Shown: positions 1-64,000 of the stretch, piece by piece
Position numbering within the stretch: the first letter of the stretch is position 1
Layout: every line of letters starts with the position of its first letter
DNA from: Acidobacteriaceae bacterium KBS 83
Lineage (GTDB): Bacteria; Acidobacteriota; Terriglobia; Terriglobales; Acidobacteriaceae
NCBI GenBank assembly: GCA_000381585.1
Contig: KB906739.1
Location: 310,001-374,000 of the forward strand
Direction of reading: 5' to 3'
Length of the DNA stretch: 64,000 nt
The notes under the pieces: model-generated
The model's input: the letters and a program-made list of their open reading frames with translations, nothing else
What the model was told of the DNA's origin: nothing
The model's database searches: none
Position numbers and translations under genes: made by a program

Positions 1-2610
1 AAGAAAACCGGAGTGCAGGTGCGTGCCGCGGTTTCCTAGATAACCGATTGCGAGGACTGTGTTCGAGGTGACCTGTTGTTGCAATTGCAGGCTCCAGCTG
101 TAAATCGTGGAGGGTCGGCCGAAGAACGGCTTGATGTATCCGCCGTTGACCGCGGCTCCGTCATAGATGCTTGGGTTAAGGTTCGGAGCCTTCTGATAGG
201 CCGGAAAGCCATTATCGATGTTGAACGCCGGGGTAAAACCATCTGTACTCACAGGGTTTGGACTGACGGAATACCCCTGAATCATGGAACCGCCAAAGTC
301 GCTGTACTGCAGGGGGCCGTAGAAGATGGCTGTGCCGCCGCGCAAGACGGTCTTGTTGTTCCAGATGGCTGGTGCATAGGCGAAGCCGATGCGCGGTGAA
401 AAGTCCTTCCAGTAAGTATCCGCCCATTTTGTATTGCAGCCATTGCAATTGGACCCATACACTTCGGCGCCCTTGATGTTGAAGCGCGGATCGATAGCAT
501 TGGGATCGAAATTAGAAGTGTCGTTAATGGCCTCGCTACGCGGCTGGTCCACATCCCAGCGCAGCCCAAGGTTGAGGGTCAGATCATTCGTGGCCTTGAA
601 ATCATCCTGGCCGAAGAAGCCCCAAAACCACGAGGTCCACCGCGGTTGGTGCGCGTACTGCTGTGTGACTGCGTTGTCCACGGTGCCCAGCAGCAGACTG
701 GCGAAGCCATTTCCCGAACCGCCGCCGACGCTGGGGTCGTTGGTCGCGGAGGTTTCCGCACGGGCGAAGTTGAAGGTTGGGTTGGGAAGATTGATCGGCG
801 AGTATTGCTGGAAACGGACGTCGGTGCCAAACTTCAGCGCGTGACGCCCTTTCTGCCAGAAGATGCTGTCGTTCAGACGAAAGCCATTGTCGATGTTGTC
901 ACCGTTGTGGCCATTGCTGAGGTTCACGATGGCATCTGGCTGGCCTACGCTGATGATTGGAAAATTGGTGGAATCGATGTTACCGATACCGAGTTGCGAG
1001 GAGTAATTGGTGTTTCCAAGCGCGGCGACGGTGAAGTTTTTCGAGTTGCTGCGGTTGGTCCCGAGGTTCAAGTGATTCAGGATGCTGGGCGAGAATTCGT
1101 AATCCCAGCCGAAACGGCCGAAATGTGTGATGAAATCCTGGGCCCACTGCTGCGGATCCACCGGATCAGGCAGGGTGCGATTCGCCTTCAGGCTTGTGTT
1201 TTCCCGCGTCGTATAAGAGCCATAGATCGTGCTGCGGCGAAACTTCTCATCGATACGGATGGTGTAGGTGGTGTTGTTGATGGGGTAGGGAGAATTGATT
1301 GTGTAGTTGTCGATTAGATTGCCGTTTTGGGGCGCGGGATAGTACTTGAGAAGATTGCTGGCTACGGCGCCTATGCGTCCGGTCGGGATGATGTTCCCAG
1401 GGAAAGCAGTGCGACAGGGGCGGCCATTCACAATACGCGCGCTGGATGGATCAAAGATCTGGCCGAAGTAGACCGGAGTGCCATCGCAGGGATTCGTGCC
1501 GAGCACTTTGCTGGTCTGAAGAAATTGGGAGAAGTCGCCGGTGCGCTCTGCAGCCGTGGGAACGGTAGAGGTAACGGGCTGGCCCACCGTCTGGCGAAAC
1601 TGCTCCCAGGAGAAGAAGAAGAAGGTGCGTTCGCGGCCGTTGTAAATTTTGGGAATCCAGACCGGACCGCCGAGGGTGCCGCCGAAGTCATTCTGGCGAT
1701 CGGGACCACGAGCAAAATTCGCTCGACACTCCGGGGTGTCATTGTCGCCAACGCACTGCATTGCACGGCGGCCATTGTTGAACCAGGTGTTGGCATCAAA
1801 TGCGCCGTTGCGGATGATATCGTAGGCCGTCCCGTGGAAGGAGTTCGTGCCGCTCTTGGTTACGAAGTTCTCTACACCGCCCGTAGTTCTGCCAAACTCC
1901 GCCGAAGGGATCGCGGTTGTGACCTTGAATTCCTGCAGCGCTTCGACGGATGGCGCCTCTTCGTCGAAGGAGGAACCGTTCTCGCTACGGGTCTGGCTTG
2001 CGCCGTCGAGCAGCACCTCATTGCCAAAGTTTTGTCCGCCAGCGAGTTTGGAGATGAAGATGCCGTTGTTGCTGTTGGCAACGCCGGGTCCGGTGCTGCC
2101 TGGGAGGAGAAATGTGAATGCCTCAGGGGAGCGAAGATTGCCAACACCGCCGAGAGCCAGAGGAAGTTGTGTGATCTGGCGATCCGTGACGACTCCGCCT
2201 ACATCGGATGACTCCGTCTGCAGTCCAGTCGAAGAAGCGGTTACGGTGACAGACTCGCTGCTTTGGCCAAGCGCAAGCTTCACGTTCAAAGGCGTCGTTG
2301 TATTCACCTGGACAAGCACGTTTGAATAAGACGCGGTCTTGAATCCCGAAGCGGTGACCGTTACGTTGTAGGTGCCTAGTGGCAGTTCGGCAAACTGAAA
2401 GCTGCCTGAGGAGGTACTTTCGGTAGCGGCGGAAACGCCAGTAGCGGCGTTCGTCGCCTGAATTTTTGCGCTGGCAACAACCGCGCCGCTGGGATCTGTA
2501 ATGCTGCCGGAAAGTACGCCTCGGACGGACTGCGCTGCGACACTCCCTGTCAGTGCCGCGAACACGGCGATGAAAACAGCCAGGCCAGCGAAGAAGCTGG
2601 AACGACTCAT
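1..2610 (-). CDS. Oar-like TonB-dependent receptor, C-terminus cut by the window edge
   Basis: Outer-membrane beta-barrel receptor for large or complexed substrates, probably glycans, in the Acidobacteriota Oar/Cna-B group. The minus frame is open from an ATG at 2610 to base 1 (870 codons). AGGAGG sits 4-5 bases upstream, which fixes the start. Residues 1-26 are a signal peptide ending in VAAQS. Next come a carboxypeptidase-regulatory-like beta-sandwich (GVLSGSITDPSGAVV), a plug domain (FGNEVLLDGASQTRS, then EFKVTT and SAEFGRTTGG) and barrel strands. The last visible residues, IGYLGNRGTHLH, are typical of the late barrel, so roughly 200-300 C-terminal residues lie outside the window. The substrate is not visible. 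A perfect LacI-type palindrome 111-124 bp upstream suggests sugar-responsive control. Confidence 0.9.
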   Translation of the reverse strand, partial: MSRSSFFAGLAVFIAVFAALTGSVAAQSVRGVLSGSITDPSGAVVASAKIQATNAATGVSAATESTSSGSFQFAELPLGTYNVTVTASGFKTASYSNVLVQVNTTTPLNVKLALGQSSESVTVTASSTGLQTESSDVGGVVTDRQITQLPLALGGVGNLRSPEAFTFLLPGSTGPGVANSNNGIFISKLAGGQNFGNEVLLDGASQTRSENGSSFDEEAPSVEALQEFKVTTAIPSAEFGRTTGGVENFVTKSGTNSFHGTAYDIIRNGAFDANTWFNNGRRAMQCVGDNDTPECRANFARGPDRQNDFGGTLGGPVWIPKIYNGRERTFFFFSWEQFRQTVGQPVTSTVPTAAERTGDFSQFLQTSKVLGTNPCDGTPVYFGQIFDPSSARIVNGRPCRTAFPGNIIPTGRIGAVASNLLKYYPAPQNGNLIDNYTINSPYPINNTTYTIRIDEKFRRSTIYGSYTTRENTSLKANRTLPDPVDPQQWAQDFITHFGRFGWDYEFSPSILNHLNLGTNRSNSKNFTVAALGNTNYSSQLGIGNIDSTNFPIISVGQPDAIVNLSNGHNGDNIDNGFRLNDSIFWQKGRHALKFGTDVRFQQYSPINLPNPTFNFARAETSATNDPSVGGGSGNGFASLLLGTVDNAVTQQYAHQPRWTSWFWGFFGQDDFKATNDLTLNLGLRWDVDQPRSEAINDTSNFDPNAIDPRFNIKGAEVYGSNCNGCNTKWADTYWKDFSPRIGFAYAPAIWNNKTVLRGGTAIFYGPLQYSDFGGSMIQGYSVSPNPVSTDGFTPAFNIDNGFPAYQKAPNLNPSIYDGAAVNGGYIKPFFGRPSTIYSWSLQLQQQVTSNTVLAIGYLGNRGTHLHSGFL

Positions 2611-2720
2611 ATTGCCTCCTAAGACCCACGAACGCCGGAGAGATACGTTGTCTCTTCGACTCATTTCAGTGTCTTGACACAGTTCGCCGGTTCGGAGCCA
2701 TCTGCACCCCGAACAGCTTA

Positions 2721-2734
2721 TGAAACCGGTTTCA
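2721..2734. promoter_or_regulatory. LacI/GalR-type operator upstream of the receptor gene
   Basis: TGAAACCGGTTTCA is a perfect 14-bp palindrome with the central CG and the TGnnAnCGnTnnCA pattern of LacI-family operators. It lies about 110 bp upstream of the receptor start on the minus strand and about 200 bp upstream of the response-regulator start on the plus strand. It overlaps a TTGAAA box on the minus strand. Binding is inferred, and no LacI-family gene is in the window. Confidence 0.6.
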
Positions 2735-2934
2735 ACACTCAACCATGCACCTATGGTGCAGCGGTGAAAAGTTTAGGTGCCATTTACTGTGTTGCGCCAT
2801 GAGTGCAGCAGACCATATGCATCTAGTACATATGGACTATGGTTTTGAAACGTCACCCCGTGTCACCGTCACGAATCGTTAAGCACAGGTCCGAACGCAA
2901 GGGTCGGACTGATCTGCTGACGAGAGAGCGATCC

Positions 2935-3579
2935 TTGGTCACCACGAAAACAGTCAGTACTATTCGTATCCTGGTTGTCGACGATCATCCGGTCGTGCGC
3001 GCGGGACTCGCAAGCATGCTTTCGACCATTTCCGGGCTCGCCGTATGCGGAGCGGCATCTACGGGCGAAGAAGCATTGCAGCTCATCGACGACGAGCAAC
3101 CCGATGTGCTGCTGCTGGACCTGCGGATGCCAGGGATGACAGGCATCGAGCTTCTCAAGGCAATCCGCGGAAAACCCTCTGCGCCGAAAGCGCTCGTCCT
3201 GACGAGCTATGAATCAGACGAAGAGATCTATCGCGCCATCGAAGCAGGGGCGCAAGGCTATCTGCTGAAGAGCACGCCGCAAGCGGAGATCGTGAGTGCA
3301 ATCCAGTCTGTATACAGCGGGAGACATCACATTCCCCCGCGGATTGCTGCGCGCCTTGCAGAACGCATGGTCCGCTCGGCGCTCACGCAAAGAGAGCTGG
3401 AAATTCTGGAGATGGTGGTGCGCGGGCTCACCAACAAACAAATCGGACATGCTCTCCGTATCAGTGAGAACACCGCGCGCAACCACATCAACAGCATCAT
3501 CCGAAAGCTTGACGTGTCAGGCCGAACAGAAGCGGCGACCGCCGCCATTCAGCAAGGCCTCGTCCGTATGCCGGACTAG
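2935..3579 (+). CDS. NarL/FixJ-type response regulator (receiver plus LuxR HTH)
   Basis: Cytoplasmic two-component response regulator. The receiver domain starts with IRILVVDDHPVVRAG (acidic pocket DD). The phospho-acceptor Asp lies in DVLLLDLRMPG, the switch Thr in VLTSYE and the conserved Lys in LLKS. The C-terminal LuxR/GerE helix-turn-helix reads LTQRELEILEMVVRGLTNKQIG. I prefer the TTG start at 2935, which has GAGAG upstream and gives a normal short N-terminus. An in-frame ATG at 2839 would add a basic 32-residue extension unlike the family. No histidine kinase is adjacent, so it is an orphan regulator here. It lies divergent from the truncated receptor and convergent with the GH51 gene, and its target is unknown. 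Confidence 0.85.
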   Translation: MVTTKTVSTIRILVVDDHPVVRAGLASMLSTISGLAVCGAASTGEEALQLIDDEQPDVLLLDLRMPGMTGIELLKAIRGKPSAPKALVLTSYESDEEIYRAIEAGAQGYLLKSTPQAEIVSAIQSVYSGRHHIPPRIAARLAERMVRSALTQRELEILEMVVRGLTNKQIGHALRISENTARNHINSIIRKLDVSGRTEAATAAIQQGLVRMPD

Positions 3580-3596
3580 ACTACTGCTTACAACCG

Positions 3597-5642
3597 TTAC
3601 CTGCTCACCGCGGTTCGCAACGTGATGACGGTCACGCTTTCGTGCGGAAACACGTGCTGCATGCGACCGCGAGAGACACGCTCCTGATTGATCACGGGCG
3701 AGACCCGCTCCGGCTCGTCCTCATCGTTCTCATCGCTCACGCTTGCGCTGCGCAATGTTTGCACCTCGGCATTTGCACCGGCTGCGAAGTCCTGAATCGC
3801 AATATCAGCAGGAATGTCGACGTTCAAGCTTCGATTTATGCAGAACAGCGAGAGAGTTCTCTTCGAAGCATCGAGCGCGGCAGTCACATCGAGATAAGGA
3901 ACATCTTCGATATCAGGGAGCCGCCCAACGCCGTTCTTCACGGAGTAGCTGCCGCTGTTGCTCACGGCCTCGATGGGTTGGGCAGGATGAGCGGTGGAAT
4001 ACATGCGGAAGGCATAATAGCCGGGTGCTCCATATACCTGGCCGTGGTTCTTCCATATGCCGGCAAACTCCATGATGCCGGTCATGTCAGAGATGGGGAC
4101 TAGGTCCGCATTGCGCATCAGCATGTTGAAGAATCCGGCCGTATCCACCGCCCCTCCCATGTTCCGGAAGCTGGGGACGCCATCGCGGTGGCCGATGAAA
4201 AGCCACTCTGTAAAGGCGACGTGCGCGCGATGCGCGAATTCCGGGTGCTCATCGATCTGCTGCTGGTCGGCGCGCAACTTCCGTCCCAACTCTACGGGCA
4301 ATGCGAAAGCCGCTTGCGTCATGAAGTCGATTGAGGGATGCGTGAGCTTCGTCTGCGTATTGGTGACGACGAAGTGGGTCGAGAGGTAGTCGAAGGTACC
4401 GGCTGGATTCGATAGCTGATGCTCATTCCACGAGTGAAACCAATCCGGATCGCCACCGGTGGCAATTAATTTCGCGGTAGGATCGACGGCACGAATGGCC
4501 TTGCTGAAGGCCAGCGTGCGACCGGCGATCTCATCGGTTGTTGGCCAGCCAACATTCCAATCGCCCCAGAGTTCGTTACCCAGTTCCCAAAACAAACCGC
4601 TGTGCCGTCGCCAATGCTCGTCGATGTAGCGGACCCACTCCGCAGCCTCTTGCGGTGTGCCGCTGCCCAGATTGAGCGCGACCTGCGGCTCTGCGCCGAT
4701 GAGATCGCAGAAATGAAGAAACTCATCAGTGCCGAAAGTGTTGTATTCGGGAATTCCCCAGGCAATGTTCAACATGCTGACGCGCCTGTCTCGCGGGCCG
4801 ATACCGTCACGCCAGTGATAGGAGGAGGTGAAATTGCCGCCGAATCGAACCAAAGGTGTCTCCATCGCTTTGGCCATTGAGACTTCGTCGGGGTCAAGTC
4901 CGTCGAGCGCATCTGCGGGCATCAACGAGACCTGATCGAGATCGACGCGCTCGTCACCGTTAAGCTCGACAACGAAATCGGCTGGCTCCAGGCGCTGCAG
5001 CTCGCCTTCGGGCAGCTGCAGCTGAAAGTCGTACTTTTTCCACTCGTCCGCACTTGCGTCGATCGTCACCGAGGCAAGCAGATCGCTGCTGTTCCGCTTG
5101 CGAAGGGAGATCGTCAATTTGGATGGTCCGCTGAGGTGGCGCGCGAAGAAGCTGCCCTTGTAGGCGAGCGTGCGCTGTACGGGCAGATAGACTTCCTGCT
5201 CGATCCCGGTGGGCTGCCCGGATACGGCAATCACGACCAGTGATCGCCAGGAGTTGGCAGCGTGTCCCCATCTCGGCTCATAGCGGTTGCCCTGTTTCGC
5301 ATTGAGAGGCTCCCAGGGCAATGGCAAACCAAGCGCCGAAGATTCGACCAGCTCCGGACGTTCGTGCACCAGCGCTTGGAGATTCTTCGCACTCCACAGG
5401 TTCTCCTCGAGCGATGGGTTGACCAAAAGCTCCGCCCAGAGACCGTTGTAGGTCGAGTTGCCAATAGGCTCGAGGAAGCTGCCGAAGATGGTTCGGGGGA
5501 TGGGAGCCCCCGCGGACTTGCTCGCATTTACGGTAACCGTGGCGCGAGCCGGTATTGGCTTCACGACTGTGATCTGCGCGCGGCCGGAGAGCGCCATGAC
5601 AGAAGCAGCGGAGATGCATAACACGGTGCGGATAGATGGCAT
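3597..5642 (-). CDS. Secreted alpha-L-arabinofuranosidase, GH51
   Basis: Predicted to release L-arabinofuranosyl groups from arabinan or arabinoxylan in the periplasm or outside the cell. The chosen ATG at 5642 gives a short signal peptide (MPSIRTVLCISAASVMALSGRAQ is split here as MPSIRTVLCISA, VMALSGRAQ). Longer in-frame starts up to 5873 would place charged sequence before it and overlap the hut promoter. A CBM4/9-like beta-sandwich precedes the TIM barrel. The barrel has VRFGGNFTSSYHWRDGIGP, the acid/base Glu in FWELGNELWGDW and a probable nucleophile Glu in VAFTEWLF. The C-terminal beta domain ending VTVITLRT is typical of GH51. Length (681 residues) fits. It ends close to the convergent response-regulator gene. 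The family is confident; the exact substrate is inferred. Confidence 0.85.
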   Translation of the reverse strand: MPSIRTVLCISAASVMALSGRAQITVVKPIPARATVTVNASKSAGAPIPRTIFGSFLEPIGNSTYNGLWAELLVNPSLEENLWSAKNLQALVHERPELVESSALGLPLPWEPLNAKQGNRYEPRWGHAANSWRSLVVIAVSGQPTGIEQEVYLPVQRTLAYKGSFFARHLSGPSKLTISLRKRNSSDLLASVTIDASADEWKKYDFQLQLPEGELQRLEPADFVVELNGDERVDLDQVSLMPADALDGLDPDEVSMAKAMETPLVRFGGNFTSSYHWRDGIGPRDRRVSMLNIAWGIPEYNTFGTDEFLHFCDLIGAEPQVALNLGSGTPQEAAEWVRYIDEHWRRHSGLFWELGNELWGDWNVGWPTTDEIAGRTLAFSKAIRAVDPTAKLIATGGDPDWFHSWNEHQLSNPAGTFDYLSTHFVVTNTQTKLTHPSIDFMTQAAFALPVELGRKLRADQQQIDEHPEFAHRAHVAFTEWLFIGHRDGVPSFRNMGGAVDTAGFFNMLMRNADLVPISDMTGIMEFAGIWKNHGQVYGAPGYYAFRMYSTAHPAQPIEAVSNSGSYSVKNGVGRLPDIEDVPYLDVTAALDASKRTLSLFCINRSLNVDIPADIAIQDFAAGANAEVQTLRSASVSDENDEDEPERVSPVINQERVSRGRMQHVFPHESVTVITLRTAVSR

Positions 5643-5842
5643 CAGATGTTTGGTCCCGGAGATGAATGTCCGCTCAACGCGGCGTAGGCCAGTCTGCGGC
5701 AAGCGCCGTGGAATTGCAAAAATGCCGGAAACTTTTGCTCTCATGCATGGCACAAAAGAATGGACCGTCGGCAAGCTGCGATGTGCTTCTGATAGAAAAG
5801 ATGGTTGGGCCGAAGGCGACCAGCTTCTATGGTGAATCAAAG

Positions 5843-7498
5843 ATGACAGCGCACCCGCAGATTCGGGCACCACGTGGAAACACTAGGACGGCCCGCGGCT
5901 GGATCCAGGAAGCAGCCAAGCGGATGCTGATGAACAACCTGGATCCCGATGTTGCCGAGAAGCCAGAGGAACTGATCGTGTATGGCGGCCGGGGCAAGGC
6001 TGCGCGCAACTGGGAGTGCTATTCAAAGATCGTCGAGACGCTGGATCGTTTGGAGAATGACGAGACGCTGCTGGTGCAATCGGGGAAGCCTGTCGGCGTG
6101 CTGCAAACGCATCCGCTGGCGCCACGCGTTCTGATAGCAAATTCGAACCTGGTGCCGCGTTGGGCAAATTGGGAGGAGTTCGACCGGCTCGATGCCGCGG
6201 GTCTCATGATGTACGGTCAGATGACCGCGGGCTCCTGGATCTATATCGGAACGCAGGGCATCCTGCAGGGCACGTACGAGACCTTCAAGGCCGCAGCAAA
6301 GCAACATTTCAACGGCTCATTGGCCGGCACAATCAGCGTCACGGCTGGACTTGGCGGCATGGGCGGGGCACAGCCGCTCGCTGTAAAGCTCGCCGGCGGC
6401 GTCAGCATCTGCATTGAGGTGGATGCCACGCGGGTGGAACGCCGGCTGAAGACGAAATACCTGGACCGAGCAGCTACTTCGCTGGACGAAGCGATCAGCA
6501 CGGCGCAGCAGGCAAAGCGCAACAAGACCGCGCTTTCAATCGGACTGTTGGGGAATGCTGCGGAGGTGCTGCCGGCAATGGTGCGCTCCGGCTTTACACC
6601 TGAACTGGTCACCGACCAGACAAGCGCGCATGATCCCATGTGGGGTTATCTTCCACCGGCACTGGTGGATGAAGACCTGAACACGCTCCGCGCTCAGAAT
6701 CCGGCGGCTTACCTGGAACGCGTGCGGGCTGCCATGGCGGTGCATGTGCAGGCAATTCTCGAGATGCGGCGATGCGGCGCGGTTGCATTCGACTATGGGA
6801 ACAACCTGCGGACGCAGGCGAAGGAGGCGGGAGTCGGCGATGCGTTTAACTATCCCGGCTTTGTGCCCGCATTTATCCGGGATTCGTTTTGCGAAGGCCG
6901 CGGGCCGTTCCGATGGGTTGCACTTTCCGGAGATGCGGACGACATCGCGAAGACGGATGCGGCGTTGCTGAAGTTATTTCCCGACGATGAGCGGCTGCAA
7001 CAATGGCTGCGCTTTGCCTCAAAGGAAATCGCCTATCAGGGGTTGCCAGCCCGCATCTGCTGGCTCGGCTATCGCGAGCGCGACAAGGCCGGTCTGCTCT
7101 TCAATCAACTGGTTCGTGACGGCGAACTTTCAGCACCCATAGTCATTGGCAGGGATCATCTGGATGCAGGATCCGTCGCGAGTCCTTATCGCGAGACGGA
7201 AGGCATGCTGGACGGATCGGATGCCGTCTCTGACTGGGCGTTGCTTAATTTCGCGACCGGCATCGCAAGCGGTGCGGGTTGGATGAGTTTCCACCACGGC
7301 GGCGGAGTGGGTATGGGCTATAGCCAGCATGCCGGGCTGGTGGCTGTGGCTGACGGAAGCGAAGAAGCGGACCAGCGGCTCCGCCTCTGCCTGACCAATG
7401 ATCCGGCAATGGGCGTGATACGGCACGCGGATGCTGGCTATCGGAAGGCGCAGGAGGTGGCGCGGGATCGCGGTCTCGACATGCCAAGCCTTCGATGA
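5843..7498 (+). CDS. hutU: Urocanate hydratase
   Basis: Converts urocanate to 4-imidazolone-5-propionate, the second step of histidine degradation, using tightly bound NAD+, in the cytoplasm. The 551-residue product matches the usual length. Family sequence is clear throughout: [39 protein letters not shown], the NAD-binding [16 protein letters not shown], the catalytic region [11 protein letters not shown], and [16 protein letters not shown] near the C-terminus. I chose the ATG at 5843, where the family N-terminus begins; an in-frame ATG at 5666 would run into the divergent GH51 signal-peptide region. It is the first gene of the hut operon. hutH (histidine ammonia-lyase) is not adjacent. Confidence 0.96.
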
Positions 7499-8763
7499 AT
7501 GCAAACTTGAATGCAGACCTTCTGATAGTCGGCATCACGCAACTGGCTACACCGCGGGGCGCAGGAGCCAAGTTCGGCGCGCAGATGAGAGAGATCGTCG
7601 TTTTAGAAAAGGCCGCAATTGCGATCAGTGGCGATCGGATCTCATGGGTTGGTTCCGCAGCAGAGTGGCCGGGAACAGCTTCGCGCACAATTGATCTGGG
7701 AGGATGTGCTGTCATTCCGGGGCTGGTGGATCCGCATACTCACGCGGTTTGGGCCGGCGATCGACTTGGCGACTTCGATGCACGGACCTCGGGCGTGAGC
7801 TACGAGCAGATACTTGCGTCAGGCGGCGGCATCTGGAGCACCATTCGAGCGACGACGAGTGCATCCGACGATGCATTGGTCTCGCTTGCAGAGCAACGCG
7901 TCTGGTCATTGGTGCGTTCAGGCGCCACTGTTGTCGAGATCAAATCCGGTTATGGTTTTACCGTCGCTAACGAACTTCGGATGCTGGAGGTGATAAGAAG
8001 GCTCGCATTGCGGCTTCCGATTCGAATCGTGCCGACGCTGCTAATCCATATTCCGCCGAATGATACGCGTGAGCGAGAGGCCTATGTCGAGCAGGTTCGA
8101 AGCGAGCTGATTCCGGAAGTCGTCCGTCGCGGCCTTGCACAGGCAGTAGACATCTTCATTGAGAAGGAGGCGTGGAATACCACGGAGGCAGAATCTGTGC
8201 TCATTTGTGCTCTTGAACATGGCCTTCGCGTCAAGGTGCACGCTGAGCAGTTCCATTCGGTCGGCGGCGTGGAACTGGCATTGCGGCTCGGTGCGCTGAG
8301 TGTAGATCATCTGGAGGCATGCACGGCCCGTCAATACGCTGTGTTTCGCAATGCTCAAACCATCGCAACGGTTTTGCCTGGCGTCTCATTGCATCTTGGG
8401 ATACCAAAGGCCCCGGGACGACAGTTGATCGATGCCGGCGCAGCGGTTGCGGTGGGTACGGATCTTAATCCCGGATCGAGTCCCTTGTTCGCGATCAGTG
8501 CAGCGCTCGGGTTGGCTGTACGGTTGAACGGTCTGACGGCGGCAGAAGCGCTGGTTGCCGGAACGGCGAACGCTGCACAGGCGCTTGGAATGAGTGACGC
8601 AGCACGTGTGGAAGCGGGAATGCCGGCGGACTTTGCCGTTTTGCAGTCATCCGATTGGCGCGATCTGATTTACTGCATGGGGATGAATCCAGTGCGCGAG
8701 ACGTGGTGCAAAGGACAACGAATTGTGCCGGAGCAGTCGCGAAGGGAACGTGACGATGGGTAA
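7495..8763 (+). CDS. hutI: Imidazolonepropionase
   Basis: Hydrolyses 4-imidazolone-5-propionate to N-formimidoyl-L-glutamate, the third step of histidine degradation. It is an amidohydrolase-superfamily TIM barrel of 422 residues, normal for HutI. The metal-binding HTHAVW follows [15 protein letters not shown]. Further metal and substrate motifs are [21 protein letters not shown] and the catalytic Asp in [13 protein letters not shown]. The start ATG overlaps the hutU stop (ATGA), showing translational coupling. It is followed by an 8-bp overlap with hutF. Confidence 0.96.
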
Positions 8764-10147
8764 GTCGTTTCGACCGTCACTGCTCTATCGAGACGGCCGT
8801 TTCATCGCTGGAGAGCGCATCTTTGTCGACGATGTGGGCCGCATTGCCGCATCACAAGAGAACGTTGCACAAATTGATCTGAGCGGCAAAGCTCTGCTAC
8901 CTGGTTTCGTCAACGCGCATTCGCATTCGTTTCAGCGTCTCATCCGCGGTCGTGCAGAATCGCGAGCTGTGAGCGGAAGGGACTTCTGGTCATGGCGCAA
9001 CACAATGTACCAGGCCGCGGCCCGGCTATCCCCGGGGGATCTCTACGACCTAGCGCGCATGTGCTTTCTCGAAATGGTGCGCGCGGGAATCACCACAGTC
9101 GGTGAGTTTCATTATTTGCACAACGCGCCCGACGGAACGCCCTATGACGATCCCAATTTGCTAGCGCACCAGGTGATCGCAGCGGCGCAGTCGGTGGGCT
9201 TACGGATTGTGCTGCTCCGCTCGGCATATTTTCGCTCTGGTTATCAGCTAGCACCCGATCCCGGTCAGCAACGCTTTTTTGAACGGGAAGACGCATTTCT
9301 CGCGAACATGACGCGCCTTCGGTCATCGTATGCTGCCGATTCCGTGGACGTCCGCTTCGGCGTGGCGCCGCATAGCATTCGGGCGGTGCCGCTGCAGCAA
9401 TTGCGAGAGATCGCATCATGGGCGCGCAACAATTCCCTGCCCCTCCACATGCACATAGCGGAACAAATTGCTGAGAACACTGCGTGCCGAGAGGAGTATG
9501 GATGCACGCCGGTGGAGTTACTTGCACGAGAGAATCTGCTGGGAGAGGATTTTGTCGCAGTGCACGCCATTCATCTCAACACGCAAGAGATGGCTGCACT
9601 GGCTGACGCAGGGGCTTTCGTCTGCTCGTGCCCGACGACAGAGCGAAATCTCGGTGATGGCATGGTTCCGGTGGATGCATTGATGAAGCTGGGCGTTCGC
9701 CACGCGTTGGGATCGGATAGCCAGGCGCAGATCGACCCGCTGGAGGACGCGCGCGAGTTGGATTATCACTTACGGCTGGCACAGCAGGTACGGGCCGTGC
9801 TCGACCAGATTGATGGGCGTCCGATCGCATCGCGTCTGTTTGATTGCGCCACAATCCATGGAGCACAAGCGCTTGGGATCGACTCGGGGTCATTGGCGCC
9901 CGGCGAATACGGTGACATGGTTACCATCGACCTGGCGGATATTTCTGTTGCGGGACACGATCCAGAAACTCTGTTACCCCTGCTTGTCTTTGGCGCAAAT
10001 CGTGCTGCCATCCGCGACGTCGTGGTGAACGGAAAACTGATTCTTCGGGACGGACGACACGCACTCGAAGAGGAGATTGTCGCCAAGTATCAGCAGCTCT
10101 ACCGGAGAGTGTGGGGAATAGACAGCGTCAGCGGGAGCGCGCGTTGA
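8756..10147 (+). CDS. hutF: Formimidoylglutamate deiminase
   Basis: Deiminates N-formimidoyl-L-glutamate to N-formyl-L-glutamate and ammonia, the five-step (Pseudomonas-type) branch of histidine degradation. Amidohydrolase-superfamily motifs are present: LLPGFVNAHSHSFQRLIRG (HxH), PLHMHIAEQ, FVAVHAIHL and the Asp in RHALGSDSQAQIDPLEDARE. The 463-residue length is normal. I chose the ATG at 8756, which has GAAGGGAA upstream and overlaps hutI by 8 bp. A longer in-frame start at 8723 lies inside hutI and has no ribosome-binding site. In this pathway HutG (N-formylglutamate amidohydrolase) normally follows; here an M20 peptidase-family gene takes that place. Confidence 0.94.
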   Translation: MGKSFRPSLLYRDGRFIAGERIFVDDVGRIAASQENVAQIDLSGKALLPGFVNAHSHSFQRLIRGRAESRAVSGRDFWSWRNTMYQAAARLSPGDLYDLARMCFLEMVRAGITTVGEFHYLHNAPDGTPYDDPNLLAHQVIAAAQSVGLRIVLLRSAYFRSGYQLAPDPGQQRFFEREDAFLANMTRLRSSYAADSVDVRFGVAPHSIRAVPLQQLREIASWARNNSLPLHMHIAEQIAENTACREEYGCTPVELLARENLLGEDFVAVHAIHLNTQEMAALADAGAFVCSCPTTERNLGDGMVPVDALMKLGVRHALGSDSQAQIDPLEDARELDYHLRLAQQVRAVLDQIDGRPIASRLFDCATIHGAQALGIDSGSLAPGEYGDMVTIDLADISVAGHDPETLLPLLVFGANRAAIRDVVVNGKLILRDGRHALEEEIVAKYQQLYRRVWGIDSVSGSAR

Positions 10148-11280
10148 CCTCAGCGGTCGAGCATCTCTCGAACCTCATCCGGATCCCTTCGGTTTCTGCG
10201 ATGCCCAATCGCGCTATAACGAACTATGCGGGCACGGTCTTAACAGCTCATGGGTGGACGGTGCGCGAGGACGTGTACACCGATCAATCCGGGATAGAAA
10301 AGGTCAATCTAATCGCAGCTCCGCCCGGCGAGGATATTGGGGCACGTATGGTGGATCTGGCTTTTCTATGCCATACGGACACAGTTCCCTACTCCGAGGA
10401 TTGGCTCGAGGCTCTGCAGCCGATTCGCCGCGGGTCGATGCTGCACGGTTGCGGCGCGTGCGATGTGAAGGGATTTCTGGCGTGCCTTCTAACCGCAGCT
10501 GAAGGAAAGGATGCACCGTGGATCGATGGTCTGCGGATTGTGCTGACCGCAGACGAGGAGATCGGCTGCGTAGGATCGAAGCGGCTGATCGCGACGGATT
10601 CCATGACACCTCGGCGAATTGTTGTGGGAGAGCCGACGTCTCTCCGCGCTGCACGAGCGGGAAAGGGTTATTGTCTCGCACGCGTGACGATCGATGGCCG
10701 AGAGGCTCATAGCGCTCTTCCGGGGCAAGGTGTTTCCGCAATCTACGGAGCAGCCCATCTTGTTTCAGCACTCGAAGAGCTCAGCTTGCAGCTCGCAGAG
10801 GAACGGCATGAGTTCTTCGAGCCTGCCTTCACGACGTTAAATGTGGGTACGATACAAGGCGGCTCCGCAAAGAACATCATTCCCGGACGGGCCGAGCTTC
10901 TCATTGAGTGGAGACCCATCCCGGGTTTTCCGGCGGATCGCATTCCAACCGCGATACGCACGCTGTTGGAAAGGCTGCAGGCGCAATATCCCGGCATGCG
11001 TGGTTCGTTGGTGGTTCTCAGGGAGCAAGGCGGATTCGAGACCATCGCCAACAGTGCACTAGTCAGATCATTGGAGCACTTGACCGGCCAGCCCTCCACT
11101 TCGATTGCATTTGGTTCGGAAGCGAGCACCTGGTCAGCGATAGCAGAAGAGGTGGTCGTGTTTGGGCCTGGAGATATGCGATCGGCGCATAGCGATCGCG
11201 AATGTGTATCGGTCGACGAACTCACCACGGCGGCTCACGCAGTCCGCAGCATGATGCAGGGCTACATCGATACGAGGTAA
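10144..11280 (+). CDS. M20-family deacylase (ArgE/DapE-like), last gene of the hut operon
   Basis: Zinc-dependent amidohydrolase of the ArgE/DapE/ACY1 family. Metal-binding motifs are visible: AFLCHTDTVPY (His-x-Asp), HGCGACDVKGFLA (bridging Asp), VLTADEEIGCVGS (general-base and metal Glu), IVVGEPTSLRA and the C-terminal metal His in FGPGDMRSAHSDRE. The dimerisation insert begins near GREAHSALPGQG. I prefer the TTG start at 10144: GGGAG lies 6 bases upstream and TTGA overlaps the hutF stop. A GTG at 10111 is the alternative. It is annotated by homology as acetylornithine deacetylase-like. Its position after HutF, with no HutG present, suggests that it deformylates N-formyl-L-glutamate (inference). 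Confidence 0.88.
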   Translation: MTSAVEHLSNLIRIPSVSAMPNRAITNYAGTVLTAHGWTVREDVYTDQSGIEKVNLIAAPPGEDIGARMVDLAFLCHTDTVPYSEDWLEALQPIRRGSMLHGCGACDVKGFLACLLTAAEGKDAPWIDGLRIVLTADEEIGCVGSKRLIATDSMTPRRIVVGEPTSLRAARAGKGYCLARVTIDGREAHSALPGQGVSAIYGAAHLVSALEELSLQLAEERHEFFEPAFTTLNVGTIQGGSAKNIIPGRAELLIEWRPIPGFPADRIPTAIRTLLERLQAQYPGMRGSLVVLREQGGFETIANSALVRSLEHLTGQPSTSIAFGSEASTWSAIAEEVVVFGPGDMRSAHSDRECVSVDELTTAAHAVRSMMQGYIDTR

Positions 11281-11318
11281 AGCGACGGAAGAAACGCGGT
11301 GCCTAGACTTCCGCATGA

Positions 11319-11936
11319 TCAGACGCGCTGGAAAAGACAGTACAGAAACTGTTGTTCCTTGGCGGAGGGCGTTGTGTGCCATTCCATCTGGCTATCCGCC
11401 AAACGGAAGGAAGATCCAAATTCCGCTTCGAGAGCCGCTGTATCGTAGCGCGCAGTCTCTAAACCGCTACACCGCATCGGGCCTTCCGGCCCAAACGTGC
11501 TGACTATCAGGTGGCCCTTTTTCTTCACCGAAACTGCGGCCTTTGTGACATAAGAAGCGCGCTGCCCGGGAAGCGTCAGAAAATGGAAGACAGCCCGGTC
11601 ATGCCAAACGTCATAACGGGATGCTGCAATTTCAAATTCGCAGACATCGCCAACAAGCCACTTGATCTGCTCTGCAGGCAGACCTAATCCGCGCTTTTTT
11701 TCTTGTATCGCTAGCTGAGAAATATCAAGAACGCTAATGTCTGTATATCCGCGGAGAATGAGATCATCCGCCAGTGTGGACGTGCCTCCACCTATATCAA
11801 CGACGGCCGCCGAACGGCTGGGCGCCACACGCTCAATAAATGCCAGAGACAATTCCAGGTGTGGCTGATACCAACTTACCTCTGTCGGGCTTTTTGCCGT
11901 ATAAACCTCGTCCCAGTGCTGTCTCTGCCTATTCAC
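11319..11936 (-). CDS. Class I SAM-dependent methyltransferase
   Basis: Small (205-residue) Rossmann-fold methyltransferase of the Methyltransf_25/11 type. The SAM-binding motif I reads VVDIGGGTSTLADDL, motif II ISVLDIS and the post-II acidic turn WLVGDVCEF. HDRAVFHFL continues the fold. The N-terminus HWDEVYTAKSPTEVSWYQPH resembles thiol or tellurite-resistance-type small methyltransferases. The start is a GTG at 11936, since no upstream ATG is available. It converges on the hut operon and has no obvious partner. The substrate cannot be told. Confidence 0.82.
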   Translation of the reverse strand: MNRQRQHWDEVYTAKSPTEVSWYQPHLELSLAFIERVAPSRSAAVVDIGGGTSTLADDLILRGYTDISVLDISQLAIQEKKRGLGLPAEQIKWLVGDVCEFEIAASRYDVWHDRAVFHFLTLPGQRASYVTKAAVSVKKKGHLIVSTFGPEGPMRCSGLETARYDTAALEAEFGSSFRLADSQMEWHTTPSAKEQQFLYCLFQRV

Positions 11937-11985
11937 AAAGGGTAGTCTACCCTTCAGGGCTGGGAGAACGCAGGAGCCGCATGGC

Positions 11986-13494
11986 CTACAGATAATCGAA
12001 CAAGGTCATGAAGCCGAAGTCCATGTGGAGCTGTTGATGGCAGTGAAAGAGTGTCATCCCAGGATTGTTGGCCACAAAATCGATCTCCGCTTCCTGATAG
12101 CCACCGAGCATTAATACGTCTTTCATCAGCCCTGCCATTGGCGCGCCGGCATAGCGAGTCAACTCAAAAGTGTGCCGGTGCAGATGAATAGGATGAATAT
12201 CATCGCTGGCGTTGCGCATTTTGATCCGGTATCGTTTGCCCTGTTTCAAATGATGAGAAGGCGTCGCCATCATTTGGGTATCCGGGTACGCAACGCCATT
12301 GATCGTCCACCGGTTGAAGCCGGCATCTGCGGCATTGTCTTTAGCAAATGTCATTTCAAGGATCTCATCGGGAGCAGGCGCTGAAGCTCCCGCCTTCGCA
12401 AAGCTTGCATAATCCCACCGGAAATGCGGCGGCGCTACCCATTGCGGTTTGCCACTGCGATCTCCATACTCGACGACGATTCCCATCCCGTGACTGCGAT
12501 CGTCGTCGGCAAGATCGCCGAGTACCCAGACCCCGGGATGGTTCATTTCCACGATCGCAGATATACGTTCAGCGGTTCCAATCCACAAGACAGGAACTCT
12601 CGCAGGTGTAGGCACAGAATTGCCATCCATAGCAACAACCTCAAAGGAATGCCCTGGCAATGCGAGGCTGCGTATCTCTGTCGCACTACCGTTCAGCACA
12701 TGGAAAAGAACACGTTCGCCTTGCTTCACTCGGATCGGTTCGCCGTGACCAAGCATTTTTCCATTGATGGTGAATGAACCGTAGCCTACTTCGAAGCCAT
12801 GCGGCATTCCCTTTGCCAGAGAAACCTTCATTGCCGACTCGCCACGCTCCTTCAGATCAGAAACGGTTGAAGATGGCGATAGGAAATCCTGCGCCATATC
12901 ACCTCCCCGACTGAAAGTTGGCTCAAACTCCTTCAATACAAGGAAGACTTCGCGGTCGTAATTGCCCGGTTCGTGCGATGACTCGATATATACGGGCCCT
13001 ACTTGGCCGCTGTACTGGCCCGCGTTCAGGTTCGCTCCCGCGCGGGCATGGGTGTGGTAAAAGCGAAACCCGGCCGGACGCGGAGTGAACGTGATGCGAC
13101 GCATGCCATGTGAAGGAACGAAAGGTGTTCCTTCCTCCGCGGCGCCGTCGACATCACTGGGCACGACTTGACCGTGCCAATGCAACTGCTCCGGCGTATC
13201 CGTATCGTTATAGATCGCGACGGTGATCTGCTGGCCTTCTTTGAAGCGAAGCAAGGGACCCGGGAAATTGCCACCGTAGGTAGTCGTAGAAAGAATGCGA
13301 TTCGGCGCAATTTCGACCGCGGCCACCGCAATGTGTAGAGTGTAGTCAGCCGGTTCGGCTTCTTTGCCGACAACATCGGTTTGTGAGGCCGGCCGCGACG
13401 CCGTACGAGAACAGCCTGCTGAAACAAGAGATGTAGCTGTTGCCGCGCCTGCAGCTTTGAGAAATGCCCTGCGAGAGAATGAGTCGCGGATCAT
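11986..13494 (-). CDS. Tat-exported multicopper oxidase
   Basis: Laccase-like multicopper oxidase acting in the periplasm, either on Cu(I) or on phenolics. The Tat signal is visible at the start (SRRAFLKAAGAATATSLVSAGC; the Cys could be a lipobox). All four copper motifs are present: QLHWHGQ and YHTHAR in the first cupredoxin domain, HPIHLHRHTFEL and LFHCHQQLHMDFGFM in the last. The Met of the final motif fits a type-1 copper ligand. I chose the ATG at 13494, which has GGAGGAG 6 bases upstream, over a GTG-type extension to 13605. Length is 502 residues. A minus-strand cobalamin riboswitch lies about 470 bp upstream with no intact gene between them. Confidence 0.9.
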   Translation of the reverse strand: MIRDSFSRRAFLKAAGAATATSLVSAGCSRTASRPASQTDVVGKEAEPADYTLHIAVAAVEIAPNRILSTTTYGGNFPGPLLRFKEGQQITVAIYNDTDTPEQLHWHGQVVPSDVDGAAEEGTPFVPSHGMRRITFTPRPAGFRFYHTHARAGANLNAGQYSGQVGPVYIESSHEPGNYDREVFLVLKEFEPTFSRGGDMAQDFLSPSSTVSDLKERGESAMKVSLAKGMPHGFEVGYGSFTINGKMLGHGEPIRVKQGERVLFHVLNGSATEIRSLALPGHSFEVVAMDGNSVPTPARVPVLWIGTAERISAIVEMNHPGVWVLGDLADDDRSHGMGIVVEYGDRSGKPQWVAPPHFRWDYASFAKAGASAPAPDEILEMTFAKDNAADAGFNRWTINGVAYPDTQMMATPSHHLKQGKRYRIKMRNASDDIHPIHLHRHTFELTRYAGAPMAGLMKDVLMLGGYQEAEIDFVANNPGMTLFHCHQQLHMDFGFMTLFDYL

Positions 13495-13959
13495 CGTATT
13501 CTCCTCCGTCGGCGAGAGAGCCGCCTCGGCTCCCATCAGGTCGTCGAAAAGCAAGGTTACCCCGAGAGCGATGAAAAACTGAAAGTGCCAGTTGGCGCGC
13601 CCCAAGCAGAGCGTCTCTGCGCTATTGCGACCAGCGGCGATCTCAGTCGCAGAACAGAGAGAACAATCGCATGGCTCGGGCCAACTCCGCGAAGCCAGTG
13701 CACGGCGGGAACTTCCGTGTCGTCGGGTCTGTGCCCGTGGTGTTCGCTGAGGACTCGGGGATTATGCGACAGTTGAAAATCATCGTTGCCGATCGTCGGA
13801 CAATTCGGCGCGCAACTCTTACCCTCGATTAGAACCACCTAATGCGCAGGCTAGCTCCGCCTGAGTGAAAGAGCCGCAGGCAGAAGATGCAGTGGCCACC
13901 GGTCCAGTGCACGAGAACGGTCTCTTCAACGCATCCATGGTCAGCGTCCAGCCCTTCCA
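13495..13959. other. Gap between multicopper oxidase and minus-strand riboswitch, no intact gene
   Basis: Both strands were read. The minus strand has short open stretches in all three frames, one of them giving EVPAVHWLRGVGPSHAIVL near 13680 and another the hydrophobic FFIALGVTLLF just before the oxidase start. None has a ribosome-binding site or a family I can name. This could be a decayed riboswitch-controlled gene or a long untranslated leader. Confidence 0.4.
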
Positions 13960-14130
13960 TCGTGGTGGCCTCAGGCCGGTCTTCGGACTTTGGGTGACCT
14001 ACTCTGTTGCCGCTTTCCATCTCCATCGAGACAGTGCGATGGCTCGCGCCGTGCGACGTTTCGTTCCCATTACCCCTGCGGGACAGCGCTGGATTCTCAC
14101 CAGCCTTCCCGATTAACTAAACCCTAATCA
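13960..14130 (-). promoter_or_regulatory. Cobalamin riboswitch, minus strand, without an adjacent intact gene
   Basis: Reading the minus strand from about 14113, the core GGGAAGGCTGGTGAGAATCC, then GCGCTGTCCCGC and GGGTAA, follow the cobalamin-aptamer consensus. The B12 box AAGTCCGAAGACCGGCC lies at 13974-13990 in the correct order and spacing. The first minus-strand coding sequence downstream is the multicopper oxidase, whose ATG is about 470 bp away. The 5' and 3' limits are approximate because the closing helix P1 was only judged by eye. Confidence 0.85.
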
Positions 14131-14261
14131 GGGCTTGACCTGCACCCGCTCAATCTACATGTGGGGCACACTTCGTTACGGAATGCGGTTGTTTTATCGC
14201 ACCTCAGCGTCTGGCGGATATCCACAAGTCGTAGCCATTGCAATTATTCGGAGCCCAAGAT

Positions 14262-14445
14262 ATGGTAGGCGAGTTCCTCGGTCCCTCTAGTTGAGGGTGA
14301 AACGGGAATCCGGTGAAAGTCCGGAACTGCCCCGCAGCGGTAAGCAGGTACGAACGCCAAGTTTGACACTGAGCCTGGTAGCTCGGGAAGTCTGGCAAGT
14401 AGGGTTGAGCCTGTAAGTCCGAAGACCTGCCTGGGAAATATTCGC
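14262..14445 (+). promoter_or_regulatory. Cobalamin riboswitch of the nrdAB operon
   Basis: Adenosylcobalamin-binding aptamer in the nrdA leader. The core ACGGGAATCCGGTGAAAGTC, then GGAACTGCCCCGC and CGGTAA, runs from about 14302 to 14343. The conserved GAGCCTGGTAGCTCGGGAAG stretch follows, and the B12 box AAGTCCGAAGACCTGCC is at 14415-14431. nrdA starts 114 bp after the B12 box. By analogy with known cobalamin-controlled class I reductases, B12 binding should switch the operon off when a B12-dependent reductase can work (inference). Ends are approximate. Confidence 0.95.
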
Positions 14446-14448
14446 TGA

Positions 14449-14466
14449 CGCCTCCGAGGGGAGGCG
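14449..14466 (+). promoter_or_regulatory. Hairpin between cobalamin aptamer and nrdA, possible expression platform
   Basis: CGCCTCC, loop GAGG, GGAGGCG forms a perfect 7-bp stem 18 bases after the B12 box. No U-tract follows, so it does not look like a simple terminator. The loop and 3' arm carry GGAGG-like sequence. It may pair alternatively with the aptamer or with the leader near the nrdA ribosome-binding site at 14531-14537. Confidence 0.45.
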
Positions 14467-14545
14467 AGGTGGCAGAGACGCGTCTTCGATCTCGAAGTGT
14501 CCCTGTTTCCCCGCATCGCTTTCTGAGGCCAAAGGAGATTCTTCG

Positions 14546-17401
14546 ATGGCCACTCAGACCCACAGTTTTGACACCGTTTCCCTGATTCCACCGGCTGGAC
14601 ATGGCAATGGCCATGGCCTTTCTCAGCAACGTCAGCCGGGACTTCAGGTCATCCGGCGAAACGGTTCCTTTTCACCCTTCGACACCAGCAAAATCAGCGT
14701 CGCAATTACCAAAGCCTTTGTCGCGGTCGAAGGGACCGAGGCAACAGCATCCCGACGCATTCGGGAGGCGGTGGAAGTGCTTACGCACCAGATCGTTGAG
14801 GCGCTGAGCCGCCGCTCCGAGCCGGGACGGCCCATGCACATCGAGGACATTCAGGACCAGGTAGAGCTTGCTCTAATGCGCAGCGGAGAGCACAAGGTGG
14901 CACGCGCCTACGTGCTCTATCGGGAAGAGCGTGCACAGGAGCGTCGTAGACGCGAAGAGCGGACGCCCGCAACTTCGCAGCCCCAGCTTCATGTGCGCCT
15001 CCAGGATGGACAGGTCGAGCCATTGGACGAGGCGCGATTGCTCCAGGATATTGCTGCCGCTTGCGCTGGACTCGATGGAGTCTCTGCCGACGCAGTCATG
15101 GCTGAGGTCCGCCGGAATCTCTATGACGGTATCCTCCTGCACGAGCTTGGCCTCGTCCAGACCATGGCGGCACGGTCTCTTGTGGAACAGGACCCAAACT
15201 ACGCTTACGTCAGCGCGAGACTCCTGCTGAATATCGTGCGCGAGGAGGCTCTAGCGCTTGTGTTTCCCAATGAGACCTCGACCTCCCAGAGTGATAGCAA
15301 ACCGGACTACAAGGAGTACTTTCCTGAATTTGTCCGACGCGGTATCGAGTTGCGGATATTGGACCGGGAACTTGGGAATTTTGATCTAAACCGGCTGGCG
15401 GCTGCTTTGAAACCGGAGCGCGACCGCAACTTCCAGTTCCTTGGGCTGCAAACTCTCTATGACCGATACTTCCTGCATAAAGATGGCGTTCGCTACGAGC
15501 TGCCGCAGGCGTTTTTTATGCGGGTGTCGATGGGACTTGCTCTCCGGGAGATCGACCGAAATGCGACGGCGATCGAATTCTACGAGCTTCTCTCCTCCTT
15601 CGATTTCATGTGCTCCACGCCAACCCTCTTTAATGCGGGGACATTGCGCCCTCAGCTCTCGTCCTGCTTTCTCACAACGATTTCGGACGATCTGGACGGG
15701 ATATTCAAGGCGATCAGGGACAACGCGCTGCTCTCGAAATATGCGGGCGGTCTCGGGAACGACTGGAGTGGCGTACGAGGTCTGGGTGCGCATATACGCG
15801 GAACGAACGGTCAATCACAGGGCGTTGTTCCCTTCCTCAAGGTTGCCAATGATACCGCCATCGCGGTGAATCAGGGCGGAAAGCGTAAGGGCGCTGTCTG
15901 CGGATACCTGGAGACATGGCATATCGACATCGAAGAATTCCTCGACCTGCGCAAGAACACAGGCGATGATCGTCGTCGCACCCATGATATGAACACGGCC
16001 AACTGGGTGCCCGATCTTTTCATGGAAAGGGTAGAGAAAGACGGGAGCTGGACGCTATTCTCCCCCGACGAGGTGCCTGACCTTCACGACCTCTATGGAC
16101 ACGCGTTCGCCGAGCGTTATGCATTCTATGAGGCGAAGTCTCAGCGGGGAGAACTGAAAGTCGCGCGCACGGTTCGTGCTGTCGATCTGTGGCGCAAGAT
16201 GCTCACGATGCTGTTCGAGACCGGGCATCCATGGATTACCTTCAAAGACCCCTGCAACCTCCGCTCGCCGCAGCAGCACGCCGGTGTTGTTCACTCTTCT
16301 AACCTCTGCACAGAAATTACGTTGAACACAAGTCAACGTGAGATCGCCGTCTGCAACCTCGGCTCAATCAATCTCGCGAACCACGTCACCGAGGACGGTA
16401 TCGACCAGGATCGGCTAAAGAAGACCGTCACGACAGCCATGCGAATGCTCGACAACGTGATTGACGTCAACTTCTACACAGTGCCCGAAGCACGCTACTC
16501 GAACCTTCGTCACCGTCCCGTGGGGCTCGGCATCATGGGTTATCAGGATGCGCTCTATGCGTTGCGCATTCCGTATGCCTCGCAGGAGGCAGTGCGATTT
16601 GCAGACGAGAGTATGGAAATTATCAGCTTCCACGCCATCTCCGCATCGGTTGATCTTGCGGCAGAGCGTGGGCGTTATGCCACGTTTGAAGGTTCGCTCT
16701 GGAGCAAGGGAATTCTTCCTATCGATTCCATCGAACTGCTGCAGGACAGCCGAAACGACACATTGATGCTCGATCGTTCGTCCAAACTCGACTGGGCCGG
16801 ACTGCGCGGACGAGTCCAGACGATCGGTATGCGCAACTCCAACACAATGGCGATTGCACCCACCGCAACCATCTCCAACATCTGCGGTGTCACACAGTCG
16901 ATTGAGCCGACCTATCAGAACCTGTTTGCGAAGTCGAACATGTCGGGTGACTTTACGGTCGTCAACGCGGCGTTGGTTCGCGACCTCAAAAACCGCGGCC
17001 TTTGGGACGAGGTGACGGTGAGTGATCTTAAATACTTCGATGGCTCGCTTGGCCCGATCGATCGCGTTCCGGACGACCTGAAGCAGCTCTACGCCACATC
17101 ATTCGAGATTGAACCGACATGGTTGATTCAGGCAGCGGCTCGGCGTCAGAAATGGATCGACCAGGCGCAGTCCCTGAACCTGTACATCGCGCAGCCGAGC
17201 GGTAAGAAACTCGACAGTCTCTACCGCGAGGCATGGCACGCGGGCTTGAAGACGACCTACTATCTTCGGTCTCGCAGCGCAACACACGTGGAGAAGTCCA
17301 CGCTGAAACGGACCGATGGAAGGCTGAATGCAGTCTCGCTTGATGCGGCAGCGCCGCAAGCCTGTGCAATCAACGATCCCACCTGTGAAGCATGCCAGTA
17401 G
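14546..17401 (+). CDS. nrdA: Ribonucleoside-diphosphate reductase, class I alpha subunit
   Basis: Catalytic subunit that reduces ribonucleotides to deoxyribonucleotides. The start has AAAGGAG 8 bases upstream. The 951-residue protein begins with two ATP-cone-like modules ([17 protein letters not shown] and [17 protein letters not shown]), which mediate allosteric control. The ten-stranded barrel follows. Active-site residues are C374 in LSSCFL and C603 in AVCNLGSI (redox pair), C588 (thiyl), N586 and E590 in NLCTEI. The C-terminal CEAC supplies the shuttle cysteines. A cobalamin riboswitch precedes it, and it overlaps or nearly overlaps nrdB. The repeated cones resemble those of chlamydial NrdA, the partner of Mn/Fe NrdB. 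Confidence 0.96.
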
Positions 17402-17427
17402 ATATTGCAATGAAAAAGGGAGAGCCG

Positions 17428-18558
17428 ATGCTTGATCGGAGTGAAACAATCAATGAGAGTCCGTGCGAGTTGGTGCTGACTTCACCTCCGGTACGAGAAG
17501 ATTCCGACGCCAGTGGTTTGGGCAAGATCGCGCGCGGAGCGACCCGCGTTCGCGTCGATGACAAAGCCATGATCAACTGTCGTGCGGACGTGAACCAACT
17601 TCTGCCGCTCAAGTATCGCTGGGCGTGGGAGAAATACCTGTCCGGTTGCAACAACCACTGGATGCCAACGGAGATTTCCATGCAGGCCGATATCGGTCTA
17701 TGGAAGAGTTCCGACGGTCTCACAGCGGGCGAACGGCTGGTGATCAAAAGGAATCTCGGCTTCTTCGCTGCCTCGGAATCGTTGGTGGCGAACAATATCG
17801 TGCTCGCAATCTACCGCCATCTGACAAATCCTGAGTGCCGCCAGTATCTACTTCGGCAAGCGTTTGAAGAGGCCGTTCATACCCACACCTTTCAGTACAT
17901 CGTAGAAAGTCTCGGTCTCGATGAGGGTGAACTCTTCAACATGTATCGTGAGGTTCCATCCATCACTGAAAAGGCCGCGTGGGCGATCCAATATACGCAG
18001 AACCTGAGCGATCCGTCGTTTACTACGGGATCGGTCGCAGCAAACCGCGCGTTCCTGCGCGACCTCATCGCCTTTTATGTTGTCTTCGAGGGTATTTGGT
18101 TCTACACCGGCTTCGTTCAGATCCTTTCGATGGGTCGCCGCAATAAGATGATCGGCATCGCGGAACAGTACCAATACATCCTGCGCGACGAGTCGATTCA
18201 TCTGAACTTCGGTATCGATGTCATCAACCAGATCAAGATTGAAAACCCTCGTCTGTGGAACGATACATTCCAGCAGGAAGTCCGAGGGATGCTCCAAAAG
18301 GCTGCTGAACTCGAAGCAGCATATGGGCACGACACCATGCCAAATGGTTTTCTCGGCCTGAGCGCCGGGTTGTGCGAGCAGTACATGCACTTCATCGCCA
18401 ATCGCAGATGCTTGCAGTTGGGGCTTGAGCAGGTTTTTCCATCATGCGACAATCCATTTCCCTGGATGTCCGAAGCGATGGACTTGAGGAAGGAAAAGAA
18501 CTTTTTTGAGACGCGAGTCACCGAATACCAGAACGGTGGATCATTGGCCTGGGATTAG
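17428..18558 (+). CDS. nrdB: Ribonucleotide reductase beta subunit, class Ic (Chlamydia-type R2c)
   Basis: Ferritin-like R2 subunit that generates the oxidant for NrdA. I chose the ATG at 17428, preceded by AAGGGAGAG; ATGs at 17392 and 17410 are alternatives. Metal ligands in this numbering are E117 (ESLVANN), E148 and H151 (EEAVH), E221 (FEGIWFY), E255 and H258 (RDESIH). The position of the radical Tyr is F155 (HTHTF). In Chlamydia trachomatis R2 the corresponding residues are E89, E120, H123, E193, E227, H230 and F127, and a single offset aligns all of them. That pattern defines class Ic enzymes with a Mn(IV)/Fe(III) cofactor (family knowledge). The C-terminus ([22 protein letters not shown]) is also of this type. 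Confidence 0.95.
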
Positions 18559-19059
18559 GCGATCAGGTGGAGTTTGTCATGTTGTTGCCCGTGGATAGCG
18601 GAGCATGATTCGGAATCTACCTTCCATTCGCACTCTTCTTTATTCCAAACGGATGAAATGGAGGCTGCCCGCTTGAGATCGACCAACGACTCACTTCTCA
18701 GCGGATCCCAATAGGGCAATGCACTCATTGATAAACAAAAGTCGAGATCGGTCCTGAAAAATGCGCTGCCCGTCACTTAACTCCTGGATCGTCGGCTGCT
18801 TTTGCCCAATCCGATAATGTCAGAGTTACCTGTAGCTCGGAGCAAGCGGGATGTGGGAATGAGGTTGATGGCGCGACGGCATAATCCGCGGCTGTTGATG
18901 CAGGTGCTCTTGGTGGCGATCTGCAGACCAAGGTTCAATGAGTGATTTGGCCTGATGTCAACAATTGAGACCTCTCGAATTTCGGTTTGCCCGTTATCCG
19001 CGCGCCCGCACCAGAGCCACCTCACTTACCGCAGGACCCTCGAACTCCTGCGGCCGCCG
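18559..19059. other. Gap after nrdB, no convincing gene
   Basis: The region between convergent nrdB and the GH2 gene holds only short open frames. One minus-strand frame at 18559-18728 (from an internal ATG, MSALPYWDPLRSES) looks mildly protein-like but has no ribosome-binding site and no family I recognise. A 42-codon plus-strand frame begins near 18818. No clear terminator hairpin with a U-tract was seen. Confidence 0.3.
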
Positions 19060-21369
19060 CTAATCAGCACGTGTCGTCCTTCTGTCAGAAGTTGGGTCGA
19101 ACGCAGCCTCACCATTGACATCAGCCGCCTTGATTGTCTCTGGCAGGACACTAACGTCCCGGTGCGAAATCGTAGGGTGATTCCTGTCGTCCTCGGAAGC
19201 CGCAATCGCCTGCAGCGTATATTTCCCGGCGGTCGCCGGCGCATTCAGCGTAACCGTATATGACTGCGCTCCCAATGGCTCTAGCGAGAATGGAATCTCC
19301 GAGCTGACACCATCTTGACCTTCTGCATCCTTGAACACGAGCCGCAACCTCCCCATCCGCCGCCTGTCCTCATCATTGACCATGGCGACCGTGTAGTCGC
19401 GCCGTTCGCGCTGGACCAGCGTCGGATGCCAGAAGTTTAGATACACCCCCAGCGGGTTGAAGGCTTGTTCCATTGCTCCTGCAAAATGCGGCTCCAGGTC
19501 AAGCGTCCGTAAATTTCTGAAGTGATCCGATGTAAAAGCGTTCGGATCGCTCGCGGTCAGGTACACAAAGTGCAGAACTCCCGCGTAACGTCGATATGCC
19601 CGCCAAAATTCCGTTTCCCCGCCCAGGAGATAGGCCTGCAACTCGAATCGCTTCTCCGTCGTATTCTGGTTTCCCAGGAGTTTGGGATAGAGCTTCTGCG
19701 TCAACAGCGTTGGCGTGCCGTCCCGGTTCAGCCATAGCCACCCGTATTCATTCAAAATCATCGCGTGACCAGTCTTGCTCGTCGGGTCGTCCGGACCCGG
19801 CCCAAGCATCGATTCAAGATCCGTCATTTTGAACTCTGAAGCTCCCGATTGGGTATCGTTCATCGCCGTGCCAAAGAACAAATATTGATGGTCCTCTACC
19901 GCATCGTCGGGGCCCGCAGGCGCGTTATAACTGTTCTCCCAGGGCCGGTTTGAGAGGTCCAAAGATCGCACCGCGGGGATTATCTTGGTCGTGAACTCCG
20001 GCAGCCAGGATTCGTTCGTTGCATCCCAGATCGCCACGCTTGGATGGTTCCAGTTGTCTCGCATCCATTCCGTATACTCGGAGATCATTTCGTTCGTGTC
20101 ATAGGTCGCGTGATACGAACTCCAACTCGGATGCCCTGTCCACACCATGTATTCGTTTTCGATCAACAGGCCATTCTCATCGGCAATCTGCAACCACCTG
20201 TCAGGCACCGGCCCAATGCAGAATCGAAACGAGTTCCAGTGGAGTTGCCGGGGTATTGTCACCAGCAACCGGTGCAGCCACTTTTCGTCCCATGGAAGCG
20301 TGCCACTCTCTGGATCCTCGAAGAAACGGTGTACCGTGATGTTTGATCCCCGCAAAAAATACGGCCGCCCATTTAGATAAGCGCGTTGCGTCACCGTATC
20401 GAAATGGAACTCCCGCATCCCGAACCGCGTGGTCACGTCATCTCCGGAGGTGCGCGTATTTACCTGGTAGAGAAACGGATCTTCAGGACTCCACGGGTGG
20501 GCGTTCGGAACCGGCACGATCTGCTTCACAAGCTTTGTAGCGCCCGCTGGCACCTCCACACGCGAAACGATTTTGCCAGAGGCCACAGTGTGGGACTTCC
20601 ATGTGAAACTCTGCTGCTCCACGCTGGTTGTCAAAGCGCGCGAAGAGTAATTATGTAACTCGGTTTGCACTACTATGCTCGAGCTCGCCAATTCAGGCTT
20701 TACTTGCGCGTTTACAATCACAGGATCATTCATCACCTCCAGGCTGACATCGTCGTAGATGCCGGGCGTCCAGCGGTTCTTCTCAAAGTCGGTACCTTGC
20801 GAAACATTCGGGGGCAGCACGCCTGGGTGTGCCCCGATCCGAATCACCAACTCATTTGGCGCATTCCAGTGAATTGCTCGCGTTACATCGAAGTACGCGG
20901 CGGTGAAGCATGGATGGTGCTCACCAATACGGACGCCATTCAGATACACAACCGTCCCAAACTGCGACTTGTTCACCTTCAGCAACGCCACTGCATCGCG
21001 AGTTGGCCCATTGAAAGTCTTCCGGTACCAGAAGTAATTGCGCTTCTGGTAGGAGATGCCTCGCACATCCCCCAGCTTGTCGAAATCGGCGCGACTGTAT
21101 CTTCCCTGCTCAACCAGATTAGAAAGCAGTTGCTTCGTCTTGTACTCGTCAACATCTGCAAACGCGGGAACCGCCGAGTGAGTCAGCCCCGGAACCGGCA
21201 CCGTATGGCCGTATGTTTTTGGCATCTCGTTCGCGCCGACGCTGTCTTCCACGTCCCACGTGCCGTCCAGTGAAAGCGTGGTGCGGTGTGCCGCCTCTGC
21301 TATGGCACAACTAGGCACGATCGCCATGAGGCAACAAACCACGCAAAGAATGAGCTGCCGTAGTCTCAT
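19060..21369 (-). CDS. Secreted GH2-type glycosidase
   Basis: Exported glycoside hydrolase with the GH2 fold order. A signal peptide (LCVVCCLMAIVPSCAIAEA) is followed by a jelly-roll sugar-binding domain (LSLDGTWDVED ... YFWYRKTF ... VYLNGVRIGEH), an immunoglobulin-like domain and a TIM barrel. The barrel carries the acid/base Glu in IWDATNESWLPEF and a nucleophile candidate in MILNEYGWLWLNRDG. A C-terminal beta domain is present. The ATG at 21369 has AAGGAG 5 bases upstream. Length is 769 residues. It is the last gene of the sugar-phosphate operon, 45 bp after the second cupin isomerase. GH2 covers beta-galactosidase, beta-mannosidase and beta-glucuronidase; the phosphomannose isomerase in the operon makes a mannosidase-like role attractive but unproven. 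Confidence 0.83.
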   Translation of the reverse strand: MRLRQLILCVVCCLMAIVPSCAIAEAAHRTTLSLDGTWDVEDSVGANEMPKTYGHTVPVPGLTHSAVPAFADVDEYKTKQLLSNLVEQGRYSRADFDKLGDVRGISYQKRNYFWYRKTFNGPTRDAVALLKVNKSQFGTVVYLNGVRIGEHHPCFTAAYFDVTRAIHWNAPNELVIRIGAHPGVLPPNVSQGTDFEKNRWTPGIYDDVSLEVMNDPVIVNAQVKPELASSSIVVQTELHNYSSRALTTSVEQQSFTWKSHTVASGKIVSRVEVPAGATKLVKQIVPVPNAHPWSPEDPFLYQVNTRTSGDDVTTRFGMREFHFDTVTQRAYLNGRPYFLRGSNITVHRFFEDPESGTLPWDEKWLHRLLVTIPRQLHWNSFRFCIGPVPDRWLQIADENGLLIENEYMVWTGHPSWSSYHATYDTNEMISEYTEWMRDNWNHPSVAIWDATNESWLPEFTTKIIPAVRSLDLSNRPWENSYNAPAGPDDAVEDHQYLFFGTAMNDTQSGASEFKMTDLESMLGPGPDDPTSKTGHAMILNEYGWLWLNRDGTPTLLTQKLYPKLLGNQNTTEKRFELQAYLLGGETEFWRAYRRYAGVLHFVYLTASDPNAFTSDHFRNLRTLDLEPHFAGAMEQAFNPLGVYLNFWHPTLVQRERRDYTVAMVNDEDRRRMGRLRLVFKDAEGQDGVSSEIPFSLEPLGAQSYTVTLNAPATAGKYTLQAIAASEDDRNHPTISHRDVSVLPETIKAADVNGEAAFDPTSDRRTTRAD

Positions 21370-21413
21370 AAGCACTCCTTCAAGGAAACGGGCTTCACTA
21401 CGGAATCAGCACC

Positions 21414-22196
21414 TCATGGTTCAAATTGCGGCCATAGTTCTGCAAACCGCTCTGGTTGGGCTACCCACTGTACTGAATCCACATGCCTGCGGTACTGCAT
21501 ATAGATGGGCTCGATCGGGTCGAGTCCCAGTTCCGGATATTGCCGGCTCTTGCGTTGTTCAAGCTGGGCGGCACGATAGCGGTCGTTGGCCATCCACTCG
21601 ATGGCTCCATCCGCCTGCACTATCGGAAAATGCGCCAAGCCGCCGTGCGCGCGGACGCCAGTGTAATCAAATCCATATTGACGGTCGCACCACGCCCCAA
21701 ATACCATGCGTCGGTGGATATCAGTATTGATCACCGCATGCGCCCAGCCTGGCGGCACCACTACCTTTTCTCCGGGTATTGCGGCCACCGCCACGCAACG
21801 GCCCGGATCATCGGTCGTCCGTTCCTGCGCATAGATGATCGCCTTGCCCTCCCATATCTCAAACAGTTCCGGTGACGACCAGCCGCTATGTGCCGCAATG
21901 GCGTGCACATGTCCCTGGCTGCGCACCGGCTCCTTTCCCAGTTGCCCCGCCGCATACGCCACTACCCCAAACAGCAGATAATGCGCCTTCAAAGCACGTT
22001 CGTCTTCTTCGCAGCGCACGTCCATCGCGATCGAGTACACGGGACTTGGCCCCTCGCATCCCGGATCCATCAGGCTTGAACGAATCGCATCCAACGTACG
22101 GAACTCCGCCTTCGGGCCGCGTACCCCAGGACCATATCTGAACTCCAGAGTCTCTGGATCGATTTCCACGTTCAGTCTTGTCGCAATCTGTGTCAC
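21414..22196 (-). CDS. Cupin-type glucose-6-phosphate isomerase-like protein (first paralogue)
   Basis: Cupin-fold protein of the archaeal-type phosphoglucose isomerase family (GPI/PF06560-like). The metal-binding cupin motif 1 reads SQGHVHAIAAHSGWSSPELFEIWEG, with His-x-His and a later Glu. Motif 2 is VVVPPGWAHAVIN. The 260-residue length is larger than the typical 190, with an N-terminal FRYGPGVRGPKAEFRTL stretch also seen in the family. The start overlaps the preceding phosphomannose-isomerase stop by 4 bp. A second GPI-like cupin is encoded in the same operon at 24894-25478; the two differ in both motifs. One may have a different substrate. Confidence 0.75.
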   Translation of the reverse strand: MTQIATRLNVEIDPETLEFRYGPGVRGPKAEFRTLDAIRSSLMDPGCEGPSPVYSIAMDVRCEEDERALKAHYLLFGVVAYAAGQLGKEPVRSQGHVHAIAAHSGWSSPELFEIWEGKAIIYAQERTTDDPGRCVAVAAIPGEKVVVPPGWAHAVINTDIHRRMVFGAWCDRQYGFDYTGVRAHGGLAHFPIVQADGAIEWMANDRYRAAQLEQRKSRQYPELGLDPIEPIYMQYRRHVDSVQWVAQPERFAELWPQFEP

Positions 22197-23959
22197 GCCG
22201 AACTCCGTACAAATGCCTTGATAGTGGCCAGGGGCTTATCGGCTTTGCCAAGCGGAGAGATCCGATACTGCCCTACTTGCGCCGGCACAATAAATGTCTC
22301 TGCATAGTGCACAACGAACTGCTCAAAGGCATCGCTTGGACTATCTACGACAACCTCTCGGCCTTCCACCAGGTTCAGCACATTCAACGTGCCTTGAGTG
22401 TCATGCAACACCGGCTCTGTGAACCAGTGGCGTCTCGTCTCCAGGAATTCCAGCGCATGTAGACCGGTCGCTTCCTCATACCAGCCTTCTCCGCGACTCA
22501 CAACATGGACCGGGTTGATCAGATTCTCTCGGGCCCATTCCCTATCTCGGTCCCACTGGATATTCGCCAGTCCATGTCTCAAATGAATCGGCCGCGGCAA
22601 GCCATTCATCCCCAGACGCGCCCAGTCCCACAATTTGAAGGTGAAGATGTAAGGCGTTGCGCTGATCTCCAGGACCATGCTGTTTTTCCCGGAACAGTGA
22701 ATCGTTCCCGCTGGTATCGATACATGATCGTGCTTCTTCACAGGCCACTTGTTCACGTACTGCTCCGCTGGGAAGATCATCCCATCAGTCTGCGCTCTCT
22801 CTAAATCCGCGGCCATTCTCACCGCATCGATGCCTGGCTTCAGCCCCAGATAAACAACCGCATCAGGTTCCGCATCCAGCAGGTAGTAGCTCTCGTCCTG
22901 GGTGTACGTCATCCCAAACTGTTCGGCGATGTACTCAGGGAGCGGATGAACTTGTAGCGAAAGATTGCCGCCCTCCACAGTATCGAGAAGATCGAAGCGG
23001 ATCGGAAACTCTGCGCCAAATCGCTGCACGATCGAGCTGCCCAGCAACTCCTCCGCATGCTCATGGACCAGTGACAGGGCAGGCGTCTCAATTATCTGGT
23101 CCCCGAAACGGAAACGAAGGCTGTTCTCCTCCGGCACGCAATCGAAGCACCAGGCGAAGTTCGGAGGCTCTTTCGGAAGGTCAAAGTGCCGCCGCATCCA
23201 CTCTCCGCCCCACGGGCCGGGATCGAAGAATGGCACTACCCGGAACGGACGCCGTGCCGTTTCCGCCAGCGCGGACCTGTAGCTGTCTCCGGAGATCATC
23301 TTCGGCCCTAACGGAAGATTCGTATCCACGTACAGGTCTATTGCGTCATGCAGGCGATGCTTTTCCGCATCCGCAGCGCGCCAGTCGACGAAATACGCCC
23401 GTTTGTAGAGCTCCGCTGCCGTTGCTCTCTCATTGTTCGCACCAAGATTCCCTACTCGATGCGCACGTTGCCGCTGCTGTATCTCCCATCGCGTCACATC
23501 GCAATACAGCAGCACATCCCACTGCCGCGCCACGTAAGCCGCGCCCGTTCCATACACCAGCACCAGCCCCCGTGCGGCCGCAATCTCCTTGCGCAACGAA
23601 GCCGTCCGGCCTTCATCGAACAGCGATCCCAGTCTCCACCCTGCCATTCTTCCAAATACCGGATCGTCCCCAAGAAAAGGCGATAGGATCTCTTCTAATT
23701 CGCCGGCAGATTTGAGCGCGGTCTCAGCGGACAAGATCGTCTTTGCATCGAAAGCGTCGAGTCCGCCTCTCACCTCATCCGTGTCCACCCCTGGATAACA
23801 CTCCGCAACGACGACGGTGCACTCGGCGCTGCCACGAGCGTTCCGAGCGGCTGCTACAATCGCTAGCCACCCACTTACGCATAGCGAAGCATCCTGCGAG
23901 ATCGCAATCGTCGGCTGCTTGTCATAGTTTGTTCCGCGCGTCGTCGTCTCTCGCGTCAT
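22193..23959 (-). CDS. Class I phosphomannose isomerase with a long N-terminal domain
   Basis: Interconverts mannose 6-phosphate and fructose 6-phosphate in the cytoplasm. The C-terminal 370 residues form the zinc-dependent class I isomerase: NLSLQVHPLPEYIAEQFG (Gln/His zinc ligands), YYLLDAEPDAVVYLGLKPG, and HVSIPAGTIHCSGKNSMVLEIS (His ligand). The N-terminal 215 residues are an extra domain with nucleoside-kinase-like phrases (VVVAECYPGVDTDE, VLVYGTGAAY, LLYCDVTRWEIQQRQR), but I see no P-loop GxxxxGK[ST]. Total 588 residues against about 320-420 for the stand-alone enzyme. It overlaps both neighbours by 4 bp, so expression is coupled to the ROK kinase. The N-terminal domain may be a degenerate kinase or a regulatory part. 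Confidence 0.85.
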   Translation of the reverse strand: MTRETTTRGTNYDKQPTIAISQDASLCVSGWLAIVAAARNARGSAECTVVVAECYPGVDTDEVRGGLDAFDAKTILSAETALKSAGELEEILSPFLGDDPVFGRMAGWRLGSLFDEGRTASLRKEIAAARGLVLVYGTGAAYVARQWDVLLYCDVTRWEIQQRQRAHRVGNLGANNERATAAELYKRAYFVDWRAADAEKHRLHDAIDLYVDTNLPLGPKMISGDSYRSALAETARRPFRVVPFFDPGPWGGEWMRRHFDLPKEPPNFAWCFDCVPEENSLRFRFGDQIIETPALSLVHEHAEELLGSSIVQRFGAEFPIRFDLLDTVEGGNLSLQVHPLPEYIAEQFGMTYTQDESYYLLDAEPDAVVYLGLKPGIDAVRMAADLERAQTDGMIFPAEQYVNKWPVKKHDHVSIPAGTIHCSGKNSMVLEISATPYIFTFKLWDWARLGMNGLPRPIHLRHGLANIQWDRDREWARENLINPVHVVSRGEGWYEEATGLHALEFLETRRHWFTEPVLHDTQGTLNVLNLVEGREVVVDSPSDAFEQFVVHYAETFIVPAQVGQYRISPLGKADKPLATIKAFVRSSA

Positions 23960-24897
23960 ACGTTGCCTTGCAGCAGCGGCAAGCCACCCAGCAACGCCGC
24001 GGCCGGTCCTAACAAGGACGGCACGATGCTGACGGAGCCCTTCTGCGCCCAGGCATGTCGGTTCACATGGTCACGGATTCGCGGGAGTATCCATTCCTGT
24101 CTCTGCATTACACCACCGCCAAATACGATGACCTGCGGATCATAAGCATGGATCAGCGTGACCGTCAGCGCCGCCCATACGCCGACGCAATGTTCGAGCA
24201 CCTCGCACGCCACGGCGTCCTCGGCATCCACGGCCGCAAACAATGTCTCGAAATCAATGGCGCCCATCTTCTCGGCCAGCATGCTCCGTCTATATCCAGT
24301 GTGTTCACGGCAGATCGCGTTAAGCGATACCGTTGAGGCTTCGGCCTCCGCGCACCCGCGGTTGCCGCACGTGCATACGCGGCCCTTCCAGTCCACTCCC
24401 AGGTGACCCGCCAGGCCTCCAGCCTTGCGCGAACCAGATCGCAGCAGTTTTCCGCCCAGCAACACAGCTCCGCCAATACCGGTCCCGAGCGTCACCAGTA
24501 CCGCATCATCAAACCCCTTCGCTGCACCAGCGAAGTGTTCTCCAATCAATGCCAGCCGCGTATCGTTCTCTGCCTTGCATGGCAATCCGAACCTGGTCTC
24601 GCACCAGCGCGGGAAGTTGAAGCCGACTCCATCGTCATACTTTCCATTCGTTGCGAGAATCGACCCGTCCTCATGAACAATCGCGCATATGCCCACGGCC
24701 ACTCCAGCCATCTGTGTCGGATCCATGGCACTCTGTCGTGCCAGGGCATGCAGCCCTGCTTCTAATTGCGGCAGAAGAGCTGTCAGCAAGGGGTGCCGCA
24801 CCGCAATCGTGTCCTTGGCCAACAGGCGATCGCGATAGACAATGCCGTACTCCACGTGCGAGCCGCCAATATCCAGCGCCATGGCTATCTCGCTCAC
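23956..24897 (-). CDS. ROK-family sugar kinase
   Basis: Cytoplasmic ATP-dependent hexokinase of the ROK family. The N-terminal ATP-binding motif reads MALDIGGSHVEYGIV. The sugar-binding and catalytic part includes AENDTRLALIGEH (catalytic Asp) and VLVTLGTGIGGAVLLGGKLL. The ROK zinc motif GHLGVDWKGRVCTCGNRGC is followed by AEAEAS. The final VIVFGGGVMQR region is also typical. Its 313 residues fit the family. No helix-turn-helix precedes the kinase, so it is an enzyme rather than a repressor. Placement between two aldose-phosphate isomerases suggests that it feeds them hexose 6-phosphate. Substrate could be glucose, mannose or fructose. Confidence 0.9.
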   Translation of the reverse strand: MSEIAMALDIGGSHVEYGIVYRDRLLAKDTIAVRHPLLTALLPQLEAGLHALARQSAMDPTQMAGVAVGICAIVHEDGSILATNGKYDDGVGFNFPRWCETRFGLPCKAENDTRLALIGEHFAGAAKGFDDAVLVTLGTGIGGAVLLGGKLLRSGSRKAGGLAGHLGVDWKGRVCTCGNRGCAEAEASTVSLNAICREHTGYRRSMLAEKMGAIDFETLFAAVDAEDAVACEVLEHCVGVWAALTVTLIHAYDPQVIVFGGGVMQRQEWILPRIRDHVNRHAWAQKGSVSIVPSLLGPAAALLGGLPLLQGNV

Positions 24898-25478
24898 AAT
24901 TGCACCACGACTTCAGGGACCCCATTCCTGCGCAATACCCGTACACTGAATCCCTGTTCCTCGATCGCAGCGTAGTCATAGCCAGCATCGCTCGGCCAGC
25001 AAGCCAGAAAAGTTAGCGGCACTGCACCGGTGTTCACCACTCGATGCGCAATCCTTCCCGGGATGTAATGCGTAGACCCCGCGCCCATCTCCTGCACCGT
25101 GGCACACCGCTGTTCATCCATCAGCACCAGCATCCCGGTTCCTGATGCCGTGGAATAAAACTCAGCGCGGTCGCGTTTCGCATGAAAGTGGCCCCGCGTC
25201 ATGAAGTACTCCTCGCCAATCACGCCAGGGAACACGGTTGAGTTCCCAAAAAACAATCCCGCCTCAGTTCCATCCGGTACCGGCTTCCAGTACTCCATCG
25301 CATACATGACCTGAGCAGGATCCATTTCGGACCGCGCCTGCTCGTCAAGAAAAACCCTCTTCATCTGCCCGACAGTCTTCACGGTCCGTTCAACCCTCGG
25401 ATCATTCCCCATAACTCCGGTTGACAGATCCAAATGAATCGGCCCCGCAACTGCCGTCTTTCCGTGCCCCGTTATCAT
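24894..25478 (-). CDS. Cupin-type glucose-6-phosphate isomerase (second paralogue, first gene of operon)
   Basis: Close to the archaeal cupin phosphoglucose isomerase: YFMTRGHFHAKRDRAEFY carries the His-x-His and Glu metal ligands, THYIPGRIAHRVVNTG the second cupin motif, and ACWPSDAGYDYAAIEEQGFS is the family signature. It would interconvert glucose 6-phosphate and fructose 6-phosphate. I chose the ATG at 25478 because GGAGG lies 8 bases upstream; the ATG at 25484 would leave only 2 bases. Length is 194 residues, typical for the family. It overlaps the ROK gene by 4 bp and leads the five-gene operon. Confidence 0.88.
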   Translation of the reverse strand: MITGHGKTAVAGPIHLDLSTGVMGNDPRVERTVKTVGQMKRVFLDEQARSEMDPAQVMYAMEYWKPVPDGTEAGLFFGNSTVFPGVIGEEYFMTRGHFHAKRDRAEFYSTASGTGMLVLMDEQRCATVQEMGAGSTHYIPGRIAHRVVNTGAVPLTFLACWPSDAGYDYAAIEEQGFSVRVLRRNGVPEVVVQL

Positions 25479-25519
25479 GCTCATCGCCTCCAATTTTAGC
25501 GATCCCGTGCGGCCCGTTT

Positions 25520-25775
25520 TCTGGATGGTCTAAGCATCAGCCTCGGCGCGCCCATGTTTGCGCCACACTTCCTCCGGGATCTCCGCGCGCGAGAACCGCG
25601 GAAGCATCATCGTTCTCAATCAAATCGTCATCGTCACTGGCATACTCATCGTCCATTCCAACAATTGGGCCGCAGACCGCTGGACACTGTCTGGCACTGC
25701 ACCGACACCAGCACCCAAGGCACTCTGGCGAGGCTCACGATGAGTAAAGCGTTCAGGCGCTGATCAAGATGCGAA
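25520..25775 (+). pseudogene. Remnant of an MFS sugar porter
   Basis: On the plus strand, GLSISLGAPMFAPHF (about 25530-25574) in one frame and SGISARENRGSIIVLNQ (from about 25577) followed by IVIVTGILIVHSNNW in a second frame match successive parts of the sugar-porter signature (helix 4, the ISEISPARxRG motif, helix 5 with the NQ motif). A further piece, SVQALIKMRKR, resembles the cytoplasmic loop after helix 6. The frames are separated by a shift and by stop codons, and both ends of a normal 450-residue porter are missing. It lies head-to-head with the sugar-phosphate operon and now occupies its likely promoter region. Confidence 0.62.
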
Positions 25776-26202
25776 AGCGTTGGATCTTCTGGATAATGAA
25801 ACCGCCTCACAGCCAGCGTCGAAAAAACTCATCAGCGGATCTCCACGGCAAGCTCCGCGTACTGCTCGCGTTATGAATCTCTCCGCCCGAGTATAGGCTT
25901 AACCTTCCAACATTGCTTCCGACATCTGAGCAAGACTCGTATGGACTGGCACATCGAAGCGCTTCGCTCCAGACATTGCACCCGGAATTTGATTCCTAGA
26001 GTAGAAGCAGTTGATCGCAAGGGCAAAAGAGCCCCGGAGAAGCCGGTTTTTCGAGTCAACCGGCGGTCAGCCCTAAGCCGAACATCGGACCTCAATTACT
26101 GACTCGATTGTTGGAGTCGGAGGCTCCGACCAGCTACGAAGGTTCTTCCTGACTGCCGGTACCTTAACGGGGTTCATTAACCATTTTGAATGTGCTCTTC
26201 CT
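25776..26202. other. Gap before the TetR gene, no gene seen
   Basis: No frame of family-typical protein was recognised on either strand, apart from possible continuation of the decayed porter to about 25880. At 26116-26130 there is a 15-bp odd palindrome, GTCGGAG-G-CTCCGAC, 70-90 bp downstream of the tetR stop. With a one-base centre it is unlikely to be a terminator hairpin and could be a protein site. Confidence 0.35.
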
Positions 26203-26916
26203 TCACTTTCCTCGAGTGCCACCGCGTTTCCGACGGGTTTCTTGTCGGCAGTCAACCATTACCGTGGATTTACTACGCACTCCATCAAACAATGTGGAGA
26301 CGATACTATCTGCGACCTTGCGATCAAGGGGGGCGTGGCCGGCCATCATACGGTAGATCGCTGGGCCATAGATCAAGTCGAGCACGAGTTCCCGGTCCAG
26401 ATCTTGGTCGATCTCTCCTCGTTCGACGCCGCGATCAAAGATGACTCCGACGGCTTCACGTCTCGGCTTAAGGAACCGTTCGCGAAAGAGTGCCGCAAAT
26501 TCTTTATCGATCTGAGCTTCCGCAACAAACTGGCCCAGAATATGTCCGGCCGGATTCTTGTAGAGAGTAATCACCGAGCGAAGCTGCTCCTGAATGTCCG
26601 TTCTTACAGAACCCGTGTCAAAGGTTGGCACCCTTCGATTCAAACTTCTTAAAAACGCATCCAAGGCCAGGTATGCTTTGCTCGGCCACCACTTATAGAT
26701 CGTGGCCTTTCCCACCCCGGCTCTTCGGGCTATCTCTTCCATCGAAATATCGCGTAAAGGTCTTTGGGTAAGCAGTTGCAGCGTCGCTGCCAGGATCGCC
26801 TCCTCGGACTCCTCACTGCGAGGGCGACCGCGACACTCCGCTTTGACGCCTTCGACTTGGCCCCTTTGCCTAGAGTTTGTTCGGTCTGAGGTCGACGGTG
26901 TGGCAGGCTGACGCAT
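26203..26916 (-). CDS. TetR/AcrR-family repressor next to the RND operon
   Basis: DNA-binding repressor of 237 residues. The N-terminal helix-turn-helix is clear: ILAATLQLLTQRPLRDISME, then EIARRAGVGKATIYKWWPSK. It is preceded by a basic, disordered 40-residue leader containing GRPRSEE. The C-terminal ligand-binding half (HILGQFVAEAQIDKEFAALF) is typical of TetR_C domains. The ATG at 26916 has AAGGAG 6 bases upstream. It is divergent from the efflux operon, with a candidate operator at 27092-27107 in the shared intergenic region. It probably represses the pump and itself; the inducer is unknown. Confidence 0.9.
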   Translation of the reverse strand: MRQPATPSTSDRTNSRQRGQVEGVKAECRGRPRSEESEEAILAATLQLLTQRPLRDISMEEIARRAGVGKATIYKWWPSKAYLALDAFLRSLNRRVPTFDTGSVRTDIQEQLRSVITLYKNPAGHILGQFVAEAQIDKEFAALFRERFLKPRREAVGVIFDRGVERGEIDQDLDRELVLDLIYGPAIYRMMAGHAPLDRKVADSIVSTLFDGVRSKSTVMVDCRQETRRKRGGTRGK

Positions 26917-27091
26917 GTGATCTCCTTCAACGATCTGAATCTGTGATTCGACATACCCGCAAAGGCGCGTTCAACAGAATCGTATTCCGTAGCAAAGAAT
27001 AGGCCTCGCCGTAGGGCCTGAGAACTCTTTGTTGCCAGTGATCACTTCTGGCATTTTTGAATCTTAGGAGCTCTTGTCCGCTCAAATACTA

Positions 27092-27107
27092 TACGTACCG
27101 TTTCGTA
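27092..27107. promoter_or_regulatory. Candidate TetR operator of the efflux operon
   Basis: TACGTACCGTTTCGTA is an imperfect 16-bp inverted repeat (6 of 8 pairs match, outer TACG/CGTA arms perfect). It lies between the divergent tetR and RND permease genes, 47 bp before the permease ATG. Location and symmetry support the call. A second palindrome, AGTGATCACT within CCAGTGATCACTTCTGG near 27035-27055, is in the same intergenic region. Confidence 0.5.
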
Positions 27108-27153
27108 ATAAGCCGGCGGGCCTTCGTATGACTTGAGTCCAGAGGGGTGCCAA

Positions 27154-30100
27154 ATGTGGATCGTCAGACTCGCTCTCAACCGACCCTACACATTCATTGT
27201 TCTGGCGCTTCTTGTTCTCATTCTGAGCCCGGTCGTGATTCTGCGGACGCCGACCGACATCTTTCCAAGCATCAATATTCCTGTCATTGCTGTGTCCTGG
27301 ACTTATACCGGCCTCAGCCCCGAGGAGATGGAAGGGCGAATCACAACCGTGTACGAGCGTGTGCTCACTACGGTAGTTGACAATATCGAGCACATCGAAT
27401 CCACGACCGTAAACGGGACTGCGGTTGTAAAGATCTACCTTCAGCCGAGTGCCAGTATAGACCGTGCGAATGCGCAGGTTACTGCAGTCTCCCAGACCAT
27501 CCTGCGTCAGTTGCCCCCCGGATCGCTCCCTCCACTGATCGTCGACTACAACGCATCCACGGTTCCTATTCTGCAGCTTAGTCTTTCCGGGAATGGGCTG
27601 ACTGAACCCCAACTGAACGACATCGCTCTAAACTTTCTGCGTACACAGCTGGTCACTGTTCCTGGCGCTGCGGTTCCGTTCCCGTACGGAGGCAAGACGC
27701 GTCAGGTCATGGTCAATCTGAACCCGCGCCTGCTGCAATCCAAGGGCTTATCTCCGAATGACGTGTTGACCGCGCTCGGCAATCAGAACTTTGTCTTGCC
27801 CGGCGGCACGATGAAAATGTCGGATTTTGAATATGACGTTGATTTGAATGCGGATCTAAAGAGCGTTCCGGAGTTCAACAACCTTCCCATCAAGACTGTC
27901 GGCAACTCTGTCATCTATTTGCGCGATGTCGCGACCGTCAGCGATGGCTTTGCTCCGCAGACGAATATTGTCCGCCAGGACGGTAAACGTGGTGCCCTCG
28001 TAACCGTTCTCAAGGCCGGAGACGCATCCACGATCGATGTCGTTAAGGGCGTACGGCAGATTCTTCCACGTGTGGCCCAAACCCTTCCGCCAGCGCTAAG
28101 GATTCAACCTCTTGCCGATCAATCTATTTTTGTACGCGGAGCGATTAACGGAGTCATTCGCGAAGCTGTCATCGCGGCCGCTCTTACCGGTCTGATGATC
28201 CTTATCTTTCTGGGAAGTTGGCGAAGCACAGTCATCATTGCTATATCGATTCCCTTGTCCATTCTGACCTCAGTTATAGTTCTGAGCTTTCTGCACGAAA
28301 CCATCAATATTATGACCCTAGGGGGGCTGGCTCTGGCTGTCGGCATCCTCGTCGATGATGCAACGGTCACCATTGAAAATATCGAGCGGCACTTGGAGGA
28401 GGGGGCTGATCTCCACGACGGCATCCTGGACGGTGCGGCACAGATCGCAGTCCCGGCTCTTGTTTCGACCTTGTGCATCTGCATCGTCTTCTTACCGATG
28501 TTTCTCCTGAGCGGTGTAGCACGTTATCTCTTTGTCCCGCTCGCCGAGGCTGTCATTTTTGCCATGATCGCCTCCTATATTTTGTCCCGCACGCTTGTGC
28601 CTACCTTGGCAATGTACCTTTTAAAGGCTCACAAGCACGGACGCACACTTCCTCGCGGTGTATTCGTCCGTTTTCAGAGAGGTTTCGAGCGGCTTTTTGA
28701 GAAGATTCGCGCTTCCTATTCCTCCCTGTTGGCGCAACTTGTTTCAGTTCGGCTTGCCTTTGTTCCAAGCTTTATTGTCGTCTGCGTGCTGGCCTTCGCT
28801 CTGGTCCCCTTTCTTGGCCAGGACTTTTTCCCGGATACCGACAGCGGCCAGTTCATTTTGCATGTGCGTGCGAAGACGGGAACGCGCATTGAAGAAACTG
28901 CGCGTCTAGCGGATCAAGTTGAAGGTAGTATTCGACAAACGATTCCATCTGCTGAGATGGATAACGTACTCGACAATATAGGTCTGCCTTACAGCAGCCT
29001 CAATTACATCTACAATCGCTCGGGGCTTACGGGCGCAGCCGATGCGGACATTCTCGTTTCTCTTACGGAAAAGCATCATTCGACAGCAAATTATGTACGT
29101 ACTCTCCGTGACAGGTTGCCGTCGAAGTATCCGGGCGTCACATTCTACTTCCTGCCGGCCGACATTGTTACCCAGACCTTGAACTTCGGGTTGCCAGCTC
29201 CAATCGATATCCAGATCGATGGTGCAGACCTGGGCAGCAATGGCCGCGTTGCCGACCAGATGCTTAAAGAACTAAGTCTTGTGCGCGGCATCGCCGACCT
29301 GCGCATTCAGCAGCAAGCCGACTACCCGAAGCTACACATTGAAGTCGATCGAACGAAGGCATTAGAGGCCGGTTATACAGAGCGTGATGTGGCCGATAGC
29401 ATGCTGGTTTCAACGAGTGGAAGTTTCCAGGTTACGCCTAGCTTTTATCTGAACCCCAAAAACGGCGTGTCGTATAACTTGGTCACGCAGACGCCTCAAT
29501 ATGACATCCAATCTGAGCAGGACCTGCAGAATATTCCGTTGACCGGCGCAAATCAGAGGCAGCGAGGAATACTTGCAAACGTTGCTTCCGTCCACCGGAC
29601 CAGCGAGTTGGGTTCAATCAATCACTACAATATTCGCCGCGTTGTCGATATCTATGCGTCTGTCCAAGGTCGAGATTTGGGTGCCGTAGGACGAGATGTA
29701 ACCCGCATCGTTGACGCAAACCGCAAACTTCTTCCGCGTGGCAGCTTCGTCACACTGCGTGGGCAATACGGCACAATGCAGACCTCTTATCTCGGACTGA
29801 TTGGTGGTCTGGGCTTCGCAATTGTCCTCGTCTATTTGCTGATAGTCGTAAATTTTCAGTCTTGGCTGGATCCGTTCATTATTATCACTGCGTTGCCTGC
29901 GGCGCTGGCTGGAATCGTTCTATTTTTGTTCATTACCCACACGACGTTGAGCGTGCCCGCGTTGATGGGAGCCATCATGTGTATGGGCGTAGCTACAGCG
30001 AATAGTATCCTCGTCATTTCGTTTGCCAAGGAAAGGCTGCTCAACCACGGTGATCCGATGACGGCCGCAATTGAGGCAGGGGCGACGCGTTTTCGCCCTG

Positions 30101-30333
30101 TCATCATGACAGCGCTGGCGATGATCATCGGCATGATTCCAATGGCTCTAGGACTCGGAGACGGCGGCGAACAAAATGCTCCCCTGGGTCGTGCCGTTAT
30201 CGGAGGGCTTCTTTGCGCGACCGTCGCCACTCTGTTTTTTGTACCTTCCGTTTTTGCTCTTCTGCACGGCCGGTCTCGACATACAGATTCGCAACGGGTC
30301 GGGAATTCAGACAATGAGCCGATTCACGCGTAG
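27154..30333 (+). CDS. RND efflux transporter, inner-membrane permease
   Basis: Proton-driven tripartite pump component of 1,059 residues with the duplicated RND plan: a first transmembrane helix (FIVLALLVLILSPVVI), a large periplasmic porter domain, helices 2-6, then the same order again. The proton-relay pair lies in LALAVGILVDDATVTIENIE (Asp-Asp in helix 4). The second half has the matching MGVATANSILVISFAKERL. It belongs to the branch annotated as multidrug/acriflavin-type transporters. The ATG at 27154 with GAGGGG upstream is preferred to a TTG at 27133. It is followed by adaptor and outer-membrane channel genes, with the permease unusually first. Substrates are unknown. Confidence 0.94.
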   Translation: MWIVRLALNRPYTFIVLALLVLILSPVVILRTPTDIFPSINIPVIAVSWTYTGLSPEEMEGRITTVYERVLTTVVDNIEHIESTTVNGTAVVKIYLQPSASIDRANAQVTAVSQTILRQLPPGSLPPLIVDYNASTVPILQLSLSGNGLTEPQLNDIALNFLRTQLVTVPGAAVPFPYGGKTRQVMVNLNPRLLQSKGLSPNDVLTALGNQNFVLPGGTMKMSDFEYDVDLNADLKSVPEFNNLPIKTVGNSVIYLRDVATVSDGFAPQTNIVRQDGKRGALVTVLKAGDASTIDVVKGVRQILPRVAQTLPPALRIQPLADQSIFVRGAINGVIREAVIAAALTGLMILIFLGSWRSTVIIAISIPLSILTSVIVLSFLHETINIMTLGGLALAVGILVDDATVTIENIERHLEEGADLHDGILDGAAQIAVPALVSTLCICIVFLPMFLLSGVARYLFVPLAEAVIFAMIASYILSRTLVPTLAMYLLKAHKHGRTLPRGVFVRFQRGFERLFEKIRASYSSLLAQLVSVRLAFVPSFIVVCVLAFALVPFLGQDFFPDTDSGQFILHVRAKTGTRIEETARLADQVEGSIRQTIPSAEMDNVLDNIGLPYSSLNYIYNRSGLTGAADADILVSLTEKHHSTANYVRTLRDRLPSKYPGVTFYFLPADIVTQTLNFGLPAPIDIQIDGADLGSNGRVADQMLKELSLVRGIADLRIQQQADYPKLHIEVDRTKALEAGYTERDVADSMLVSTSGSFQVTPSFYLNPKNGVSYNLVTQTPQYDIQSEQDLQNIPLTGANQRQRGILANVASVHRTSELGSINHYNIRRVVDIYASVQGRDLGAVGRDVTRIVDANRKLLPRGSFVTLRGQYGTMQTSYLGLIGGLGFAIVLVYLLIVVNFQSWLDPFIIITALPAALAGIVLFLFITHTTLSVPALMGAIMCMGVATANSILVISFAKERLLNHGDPMTAAIEAGATRFRPVIMTALAMIIGMIPMALGLGDGGEQNAPLGRAVIGGLLCATVATLFFVPSVFALLHGRSRHTDSQRVGNSDNEPIHA

Positions 30334-30361
30334 TTGTATGCAAACCGAATGGAGGTGAACG

Positions 30362-31591
30362 ATGAGCAAGGTCGAGACTGATTTGGATCAAACTTCGCAA
30401 AACAGTTCTGAGCAAGCTGCCGAGAGGGAAAGGCAACCATTATCCCGCTCGCTGTTCGTCGGCTTAGGGGTCTCAGCCCTGGTGCTTGGCGTCATTATCT
30501 ACGCGGGTGTTCACGAGCGTGCGGTGGCGGCAAGCAATCTGGGAACTGTGACGGAACGTGCTGCCATTACAACCGTGAATGTGGTAGAGCCCAAATCTGG
30601 AGCCGCCCTCGAGGAAATCGTTCTACCGGGCAACACGCAAGCATTCAGTGACACGCCCATCTACGCGCGTACAAATGGCTACCTCAAGCGCTGGTACGTG
30701 GACATCGGTGCGCATGTTAAGCAAGGCGAACTGCTTGCTGAAATTGAGACCCCCGAGATCGATCAACAACTGGAACAAGCCCGCGCGGATCTGAAGACGG
30801 CCGAGGCAAACGAACAACTGGCTCAGATTACGGCAACGCGCTGGCAGAACCTGCTCAAAACAGACAGTGTTTCCAAGCAAGAAACCGATCAGGCAGTTAA
30901 CGATCTGAGTGCTAAACAGGCGACCGTCGAATCTATGACTGCAAACGTTCACCGGCTTGAACAATTGCAATCCTTTGAGAAGATCTATGCTCCCTTTTCA
31001 GGCGTAGTCACAGCGAGAAACACCGATGTCGGCGCGCTCATCAACGCAGGCGCGGGCGGCATGCCACAGGAGCTCTTTCACATGGCGGCGGTGAACCGGC
31101 TACGCGTCTATGTCGCTGTACCGGAAGTTGATTCTGAGGCAGCGCAAAATGGGGCCAAGGCCACGCTGACGCTCGACGAATACCCTGGAGAATCATTTCA
31201 AGGGACGATTGTCCGCAACTCCGACGCAATTGACCTCAACTCAAGAACATTGAACGTTGAGGTCGACATCGACAACCGCGATGGACGCATCAGGCCCGGC
31301 GCATATGTCTTTGTTCACATGAAAATTCCTGAAAAGTCGAAAAATGCCACTGCGTCGCACACCATTCCTGCCAATACGTTGCTATTTCGATCCGAAGGGC
31401 TGCGGGTCGGGGTTGTTCGGGGCGACCATGCTGAGCTGGTTCCGATAACGATCGGCCGCGACTATGGCTCGACTGTCGAAGTGATCAGCGGACTCAAGCC
31501 AACCGATCAAGTGATCGTCAATCCGCCGGATTCGCTCACCACGGGAACTCCGGTTCGAGTCAATGCGCCAAAGGCCGGGGGATCTAGGTGA
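30362..31591 (+). CDS. RND periplasmic adaptor (membrane fusion protein)
   Basis: Links permease and outer-membrane channel in the periplasm. GGAGGTGA precedes the ATG. One N-terminal membrane anchor (LFVGLGVSALVLGVIIYAGV) follows a polar cytoplasmic start. Then come the biotinyl-lipoyl halves (TNGYLKRWYVDIGAHVKQGE and FEKIYAPFSGVVTARNTDVG), an alpha-helical coiled-coil hairpin between them, and beta-barrel and membrane-proximal domains. Its 409 residues fit the HlyD/AcrA family. The stop overlaps the start of the channel gene (GTGA). Confidence 0.93.
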   Translation: MSKVETDLDQTSQNSSEQAAERERQPLSRSLFVGLGVSALVLGVIIYAGVHERAVAASNLGTVTERAAITTVNVVEPKSGAALEEIVLPGNTQAFSDTPIYARTNGYLKRWYVDIGAHVKQGELLAEIETPEIDQQLEQARADLKTAEANEQLAQITATRWQNLLKTDSVSKQETDQAVNDLSAKQATVESMTANVHRLEQLQSFEKIYAPFSGVVTARNTDVGALINAGAGGMPQELFHMAAVNRLRVYVAVPEVDSEAAQNGAKATLTLDEYPGESFQGTIVRNSDAIDLNSRTLNVEVDIDNRDGRIRPGAYVFVHMKIPEKSKNATASHTIPANTLLFRSEGLRVGVVRGDHAELVPITIGRDYGSTVEVISGLKPTDQVIVNPPDSLTTGTPVRVNAPKAGGSR

Positions 31592-33051
31592 AAATAAGTC
31601 TCATTCCGTACCTGTTGTCAGGCGTGACGATCCTTCTTGCGGGCTGCATGGTCGGTCCTAACTATGTGAAACCGTCCACGCCTATAGCGCCATCCTTCAA
31701 AGAAGAGACACCCAATTTGTCTCAGGCGAATGACAACTGGAAGCCTGTTCGACCGGGGGATCTGACGCCTCGAGGAAACTGGTGGGAGATTTATGACGAT
31801 CCTCAGTTAAATGCGTTGGAAGCGCAGGTTGACTCGGCAAATCAGACGCTGAAGGTTGCAGAGGCTAACTTCCGCCAGGCGCGCGCGGCCATTCGCTTCA
31901 ATCGTTCATCCGAGGCGCCGACGATCGGAACTGCGCCGAGCATTTCCACTGTGCGTGACTCTGCAAACCAGCCCTACTTTCCATCGAACCTGGCCAACAA
32001 TGGAAACGGCGATTTTATTCTTCCGGTCGATTTGTCCTGGGAGATTGATCTCTGGGGACGTATCCGGCGAAGCGTCACCGCAGCGAAGGAACAGGCTCAG
32101 GCAAGTGCGGGAGACATGGCTGCAGTCCAATTGAGCCTACAAGCTGAACTTGCATACGACTATTTTGAACTCCGCAGTGCTGACGGCGAGAAAAAGCTGC
32201 TCGACGATACCGTACAGACCTACAGCAAGGCGTTGGAACTTACCGAAAACAGGTTCGAGGGCGGAGCCGCTCCCAAATCGGATGTAGCGCAAGCTCGCAC
32301 ACAACTGGAAGACGCCCAGGTCCTTGATACAGACATCATGGTTCAACGTGCTCAGTATGAGCATGCGATCGCTATCCTGATTGGAAAGCCGCCTGCAGAC
32401 TTCAGCTTGCCCCCCAGTCCTATCGATCTCCATACGCCAGCGATTCCAGCGGTTCCAGAAGTATTGCCTTCAGAGTTGCTGGAACGCCGACCAGACATAG
32501 CGGCGAGCGAGCGTCGGGTGGCTGCCGCCAATGAACAAATCGGTATTGCTCAGGCTGCTTACTATCCCGCGTTGAACCTGAGTGCTTTAGCGGGATTTCA
32601 GGGAACCTCTGCCGCCGAGTGGTTCCTCTGGCCCAGCCGCTTCTGGGCGGTGGGTCCAACCGTTTCAGAAACGCTCTTTGACGCCGGACGACGGCGCGCG
32701 ACCAAAGAGTCCGCCATCGCGGCTTATGATGCGAACGTTGCCAATTACCGCCAGACGACGCTAACAGCTTTTCAGCAGGTCGAGGACAACCTCGCCGTGC
32801 TGCGTATTCTTGCCGGAGAGTCACAGCAGCAGCACAATGCCACTGCTGCTGCTGAAGAATCTCTTCGCTTGTTTGAGAATCGCTATGCCGGCGGTGTGGA
32901 TACCTATCTTCAGGTCGTGACGTCACAAACAACTGCTCTTAGCAACGAACGAAATGATATCGACATCCGGCGCAGAGAACTCGATGCCAGTGTCTTGCTG
33001 ATCAAAGCTGTCGGAGGTGACTGGAATGTCACGAAACTACCAAAGGTCTGA
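31588..33051 (+). CDS. RND outer-membrane channel lipoprotein (NodT/OprM family)
   Basis: TolC-like outer-membrane exit duct of 487 residues. The N-terminus has a lipoprotein signal with lipobox ILLAGC and the family phrase MVGPNYVKPSTP. Two outer-membrane-efflux repeats follow, the first with NWWEIYDDPQLNALEAQV and the second with LLERRPDIAASERRVAAANE and IGIAQAAYYPALNLSA. The GTG start overlaps the adaptor stop by 4 bp. It closes the pump operon; a 300-bp gap follows. Confidence 0.93.
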   Translation: MKISLIPYLLSGVTILLAGCMVGPNYVKPSTPIAPSFKEETPNLSQANDNWKPVRPGDLTPRGNWWEIYDDPQLNALEAQVDSANQTLKVAEANFRQARAAIRFNRSSEAPTIGTAPSISTVRDSANQPYFPSNLANNGNGDFILPVDLSWEIDLWGRIRRSVTAAKEQAQASAGDMAAVQLSLQAELAYDYFELRSADGEKKLLDDTVQTYSKALELTENRFEGGAAPKSDVAQARTQLEDAQVLDTDIMVQRAQYEHAIAILIGKPPADFSLPPSPIDLHTPAIPAVPEVLPSELLERRPDIAASERRVAAANEQIGIAQAAYYPALNLSALAGFQGTSAAEWFLWPSRFWAVGPTVSETLFDAGRRRATKESAIAAYDANVANYRQTTLTAFQQVEDNLAVLRILAGESQQQHNATAAAEESLRLFENRYAGGVDTYLQVVTSQTTALSNERNDIDIRRRELDASVLLIKAVGGDWNVTKLPKV

Positions 33052-33353
33052 ATCAGAGCGCTAATTCGTCCGATGATGAATGGGACCTTTCGAAGTCAAG
33101 AGTTAGGCTTCGATCTTTATTAACTATTTTAATATTAGTCGCTGCTCGTTTGGGCGCTTCGCTACCGGCCGCTAATGCTGGCCGGATCCGATCGCCCGAA
33201 TCGCACAATAGTAAGCCAAAATCGATTACTACAACAAAATCCGGGTATTATGCCTCCGTCTGATTTTATATGTTGATTAATATCTATTTATATAAATCCT
33301 TTCGCTGCCTGACGACATCGATTATTTCAGGACTCTTTTTGGAGGCAGCTGTA
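33052..33353. other. AT-richer intergenic region between efflux operon and receptor gene
   Basis: No gene is present. At 33165-33185 CCGGCC-N9-GGCCGG can form a hairpin but no U-tract follows, so it is a weak candidate for the efflux-operon terminator. From about 33225 to 33300 the sequence is AT-rich and probably holds the receptor promoter. GGAGG at 33341-33345 is the ribosome-binding site of the receptor. Confidence 0.45.
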
Positions 33354-36300
33354 ATGCATCAATCCTTCCCGGCTCCGGCAACCTATCCGATCCAGCTCAT
33401 CCGGAACACGTGCTCCAGGGCTCTGGCACTCGTCGTTATCACATTTCTTTTATGTTCCGGCGCCCGCTTGGCGCTGGCGCAAGCCATCTACGGCAGCATC
33501 TCCGGCACGGTGACAGACGCGAGCGGCGCTGCAGTTCCAGGGGCGACGGTCACCGCAACCGATACCGCGAAAGGAACCACTAAAACGGTCCAGTCCAACA
33601 GCGACGGCTTCTATACCGTCAACCAACTCATCCCGGACAGCTACAGCGTAAAGGCCACCGCTGCCAACTTCACACCGGCGGAGAACAATGCCGTCACCGT
33701 CGCCGCTGACACCACGCAGACCGTTAACCTGCAGGTGACGGTCGGAGGAGCCAGCCTAACGGTGACAGTGACGTCGGCGCCTCCAGCGCTCCAAACGGAC
33801 CGCGCCGATGTTGGTCAGGAGCTTGACGAGCGACAGATCCAGAATCTGCCGAACCTGAACCGCAACTTCACATCGTTCGCCCTGCTCACTCCTGGCGTGC
33901 AAAGGTCCAGTTTCAACATCGCTCCGACGGAGAACCCGCAAGGCACTACGGCTCTGAATGCCAACGGTTCCAACTACGGCACACTAGGCTATGTGCTGGA
34001 CGGCACGGACAATCGTGAGCCCGTCGACGGCATCATCGTCATCAACCCTACCCTCGACTCCATCAGCGAAATGAAGGTGGATACGCAGAACTTCCCAGCT
34101 GAGTTTGGCGGTTCGGTTGGTGGCGTTGTGACGGCGCAGACGCGGTCCGGTGGCAACGCATTTCATGGCGATGCATTCTTCTATCGCCGCAGTGATGCGC
34201 TGGCAGCGCGCAATCCGTTTACTCAATTCCAACGCGATCCGGTGACCGGCCGATACATCCCTTCAGCGCTCTACAGCCAGTTCGGGGGGTCCGTGGGAGG
34301 GCCTATCAAGAAGGACAAAGCATTTTTCTTTCTCGATTATCAGGGAACACGGCAAAAGGTCGGCAGTAGTATCCAGCAGAACGTGCCTACTGCAACCGTG
34401 CGCAACACCTGTCTGAATCCGGCGAGTCCTACTTGCGATCTTTCACAATACGGCGGCGGAGTCATCTCAAACGCGCGGGTCACGCCGCAAGGCCGCGCTC
34501 TGTTGACCGCATTTCCCCAACCGAATGCGGGTGCTCCTGGCGCGACCACCAACAATTACATCGCCTCCGGATCGGGCAATAATGATGGCGATCTCGCCGA
34601 CACCCGCCTTGACTATCAGGTAACTCCTACTATCCACGCCTTCGGTCGCTATGACTACGCGAACTTCCGGCTCTTCGGCGCGCCTGCGCTCGGTACTGCG
34701 GGCGGCGAAGGCTTTGGAATCGGTAACACCAGCGGTGCTGACCAGGTGCAGAACCAGAGCGTATCGGTGGGCTTCGACTGGGCCCTCCGCGCCGACCTGC
34801 TTACGGACTTTCGCTTCGGCTTCCTCGACTATCACGTGGCGGAGAATAAGTTCGACGTTGGAACGGCACCGGCAGCTGCCGCAGGCCTGCCCAACCTCAA
34901 CACCGGCGCGCTCGATACTTCCGGTTCACCGACCTTCAATGTTGTCGACAACAGCATCTCCCCTTTCGGCACCCAGGGCTGCAACTGCCCGCTGCAGGAG
35001 AGTGAGCAGGTCTTCCAGTTGGTGAACAACTGGACCAAGATCGTCGGCAATCACACCTTCAAGTTCGGCGGGGATATCCGATACGCATTAAATCTACGCA
35101 ACGCAAGTGATTCCAACCGCACGGGTCAGTTCTCCTTCAACAACACCACCGGTGCCGGCTCCGGAATCGGCGCGGTGCTCACCGGGCAGATCGCGCAGTT
35201 CCAGCGCTTTGACGTCTACAACAACAACGCCGCCAATCGCCAGAAGCGCGGCGGTTTCTACGCCCAGGATACGTGGCGTGTTACGCCGAAACTGACCCTC
35301 GATTATGGCGTCCGCTGGGACATCATCTTCCCCGAGACAGTCAACACTGCGGGAGCCGGCGGCTTCACCGACTTGCAGGCGGGTGTTATCCGTGTTGCGG
35401 GCATCGGGAACGTGCCCACCAACGGCGGCGCTTCGGTTGACCTGCTGAATCTGGGCGGCCGCTTCGGCTTCGCTTACCAGGTTCGTCCCAACACCGTCAT
35501 CCGCGGTGCAGTCGGCCAGGTCTACGATGACGTCGGTTTCTTCGGGACGATCTTCGGGAGCGCCCTCACGCACAACGTGCCAGTGGTAAATGCCGAGAAT
35601 CAGGGCAGCACCAGCGCCACGGCGCCACTGACATTCACTTACAACACTATTCCCGCGCAGGTGCCCCCGATTGCGATTCCCGCGAACGGCATTTTGCCGA
35701 TCCTGAACAACATCGGCTACAACGTACGCCCCGATCGTCTGCCGCTGCCCAAAGTGGATGAGTACAACATCAGCCTGCAGCAAGCTCTGTCTTCGGATAC
35801 GACGGTGACCATCGCTTATGTGGGCAATGTCGCGGAACGCATCTATCCGGGCGAGACGGAAGGGTTCAACGTCAACCAGCCCGTGTTGCCAACCAGCCCA
35901 GCTCAGCTGGCGGACCGGGACCTTCGGCGCCCATACTTTGACAAGCTCGCCGGCGGAACCTGTTGTTCGCAGGACATCAACTCTCTGGCTCCAGCGGCAC
36001 GCGCCAACTACAACGCGCTCGAGACCACGGTCGAGAAACGATTCAGCCACGGCGTGCAATTGCTTGGAACGTACACCTGGTCGAAGGCGATGAACTATGG
36101 CTCGACCTACTTCGTGAACGATCCGCGGGTCGAATACGGTCCCAACGACACGAATCGCAATCACCTGTTCGTGATGAGCGGTATGTACGAACTCCCATTC
36201 GGCCGCAACAAGATGCTCCTCAGCAATGTCAACAGGGCCATGAACTACGTCGTCGGCGGCTGGCAACTGGCCGGAACCACCACCTGGGAGAGCGGCCTGC

Positions 36301-36818
36301 CCTTCACGCCTACATATGCGGAGTGTGGCAACGATCAGGACATCGATACTAACTCCAGCAACCCTGGCACCAGCAGTGACTGTCGTCCAAACAAGGCGGT
36401 CGGCGGCCTTCCCCTTAGCGTCGGCTCGCTGAACACTTCGGGAGGCGCCCCGTCGCGCCAATACTTCACTCCAGTTGCAGCGTTCGGCGGCAACGGTTCG
36501 GTCTCCGGGCCCTTCGCGCGGCCGGCGTTCGGCACCTTTGGCAATGTCGGCCGCAACAGCTACCGCGGACCCTCGGACTACTTTGCGGATGCTTCGCTAT
36601 TCAAGAACTTTGATATCACCGAACGGGTGAAGGCCCAGTTCCAGTTCCAAGCCTTCAATGTCTTCAATCACGTGCCGCTCGGCGTCCCGAATGCGTCGAA
36701 CGCACGATGCGTCGACTGCAGCGGAGGGGGCGTGATCACCAATGTCGACAACGCCATTCTTAGCAGCGGCCAACCGGTGATGCGCCAACTGCAATTCGCC
36801 GCTAAGTTCACCTTCTAG
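33354..36818 (+). CDS. Oar-like TonB-dependent receptor (second)
   Basis: Large outer-membrane receptor of 1,154 residues. I chose the ATG at 33354, with GGAGG 8 bases upstream, over a start at 33270 lacking one. A signal peptide (ALALVVITFLLCSGARLALAQ is given here only as ending ARLALAQ) leads into a Cna-B/carboxypeptidase-regulatory domain (YGSISGTVTDASGAAVPGA). The plug has LGYVLDGTDNREPVDG and EFGGSVGGVVTAQTRSGGN. The barrel includes FGGDIRYALNLRN, FYAQDTWRVTPKLTLDYGVR and the C-terminal MRQLQFAAKFTF. It is monocistronic, ending at a strong terminator. The nearest enzyme is the convergent (alpha/alpha)6 glycosidase. Its substrate is unknown. Confidence 0.93.
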   Translation: MHQSFPAPATYPIQLIRNTCSRALALVVITFLLCSGARLALAQAIYGSISGTVTDASGAAVPGATVTATDTAKGTTKTVQSNSDGFYTVNQLIPDSYSVKATAANFTPAENNAVTVAADTTQTVNLQVTVGGASLTVTVTSAPPALQTDRADVGQELDERQIQNLPNLNRNFTSFALLTPGVQRSSFNIAPTENPQGTTALNANGSNYGTLGYVLDGTDNREPVDGIIVINPTLDSISEMKVDTQNFPAEFGGSVGGVVTAQTRSGGNAFHGDAFFYRRSDALAARNPFTQFQRDPVTGRYIPSALYSQFGGSVGGPIKKDKAFFFLDYQGTRQKVGSSIQQNVPTATVRNTCLNPASPTCDLSQYGGGVISNARVTPQGRALLTAFPQPNAGAPGATTNNYIASGSGNNDGDLADTRLDYQVTPTIHAFGRYDYANFRLFGAPALGTAGGEGFGIGNTSGADQVQNQSVSVGFDWALRADLLTDFRFGFLDYHVAENKFDVGTAPAAAAGLPNLNTGALDTSGSPTFNVVDNSISPFGTQGCNCPLQESEQVFQLVNNWTKIVGNHTFKFGGDIRYALNLRNASDSNRTGQFSFNNTTGAGSGIGAVLTGQIAQFQRFDVYNNNAANRQKRGGFYAQDTWRVTPKLTLDYGVRWDIIFPETVNTAGAGGFTDLQAGVIRVAGIGNVPTNGGASVDLLNLGGRFGFAYQVRPNTVIRGAVGQVYDDVGFFGTIFGSALTHNVPVVNAENQGSTSATAPLTFTYNTIPAQVPPIAIPANGILPILNNIGYNVRPDRLPLPKVDEYNISLQQALSSDTTVTIAYVGNVAERIYPGETEGFNVNQPVLPTSPAQLADRDLRRPYFDKLAGGTCCSQDINSLAPAARANYNALETTVEKRFSHGVQLLGTYTWSKAMNYGSTYFVNDPRVEYGPNDTNRNHLFVMSGMYELPFGRNKMLLSNVNRAMNYVVGGWQLAGTTTWESGLPFTPTYAECGNDQDIDTNSSNPGTSSDCRPNKAVGGLPLSVGSLNTSGGAPSRQYFTPVAAFGGNGSVSGPFARPAFGTFGNVGRNSYRGPSDYFADASLFKNFDITERVKAQFQFQAFNVFNHVPLGVPNASNARCVDCSGGGVITNVDNAILSSGQPVMRQLQFAAKFTF

Positions 36819-36832
36819 TTAGGCGTTCTGCA

Positions 36833-36875
36833 GAGACAAGACAGGCCGCTGGAGATCAGCGGCCTGTCTTGTCTC
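36833..36875. terminator. Strong bidirectional hairpin between convergent genes
   Basis: A perfect 19-bp stem (36833-36851 with 36857-36875) encloses the 5-base loop GAGAT. It starts 15 bp after the receptor stop. The outer part of the stem (GAGACAAGACAGG) makes a partly U-rich 3' arm. It would stop transcription from the receptor and also from the convergent glycosidase gene ending at 37013. Confidence 0.8.
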
Positions 36876-37012
36876 TAGTTATCCAAATTGTTGAATCAAC
36901 ATCGCACTTCGCGCACTCCTCCGACAGCAAGAATCCACCGCAAGTCCCTGCCGGGCGGGAGTGCTACGTGAGCTCTTCGATGACTACGCCGAAACGCGTT
37001 ATGTCGGCGAGA

Positions 37013-39580
37013 TCAGTAAGCATGTCCAAAATGGACAACCGCTCTTCGATGGGTATAGCCGAAGGAATCGGGCACCCTTTCATCGCGATCGAAATCGACC
37101 TGATAAAGATTCCCAGCAATCTGACCGATAGTGCCGCCATCGACGGAGACCGGTCTCCACGCGGTTTTGATGTCAAAGCGGGTCCAGGCACTGTTCACAT
37201 CGGCTTCGACTATCAAGGAGTGATCTCTGAATTCGACGGATGTAATCTTGATGCCGGTGCTTTGATCTCCCACTTGGGGAGTTACTTGCGGCGGAATCAC
37301 CTCGACTCCGCCTTGGAACCAGATGCTACAGTGGGCCGCGCCCTGCGTCACGGTGAAGGCGAGATGAACGTGTTCATCCTGCTCGTTGTGCTCCATCGAC
37401 GCTGCGAGCCGATGGTTATCACACTCGGCGCTCAGAAGACGCGCTCCGAGTGGAATCTGCGGGTCGAAGATGATCGAAGCGGGACTTGACTTCTTTGTCG
37501 CGACCGTGAGGTCGATGGCGCCTTCTCGGCGCTGCAACTGCAAATCGAATGCGGCATGTTGGAGCCGAACATTGCGTACTGTGATTTCGCGCCACTCGGG
37601 CGGAAGATGCGGAGAGAATGCGATCTGGTTCGACACGGAATCGATGTGAAGACCAAGCATCCCGTTTGCCGCAGTAGAGATAAATCCAGAGGACGACCAG
37701 GTTTGTTCTGGAACTGATTCGGTTTGTTGGCGGTAGGAATCGCCAGCCAATACCTCGTGGATGTGCCCCAGCGCATCCAGCCGCGTCCAAGGGACAACGG
37801 ATGTCCAGATGGGAAAGGCGGTGACTGGACGGTGCTCGACCCAGAATGTCTCAGCAATACCCGAACTGCTCAGGGCGAAAACGCTCCCCTTCGCGTAGGA
37901 GTCGGGATCGAATGCACCTGAACTGGACGAGAGACCACGCGAACCCCAATCGGTCTGGAATTTTGAAGACGCGAGCTTGTCGAGCAGAATTTCATTCTGC
38001 TGCGGCGAAAAGACTTGTTCGGAGATCAACCCGCTGGGCTGACTGCGTTCGTCAAAGATTTCTTTGCCGTTGGCCGTGTGACCGCTGATCCAGAAGTGCC
38101 GTCCTTTGTCCCAATATCGAGCGGCAATCGAATCACGCGCGGGCGCAATGGCCTGAGTCGCCTTCGCTGCCTCCTGCGGATGGGATGTCCATTGGGCAAG
38201 GTTCGCGAATGCCGAGGAAGCTTCGAGCCACGCTACAGAGAGGCTTAACTCGTCGCTCTCGCGGTCCTGCTCATTGCCGCCTTCTTTATCCAGGGGAATA
38301 CGCGGCAGCCTCGTTGCAGGATCGACGACGGCCTGACAGTACTTATATGCGGCGTCGATTGCAGTCCAGCGCTGTTTCGCGAAATCGAGATCGCCGCTCG
38401 CTTCGACATATCGGAACAAAGCGCTGAGAAACTGAAACGTGATGTCCACGTGGACGAACATGTAGGGATATTTGCCGGCCCAGTCGATATGGCCCGCGCT
38501 TTGTGAAAGCTCGTGCCAGATCATCCCGTTTTTTCGGTCCTGATATTTGAGGATGAAATCAAGCTCATCTCGCGCGCGATCGTATTGGCCCGATGCAACC
38601 AGACCATCGATTGCAACCAGACCATCGCCGGCAAAGAACCACGCATATTGCGGACGCCGCACATCGCGGGAGGGACCGTAGCCAGCGACAAGGCCGCAGC
38701 CCAGATCCGGGTTACAGACCCAAGCCTGATCGAGAGCCACCTCAGACCAGGTCAATGCGAGGTTCACATCTTTATTCGGAGTTTCGATCTGCAGCGTATC
38801 GTGTACGAGCGCTGCGTAATGCGCGCCCGCTTGCTGCTCAAGGGTGACTTGATCGGTGGCCAATTGTTTCACCAGCGCACCGGACTCACGACCCTGATTG
38901 AGTGCGATAAACAGATGCGCGGAAGCGTTGGGCCGGATAGTCATTGCAATCGCGTCACCGTAACGGATCGCGCTGTTTTCTGTGCTGTCGTGCGAGATGA
39001 CGTTGGGTGAGCTGATGGTAGCCGTATAACTTCCCGTCCCATCGGAGATCACATAGCCAGAGCGCACGTCATTCCATTCGGTGCTTTGTCCACCAGTGCC
39101 TGCCGGCCACATGAGATTGAGCACCGGACTGAACTGGACCGTGATGTCCACGTGCCCGCGGCCCTCCACCTTGTACGTAATGACCGCACCTGGTAAGTCG
39201 AGAGGAACGAAGAGTTTCTCGCGAATGACGAAGTTTGGCCCGATGTAGATCCGGGTAACCGCGTCTGGAGCGTATTCGATGCGCCGAAGCAGCAGATCTC
39301 CGTCTATCTCAGTTGCTGCGCCCTGAGGACGGATACCGATGCGATATCCGCTGAGAATCTGAAACGGCCAGGCCCAAATCTCGAGTCCGTTTTTCGGATA
39401 TCCGAAAATGGCCGAACGGTGGCCGTGCACGGCCACGAAACGCACTGGGCCGACGGAATCGGTCGAGAGAGTAAGACCCGATTCGGGTAACGCTATTGCA
39501 GGTGTTTGCGGCCACGCTGATGAATCGGCAAAGCAAATGGACAGCACCGCGAATACGACTAGGTAAATCGAATTATTCAT
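37013..39580 (-). CDS. Secreted (alpha/alpha)6-barrel glycosidase, amylo-alpha-1,6-glucosidase-like
   Basis: Exported 855-residue protein with a signal peptide (VVFAVLSICFADSSAWPQ). An N-terminal beta-sandwich of about 250 residues precedes a six-hairpin helical barrel: QYAWFFAGDGLVAIDGLVAS, YQDRKNGMIWHELSQSAGHI and KYPYMFVHVDITFQFLSAL. These are typical of the glycogen-debranching/GH15/GH63-type clan. Candidate catalytic acids are D in FAGDGLVAID and E in IWHELSQ, and a later pair lies near GIAETFWVEHRPV. C-terminal beta domains follow. The ATG at 39580 has only a weak ribosome-binding site. The precise family and linkage are not determinable by eye. It converges on the receptor at 33354. 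Confidence 0.7.
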   Translation of the reverse strand: MNNSIYLVVFAVLSICFADSSAWPQTPAIALPESGLTLSTDSVGPVRFVAVHGHRSAIFGYPKNGLEIWAWPFQILSGYRIGIRPQGAATEIDGDLLLRRIEYAPDAVTRIYIGPNFVIREKLFVPLDLPGAVITYKVEGRGHVDITVQFSPVLNLMWPAGTGGQSTEWNDVRSGYVISDGTGSYTATISSPNVISHDSTENSAIRYGDAIAMTIRPNASAHLFIALNQGRESGALVKQLATDQVTLEQQAGAHYAALVHDTLQIETPNKDVNLALTWSEVALDQAWVCNPDLGCGLVAGYGPSRDVRRPQYAWFFAGDGLVAIDGLVASGQYDRARDELDFILKYQDRKNGMIWHELSQSAGHIDWAGKYPYMFVHVDITFQFLSALFRYVEASGDLDFAKQRWTAIDAAYKYCQAVVDPATRLPRIPLDKEGGNEQDRESDELSLSVAWLEASSAFANLAQWTSHPQEAAKATQAIAPARDSIAARYWDKGRHFWISGHTANGKEIFDERSQPSGLISEQVFSPQQNEILLDKLASSKFQTDWGSRGLSSSSGAFDPDSYAKGSVFALSSSGIAETFWVEHRPVTAFPIWTSVVPWTRLDALGHIHEVLAGDSYRQQTESVPEQTWSSSGFISTAANGMLGLHIDSVSNQIAFSPHLPPEWREITVRNVRLQHAAFDLQLQRREGAIDLTVATKKSSPASIIFDPQIPLGARLLSAECDNHRLAASMEHNEQDEHVHLAFTVTQGAAHCSIWFQGGVEVIPPQVTPQVGDQSTGIKITSVEFRDHSLIVEADVNSAWTRFDIKTAWRPVSVDGGTIGQIAGNLYQVDFDRDERVPDSFGYTHRRAVVHFGHAY

Positions 39581-39723
39581 CGTTTTTGAACGGTGCGCTG
39601 TAGAACATAGCTCTTGGCAATTCTCTACTTAAAGAAGGGGCCACGACACACAAATAATGAATTTTAGAAGAGGCGCGATCGAGGACACCGCTTGGATGAA
39701 GTCGGAGAGGTGCTGGCGGTCCG

Positions 39724-39753
39724 AAAAAGTTCAGCCTCCCCTAAGAGAGGCTG
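39724..39753 (-). terminator. Rho-independent terminator of the third receptor gene
   Basis: On the minus strand, CAGCCTC and GAGGCTG form a 7-bp stem over an 8-base loop, followed by AACTTTTT. It begins about 22 bp after the receptor stop at 39775, the expected place and orientation. Confidence 0.75.
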
Positions 39754-39774
39754 GACCGTTTTCACCCGTGTGAA

Positions 39775-42700
39775 TCAGAACTGGAGGCGTGCTGCAAATT
39801 GCAGGCGCCGCATGGATGTTCCGTCCTGTGAACCCACCGTGCTGCTAATGAAGCCGGCATTGCCATCCTGGCAATCAACGCAGGAATCAGGTCCACCCAG
39901 GTTGACATGGTTGAAGACGTTGAACGCCTCTGCTCTCAACTGGAATGCGAGGCGCTCCGTAAATTGGAACGACTTGGCCACGGCGAGATCCGTGTTGAAG
40001 AGACTCGGGCCGGAAAGCCAGTCGCGTCCGGAGTTGCCGAACGTGCCTGCCGCTGGACGCGCGAAGGGACCGAACGTATTCGGATTGCCTCCTCCGAGCG
40101 TGTAGGGCGACGCGGTGAAGTACTTGACCTTGTGCGCAATCGGATCGAGCGATCCTCCGCTCAGTTGAGGCGTAGCCGCGGTCTTGTTCACGAAGCAGAT
40201 ACCCAGATCGTTATCCGCGCTGCAACTGGAATAATTGGTAGTAAATGGAAGTCCCTGTTGCCAGGTTAACGAGCCGTTCAAGGCAAAGCCGCCGATCACC
40301 TGGTTTACCCAGCCCGGAACATTAGCGCCCACTGACCTGTTTTTCCCGAATGGAAGATCCCAGTTGCCGGCCAACACAAAGGCCTGGGGCCGATTGTAGT
40401 AACTGGGACCCCAACCCACCCGCGGATTGATGAAGAAATAGTACGACTCATGTGTCAGGGCTTTCGACCAAGTGTAATGGGCGGTGAGCTGGACACCCGC
40501 TGAATAGCGCTTCTCCAACACGACCTGCAGCGCCTGGTAGCTGCTGGTTGCCTGGTTGGCGTTGTAGCGTAGCCCCTGCGTCCACCCAAAGGGATGGCCG
40601 TACTTCACGCCCAGCTGTTGCGCCACGCCGTTGAAGTACGGGCGACGATCATTGGTGCTGATGCCCTGGGTGAAGCCAGCAATGGTCTGCTGGTTTGGAT
40701 CGGCCTGATTCGAAGAATCGAACATGTTATGAACGCCATGGCTGGCGACATAGCTCAACTGGAGCGACATGGTCGACGAGATCTGTTGCTGGACTGCGGC
40801 ATTCCAGGCGTCCAGGGTGGGAAGCCGCATGTAGAGCGGACGCGTGGGCACGCTCACTCCATCCGGCAGCGGATAATTCCCATCAGCCGGAATCGGAGGA
40901 AAGACATAGGGCGGCGGCCCCTGGTCCATGCTGAACGAAAGCGCAGAGTAATTGGTGGACGCGTTCAGGTTCTGTGAGACCTGCGTCGGATACGAGAAGG
41001 TCAGGACCTCCCCGAAGGTATCGCCTGACCAGCCTTGTCCGTAGACGCGTCCGTAACCGGCGCGGATCACGGTGTTCTTTGCCGCCTGATACGCGACCCC
41101 GATACGCGGAGCAAGGTTGGTGTAGCTCTTCGCAACATTCAAATTCGTTCCGTAGTTGCCATACCCGGCGATACGGATATTTCCCGTGTCCAGATCGAGC
41201 AGGCCGCCTTGGCCCTTCCCATTCACGGTCTCCGGGAAGTACAGCTCCCACCGGAGCCCATAATTGACCGTTAACCTGGGGGTGGCGCGCCATTGGTCCT
41301 GACCGTAGAAGAAGAAGCGCTTCTGCCGCTCCTGCGCATCGGTGTTCTGAGTCTGTGTGCGCTGGAAAGCAGTGGGACTGCCGAGCAGGAATGTCGCGAA
41401 GCCCAGCCCGGACGAGGTAGAACCGGTTACCGGATCCAACACACCGGAGGTGCGTGATTGCGCGAAGTGGAAGTTGCCGGAGCGCACGTTGTTGTTATCG
41501 AGGCCAACGAGATGGTTGAGCCCATAACGCAGGTCGACGCCGAACTTGATGGAGTGATTACCAACCTGATGTGTCCAGTTGTTCACTGCCTGGAACTGGC
41601 TCTCTGTTTGCAGGAACTGGTTGGCAGAGGTTCCGTAAAGCAGGTTCCCGCCGCCGTTCGTTCCGTTGCTGGCATTGTCGATATTGAATTGGGGTAGACC
41701 TCCGTTGAGTGAGAGGTCGCCTACGTTCGAATTTGGAATGCCGAGCTCATTGCCGAGGGGCTCGTTGAAATTCGGCCCGTTCTCGTCGATGTGGATACGA
41801 AACCAACCGAAGCGGAAGTCCGTCAGCCATTTTGGAGACACGGCGTAATCGCCGCCTGCCGAGATACTCTGGTCGAACGCGTTGTCGGTACCGGCAAAAC
41901 CTCCCGCACCGAAGCCGGCGCCTCCCGCCGCTCCAAAGTACGGCGCACCGTTCAAATTTGATTTGAAATAGCTGTACTTTCCAAAGAGATGCAGTTTGGT
42001 CTTTGTCTGGCTATCAACACGGGCGTCGAACTGGTCGTTGTTGAAGATGCCCGAACCGGAGGCCTGGAAATTATTCACGATGCCAGCGCCGGCTACGTTG
42101 GGCTGAGGCAGCAGCTTGAAGAAATTCACTGCGGCGGGAGAGATGCGATTGCCGGGAATCAGATTGCCCACGAAAGGGGCGCGGCCCGATTGAGAGTCCT
42201 GATTGGTGTTTGGGTCGAAGATCTGTCCCTGCCCACCCTGCAGATATTCGCTGAGATTGCAGACGCCGCCGCTGGTGCAAGTGGAAAGCGCCGTTGCCGT
42301 GGGTACCGTGGTCAGCACCGCGGTGCCGGTTTTCTCCCGCAGCCCCTGATAGTCCCCGAAAAAGAACAGCTTGTCCTTCAAGATCGGACCACCAATCGCT
42401 CCGCCGAACTGGTTATGGAGGTTGGGGGCAAGATACTTGCCGGTAAGTGGATCCCGGGTTGATTGCGAGAAGGGGTCCCGGGCCTGCTGCGCGTCTGAGC
42501 GGCGATATTCGAAAGCTGCGCCGTGAAACTCATTGCCGCCCGACTTGGTCTGGGCCGTGACCAGTCCGGCGACCGCCTTGCCGAACTCCGCATCATAATT
42601 TTGGGAGGTCACTTTCATCTCGGAGACCGACTCGAGCGTGGGGTTGATCACTGCAACACCGATGATCGGATCCTGATTGTCAGTCCCATCCAATTCGTAG

Positions 42701-43332
42701 CCCGTAGCAAAGGGCAACTGGCCGTTTACCTCAATCTGCTGACTGCGTTGTGGATTTTGCGACTCGTCCACTCCCCAGCCGATATAGCTGGTGCCCGGCG
42801 TCAGCAATTCGAAGGCGGTGAAATTTCGATTCAAGTTGGGCAGGTTCTCGACAGCCCGAGCATTCAGGATCATGCTCACTTCGGCGCGGTCGGTCGTCAG
42901 CAGGGGCGCGGCGCTGGTCACCGTGACGGTGGAGCTGGCGGTGCCCACGGTCAACTTTACGTCGGCTTTGGGGGAAGTATCAGCGTAGACGACGACGTTG
43001 CTGACCGTGCCCGGACCAAAGCCAGCGGCTGTGACCTCAACCTGATAAACGTCGGGAATTAGGTGTTGCACGCTGTAATCACCACTGTCGTTCGTCTGAA
43101 CCGTGGTGGAGGTTCCCTTGGCCACATCTGTGATTTTCACGGTGGCATTTGGGACCACGGCACCGGTATTGTCCGTCACCGTCCCGATAATTGAGCCGTA
43201 AACCGCCTGGGCATGGGCCGCGGAGTGGAAGACTCCGCAGGCGAGGAGTATGCCCAAGACGCCACCGCGCAAAAGGCGCATCGCACACATGTCAATTGCA
43301 AGCCGAGCCGTCTGCCTACTAAACCGCTTCAT
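39775..43332 (-). CDS. Oar-like TonB-dependent receptor (third)
   Basis: Outer-membrane receptor of 1,185 residues. The ATG at 43332 has GGGAGG 4 bases upstream. The signal peptide ends near SAAHAQA. The Cna-B-like domain is YGSIIGTVTDNTGAVVPNAT. The plug has GYELDGTDNQDPIIGVAVIN and EFGKAVAGLVTAQTKSGGNE. The barrel ends with RRLQFAARLQF. It shares plug wording with the receptor at 33354 (NLPNLNRNF, VINPTL, SVSEMKV), so the two are paralogues. It is divergent from a membrane-tethered winged-helix regulator 300 bp away, which may control it. Confidence 0.93.
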   Translation of the reverse strand: MKRFSRQTARLAIDMCAMRLLRGGVLGILLACGVFHSAAHAQAVYGSIIGTVTDNTGAVVPNATVKITDVAKGTSTTVQTNDSGDYSVQHLIPDVYQVEVTAAGFGPGTVSNVVVYADTSPKADVKLTVGTASSTVTVTSAAPLLTTDRAEVSMILNARAVENLPNLNRNFTAFELLTPGTSYIGWGVDESQNPQRSQQIEVNGQLPFATGYELDGTDNQDPIIGVAVINPTLESVSEMKVTSQNYDAEFGKAVAGLVTAQTKSGGNEFHGAAFEYRRSDAQQARDPFSQSTRDPLTGKYLAPNLHNQFGGAIGGPILKDKLFFFGDYQGLREKTGTAVLTTVPTATALSTCTSGGVCNLSEYLQGGQGQIFDPNTNQDSQSGRAPFVGNLIPGNRISPAAVNFFKLLPQPNVAGAGIVNNFQASGSGIFNNDQFDARVDSQTKTKLHLFGKYSYFKSNLNGAPYFGAAGGAGFGAGGFAGTDNAFDQSISAGGDYAVSPKWLTDFRFGWFRIHIDENGPNFNEPLGNELGIPNSNVGDLSLNGGLPQFNIDNASNGTNGGGNLLYGTSANQFLQTESQFQAVNNWTHQVGNHSIKFGVDLRYGLNHLVGLDNNNVRSGNFHFAQSRTSGVLDPVTGSTSSGLGFATFLLGSPTAFQRTQTQNTDAQERQKRFFFYGQDQWRATPRLTVNYGLRWELYFPETVNGKGQGGLLDLDTGNIRIAGYGNYGTNLNVAKSYTNLAPRIGVAYQAAKNTVIRAGYGRVYGQGWSGDTFGEVLTFSYPTQVSQNLNASTNYSALSFSMDQGPPPYVFPPIPADGNYPLPDGVSVPTRPLYMRLPTLDAWNAAVQQQISSTMSLQLSYVASHGVHNMFDSSNQADPNQQTIAGFTQGISTNDRRPYFNGVAQQLGVKYGHPFGWTQGLRYNANQATSSYQALQVVLEKRYSAGVQLTAHYTWSKALTHESYYFFINPRVGWGPSYYNRPQAFVLAGNWDLPFGKNRSVGANVPGWVNQVIGGFALNGSLTWQQGLPFTTNYSSCSADNDLGICFVNKTAATPQLSGGSLDPIAHKVKYFTASPYTLGGGNPNTFGPFARPAAGTFGNSGRDWLSGPSLFNTDLAVAKSFQFTERLAFQLRAEAFNVFNHVNLGGPDSCVDCQDGNAGFISSTVGSQDGTSMRRLQFAARLQF

Positions 43333-43645
43333 AACGCCTCCCAAAAAGTTCGTAAACGACGAGCGGGCGGCATTTACTTCCAGCCGATACTTGCCCGTTC
43401 GCCTGTCGCGGGTCTCTGGTTGTCAACCACCACTGAAGTGCAGTAGTCAATCGAGCACTTGAGACCTCTTACTTTCACTATGCCGGAGTTAAGACAGCCC
43501 AGGACCCAACATCCTCAACGGCAGGTAACCCAGCGGCAAGTCTTTCACGGTGGCAACACGGGTGAAATGCGATTGATTGACCCTGCTTTCAGCACTATGC
43601 AACACTCAACAACGGGTCATGTTTGACACGAAACTAAAGGGTGAA

Positions 43646-44887
43646 ATGCATTCCGCACTCCTCCAGGATCCCCGCTGGTCCCTTGTATTGCGGGTAGCGT
43701 CCAGCCGGAGCTTCAAGAGTTCTCCCCGTCTGCGCGACCTCCTGCTCTACGTCGCGGAATGCGCTATCCGAGATGCTCCGGAGGACGCCACCGAGCAGCA
43801 GATCGGGATGAAGGTATTCGGAAGGTCACCAGGCTACAACTCCAGTGAAGACAGCATCGTCCGCAGCAATGCACGCCTGCTGCGGCAGAAGTTAGCCGCC
43901 TATTTCGAAACTGAGGGTGCGAACGAGGAACTTCGGATCGATGTCCCGAAGGGTCATTATCTGGTCATATTTACCTCACGTCCCTCGCCCGTCATCGCGC
44001 CTTCTCCGGTAATCGTGAAAAGCGCCAGCATAAAAGGTCTCGAATCAATCGAGGCGCCGGAAGCTGCCTTGCCGGTCGGTGCTCGCGCTTTGATCAAATC
44101 GCGCAGATGGTGGCTTTGGATTGGCATAGGGTTGATTGCCTGCGCAGTGGCGGCGTTCGCGCTTTCGACACTGTCCAACTCCAGAATCAACCGAAGCTTG
44201 GGGACCCTGTGGCGGCCGTTTCTTACCGGTGATCCTCCCCTGCTCATCTACAGCAACGGCGTCTTCGTGGGCGATTCAAAGAGCGGGATGCGCTATGCCA
44301 CTCTGCAGGAGTTACAGAGCCCGCCGGCTGATGCCCGCTTGATCGACCACTACACGGGAATCGGCGAGGCCGACGGTGTCTATGAGCTGACGCGGCTCTT
44401 CGACTTGGCCCATGCTACGTTCATCCTGAAGCGCAGTCATCTCGTCACGTGGGACGAGGCCAAGCAACGAAATCTCATCTTTATCGGTTCGCCTGCGGAA
44501 AATCTGGCAGTACAGGCGTTGCCTTCCCATTCGGAGTTCACGCTCTTCAGCTCGGCGGAGGCATCTGGCTACCACAACAATCATCCGCGGCCAGGGGAAC
44601 TCGCCAACTATGTGCGGCCTGAGCATCCATTAACCCGCGACTACGCGATTATCTCTCTTCTTCCCGGAATGCAATCCGGGAAGAAGATGATGTGGCTCAG
44701 CGGGCTGACGACGCTTGGGACACAAGCCGCAGTGGAATTCGCTAGCCGGCCAGACGGTGCCGCCGAGCTGCTGAAGACGGCACAAGGGCCGGATGGCAGA
44801 GTGCGGCCCTTTGAGGCGCTACTTGAGACGACCATCATCGGTGGTGTACCTTTGCAAGTCCGGCTTGTCACTATCCATGTCCACTAG
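43646..44887 (+). CDS. Membrane-tethered winged-helix regulator of unknown function
   Basis: 413-residue protein with three parts. Residues 10-108 match the winged-helix-like domain widespread in Acidobacteriota (LRDLLLYVAECAI ... IGMKVFGRSPGYNSSEDSIV, then RSNARLLRQKLAAYF and IDVPKGHYLVIF). A Pro/Ala-rich linker leads to one transmembrane helix at about 155-176 (WWLWIGIGLIACAVAAFAL). Residues 177-413 would be periplasmic and resemble no family I know. AAAGGGTGA lies before the ATG at 43646; ATG 43619 is an alternative. The topology is CadC/ToxR-like (inference). It is divergent from a TonB receptor and convergent, 18 bp apart, with a TPR gene. Confidence 0.72.
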   Translation: MHSALLQDPRWSLVLRVASSRSFKSSPRLRDLLLYVAECAIRDAPEDATEQQIGMKVFGRSPGYNSSEDSIVRSNARLLRQKLAAYFETEGANEELRIDVPKGHYLVIFTSRPSPVIAPSPVIVKSASIKGLESIEAPEAALPVGARALIKSRRWWLWIGIGLIACAVAAFALSTLSNSRINRSLGTLWRPFLTGDPPLLIYSNGVFVGDSKSGMRYATLQELQSPPADARLIDHYTGIGEADGVYELTRLFDLAHATFILKRSHLVTWDEAKQRNLIFIGSPAENLAVQALPSHSEFTLFSSAEASGYHNNHPRPGELANYVRPEHPLTRDYAIISLLPGMQSGKKMMWLSGLTTLGTQAAVEFASRPDGAAELLKTAQGPDGRVRPFEALLETTIIGGVPLQVRLVTIHVH

Positions 44888-44905
44888 CGAATAGCCTTGC
44901 GCAGT

Positions 44906-45976
44906 TTATTGGACCGGCTGCAACTTCAGCTCCGTGCTTGCGTGGATCTTCGATGCGAGATCGATTTCACGCTTCGCGTCATCCTCTCTGCCCAGCTTGC
45001 GATACGTCTGACTCAATAGCGCGTGCGTCATCGTATTCGACGGATCCATCTTTTCCGCGTGCTGTAGGTACATCGCGGCTGCTTGGGGATCATCGCGACG
45101 CAGCAGCACCTTGCCCATAAGAATGAAAGGGCCAGTGCGAGACGTGTCGAGGGAGAGGGCCTTCATCAGTGCAGCCTGCGCTTCCTGGAATTTTCCAGAT
45201 CTCAGGTACGTGTCACCGAGCCGGTCATAAACCTCTGCGAACCCCGGATTGATAGCGCGCTCCTGCTCGAATTCGGCCAAGGCCCCATTCAAGTCACTCT
45301 TGAATAGATACACTTCGCCTACGAGGAAGTGGGCCAGCGGAATCCGGTGGTCTAAACTGATCGCCTTACGGGCAGCGCCTGCGGCCAACTCGGGCAGGCT
45401 GGCGACCTGCAACATGTTTCCCAGCAGCAGATAGGCTCCCGCCGAAGCCGGATCCATACCGTACTGTGTAGCGAACGCACGACGTGCATCATCGTATCGG
45501 CGCGCATTGAGATAACAGAGGCCGAGCACATAACTGGCATCGGCGTTGGCATGTGGCATCCACTGCTGCACCCGCTCCAGGTAGGGAATGGCAGCCGCAG
45601 GCTGACCCAGACGATAAAGCGTCAGCCCTTCCATCTGCACGGATTCGATGTCCGCATTGTCTTCCTGGATTGCCTGCTCAAACGCTGTTCGGGCCTCGAG
45701 TAGCTTGCCGGTGCGATAACAGGCGAGCCCCAAAGCGTGGGCTGCGCCCTTGACCGGCGACTGCATTGCCGCGAGTTGCCGCAGTGGAGCGATAGCTTCC
45801 TCGGGATGACCTGCATCAAGCAACTGCTCCGCCGACTGCAACGACGCAGAGTGCTGAACCGTTTGGGGTGGCGGCGATTGACTATACACGCTTGACGCGA
45901 GCAGCAGCGCTGCAGCGTGGTTACAGCTCCAGCACAAAATCGCCGGGAGTCTGAGCCCTAGCATGAGCGGATGCAC
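44906..45976 (-). CDS. Secreted tetratricopeptide-repeat protein
   Basis: About 356 residues, mostly TPR units: HALGLACYRTGKLLEARTAF, SYVLGLCYLNARRYDDARRA, HFLVGEVYLFKSDLNGALAE, VYDRLGDTYLRSGKFQEAQA and HALLSQTYRKLGREDDAKRE are successive helix pairs. A hydrophobic N-terminus (ILCWSCNHAAALLLASSVYS) suggests export. I chose the GTG at 45976 with AGGAGG 8 bases upstream; the ATG at 45964 is possible. In Acidobacteriota such TPR proteins often sit beside CRTAC1/ASPIC-type proteins; the divergent CRTAC1 remnant here fits that pairing. Its binding partner is unknown. Confidence 0.8.
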   Translation of the reverse strand: MHPLMLGLRLPAILCWSCNHAAALLLASSVYSQSPPPQTVQHSASLQSAEQLLDAGHPEEAIAPLRQLAAMQSPVKGAAHALGLACYRTGKLLEARTAFEQAIQEDNADIESVQMEGLTLYRLGQPAAAIPYLERVQQWMPHANADASYVLGLCYLNARRYDDARRAFATQYGMDPASAGAYLLLGNMLQVASLPELAAGAARKAISLDHRIPLAHFLVGEVYLFKSDLNGALAEFEQERAINPGFAEVYDRLGDTYLRSGKFQEAQAALMKALSLDTSRTGPFILMGKVLLRRDDPQAAAMYLQHAEKMDPSNTMTHALLSQTYRKLGREDDAKREIDLASKIHASTELKLQPVQ

Positions 45977-46240
45977 CGTCGCACCCTCCTCAGTCTTGCT
46001 CTTTGGATCGCCTGCTGCGTCTGCCCGGTTTGCATCTGCCTGGCGAACGCTGTTCCACCTGCCAAGACGGCTGCTCCATCCCATGTAACCCCCTACCCTC
46101 CAAACAACACGAACGCAGATCCGGCGTCGTTTATCGATGAGTTCAGGCTGCAGGCCCGACTATGCTCAATGTAAACGGTGGCGTCACCACAAAGAACCAC
46201 ATCATTGAGACGACTGGCAGCGGCGTCGCGCATCTGGAAA
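45971..46240 (+). pseudogene. 5' remnant of a CRTAC1-like (FG-GAP/ASPIC-UnbV) secreted protein
   Basis: A start-like ATG at 45971 opens a signal peptide (MHRRTLLSLALWIACC) and a polar stretch ending ASFIDEFRLQA near 46150. After a frame change, TMLNVNGGVTTKNHIIETTG and then SGVAHLE continue to about 46240. The second peptide matches the N-terminal signature of CRTAC1-family proteins (VNGG..TKK.IIETTGSGVA). The expected DYDNDG repeats and the ASPIC domain are absent. It is truncated next to an IS110 transposase fragment and overlaps the start of the divergent TPR gene. Confidence 0.6.
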
Positions 46241-46299
46241 GGAACTGCGGTGATGCGCAGTCCGCGTGGGCTGGCCTACACCTCGAACCTGCCCTATGA

Positions 46300-46480
46300 C
46301 AACACGGCATAACGGCCAGCTCCGCTTGGCGAAACACCGAGTCGAGGAAACCGGTATCCGATAGCCGCAGGCCTTCGCTCGACCGCGGACTGCGTTCACG
46401 GCTGCAGTGCGAAGTCGTACCATCAAGTCGCGAACTCGATCAGCCTGAGGGCGTCCTGTTGTTCGACGGTACGATGGGAG
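46300..46480 (-). mobile_element. IS110-family transposase fragment
   Basis: Minus-strand translation gives SYRRTTGRPQADRVRDLMVR then LRTAAVNAVRGRAKACGYRI and PVSSTRCFAKRS. This resembles the DEDD-domain/linker part of IS110 transposases, which carry R.R..LVNAVRG..K..GYRLP..S...F.KR. Neither end of the element nor the rest of the gene is visible, so it is a short relic. It abuts the truncated CRTAC1 gene, which it may have broken. Confidence 0.5.
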
Positions 46481-46618
46481 ATACGATTGGTGTTCAATCA
46501 GGGCCTCGGAAATCGCTTCCGGCATGCTCAGCTTTACCTTCGGGCTATTCATTGTTCTTCAGATCGCCATCGCAGACGGTCTTTCGCCACCCATCCTCAC
46601 TGGACGCCGCACTAAACC

Positions 46619-47455
46619 ATGTCAGCCGAAAAGAATCTGCCGTCGCAACTAGGTGACTCCGAAGAAAAAAACTCGTATGCCACACCGGCGCTCGAAAAGG
46701 GCCTCGATGTTATTGAGCTGCTCGGCCGCCAGCCTAGCGGACTTACCAAGAGCGAAATCTCGCGTGAGCTCAAACGGACGGTTTCCGAGATATTCCGTAT
46801 GCTCCTCTGCCTGGAGCGCCGAGGCTACATCGCCCAGGTGGATGGCGAACGGTACGCGCTGACTCTGAAGCTATTCAAGCTGGTGCAGGAACATCCACCA
46901 ACGGAGCGGCTCATCGCCGAGGCTCTCCCGGTGATGCATCAGGTTGCTCATGAGACACAGCAATCGTGCCACATGGGCATCATTGAAGGGGCCGAGGTGA
47001 CGATTCTTGCCCAGGTGAATGCGCCCACCAGCGTTGGCTTCTATGTAAAACTCGGCTCTTCGGTCGAATTGATGGAGGCTAGCACCGGGTATGTCATCCT
47101 TGCCCACCAGGACGATGAGCACCGCTCACGCACTCTGGCAGAGTGGAAGCGGCTTACCGGAAGTGAACTACCGTCGGATCTTCCGGCTCATCTCGCCCGG
47201 ATCAAACGACAGGGATATGAGTCGCGTCCCAGCTACAAAGTACGTGGCGTCACTAATATCAGCTATCCCATCTTCGATGGCAGAGGATCGGCCATCGGAG
47301 CATTGACGGTGCCATTCATTCAGCACTTGGACTCGATAGCCAATGTCTCAGAGGTAAGTGCGAGTCTGAAGAAGGCGTCGCGAGAGATCAGCGCGGCTAT
47401 CGGGGGCAGGACTCCCGGCAAGCGCCAGGGGCACACACCGACGCCAGAAAGATAA
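46619..47455 (+). CDS. IclR-family transcriptional regulator
   Basis: 278-residue regulator. The N-terminal winged helix is ALEKGLDVIELLGRQPSGLT with KSEISRELKRTVSEIFRMLL. The C-terminal IclR effector-binding domain includes LPVMHQVAHETQQSCHMGI, VGFYVKLGSSVELMEASTGY and TNISYPIFDGRGSAIGALTV. The ATG at 46619 is the natural start, though no strong ribosome-binding site is visible. It is convergent with the fourth receptor and stands alone downstream of decayed genes. Members often control sugar-acid or aromatic catabolism; the target here is unknown. Confidence 0.9.
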   Translation: MSAEKNLPSQLGDSEEKNSYATPALEKGLDVIELLGRQPSGLTKSEISRELKRTVSEIFRMLLCLERRGYIAQVDGERYALTLKLFKLVQEHPPTERLIAEALPVMHQVAHETQQSCHMGIIEGAEVTILAQVNAPTSVGFYVKLGSSVELMEASTGYVILAHQDDEHRSRTLAEWKRLTGSELPSDLPAHLARIKRQGYESRPSYKVRGVTNISYPIFDGRGSAIGALTVPFIQHLDSIANVSEVSASLKKASREISAAIGGRTPGKRQGHTPTPER

Positions 47456-47460
47456 GAGCT

Positions 47461-47507
47461 AAAAAAAGAAACCGCGGAGATGGAAGGAAGTTGTTCTATC
47501 CCCGCGG
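47461..47507 (-). terminator. Terminator of the fourth receptor gene
   Basis: On the minus strand CCGCGGGGAT and ATCTCCGCGG pair (one mismatch) over a 14-base loop. TTTCTTTTTTT follows. It begins 9 bp after the receptor stop at 47516, and IclR transcription from the other side would also meet it. Confidence 0.72.
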
Positions 47508-47515
47508 AGGGAGAC

Positions 47516-50500
47516 CTAGAAGGCGTACTTCAAGGAGAGCTGGAAGAAGCGCGCATCCGGCGTGTTGTTCTGGAAGGTCTTGGGGCCGGTGATGTTGCCA
47601 CCATTGCTGTTGTCGTTAGAAGTGCCCGATTGGTTCGGGTTCGCCAGCGTGGGATGGTTCAGTACATTGAAGCCATCTGCGCGGAACTGCAGATACTGTT
47701 CACGCCAGGTTGGGAAGTTCTTGAACAGCGACATGTTCACCTGATAGTAGCCGGGTCCGTACACGTTGTTTGACCGGCCGCCCAGGAAAGCGATGGCCGT
47801 CTGCTTGTCCGTGATGACCGAAGGATATCCGGCCGTTCCGATCAGATTTCCCGGTAGTGGGTTCGCAAAAGCGCACGGGTTATACCAGTTCGCCTTCGTC
47901 CGAGTCTTCGGCGCGCACGTTACGTCCGGGTTGGACGGATCGGGCGAGCCGCCGGCGCTAAAGGGGTCGCGCACTAGGATGGCGCGTGCGCTTCCGTTTG
48001 CCGCTGTGCTGTTATTCGGGGAGACAGTAAACGGCGTTCCAGTCTGCGCTGCAAAGGTCAGACTCGACGACCAGCCGCCGATGGTCTCATCCACGAGGCG
48101 TGAATCATGAAGGAATGCCTTACCTCTGCCGACCGGCAGCTCGTAATTGCCGTTGATGGTGAAGCGGTGGCGAATGTCATAGACCGAATTCGTGTACTCG
48201 TCAATGAATGGGATAAGAGCCTGGTTGCGATTGCTGATCGCGGTGAAGTTTCCGGCCGCGTCGCTTGCGTCATCGAGTGCATGCGCCCAGGTGTAGGTCG
48301 TCAGGAACGACAACCCATGCGAGTATCGCTTCTCCATCTTCGCCTGCAGCGAGTTATAAGTGCTCACGCCGGCGTAGTGTATCTGGCCGATTCCCCCGAG
48401 ATCCGGGAAGGGCTGGTATGGATTCGTATTAGTGCCCGGCGCAAAGAGGCCCGGAGGTGTGTTCGGTGCACCATAGAGAGACAGGTGGCGTGACAGGTTT
48501 CCAACGTAACTGATCGTGGCAGCAAGATCATTGGAAAGAGCCCGCTGCATGGAGAAGCTGTAGTTCATGGTGTACGGCGTCTTTATATCAACGTCGGTCG
48601 CATGGAAGCCCGGAAACGAGACGAAGTTCTGAAAGCCGCCGCTGATCTGCGGTGCCAGGCCGGTCTCGAGCGTTATGCCCTTACTATTGGCAAGCGAGGG
48701 GCAGTTGCCGATGGCGCAAGTGGGAGCATAGAAGTTAGCCGAGTTGGAGAACGGGAAGTTTGCCCCGATGTTGGTATTTCCCTGGGCCATCAGTCCGCCG
48801 TAGAAGATGCCGAAGCCGCCACGAAATACCGTGTTCGGATGTGCCTGGTAGGCAAAACCGATGCGCGGAGCAAAGTTCGTCTTCTGCGCATTGGCCAGGC
48901 GCTCGTTGTCCGTGTACTGCACCGTCACATTATCTTTGGCGAGCGTGTTGAGGAACGCTTCGCCCAGGTCGACGTTTCTGGCAGCGGTGGGAAGCTGATA
49001 GATTCCAGAACCGGTGCCGATGCCGAGCGGCGCGGTCGGGATGAAATTGGCCTGCAGTCCACCGATCTCCTTATAGGGCTGGTAGTAGTCATAACGAAGG
49101 CCCAGGTTGAGTGTCAGCTTCGGGCTGACCTTCCAGTCATCCTGAGCGTAGGCCGAGTCATACCACTGCGCGTCACGGATGTTGGGCGCATTCGCGATGT
49201 CCGCGTAGTTCGCCTGACCTGCAAGAAAATCGGCGACGTCATAGCCGGTATTGCTGTCTCCGGGTATGCCCGTGTACACACCCTGTCCGTGATTCGAGCC
49301 GCCGCCGAAGTAATACTGGCCCAGGGATGCCGGTGCGTAAAGATACGAGAAGCGAACCGCCTGGAATGACACGCCGAATCGTAGCGAGTGGTTTCCGAGG
49401 ATCTTGGTTACATTGTCCAGGATCTGATAGACGTTTTGCGTTTCGTTATTGGTTCCCACCGAGCCCCACTGCTGGATACCACCCTGGGGGAAGTAGCCCA
49501 GCGGCAGACCGTATTGTCCGGGCCCGAGAGCCGGTACTCCGCCCAATCCGAGAGAGGAAGCAGCCGTCGGGTTGTCGGCGTTTGCCTGCTTGTACGCGGA
49601 ATGATTCCAGTTGTAACCGAAGCGGAACTCATTGGTCAGTGAGGGAGTAAAGATGTGTGTCTCGCTGAGCATGAAGTTCTGCGAGAAAATGAAGTCTCTT
49701 TCGCCGCCATATCCGCTGCCGTCCAGGATCGGGCCCAGCGGCAGGGCATTCAGAATGATGTCGTGCAGGTAGCTGTAACGTGCATAAGTCTGATCCTTGG
49801 GACTGATATTCCAGTCCAGGCGCTGATCCCACTGGATGGTATTGTCACTCCTCGAGACATTCTCCACCAGGTTGCTGTAGGTCTTGCCCCCATTGGCGTT
49901 CGGAGCCGGATACATATTCAGGATCTTCAGCGCGACGGGATCGATCTGGCTTGCACAGAAGGTATTGGGCTGGCCGTTGCAGGTGAGCGACCGTGTCACG
50001 TCACCCGAGTTTGGCTGATAGAGTTGCGCCGGACTCTGGCCGGTGAGATTGCTATTGAGCAACTCCGAGAAGTTGCCCTGCCTCATCAATGGCGTCGGCG
50101 TGTTCAGGACATTGGTCTGACCGATGGAGATCCGGTTGGCCTCAATATCGCCGAAATAGAAGAGCTTGTTCTTCCAGATAGGAAATCCGAGAGTCGCGCC
50201 GAACTGGTTCTGGTGATATGGGGGAATCGTCAGCGCGTTCCAGTTTTGTGCGTCCAGGCTTGTGTTGCGCACATACTCCCACAGATCGCCGTGGATCTGG
50301 TTGGTGCCCGATTTGATGCTGGCGTTCATCACTGCACCAGCCGAGTGTCCGAACTCAGCGCTGAAGTTGCTGGTCTGCAGATTGAACTCAGCCAGGGCAT
50401 CCGGAGGAGGCCGCATTACGAAGCTGGACCCGTTGAGGAAGTCGACCAGGTTGGTGTTGTTGTCGACACCATCCAGGATGAAGTTGTTCTGCTCTGCGCG

Positions 50501-51067
50501 TTGTCCGTTCGCAACGAAATCTCCGCTGCCGCTGCCGCGCGTGTTTCCGAAAGGCGGTGCAACTCCGGCGGTCAGCTGGGCGATGTAAACCCAGTTCCTT
50601 CCGTTCAGCGGCGTCTCATTGATCGTCTTGGTATCGATCACCTGCCCTACCGCGCTTGACTGCGTCTGCAGCAGCGCGACTCCGCCAGAAACTGTCACGG
50701 TCTCAGAAACCTGACCCGGGCTGAGGGCGAGATTGACCTGCAGGCGTTGTTGCACATCGACATGGAGATTCTGCCGCGTCGTCGTCTGGAAACCCGGCGC
50801 AAACGCGCTGACCGTGTAGTTGCCGATCTTGATCGGCGAGAATGTGTAACTGCCGCTGCCATTGGATTTGTTCTGCAGTGTCAGGCCGGTGTCTGTCGCC
50901 CTGAGCGTGACCTGAGCATCGGGAACGATCGCGCCCGTATTGTCCGTTACCGTTCCTGTGATCGCGCCCTGATCCACCTGAGCAGATGCGCTACCGGCTA
51001 TGAGCAGCAGGCACAGACACATCAGCCACCATGCACGTCGTTGTGTTGCTTGAAGAATAGTTAGCAT
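47516..51067 (-). CDS. Oar-like TonB-dependent receptor of the fucose locus (fourth)
   Basis: Outer-membrane receptor of 1,183 residues. I chose the ATG at 51067, with GGAAGG 5 bases upstream, over a TTG at 51139. A signal peptide (LMCLCLLLIAGSASAQ) precedes the Cna-B-like domain (GAITGTVTDNTGAIVPDAQV), the plug (NNFILDGVDNNTNLVDF, EFGHSAGAVMNASIKSGTN) and barrel strands ending RFFQLSLKYAF. Its promoter region carries TTGACA merged with a LacI-type operator at 51270-51283, almost identical to the one before the GH29 gene. It is therefore a good candidate for import of the oligosaccharides processed by that operon (inference). Confidence 0.93.
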   Translation of the reverse strand: MLTILQATQRRAWWLMCLCLLLIAGSASAQVDQGAITGTVTDNTGAIVPDAQVTLRATDTGLTLQNKSNGSGSYTFSPIKIGNYTVSAFAPGFQTTTRQNLHVDVQQRLQVNLALSPGQVSETVTVSGGVALLQTQSSAVGQVIDTKTINETPLNGRNWVYIAQLTAGVAPPFGNTRGSGSGDFVANGQRAEQNNFILDGVDNNTNLVDFLNGSSFVMRPPPDALAEFNLQTSNFSAEFGHSAGAVMNASIKSGTNQIHGDLWEYVRNTSLDAQNWNALTIPPYHQNQFGATLGFPIWKNKLFYFGDIEANRISIGQTNVLNTPTPLMRQGNFSELLNSNLTGQSPAQLYQPNSGDVTRSLTCNGQPNTFCASQIDPVALKILNMYPAPNANGGKTYSNLVENVSRSDNTIQWDQRLDWNISPKDQTYARYSYLHDIILNALPLGPILDGSGYGGERDFIFSQNFMLSETHIFTPSLTNEFRFGYNWNHSAYKQANADNPTAASSLGLGGVPALGPGQYGLPLGYFPQGGIQQWGSVGTNNETQNVYQILDNVTKILGNHSLRFGVSFQAVRFSYLYAPASLGQYYFGGGSNHGQGVYTGIPGDSNTGYDVADFLAGQANYADIANAPNIRDAQWYDSAYAQDDWKVSPKLTLNLGLRYDYYQPYKEIGGLQANFIPTAPLGIGTGSGIYQLPTAARNVDLGEAFLNTLAKDNVTVQYTDNERLANAQKTNFAPRIGFAYQAHPNTVFRGGFGIFYGGLMAQGNTNIGANFPFSNSANFYAPTCAIGNCPSLANSKGITLETGLAPQISGGFQNFVSFPGFHATDVDIKTPYTMNYSFSMQRALSNDLAATISYVGNLSRHLSLYGAPNTPPGLFAPGTNTNPYQPFPDLGGIGQIHYAGVSTYNSLQAKMEKRYSHGLSFLTTYTWAHALDDASDAAGNFTAISNRNQALIPFIDEYTNSVYDIRHRFTINGNYELPVGRGKAFLHDSRLVDETIGGWSSSLTFAAQTGTPFTVSPNNSTAANGSARAILVRDPFSAGGSPDPSNPDVTCAPKTRTKANWYNPCAFANPLPGNLIGTAGYPSVITDKQTAIAFLGGRSNNVYGPGYYQVNMSLFKNFPTWREQYLQFRADGFNVLNHPTLANPNQSGTSNDNSNGGNITGPKTFQNNTPDARFFQLSLKYAF

Positions 51068-51269
51068 CTTGGCCTTCCATCCGATGGGGATTTTTGCGCA
51101 GAGGCCGCTACCTGCTTGCGGCGTCTCTGTTTGGAACAATTCTTTGAGCGCTCATAATGACAAAATGCAACCGGATTTCAGGTAGGAGTTTTCAATTTGC
51201 ATCTGGCAGCCTCTTCATCTATGAACCTAACATTTCATATATCAAACGGGTGCAACGCTACGCCTTGAA

Positions 51270-51283
51270 TGTAAGCGTTGTCA
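51270..51283 (-). promoter_or_regulatory. LacI-type operator overlapping a -35 box, receptor promoter
   Basis: On the minus strand the site reads TGACAACGCTTACA, matching TGWNANCGNTNWCA. The preceding T makes TTGACA (51284-51279), and TAGCGT lies 18 bases further on as a weak -10. It is about 200 bp before the receptor ATG. A repressor here would block RNA polymerase. Thirteen of 14 bases equal the site at 54104-54117. Confidence 0.65.
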
Positions 51284-51452
51284 ATTCAATCCCTAGACAA
51301 CCGTATTTCCTCGGTTGGCGGCGCCCGTGAAGAGAATGTTAATCGCGCCTCCCGCCCTGGCTTAAACACAGGAAATGGTCGAAGTTAGCAGCCGTCCAAG
51401 GGCCTTTCACGCAAGGAGGTTCACTCTACTTTGAGTGCTTGGCACTGCGGAA

Positions 51453-51475
51453 AGGCGGGCACAGTCATCCCGCCT
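51453..51475 (-). terminator. Probable terminator after the fuconate dehydratase gene
   Basis: AGGCGGG and CCCGCCT form a perfect 7-bp GC-rich stem over a 9-base loop, about 60 bp beyond the dehydratase stop on the minus strand. Only a short TTT follows, so efficiency is uncertain. The rest of the 51140-51535 gap holds the receptor promoter and no gene. Confidence 0.5.
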
Positions 51476-51535
51476 GAAGAGACTCCCCCCTAACTTATTT
51501 GCGTGAGACTGCAATGAGATATGCCGGCCCCGAGA

Positions 51536-52795
51536 TTATGAGCAGCCCTGCTCCAGCAACTCTTTCAGGTCCGTAGAGGCGCCCGCCTCTTGCGGAGTGC
51601 GATAGCGTCCCCCTTCGAGTTCAGCAGGAAAGACAAAGTGGGATCGCAGGTGTGGGATGTACTCCAGGAAGAGCGGCTCGTTCCCAAGCGCGATGTGCAG
51701 GAACAACACCAGATGCTGATGGATCTGTCCCATGTCTCCAACGTGCGGCACAACCGGCAGACGAAATTTACTCGCCAGAAGGGCCACCGTAAGGAACTCA
51801 CTCACTCCGCCCAGGCGCGTACAGTCTGCCTGTGCGTAATGCACCGCCTGCGACTCGAAGAAGTTCTTGAAGACAACGCGGTTTGGAATATGCTCGCCGC
51901 AGGCGATCTTCACCGGCGCGATCTCACGCGCCAGCGCGGCATGTGCCAGCATGTCGTCGGGATGCGTCGGCTCCTCGATCCAGAGAGGCTTCATCTGCGA
52001 AAGCTTTTTACACATCTCCCGCGCCCCCGGCAGAGTCCACTGCTGGTTCGCGTCGAACATGATCGTGCCGCGTTCGCCGGCGCATTCGCGCAGCATAGCC
52101 GCTCGACGCAGATCGCGCGCACGGTCTCTAGAACCCACCTTCAACTTGAATGCGCTGAAGCCATTGTCGATTGCCCGCTTCGTCAATTCGCGGACCTTCT
52201 CGTCGTCATAGGTCATCCAGCCAACGGAGGTGTCGTAACCTGGATAGCCCTGCTGCAGGATGGCCGCCCGTTCAGCGCGCCGCGGCAGCTCTCGTCGCAG
52301 CATTTCGACCGCCGCGTCTTGATCCAACAGATCCTCGAGATAACTGAGATCCAGCAGTGCCACCAGTTGCTCCGGCGCGAGGTCGAGCAGCGACTGCCAG
52401 AGGGGAACGCCGCGGCTCTTGGCCCAGAGGTCGAAACAGGCATTGGTGATGGAAGCCAGCGCCAGATGCACCACACCCTTGTGCGGCCCGAGCCAACGCA
52501 ACATCGGATCGTCCGCGAGTTCGCGCGCGGTTCGACCGAAGTCCGACATCAACTCGTCGATCGGCTTGCCTTTCAGCGGCCGCGCAAGCATGTCGATGGC
52601 TTTACAAACCAGCTTGTTCCCTTCCCCGAGCGTGAGCGCAAATCCCGTGCCGCAAGTTTTCCCGTCACCCGAAAAAAGTTGTGTCACCGCCAGACAGTAC
52701 TCCGGCTCAACGTGGACAGCGTCGCTGCCTGCGCCGGGAGGCAACCGGTATCGAACATCGGAAACCGTTATCCGATCGATGAAAGATATAGCCAT
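51536..52795 (-). CDS. fucD: L-fuconate dehydratase (enolase superfamily)
   Basis: Dehydrates L-fuconate to 2-keto-3-deoxy-L-fuconate in the oxidative L-fucose pathway, in the cytoplasm. The start MAISFIDRITVSDVRYRLP followed by GSDAVHVEPEY is characteristic of this enzyme. The chosen ATG at 52795 has AAGGGGAAG upstream. Mandelate-racemase-group motifs are present: AFKLKVGS (catalytic Lys), IMFDANQQW (Asp), WIEEPTHPDD (Glu), ACGEHIPNR (Glu) and VPHVGDMGQIHQHL (catalytic His). Length (419 residues) is close to the usual 440. It lies 53 bp after the GntR gene in the same direction. Fucose dehydrogenase and lactonase genes are not in the window. Confidence 0.9.
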   Translation of the reverse strand: MAISFIDRITVSDVRYRLPPGAGSDAVHVEPEYCLAVTQLFSGDGKTCGTGFALTLGEGNKLVCKAIDMLARPLKGKPIDELMSDFGRTARELADDPMLRWLGPHKGVVHLALASITNACFDLWAKSRGVPLWQSLLDLAPEQLVALLDLSYLEDLLDQDAAVEMLRRELPRRAERAAILQQGYPGYDTSVGWMTYDDEKVRELTKRAIDNGFSAFKLKVGSRDRARDLRRAAMLRECAGERGTIMFDANQQWTLPGAREMCKKLSQMKPLWIEEPTHPDDMLAHAALAREIAPVKIACGEHIPNRVVFKNFFESQAVHYAQADCTRLGGVSEFLTVALLASKFRLPVVPHVGDMGQIHQHLVLFLHIALGNEPLFLEYIPHLRSHFVFPAELEGGRYRTPQEAGASTDLKELLEQGCS

Positions 52796-52848
52796 GCTTC
52801 TTCCCCTTCGAATCGTCTCGCCCCTGCCGGTGAAAGCTCCGGATGGAA

Positions 52849-53565
52849 TCATTTCGGCGCGCGAATGCCCTTCCGTTTGGAACGCTGCGGCGCTTTCTGC
52901 CAATTGCAGTACGCGGTCTCCGCAAAGCGGGCCATAGCCCGGCGAATGTACTGCTCCGCGATTTCACCCTCACCTTCGCGGACCAGGTCCGCAATGCGCT
53001 GGTGCGCCTCCAGATCGCGATCCCATGCGGATGTGTCCTGCTTGCTGGCGATCACGCGAATGCGCGCGAATGCGAAAAACGGCAGCAGGACCCGGCTCGC
53101 GTGCTCGACCAGGTGAGGATTGCCGGAAAGACGGCACAACTCCAGATGAAAATCGCGATCTGCGTCCACCAGATCTGCAGTGCGGTTCTTCTTCGAGGCT
53201 CGGCGCATCGCATCCACGGCGTCCTGCAGCTTCTCGACACCACTCTGTCGAGCGGCCGCAAGGCGCGCCGCCAGTCCCTCCACCGCGCTGCGAAGTTCGT
53301 AGAGCTGCAGAACATCCTGCTCGTTCAAATTCACCACGCGCGCGCTTCGACCGGAGATCTTGGTGACGAAGCCTTCCTGCGCCAGCAGGTTGATCGCCTC
53401 GCGGATAGATCCCTGCGCTACCCCCAGTTTTCTACCCCATGTGCCCTCGATGATTCGCACCCCGGGCAGGAGCGCGCCGCTGCTGATCTCGTCGCGCAGA
53501 CGATCCGCGAGCGCTGACTTCACCAGGAAACCGGAGGATGTATCGAGCTTCTTCGTCTTGGCCAT
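52849..53565 (-). CDS. GntR/FadR-type regulator (FCD domain)
   Basis: 238-residue regulator, probably of fucD and perhaps itself. The N-terminal winged helix reads LADRLRDEISSGALLPGVRI with LGVAQGSIREAINLLAQEGF. The C-terminal FCD domain has ELRSAVEGLAARLAA and the metal-binding DADRDFHLELCRLSGN plus LEAHQRIADLVREG. The ATG at 53565 fits the family start. It leads the small operon with fucD. FCD regulators often sense sugar acids, which fits L-fuconate or its dehydration product (inference). Confidence 0.9.
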   Translation of the reverse strand: MAKTKKLDTSSGFLVKSALADRLRDEISSGALLPGVRIIEGTWGRKLGVAQGSIREAINLLAQEGFVTKISGRSARVVNLNEQDVLQLYELRSAVEGLAARLAAARQSGVEKLQDAVDAMRRASKKNRTADLVDADRDFHLELCRLSGNPHLVEHASRVLLPFFAFARIRVIASKQDTSAWDRDLEAHQRIADLVREGEGEIAEQYIRRAMARFAETAYCNWQKAPQRSKRKGIRAPK

Positions 53566-53669
53566 CGCCGCTTATCTCAGCGTCTGCGAGAGCGTACCCT
53601 CAGCAATTGCCGCAGGTCAATGCCAAATAAGCACTCAGATGGCTGTCCCATCACCTCTATGCCGTCGTT

Positions 53670-53993
53670 TTCCTAACGCGGGGTTGTGGAATGATCATTC
53701 GTTTGCGGCCAGAGGCCGAAGCAGCCCACCGGCAGCACCAGGTAGTCTGGGCTTGCTGTCCTCAACGCAACCACGGCAGGCAACATTCGTAGCTAGAGCA
53801 TTCTCTGCATGAGAGTTGTCGCTTCGATACATCGAATGCGTCGAGCAGGACTACGCATCAGAGATGCGCAGGATGGCCGCGAATCCAGTTACAAAGCAGT
53901 GGGTAGACCATTAAGGAGCATGCACAGGAACCACTCAAGAATCGACCCGAGGGCGAGTGGTGGATCCCATGGAAGAAGTCTTTCACCATGACC
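53670..53993 (+). pseudogene. Decayed L-fucose/L-rhamnose mutarotase (RhaM/DUF718-type)
   Basis: Pieces of this small family (about 105 residues) lie in order on the plus strand but in different frames. MIIRLRPEAEAAHRQHQVVW starts at 53691. YASEMRRMAANPVTKQWVDH runs at about 53851-53910. EGEWW at about 53946-53960 is followed, after another frame change, by PMEEVFHHD. In intact proteins these are the IRLRPE..E.YR..H..VWP start, the MA.DP.TQ.WW middle and the P.G.WW..MEEVFHLD end. Stops occur between them. It lies between the GntR-fucD operon and the GH29 operon, where a fucose mutarotase is expected. Confidence 0.65.
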
Positions 53994-54103
53994 TAACCGC
54001 GTCTTTCCTGCACCGGATTTTTCTAGGTCTCAGCGCTTGAAAGCCGGCCAAAAATGCGGCAAGAGTTTCGCCCGATGACCCGTCTACTTTAACTTCGTCT
54101 ACT

Positions 54104-54117
54104 TGACAGCGCTTACA
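54104..54117 (+). promoter_or_regulatory. LacI-type operator and -35 box of the GH29-led operon
   Basis: TGACAGCGCTTACA matches the LacI-family operator pattern. With the preceding T it forms TTGACA (54103-54108); TATCGT at 54127-54132 is a plausible -10 after 18 bases. The GH29 ATG is at 54141, so transcription would begin almost at the start codon. The site differs by one base from that before the receptor at 51067. The remainder of the gap 53994-54103 shows no gene. Confidence 0.65.
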
Positions 54118-54140
54118 TTTGGCCCCTATCGTTCCCCGAT

Positions 54141-55520
54141 ATGAGCGCTCAACTGGACCGCCGGCATTTTTTGCGCTCAAGCCTGGCCGCCGCCTTTTTT
54201 CCCCTTCTCGGACGCATCGCGCTCGGCACCTCAGCAACGGGCCACGATCCAGACACCGAGGAGGACAGCCGCACGGCATGGTTTCGAGCGGCAAAGTTCG
54301 GCATGTTCATCCACTGGGGCCCTTACTCCGTAGCCAGCGTCGAGGCCTCCTGGCCCATCATGCAACCGGGACATTGGGGCATCACCGAAGCCGAATATCG
54401 TTCGCTGCCGGCTCGCTTCAATCCCGTCCATTACGACCCAGACCACTTCATCGACCTGGCGCGGACCGCGGGCCAAATGTACATGGTGTTCACCGCCAAG
54501 CACCATGACGGCTTCTGCATGTTCGACTCGACTTACACGAACTACAAGATCACCAACACCCCATACGGCAAGGACATCGCCAAACAGTTATCCGATGCAT
54601 GCGCACGCCGAGCCATGCCCCTCGGCTTCTATTATTCGCCACCGGACATGAATCATCCGGGCTTTCGCGATATCAGCCGCCCTGCAAGCGAAAACTGGAA
54701 TGGCCAGCCGGAACGGCCGGAGTGGCCCTCTTATTTGCAATACATGCAGTTACAGTTGACCGAATTGCTCATCCGCTATGGTGACGTTAGGGACGTCTGG
54801 TTCGATGGTCTCTACCATCAGGGAAAATACGACGGCAGCCGCTTCATCGACCTAATTCACCGGTTGCAGCCTGCCGCGCTGGTCAATGACAGGATCGGCG
54901 TTCCAGGCGACTACGTCACTCCGGAGCAGTTCATTCCACGCGCGATTCCGACGAAAGGCGTGGAGGTGCGTGGCGCTGATGCGAGTGTCCAGTCCGCATT
55001 CCACGCCGGTGTCCCAACGTCCGCGGACTTCCAGCTCTGGGAGACCTGCATGACGATCAATGACACCTGGGCTTACAACGTGCATGATCGTCATTTCAAA
55101 TCCGACTCAGACCTGATTCGTGGACTCGTCGAAGTCGCAAGCCGCGGCGGCAATTTTCTCCTCAACGTGGGCCCCCAGCCGGACGGCCTGATTCAACCAG
55201 AGTTTCAACAGCGACTGCAAGCCATCGGTGATTGGATCACCGTCAACGGGGAGTCCATCTATGAGAGCACTTACGGCCCGATACAGGGACAGGCACCCTT
55301 TCGCATGACGGCGAAGGGCTGTGATCTCTACGTTCACGTATTCGACTGGCCCTCAGGCTCGCTCATCGTCACGGGACTGCCTTCAAAGGTGCTCTCTGCA
55401 CGTCTTCTCAGCACCAACCAGCCGCTACATTTCCGCCAAACCCCCAACGAAATACTCATCACTGTGCCACCGCAGGCGCCCGATCCGCGCGTGAGCGTCG
55501 TTGCTCTCAGGACGCTCTAG
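54141..55520 (+). CDS. Alpha-L-fucosidase, GH29
   Basis: Retaining fucosidase that releases terminal L-fucose, exported by the Tat route (LDRRHFLRSSLAAAFF). The GH29 barrel is clear: KFGMFIHWGPYSVASVEASW, GQMYMVFTAKHHDGFCMFDS, the nucleophile D222 in VRDVWFDGLYHQGK and ETCMTINDTWAYN. RGGNFLLNVGPQPDGLIQPE closes the domain. The 459 residues fit the family. The start is supported by the Tat signal, but no Shine-Dalgarno sequence is visible; a leaderless transcript is possible. It heads the run GH29-GH97-GH95-SGNH on the plus strand. Confidence 0.93.
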   Translation: MSAQLDRRHFLRSSLAAAFFPLLGRIALGTSATGHDPDTEEDSRTAWFRAAKFGMFIHWGPYSVASVEASWPIMQPGHWGITEAEYRSLPARFNPVHYDPDHFIDLARTAGQMYMVFTAKHHDGFCMFDSTYTNYKITNTPYGKDIAKQLSDACARRAMPLGFYYSPPDMNHPGFRDISRPASENWNGQPERPEWPSYLQYMQLQLTELLIRYGDVRDVWFDGLYHQGKYDGSRFIDLIHRLQPAALVNDRIGVPGDYVTPEQFIPRAIPTKGVEVRGADASVQSAFHAGVPTSADFQLWETCMTINDTWAYNVHDRHFKSDSDLIRGLVEVASRGGNFLLNVGPQPDGLIQPEFQQRLQAIGDWITVNGESIYESTYGPIQGQAPFRMTAKGCDLYVHVFDWPSGSLIVTGLPSKVLSARLLSTNQPLHFRQTPNEILITVPPQAPDPRVSVVALRTL

Positions 55521-55595
55521 GCAGATGACCCAACTGCAACCGTTCTGCCAAACGTCGTTCCGAATGAATTAGTGAACCACCAATGGAGTACTGCG

Positions 55596-57599
55596 ATGAA
55601 CCTTTCGTTCTCTTGTTCTGCGTTGCTTGCCAGCCTGTTCGCCCTTGAACTGTGTCCCCCTACCTTTGCCCAGGCGAATCCTTTGCAGCTTGCCTCTCCG
55701 GACCAGCAGCTTGTGCTTCAGTTTGGCACCAAGGCTTTAGCGGATGAGCAAGGCAGTAAGCTCTTCTATGCGGCCGCCTTTCACGGCAAGCCCATTCTCG
55801 ATGACTCTGCACTCGGTCTCGAACTTGCGGATCAGCCCGCTCTTGGCGCTGACGTTCGCATCGTCGAAAGCAAAAAAAGCAGTGGCGTCGATGATTACAC
55901 GCTGAGCAATCAGAAAGTCGGCAAAGTACATGACGCGTACAACAGCCTCGTTATTCGCGTGGACGAGAGCAGCGCCAACCACCGTTCGATGTCAATCGAG
56001 GCGCGTGCGTACAACGGTGGATTCGCGTTTCGCTATCTTTTGCCTGAACAGGCAGCCATCAAGCAACTGAAGTTGCGTAAGGAAGACACAGAGTTCCGCC
56101 TCAGCACTGACGCGACCGACTGGCTCCTCGCCTTGCCGAACTATCGCAGCAGCTACGAGAGTGAGTACATTCAGTTGCCCACTTCGGCTCTCAGCAATCA
56201 GGGTGGCGTCTCCAGTCACTTCCTCGTCGGGCTGCCTCTGCTGATCCACGAGCCCGGCGTGGCCTGGATGGACATCGTGGAGGCCGACCTCGAAGGAAGC
56301 ACGTCGATGTATGTCACCAATCCGTCGGGCAACTGGGCCGGCCACTGGCTTTCCGCGCTGCTCTCGCCGCGCCTGGATAATCCTGACGTCGCCGTCGAAG
56401 CCGCGCTTCCCTGGCACTCTGCATGGCGCGTGGTCGAAGTTGCAGATGACCCCGGCCGGCTCGTTGAATCCACTTTGCAATACGATCTGAGCCCGCCAAC
56501 TCGCGTCGCCGATACTAGTTGGATTCATCCGGGCAAAGCCTCCTGGAACTGGTGGGTCAACGATGTCGACAAGAACGGAACACCGTCCTTCACTACGGAA
56601 AACATGAAGTACTACGTCGACTTCTCGGCGCAGTCCGGATTCCCTTACATGATGCTCGACGCGGGTTGGTCAGCCGGTCGCGATATCGCGCAGATGAACG
56701 GCAAGATTGACGTACCCGAACTCGCTCGTTACGCCGCCACCAAAAATGTTAAGGTGTGGGTGTGGTGCTACTCCGAATCAGTAGCGCAGCAGATGCAGCA
56801 GGCGTTCCCGCTCTTCGAGAAGTGGGGCATCGCCGGAGTCAAAATCGACTTCGTCAACCGCGACGATCAACAAGGTATCCAGTGGTACTACGACGTCGCG
56901 AAGTTGGCTGCCGAGCACCACCTCATGGTGGACTTCCACGGCACGCGTACACCCTGGGGGCTGGAGCGCACTTATCCGAACGTGCTCAGCTTCGAAGGTG
57001 TTCTCGGCATGGAAAACAACAAGGTCGGGCGCCGCGACAGCCCGGTCGACCGCGCTGTCTTCCCTTTCACTCGCCTCCTCGCCGGGCCGATGGACTATAC
57101 TGCCGGCGGCTTCAACAACACGATCGAAGATGGCTTCGTCGCGCAAAACACCGGCCCGATGGTCATGGGCACCCGGGCACAGCAGCTCGCGCTCTATGTC
57201 ATCTTTCAGACGCCATTTCAAATGGTCTCCGACAGTCCACAGGCCTACGACGCGCAGCCCGCATTTCAGTTCATCAAAGACGTGCCCGTCTCGTGGGACG
57301 CGACACATGTATTGAACGGCCAGCCGGGTGAGTTCGTCACAATAGCGCGCCGCCACGGTGACGACTGGTACCTCGGCAGCATGACGAACTGGACGCCGCG
57401 AACCCTCGAGGTGCCTCTGAGTTTTCTTGGAGGCGACACTTACACCGCTGAAATCTACGCCGATGCCCGCGACGCCGCCACGCAGCCGAAGCATGTCGTC
57501 ATTCGGCGCCAGGAAGTGACGCGCACGCAGTCTCTCACGCTGAATCTGGCACCCGGAGGAGGTTGCGCCATTCGCTTCAAGTCGCGAAAAGCTCACTAA
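55596..57599 (+). CDS. GH97 glycosidase, probably retaining alpha-galactosidase type
   Basis: Exported 667-residue enzyme. ATG 55596 has GGAG 7 bases upstream, and a signal peptide follows (SCSALLASLFALELCPP). GH97 order is visible: N-terminal beta-super-sandwich (LASPDQQLVLQFG ... AYNGGFAFRYLLPEQ), barrel (SWNWWVNDVDKNG, YMMLDAGWS), and a C-terminal beta domain ending APGGGCAIRFK. D418 in GIAGVKIDFVNRDDQQGIQW occupies the place of the catalytic Asp of retaining GH97 members, which are alpha-galactosidases; inverting alpha-glucosidases use Glu there (family knowledge). It is 75 bp after GH29 and 20 bp before GH95. Confidence 0.9.
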   Translation: MNLSFSCSALLASLFALELCPPTFAQANPLQLASPDQQLVLQFGTKALADEQGSKLFYAAAFHGKPILDDSALGLELADQPALGADVRIVESKKSSGVDDYTLSNQKVGKVHDAYNSLVIRVDESSANHRSMSIEARAYNGGFAFRYLLPEQAAIKQLKLRKEDTEFRLSTDATDWLLALPNYRSSYESEYIQLPTSALSNQGGVSSHFLVGLPLLIHEPGVAWMDIVEADLEGSTSMYVTNPSGNWAGHWLSALLSPRLDNPDVAVEAALPWHSAWRVVEVADDPGRLVESTLQYDLSPPTRVADTSWIHPGKASWNWWVNDVDKNGTPSFTTENMKYYVDFSAQSGFPYMMLDAGWSAGRDIAQMNGKIDVPELARYAATKNVKVWVWCYSESVAQQMQQAFPLFEKWGIAGVKIDFVNRDDQQGIQWYYDVAKLAAEHHLMVDFHGTRTPWGLERTYPNVLSFEGVLGMENNKVGRRDSPVDRAVFPFTRLLAGPMDYTAGGFNNTIEDGFVAQNTGPMVMGTRAQQLALYVIFQTPFQMVSDSPQAYDAQPAFQFIKDVPVSWDATHVLNGQPGEFVTIARRHGDDWYLGSMTNWTPRTLEVPLSFLGGDTYTAEIYADARDAATQPKHVVIRRQEVTRTQSLTLNLAPGGGCAIRFKSRKAH

Positions 57600-57619
57600 A
57601 TCGACCTCTCGGAGACAAA

Positions 57620-60055
57620 ATGACGGGCAAAACCAGCAGACGCGCATTTCTCCAAGGTGGTGTCGCACTCGCGACGCTGCCTCACCTTCCGGCCGCGTTG
57701 CTCGCGCAGCCTCTGGGCACGCGCGACGAGCTCTGGTACAACCAGCCGGCCCAACAATGGCTGGGGGCATTACCTGTCGGCAACGGCTTTCTCGGCGGCA
57801 TGGTCTTCGGCGGAATTCAGACTGAGCGCATTGCACTCTCCGAATCAACGGCATGGTCGGGAGCTCCATCAACCGACGAGGTGAATCCCGGTGCCCTGCC
57901 TCACCTGCAACAAATGCGTCAGTACTTCTTCGATGGCAAGTATGAGGAGTTTCAGCAGCTCTGCAGCAAATACCTGCCCGGTCACGCGAAAAACTTCGGC
58001 ACCAATCTGCCGCTGCCGGAGGTGCAGTTTGCCTTCGACGAGGGCGTCAGCATCTCGGAGTATCGCCGCTCGCTCGATCTCGATACCGCGATCGCTACTG
58101 TCCGCTATCGCAGAGGCAATGCCACTTATATCCGTGAAGTCTTCGCTTCCCACCCCGACAGGATCCTCACCGTTCGTCTGACCTGCAACAAGCCACGCAG
58201 CATCAGCTTCCGTCTCAGCTTTGGCAAAAGCACTTTGCCGGGTTCTGTTGTCATAGTCCACGACACCCTCGTCTTTCAGGGACACGCCTACGAGCCCATG
58301 CACAGCAGCGGACGTGACGGAGTTGCGGTCCATATCCATGCTCGCGCGGTGACCGATGGGGGAACCGTTACACCCTCGACAGATGCAATCGATATTCACG
58401 GCGCCACTTCTGTCACTGTGTTCGTTGCCATCTCCACCAGCTTCCACGGCCCTGACCCCGCATCTCTTTGCCAGCAACGACTCGACCACGTTGTAACTAT
58501 TCCGTTTGCGAAACTCCGTCAGAGCCACGTCGCCGACCATCAGTCCCTCTACCGTCGCGTCTCCCTCGATCTGGGAGAGAGCTCAGCCGCTTCTCGTCAG
58601 CTGCCCACCGACGAGCGCCGCAAAGCTCTCGAGCGCGGCGCAGATCAGGCTTCGAACGACCCTCAACTGCTCGCGCTTTTCTTTCAATACGGCCGCTATC
58701 TCACTATCGCCGGTTCGCGCGTGGACTCGCCGTTGCCGTTAGCGCTGCAGGGCATCTGGAACGATGGCCTGGCTAGCAGCATGGGCTGGACGGACGACTT
58801 CCACCTCGACATCAACACGCAGCAGAACTACTGGCCGGCCGAGGTCTGTAACTTATCCGAGTGCCAGACACCGCTCTTCGCGCTCATCGACGTGATGCGC
58901 GAAGCGGGCCGCATCACCGCGCGTCAAATGTACGACACGCCCGGATGGGTCGTGCATACCGTAACAAATCCCTGGGGTTACACCGCCCCCGGCGGCATTG
59001 GCTGGGGCATCTTCGTTACCGCAGGCATCTGGATTGTGCTGCAGATGTGGGACCACTACACCTTCAACGCAGATGTTGAATTTCTGCGCACGCGCGCCTA
59101 TCCGGTGCTACGCGAAGCCGCGCTCTTCTTCCTCGCCTACATGGTGCCTGAACCCAAGCACGGCTGGCTCGTGACTGGTCCTTCCGATTCACCAGAGAAC
59201 TGGTACAAGACACTGTCCGGCGCGCGCGCGGCCGAATCCATGGGAAACACCGTCGACCGGGTATTCGTCCACGCGCTCTACACCATGTGCATCCAAGCAT
59301 CCCATACCCTCTCTCTCGATGAAGACCTGCGACAGCGTATCGAGAGCGCGCGGGATAAGCTCCCGCCCTTTCAAGTCGGACGTCACGGCCAATTGCAGGA
59401 GTGGCTGGAGGACTTCGAAGACGCCGAGCCGAACCATCGCCACACCTCTCCGCTCGTCTCGGTCTATCCCGAGCATCAGATCTCTCCGCGCACCACCCCG
59501 GCTCTCTCCCATGCTGCCGAAGTTCTGATTCAGCGTCGCATGAACGCGCCAAACTGGGAGCAGAGCGAATGGGGCCGGGCTAATCTGGTCGTCTACTATG
59601 CGCGGTTCTTGAAGGGCGACGATGCACACAAATACCTTCTTGGCCTATTCGCAAAAGCCGCCGGCGATAATCTGCTCACATTCTCAAGTGCGGGCATTGC
59701 CGGTGCCGATCAGAATATCTTCGCCCTGGATGGCAACACTGCTGGCGCTGCCGGCATTGCGGAAATGCTCTTGCAATCGCAGGCAGGGTACATTGAGCTG
59801 TTGCCGGCACTCCCCCGCGCATGGCCAACCGGATCCGTTCGTGGGTTGTGCGCCCGCGGCGGCTTCGTTGTCGATATAGCGTGGCGTTCTGGCAAGCTGG
59901 TCGCTGCAACCATTCACAGCAAGCGTGGAGGCGACACTCCCGTGCGTTACGTTGAATGCATCACCACCATCCATCTCAGCGCAGGCGAAAGCCGGCGCCT
60001 CCGGCCCAGCGACTTCCATAAGGCAGTAATCGAAACCCCTGAGGCCCGATCATGA
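57620..60055 (+). CDS. GH95 alpha-L-fucosidase (or alpha-L-galactosidase)
   Basis: Inverting enzyme of 811 residues, typically specific for alpha-1,2-linked fucose. I chose ATG 57620 (GGAGA upstream) because it starts a Tat signal (TSRRAFLQGGVALATLP). The N-terminal beta domain (WYNQPAQQWLGALPVGNGFL, LSESTAWSG) and the helical barrel are standard. The acid is E526 in GPSDSPENWY, and the water-activating pair is N399 with D704 in ALDGN. The position equal to N421 of the Bifidobacterium enzyme is D397 (HLDINTQQNYWPAE), a point to check. It is the second fucosidase of the operon and overlaps the esterase by 4 bp. Confidence 0.92.
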   Translation: MTGKTSRRAFLQGGVALATLPHLPAALLAQPLGTRDELWYNQPAQQWLGALPVGNGFLGGMVFGGIQTERIALSESTAWSGAPSTDEVNPGALPHLQQMRQYFFDGKYEEFQQLCSKYLPGHAKNFGTNLPLPEVQFAFDEGVSISEYRRSLDLDTAIATVRYRRGNATYIREVFASHPDRILTVRLTCNKPRSISFRLSFGKSTLPGSVVIVHDTLVFQGHAYEPMHSSGRDGVAVHIHARAVTDGGTVTPSTDAIDIHGATSVTVFVAISTSFHGPDPASLCQQRLDHVVTIPFAKLRQSHVADHQSLYRRVSLDLGESSAASRQLPTDERRKALERGADQASNDPQLLALFFQYGRYLTIAGSRVDSPLPLALQGIWNDGLASSMGWTDDFHLDINTQQNYWPAEVCNLSECQTPLFALIDVMREAGRITARQMYDTPGWVVHTVTNPWGYTAPGGIGWGIFVTAGIWIVLQMWDHYTFNADVEFLRTRAYPVLREAALFFLAYMVPEPKHGWLVTGPSDSPENWYKTLSGARAAESMGNTVDRVFVHALYTMCIQASHTLSLDEDLRQRIESARDKLPPFQVGRHGQLQEWLEDFEDAEPNHRHTSPLVSVYPEHQISPRTTPALSHAAEVLIQRRMNAPNWEQSEWGRANLVVYYARFLKGDDAHKYLLGLFAKAAGDNLLTFSSAGIAGADQNIFALDGNTAGAAGIAEMLLQSQAGYIELLPALPRAWPTGSVRGLCARGGFVVDIAWRSGKLVAATIHSKRGGDTPVRYVECITTIHLSAGESRRLRPSDFHKAVIETPEARS

Positions 60056-60750
60056 ACATCTATCGAGGCTTGACAAAGCATCCCGGCCGCGCCGCCGCTG
60101 GCCTGCTGCTCATCTTGACGTCCACGGCGTTCGCAGCACAAAAGCGCATCTCCATTCCGGAAGAGATCGAGTGGACATGGGATGTACGACCACCGCATCC
60201 CGATACAAAGCTGCCGAACGTGCTGCTCCTCGGCGATTCTATCTCGCGCAACTATTTTCCTGAGGTGACAAAAGACCTGGCCGGTGCCGCCAACGTCTAC
60301 CTGATGGCGTCATCCACCTCTGCCGGCGATCCCCGGCTGCCCCGGGAGATCCGCGAGTTCGCTGCGATGGAGCATGTGCCGTTCCGCGTCGTGCACTTCA
60401 ACAACGGAATGCATGGCTGGAGCTATACGGAAGCCCAGTACAAAGCCGCGTTTCCAGATTTTCTGCGCACCGTTCGCGCGCTCGTTCACAATAACAGCGC
60501 ACTCATCTGGGCCACCACGACTCGTGTACAGCCCCAGGCATTCAACGGCGCGACCAACGATCGCATCGACTCGCGCAATGCCATCGCGCTCTCCTTCATC
60601 GATGCCGCGCATATTACTATCGATGATCAGTACGCGCTCATGATGCAGCACCGCGATCTCTATCAGGATACCGTGCACTTCAACACCGAAGGATCGAAGT
60701 TGATGGGAGACCAGGCCGCAGCCGCGATCCGCACGCAACTCGGCCAATGA
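60052..60750 (+). CDS. Exported SGNH-type esterase
   Basis: 232-residue SGNH/GDSL hydrolase, probably a carbohydrate deacylase. A signal peptide (GLLLILTSTAFAA) is followed by block I VLLLGDSISRNYFPEV (catalytic Ser), a Gly in block II, HFNNGMHGW in the place of block III, and block V YQDTVHFNTEGSKLMGDQA (Asp-x-x-His). The start ATG overlaps the GH95 stop (ATGA). As last gene after two fucosidases and an alpha-galactosidase it may remove O-acetyl groups that hinder them, as on plant xyloglucan or pectin (inference). Confidence 0.85.
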   Translation: MNIYRGLTKHPGRAAAGLLLILTSTAFAAQKRISIPEEIEWTWDVRPPHPDTKLPNVLLLGDSISRNYFPEVTKDLAGAANVYLMASSTSAGDPRLPREIREFAAMEHVPFRVVHFNNGMHGWSYTEAQYKAAFPDFLRTVRALVHNNSALIWATTTRVQPQAFNGATNDRIDSRNAIALSFIDAAHITIDDQYALMMQHRDLYQDTVHFNTEGSKLMGDQAAAAIRTQLGQ

Positions 60751-60754
60751 GGAA

Positions 60755-60857
60755 AGCGTCTCGGACGACCGTGTCAAATTGGGCCAGTGGCCAATTTTTG
60801 TGGTCGATCTCCCCGAGGGAATGGTCCAGTTCGGTCTCAAGTGGTTTCCGAGACGCT
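60755..60857 (+). other. Multi-branched inverted-repeat element after the fucosidase operon
   Basis: An outer perfect 11-bp stem, AGCGTCTCGGA (60755-60765) with TCCGAGACGCT (60847-60857), encloses nested hairpins. CGACC (60766-60770) pairs with GGTCG (60802-60806) around AAATTGG/CCAATTT (60776-60782 with 60791-60797). A small TCCC-CGA-GGGA hairpin is near 60810-60820. The AAATTGG hairpin is followed by TTT and could be the operon terminator, but the outer stem exceeds what a terminator needs. Function unknown: RNA element or relic of a mobile repeat. Confidence 0.55.
60776..60799 (+). terminator. Probable terminator of the GH29-GH97-GH95-SGNH operon
   Basis: AAATTGG, a bulged G, CC, loop AGT, GG, CCAATTT, then TT: a compact hairpin ending in a U-run, 26 bp after the esterase stop. 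Confidence 0.6.
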
Positions 60858-60867
60858 CCACAATATT

Positions 60868-60889
60868 CCCTGCTCGCTTATAAGCAGGG
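60868..60889. repeat. Hairpin with internal palindrome
   Basis: CCCTGCT and AGCAGGG form a 7-bp stem over an 8-base loop; within it GCTTATAAGC (60876-60885) is a perfect 10-bp palindrome. It follows the branched element directly. It could be a second terminator arm or a protein-binding site. Confidence 0.45.
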
Positions 60890-60924
60890 TCGACACCGCC
60901 CGCTGCCACTGGTCTGACTGCGGC

Positions 60925-61120
60925 GTTGCGATGTGTATCGTCGAAGCTGCGCAGCAGATCATCGAAAACTCTTCTCGTGGGCTCAAAGAAATAGCAGCAA
61001 CCTGCGGCTTCAAATCTGCGATTCTATGCGCCGCACGTTTGTCCCGATCATCGGGGCATCTGTAGCGAATACACTACCCGCCTCAAAAGCAGACTCGCGC
61101 CGCCCGTCTCGCGCACTTAG
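60925..61120 (+). pseudogene. C-terminal remnant of an AraC/XylR-type regulator
   Basis: VEAAQQIIENSSRGLKEIAA followed by TCGFKSA (about 60940-61020) is the first part of an AraC-family double helix-turn-helix (..A..LL..s..sLkEIA..CGF.S...F). After a frame change, GICSEYTTRLKSRL up to a stop at 61118-61120 matches the usual end (G.SP.EYR.R). The N-terminal ligand domain and the first helices are missing. It lies between the fucosidase operon and the GH27 gene. Confidence 0.55.
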
Positions 61121-61174
61121 CTTCTAACGTGGACATGTAAGCAATTCACCGCCGGAGGCGTCGATGACCATAGC

Positions 61175-61276
61175 AATTCAAGCTCACCTCAGGCATCACT
61201 GTGGCCGACGGTAGACTCACCATCGAAATAACCGAGTTCGTCCGCGATACAGAACCAGCTCTGCGCGCTTGTGCCT
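61175..61276 (+). pseudogene. Possible malectin-type carbohydrate-binding fragment
   Basis: FKLTSGITVADGRLTIEI then TEFVRDTEPALRACA and a stop resemble the end of a malectin/CBM57-like domain (F..V.V.DG.L.I.F). The stretch is only about 30 residues with stops directly upstream, so the assignment is tentative. Confidence 0.3.
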
Positions 61277-61279
61277 GAC

Positions 61280-61309
61280 TTGACAGCCGTGTACGTACCC
61301 GGTTATAGG
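61280..61309 (+). promoter_or_regulatory. Candidate sigma-70-type promoter of the GH27 gene
   Basis: TTGACA (61280-61285) and TATAGG (61304-61309) are separated by 18 bases, about 130 bp before the GH27 ATG. The sequence after TTGACA (GCCGTGTACG) does not match the LacI-type site of the two fucose-locus promoters. Confidence 0.5.
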
Positions 61310-61439
61310 TATTTTCGGTTTTCAGGTGCGTTCGCTCTTCCTACCAGAATCTGTGAAATAGATCCCTCCCTGGAGGACCTTCCAAAGCGCACGACATCCA
61401 TTCAGAAGTGAACCACTAACCCTAACACTGGAGTCTGGT

Positions 61440-63620
61440 ATGAAGCGTCACCTCCCCCTTTGGAAGATCTCCCGTTCAAACTCCACGCGACCCGTCTCTC
61501 TTCTGCTGAGCACTGCTATATTGGCATGCCTTGGCATATTCAGTTATGCAGCGCAGGCACAAGTGAATGGAATCGGCCAAAGACCTTACCTTGGCTGGAG
61601 CACCTTCAGCGAGCAGACCATCAATGGCAACTTTCTAACTCAAGCAAATATTCAGGCCGAGTCGGATGCCATGAAGGCATCTGGCTTGCAGGACCACGGC
61701 TTCACCTACATCAATATCGATTCTGGCTGGATGGGCAGCTTCGATGCAAACGGCAGGCCGATTCCGAACAGCAGCACCTTCCCGGACATCAAGGCCCTTA
61801 TCGATCACATTCACGAAAACGGGCAAAAAGCAGGGATCTACTGGATTCCTGGAATTGAGCAGCCTGCAGTCGATGGCAACTATCCAATCCTCAACACGCC
61901 ACATCACACTCAGGACATCGTGGCTATTCCTCTCGCGAAGGGAAACGCTTTTGCCGGCAATCCTCCTAATCCGTATCACGACAAGATCGACTTTACGAAA
62001 CCTGGTGCGCAGGAATACATCAATTCCGTTGTTGCACTTTTTGCATCATGGGGTGTGGACCTGATCAAGCTCGACGGAGTTGCCCCCGGATCTTACAGCG
62101 ATAGTGTCGCAATAGATGACCGGCCGGACGTAGCAGCATGGTCCAAGGCGATCGCCGCGAGCGGGCGCCATATCTGGCTGACAATCTCCTGGGCCATCGA
62201 TCAGGACTACCTTTCCGACTTTCGTCCCTACCAAAATGCGAGACGGATTGAAGATGACATCGAATGCGAAGGACGGTGCGGCACTCTGACCAACTGGCAG
62301 CGTATTTATCAGCGCTTTCGGGACCTTCCCGGTTGGCAGAACGTTGCCAGCGCAACACAGGGATGGAATGATCTGGACTCGCTTGACATCGGCGATGGTT
62401 CAGTCGACGGTTTGACCAATGATGAGAAACGCACGGCACTCTCTATTTGGGCATTGGCCAATGCACCGATCTATCTTGGCGGCGACCTTACCAAGCTCGA
62501 TTCCTTCGCTCGGCAGTTACTTAGTAATGATGAAGTGATTGCAGTTGATCAATCCGGGCGGCCGGCGAAGCAGGTGCTCGGCGGCGAGCAACCCGTCTGG
62601 GTGTCAAGTCTCGGACAGAATACCTACTACGTAGCGCTTTTTAACTTGAATGCCACCCCGGCAATCGTTCAGGTCCCATGGAACCTTATCGGCGTGGCAG
62701 GCGTTACGCAAGTACACGACTTGTGGGCTCATCAGGATCTTATATCTTCTACGGGGATGTTCTCTACATTCTTGAAAGGGCACGACGTTCGCTTGCTGAA
62801 GGTGCGCACCCACGGAAACGCAGCACCACCAACTTCTACCAGTTATGAAGCAGAAGGTGCGACGCTTGGCGGATCAGCTTCGATCGCTCAATGTGCGCAA
62901 TGCTCCGGTGGAGAGAAGGTTGGTAACTTTGGGCTTGGTGCCAACAACACGGTTACGTTCAATAACGTGTGGGCTCCAAGAGCAGGAATCTATCTGATGC
63001 AGGTTGATTCGATGACCCAGGGGCTGCGCGCCTACCTGTATCGGGTGAACAACGGAATGTTTCAGACGCTGAACTCCGGCGGCGGAAGCTTCTTTATTCC
63101 GGCCAGCACAACGGTCCCGGTGCGCCTGCAGAAGGGTACAAATTCGATTCAATTCGGCAGTCCGGTCAGTTATCCATCGGATCTTGATCGCATCGTGATC
63201 AGCGGCCGCGGAGATTTTCCAGAACCGTCCTTCCAAGTGTATGAAGCAGAGGTTGCAACGCTGAGCGGCAACGCAATCGGTGGTTTCAGCAATTACTCCT
63301 CCGGACTCGCCAAGACAGGGAATATCGGGGGAGGCGCAGGAAACGCGGTGACGTTCGAAAATGTGACGGTGGCTCGCTCCGGTACTTACTTGCTGGAAGT
63401 GGACTATGCCACCAGTGGAACCCGTTCATTCTTTCTGAGCGTCAATAATGGCTCACCGACCGAACTAGATCTGACCGGAAGCACATTCGACGAGCCCACA
63501 TACACCGTGATTCGCGTAAACCTCAATAAGGGAACGAATACATTGCGGTTCGATAATGCATCAGGTTACGCACCCGATCTGGATCGGGTCGTCGTTGCAC
63601 CGGTTCTCCTCGATAATTGA
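61440..63620 (+). CDS. GH27 alpha-galactosidase with two C-terminal carbohydrate-binding modules
   Basis: Secreted 726-residue enzyme. GGAG lies 8 bases before the ATG, and a signal peptide ends at YAAQAQ. The GH27 barrel begins RPYLGWSTFSEQTINGNFL; YINIDSGWMG, the nucleophile Asp in WGVDLIKLDGVAPG and an acid/base candidate in ARRIEDDIECEG follow. A beta domain ends near RLLKVRTHGN. Two repeats follow, starting TSYEAEGATLGGSASIA and QVYEAEVATLSGNAIGG and ending SYPSDLDRIVIS and GYAPDLDRVVVAP: CBM35/CBM6-type modules. GH27 also contains isomalto-dextranases and beta-L-arabinopyranosidases, so the exact activity is open. It has its own promoter candidate. Confidence 0.9.
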   Translation: MKRHLPLWKISRSNSTRPVSLLLSTAILACLGIFSYAAQAQVNGIGQRPYLGWSTFSEQTINGNFLTQANIQAESDAMKASGLQDHGFTYINIDSGWMGSFDANGRPIPNSSTFPDIKALIDHIHENGQKAGIYWIPGIEQPAVDGNYPILNTPHHTQDIVAIPLAKGNAFAGNPPNPYHDKIDFTKPGAQEYINSVVALFASWGVDLIKLDGVAPGSYSDSVAIDDRPDVAAWSKAIAASGRHIWLTISWAIDQDYLSDFRPYQNARRIEDDIECEGRCGTLTNWQRIYQRFRDLPGWQNVASATQGWNDLDSLDIGDGSVDGLTNDEKRTALSIWALANAPIYLGGDLTKLDSFARQLLSNDEVIAVDQSGRPAKQVLGGEQPVWVSSLGQNTYYVALFNLNATPAIVQVPWNLIGVAGVTQVHDLWAHQDLISSTGMFSTFLKGHDVRLLKVRTHGNAAPPTSTSYEAEGATLGGSASIAQCAQCSGGEKVGNFGLGANNTVTFNNVWAPRAGIYLMQVDSMTQGLRAYLYRVNNGMFQTLNSGGGSFFIPASTTVPVRLQKGTNSIQFGSPVSYPSDLDRIVISGRGDFPEPSFQVYEAEVATLSGNAIGGFSNYSSGLAKTGNIGGGAGNAVTFENVTVARSGTYLLEVDYATSGTRSFFLSVNNGSPTELDLTGSTFDEPTYTVIRVNLNKGTNTLRFDNASGYAPDLDRVVVAPVLLDN

Positions 63621-64000
63621 TTGGGGAAGTATTTCATTGAGAGGGCAGGAGGTGGGTGAACCGTTTGTCCAAAGCACCTCCAGGCGAACTGGCCCTCACG
63701 ATCTTTGGTGGTTGCCAAGAGCCGTCAAGGCCTCCCTGCTGGTAACAGTAAACTCGGAGATAGAGAGAAAAAGCGGTCGTCTGGAACAGCCAGCCGGTTG
63801 CTTTCCTCGTCTTTGTCTGGCGATCCTGTACCCGCGTAGGGTGTGAGAAAGCCGTCGCATTTCGCTTTGAACGTTTTGTTCTTTATTCCGAGGGGGCCGA
63901 AAACAGCAAACAATCGGACTTTCTGCCTATTCAAGGCTCGTCAGTCTGCAAACACGGAAAGAGAATGGACCAACATTGAGCAGCCATGCATGGAGTCAAT
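63621..64000. other. Terminal intergenic stretch, nothing recognised
   Basis: No frame on either strand gives family-typical protein, and no terminator hairpin with a U-tract was identified after GH27. The window ends here. Confidence 0.4.

Follow-up and report, generated by a model that had tools for sequence, protein, structure and literature searches.

A cobalamin riboswitch that has probably outlived its metE gene in an acidobacterium

Cobalamin riboswitches of the RF00174 family are known from the leaders of metE genes, as in M. tuberculosis (PMC11260477), and in Listeria the non-coding RNAs AspocR and Rli55 are controlled by B12 riboswitches (PMC8079631). In this study, we analysed a stretch of 64,000 nucleotides (the window) from Acidobacteriaceae bacterium KBS 83, in which a cobalamin riboswitch on the minus strand faces a gap that ends at a multicopper oxidase gene. 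The features concerned are:

11986-13494, minus strand: multicopper oxidase with a Tat-like signal, SRRAFLKAAG (Pfam Cu-oxidase, _2 and _3)
13598-13703, plus strand: relic of an AraC-family regulator, an internal fragment with best stretch PQAERLCAIATSGDLSRRTERTIAWL (similarity to the G001 AraC gene)
13810-13830, minus strand: end of homology and probable loss junction; relatives have a Shine-Dalgarno sequence, the 3' arm GGAGAGAACC and the metE ATG, where the window has GAGGGTAAGAGTTGCG and no ATG
13831-13956, minus strand: probable remnant of the expression platform of metE (comparison with intact leaders; pairing table)
13957-14158, minus strand: cobalamin riboswitch aptamer, probably an orphaned metE leader (RF00174, 81.5 bits; 83% identity to the G182 metE leader)
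13974-13990, minus strand: B12 box, AAGTCCGAAGACCGGCC (direct reading; comparison with 27 metE leaders)
14262-14448, plus strand: cobalamin riboswitch aptamer of the nrdAB operon (RF00174, 112.1 bits)
14546-17401, plus strand: nrdA, class I ribonucleotide reductase large chain (Pfam; NF005544, 1659.8 bits)
17392-18558, plus strand: nrdB, class I ribonucleotide reductase small chain (Pfam; NF005550, 657.9 bits)

When the whole window was scanned against Rfam with Infernal (cmscan), exactly two matches were obtained, both to RF00174. The minus-strand match (E 1.7e-18) lies above the family's gathering cut-off of 31.5 bits and covers all 189 model positions (1-189) without truncation, so that by its sequence the element qualifies as a complete member of the family. 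This bears out the initial annotation, which had read a full aptamer core there, with the B12 box AAGTCCGAAGACCGGCC running from 13990 to 13974. The same annotation had placed the element about 130 bp from the nrd aptamer and facing the other way; the orientation holds, and the spacing of the two back-to-back aptamers is 103 nt. No further RNA family was found in the leader or the gap, even at a relaxed threshold.

The oxidase begins 463 nt past the aptamer (earlier given as about 470 bp), at an ATG at 13494 that has its own Shine-Dalgarno sequence, GGAGGAG; its frame could open to 13605, the natural start being the ATG. The protein is CopA-like, although its score is under the NCBIfam cut-off. 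The frames between aptamer and oxidase had been described as broken, and the stop-to-stop frames in 13495-13957 are indeed short (59-95 codons on the minus strand). A Pfam search of ten of them, on both strands and at a relaxed E-value, gave no convincing match (best E 0.18), and on these ten frames CbtA/CbtB, NicO and other small genes of the B12 regulon were rejected as candidates. What the gap does contain is 105 nt that are 76% identical at the DNA level to the G001 AraC gene (22 of 26 amino acids in the best frame), a segment with homologs in G413, G231 and G063 as well; the intact gene carries Pfam AraC_N/HTH_18. Apart from this fragment and short marginal matches, the gap has no convincing DNA homology in 398 family genomes. 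The relic and the oxidase were also considered as a unit, and this was rejected as the sequences upstream of homologous oxidases do not match the gap; the upstream side of the G001 AraC gene holds a cupin and a short-chain dehydrogenase, and no oxidase. Likewise rejected was the oxidase as the ancestral target of the riboswitch, since a cobalamin riboswitch was present at none of 20 homologous oxidase loci.

The homologs of the leader point to a different gene. In an initial comparison with 60 relatives, the aptamer and about 100 further bases matched G032, where the next gene is metE. With window positions 13780-14180 as the query against 300 family genomes, and E below 1e-8 taken as a clear match, 28 other genomes proved to carry the leader, and metE follows in the same orientation in 28 of 28, 39-309 bp beyond the match (the distance is longest in G067 because its leader aligns only in part). 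Among the weaker matches, at least that in G153 also lies upstream of metE; the rest, where checked, are different cobalamin riboswitches. In the closest relative, G182, the leader aligned over window positions 14147-13831 (83% identity, 314 nt), and the protein downstream is metE (TIGR01371, 1057.7 bits; Pfam Meth_synt_1 and _2). The homology reaches past the generic aptamer to include about 125 nt of expression platform. As the homologous leader precedes metE in 28 genomes, we conclude that the lost gene was most likely metE, which encodes cobalamin-independent methionine synthase, and we give a probability of roughly 0.88 to the minus-strand aptamer being the 5' leader of this gene. The earlier suggestion that the gene of this riboswitch was lost is therefore upheld, whereas the cobalt transporter proposed as the usual gene gives way to metE on the grounds of leader homology, synteny and absence.

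The gene itself is gone, being absent directly downstream of the orphan leader, from the gap and from the whole genome. In an assembly rated 99.3% complete, the G032 protein found no match at E 1e-10 or 1e-100, and TIGR01371 found none at E 1; a translated search of the gap for a metE remnant gave chance-level matches only. Relocation of metE within the genome was considered and rejected, as the protein and TIGR01371 searches of this assembly found no copy. The genome keeps the B12-dependent metH (G000:C5:546075-549466, minus strand) as two adjacent frames, and it also encodes a class II, B12-dependent ribonucleotide reductase. The metH split, into an N-terminal part and the rest, is seen in several relatives too. 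The only other cobalamin riboswitch of this genome, its third, lies at L055 2599-2818 ahead of a TonB-dependent receptor (2850-5333) that resembles BtuB with a score under the family cut-off. Elsewhere in the family, pairs of cobalamin riboswitches in the same orientation and 150-180 bp apart, possibly tandem, occur at G013:C40:21587-22123, G017:C68:1218-1724 and G057:C265:15775-16291.

Synteny agrees with the leader comparison. The nrdA gene of G182, 88% identical to that of the window, is the closest among the 300 genomes, and it diverges from a metE gene that is still in place, with back-to-back riboswitches between the two. The same divergent metE/nrdAB pair with back-to-back riboswitches occurs in an independent acidobacterial metagenome-assembled genome, WY4.bin103, and, with two cobalamin riboswitches, in Bradyrhizobium cenepequi. 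Comparison of synteny in relatives, which the initial annotation had advised, thus shows the arrangement kept both within the family (G182) and in WY4.bin103 (L236); where the region upstream of nrdA was compared in further family genomes with a close copy, it holds no metE. The nrd-leader tree, with weak support, does not place the window genome beside G182, and the history of the nrdAB-metE pair may therefore include transfer. In B. cenepequi (L237), riboswitches of 132.3 and 135.7 bits lie between metE and nrdA (5342-5894), and nrdA is 73% identical to that of the window; the module may have moved laterally between Acidobacteria and Rhizobiales. A further divergent pair, at about 4000-9985 of L151 (G320:C8), consists of metE with its riboswitch and, in the opposite direction, nrdD and an nrdG-like gene preceded by a second cobalamin riboswitch of 124.6 bits. 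It seems that metE pairs repeatedly with B12-independent ribonucleotide reductases.

Intact metE leaders end in CCTGCGCAtGGGTGGTTCTTT...AGGAGAGAACC..ATG, in which GGTTC would pair with GAACC, covering the Shine-Dalgarno sequence. The GGTGG that overlaps GGTTC has a possible partner of its own in an upstream CCACC (or CCGCC) by the B12 box. The latter, putative antisequestor pair is kept in every leader that our script parsed; in G018 and G094 its strands are CCATC and GATGG, changes that match each other and may stem from a single event. The script chose another partner first in G032, G203, G119 and G320 and left G233 unparsed; GAACC is nonetheless visible in the aligned leaders of G032, G203 and G119, and AAACC in that of G320. 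In the window, pairing is possible between GGTGG (13839-13835) and CCACC (13968-13964, just within the aptamer match), and GGTTC (13836-13832) corresponds to the 5' arm of the Shine-Dalgarno hairpin. These motifs are followed by AATCGAGGGTAAGAGTTGCG and no ATG, and thus the loss begins at about 13831-13810; the homology ends at about 13831, just ahead of the position of the metE Shine-Dalgarno sequence. The canonical 3' arm is missing, so that the window leader lacks the GGTTC...GAACC hairpin before an ATG and has only a G-U-rich AGAGTT, for which weak pairing is possible.

The orphan aptamer may be decaying, albeit slowly. A tree of 15 metE leaders gives the window a branch of 0.23 versus 0.10 for G182; in the nrd leader tree the two branches are equal (0.16 and 0.16). 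The relative-rate chi2 for the metE leader is 0.1-6.1 depending on the outgroup, the outgroups not being independent, so the rate excess is nominally significant and suggestive only. Of 89 near-invariant columns, 3 are changed in the window versus 0-1 in most close relatives, with more distant metE leaders differing at 3-8. The GGGAA core has a one-base insertion (an extra G in GGGAAGGCTGG) that is seen in 0 of 27 other leaders. The score of 81.5 bits is low for the group and within the range of intact leaders (50-109), so decay would be mild and residual function possible. As far as the sequence goes, the data fit a recent loss with mild relaxation; that ligand binding has been lost does not follow.

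We propose the following history. The ancestral locus would have held divergent genes for B12-independent isozymes, nrdAB and metE, with a cobalamin riboswitch in front of each that would shut it off when B12 is plentiful, the OFF direction being our inference, as are the switching mechanism and the lack of present output. The intact metE platform looks translational: GGTTC-GAACC would hide the Shine-Dalgarno sequence, and the alternative CCACC-GGTGG pairing would release it. In this genome, metE would have been deleted from about the Shine-Dalgarno sequence onward, and the leader now appears to be decaying. What follows it is the AraC relic and an unrelated oxidase, so it seems to have no reading frame to control. 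Most likely, this is a recently orphaned metE riboswitch whose regulatory output is probably none.

Re-use of the leader after the loss of metE, either to place the oxidase under B12 control or as a stand-alone B12-sensing RNA, is unlikely. The initial annotation had allowed for control of the oxidase through a long leader; if captured, the oxidase would be switched by B12 from a leader some 660 nt long. Aptamer and oxidase are on the same strand with no annotated gene between them, and the minus strand of the gap showed no intrinsic-terminator-like site. However, the oxidase has a Shine-Dalgarno sequence of its own, the 3' arm with which the leader would hide one is gone, and its 20 riboswitch-free homologous loci give this reading no comparative support. 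Nor is this family of oxidases known to be connected with B12, and we consider capture improbable. Less probable still, by analogy with AspocR and Rli55, is that the leader gives rise to a non-coding or antisense RNA under B12 control. Besides the Listeria precedent (PMC8079631), a transcript reading on past the aptamer would cover the AraC relic in antisense, but the relic is a fragment and so offers no local target; the same gap occurs in no second genome, so that no conservation supports a function, and neither a minus-strand terminator nor a sigma-70-like promoter was found, although acidobacterial promoters may not fit the scan. Hardly credible is a short B12-regulon gene (CbtB-like or other) undetected in the gap, because the minus-strand frames of 59-95 codons that could hold it have no convincing Pfam match, the 398 family genomes show only the AraC fragment and short marginal DNA matches, and the first 125 nt, which underlie two of these frames, are metE leader.

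With an orphaned metE leader as the preferred reading, the locus is a modest gene-loss snapshot, made of ordinary parts in an informative arrangement. It would show a bacterium becoming B12-dependent for methionine, the B12-independent enzyme being lost and the B12-dependent one kept, and a regulatory RNA outliving the gene it once controlled. An isolated riboswitch can thereby be traced to its lost gene through synteny; assignment to the nearest gene would mislead here, as the oxidase would be called B12-regulated. With its back-to-back riboswitches, the recurrent pairing of metE and nrdAB (nrdD in G320) resembles a B12-independence module. In a partial coverage of the literature, no title or abstract that we found describes this case.

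Compared with known systems, the window shares with the metE riboswitches, such as that of M. tuberculosis (PMC11260477), its aptamer family, its B12 box and what looks like a translational-type platform in which an arm pairing with the Shine-Dalgarno sequence competes with an upstream strand; unlike them, it is without metE, its Shine-Dalgarno sequence and the canonical 3' arm. Like AspocR and Rli55 (PMC8079631), it has a cobalamin aptamer with no gene directly after it, but those RNAs have known targets and premature termination, neither a target nor a terminator being found here. The divergent metE/nrdAB pairs of G182, WY4.bin103 and B. cenepequi resemble the window in having nrdAB behind a riboswitch and a second riboswitch placed and oriented alike; in the window an AraC relic and a multicopper oxidase stand in the place of metE.
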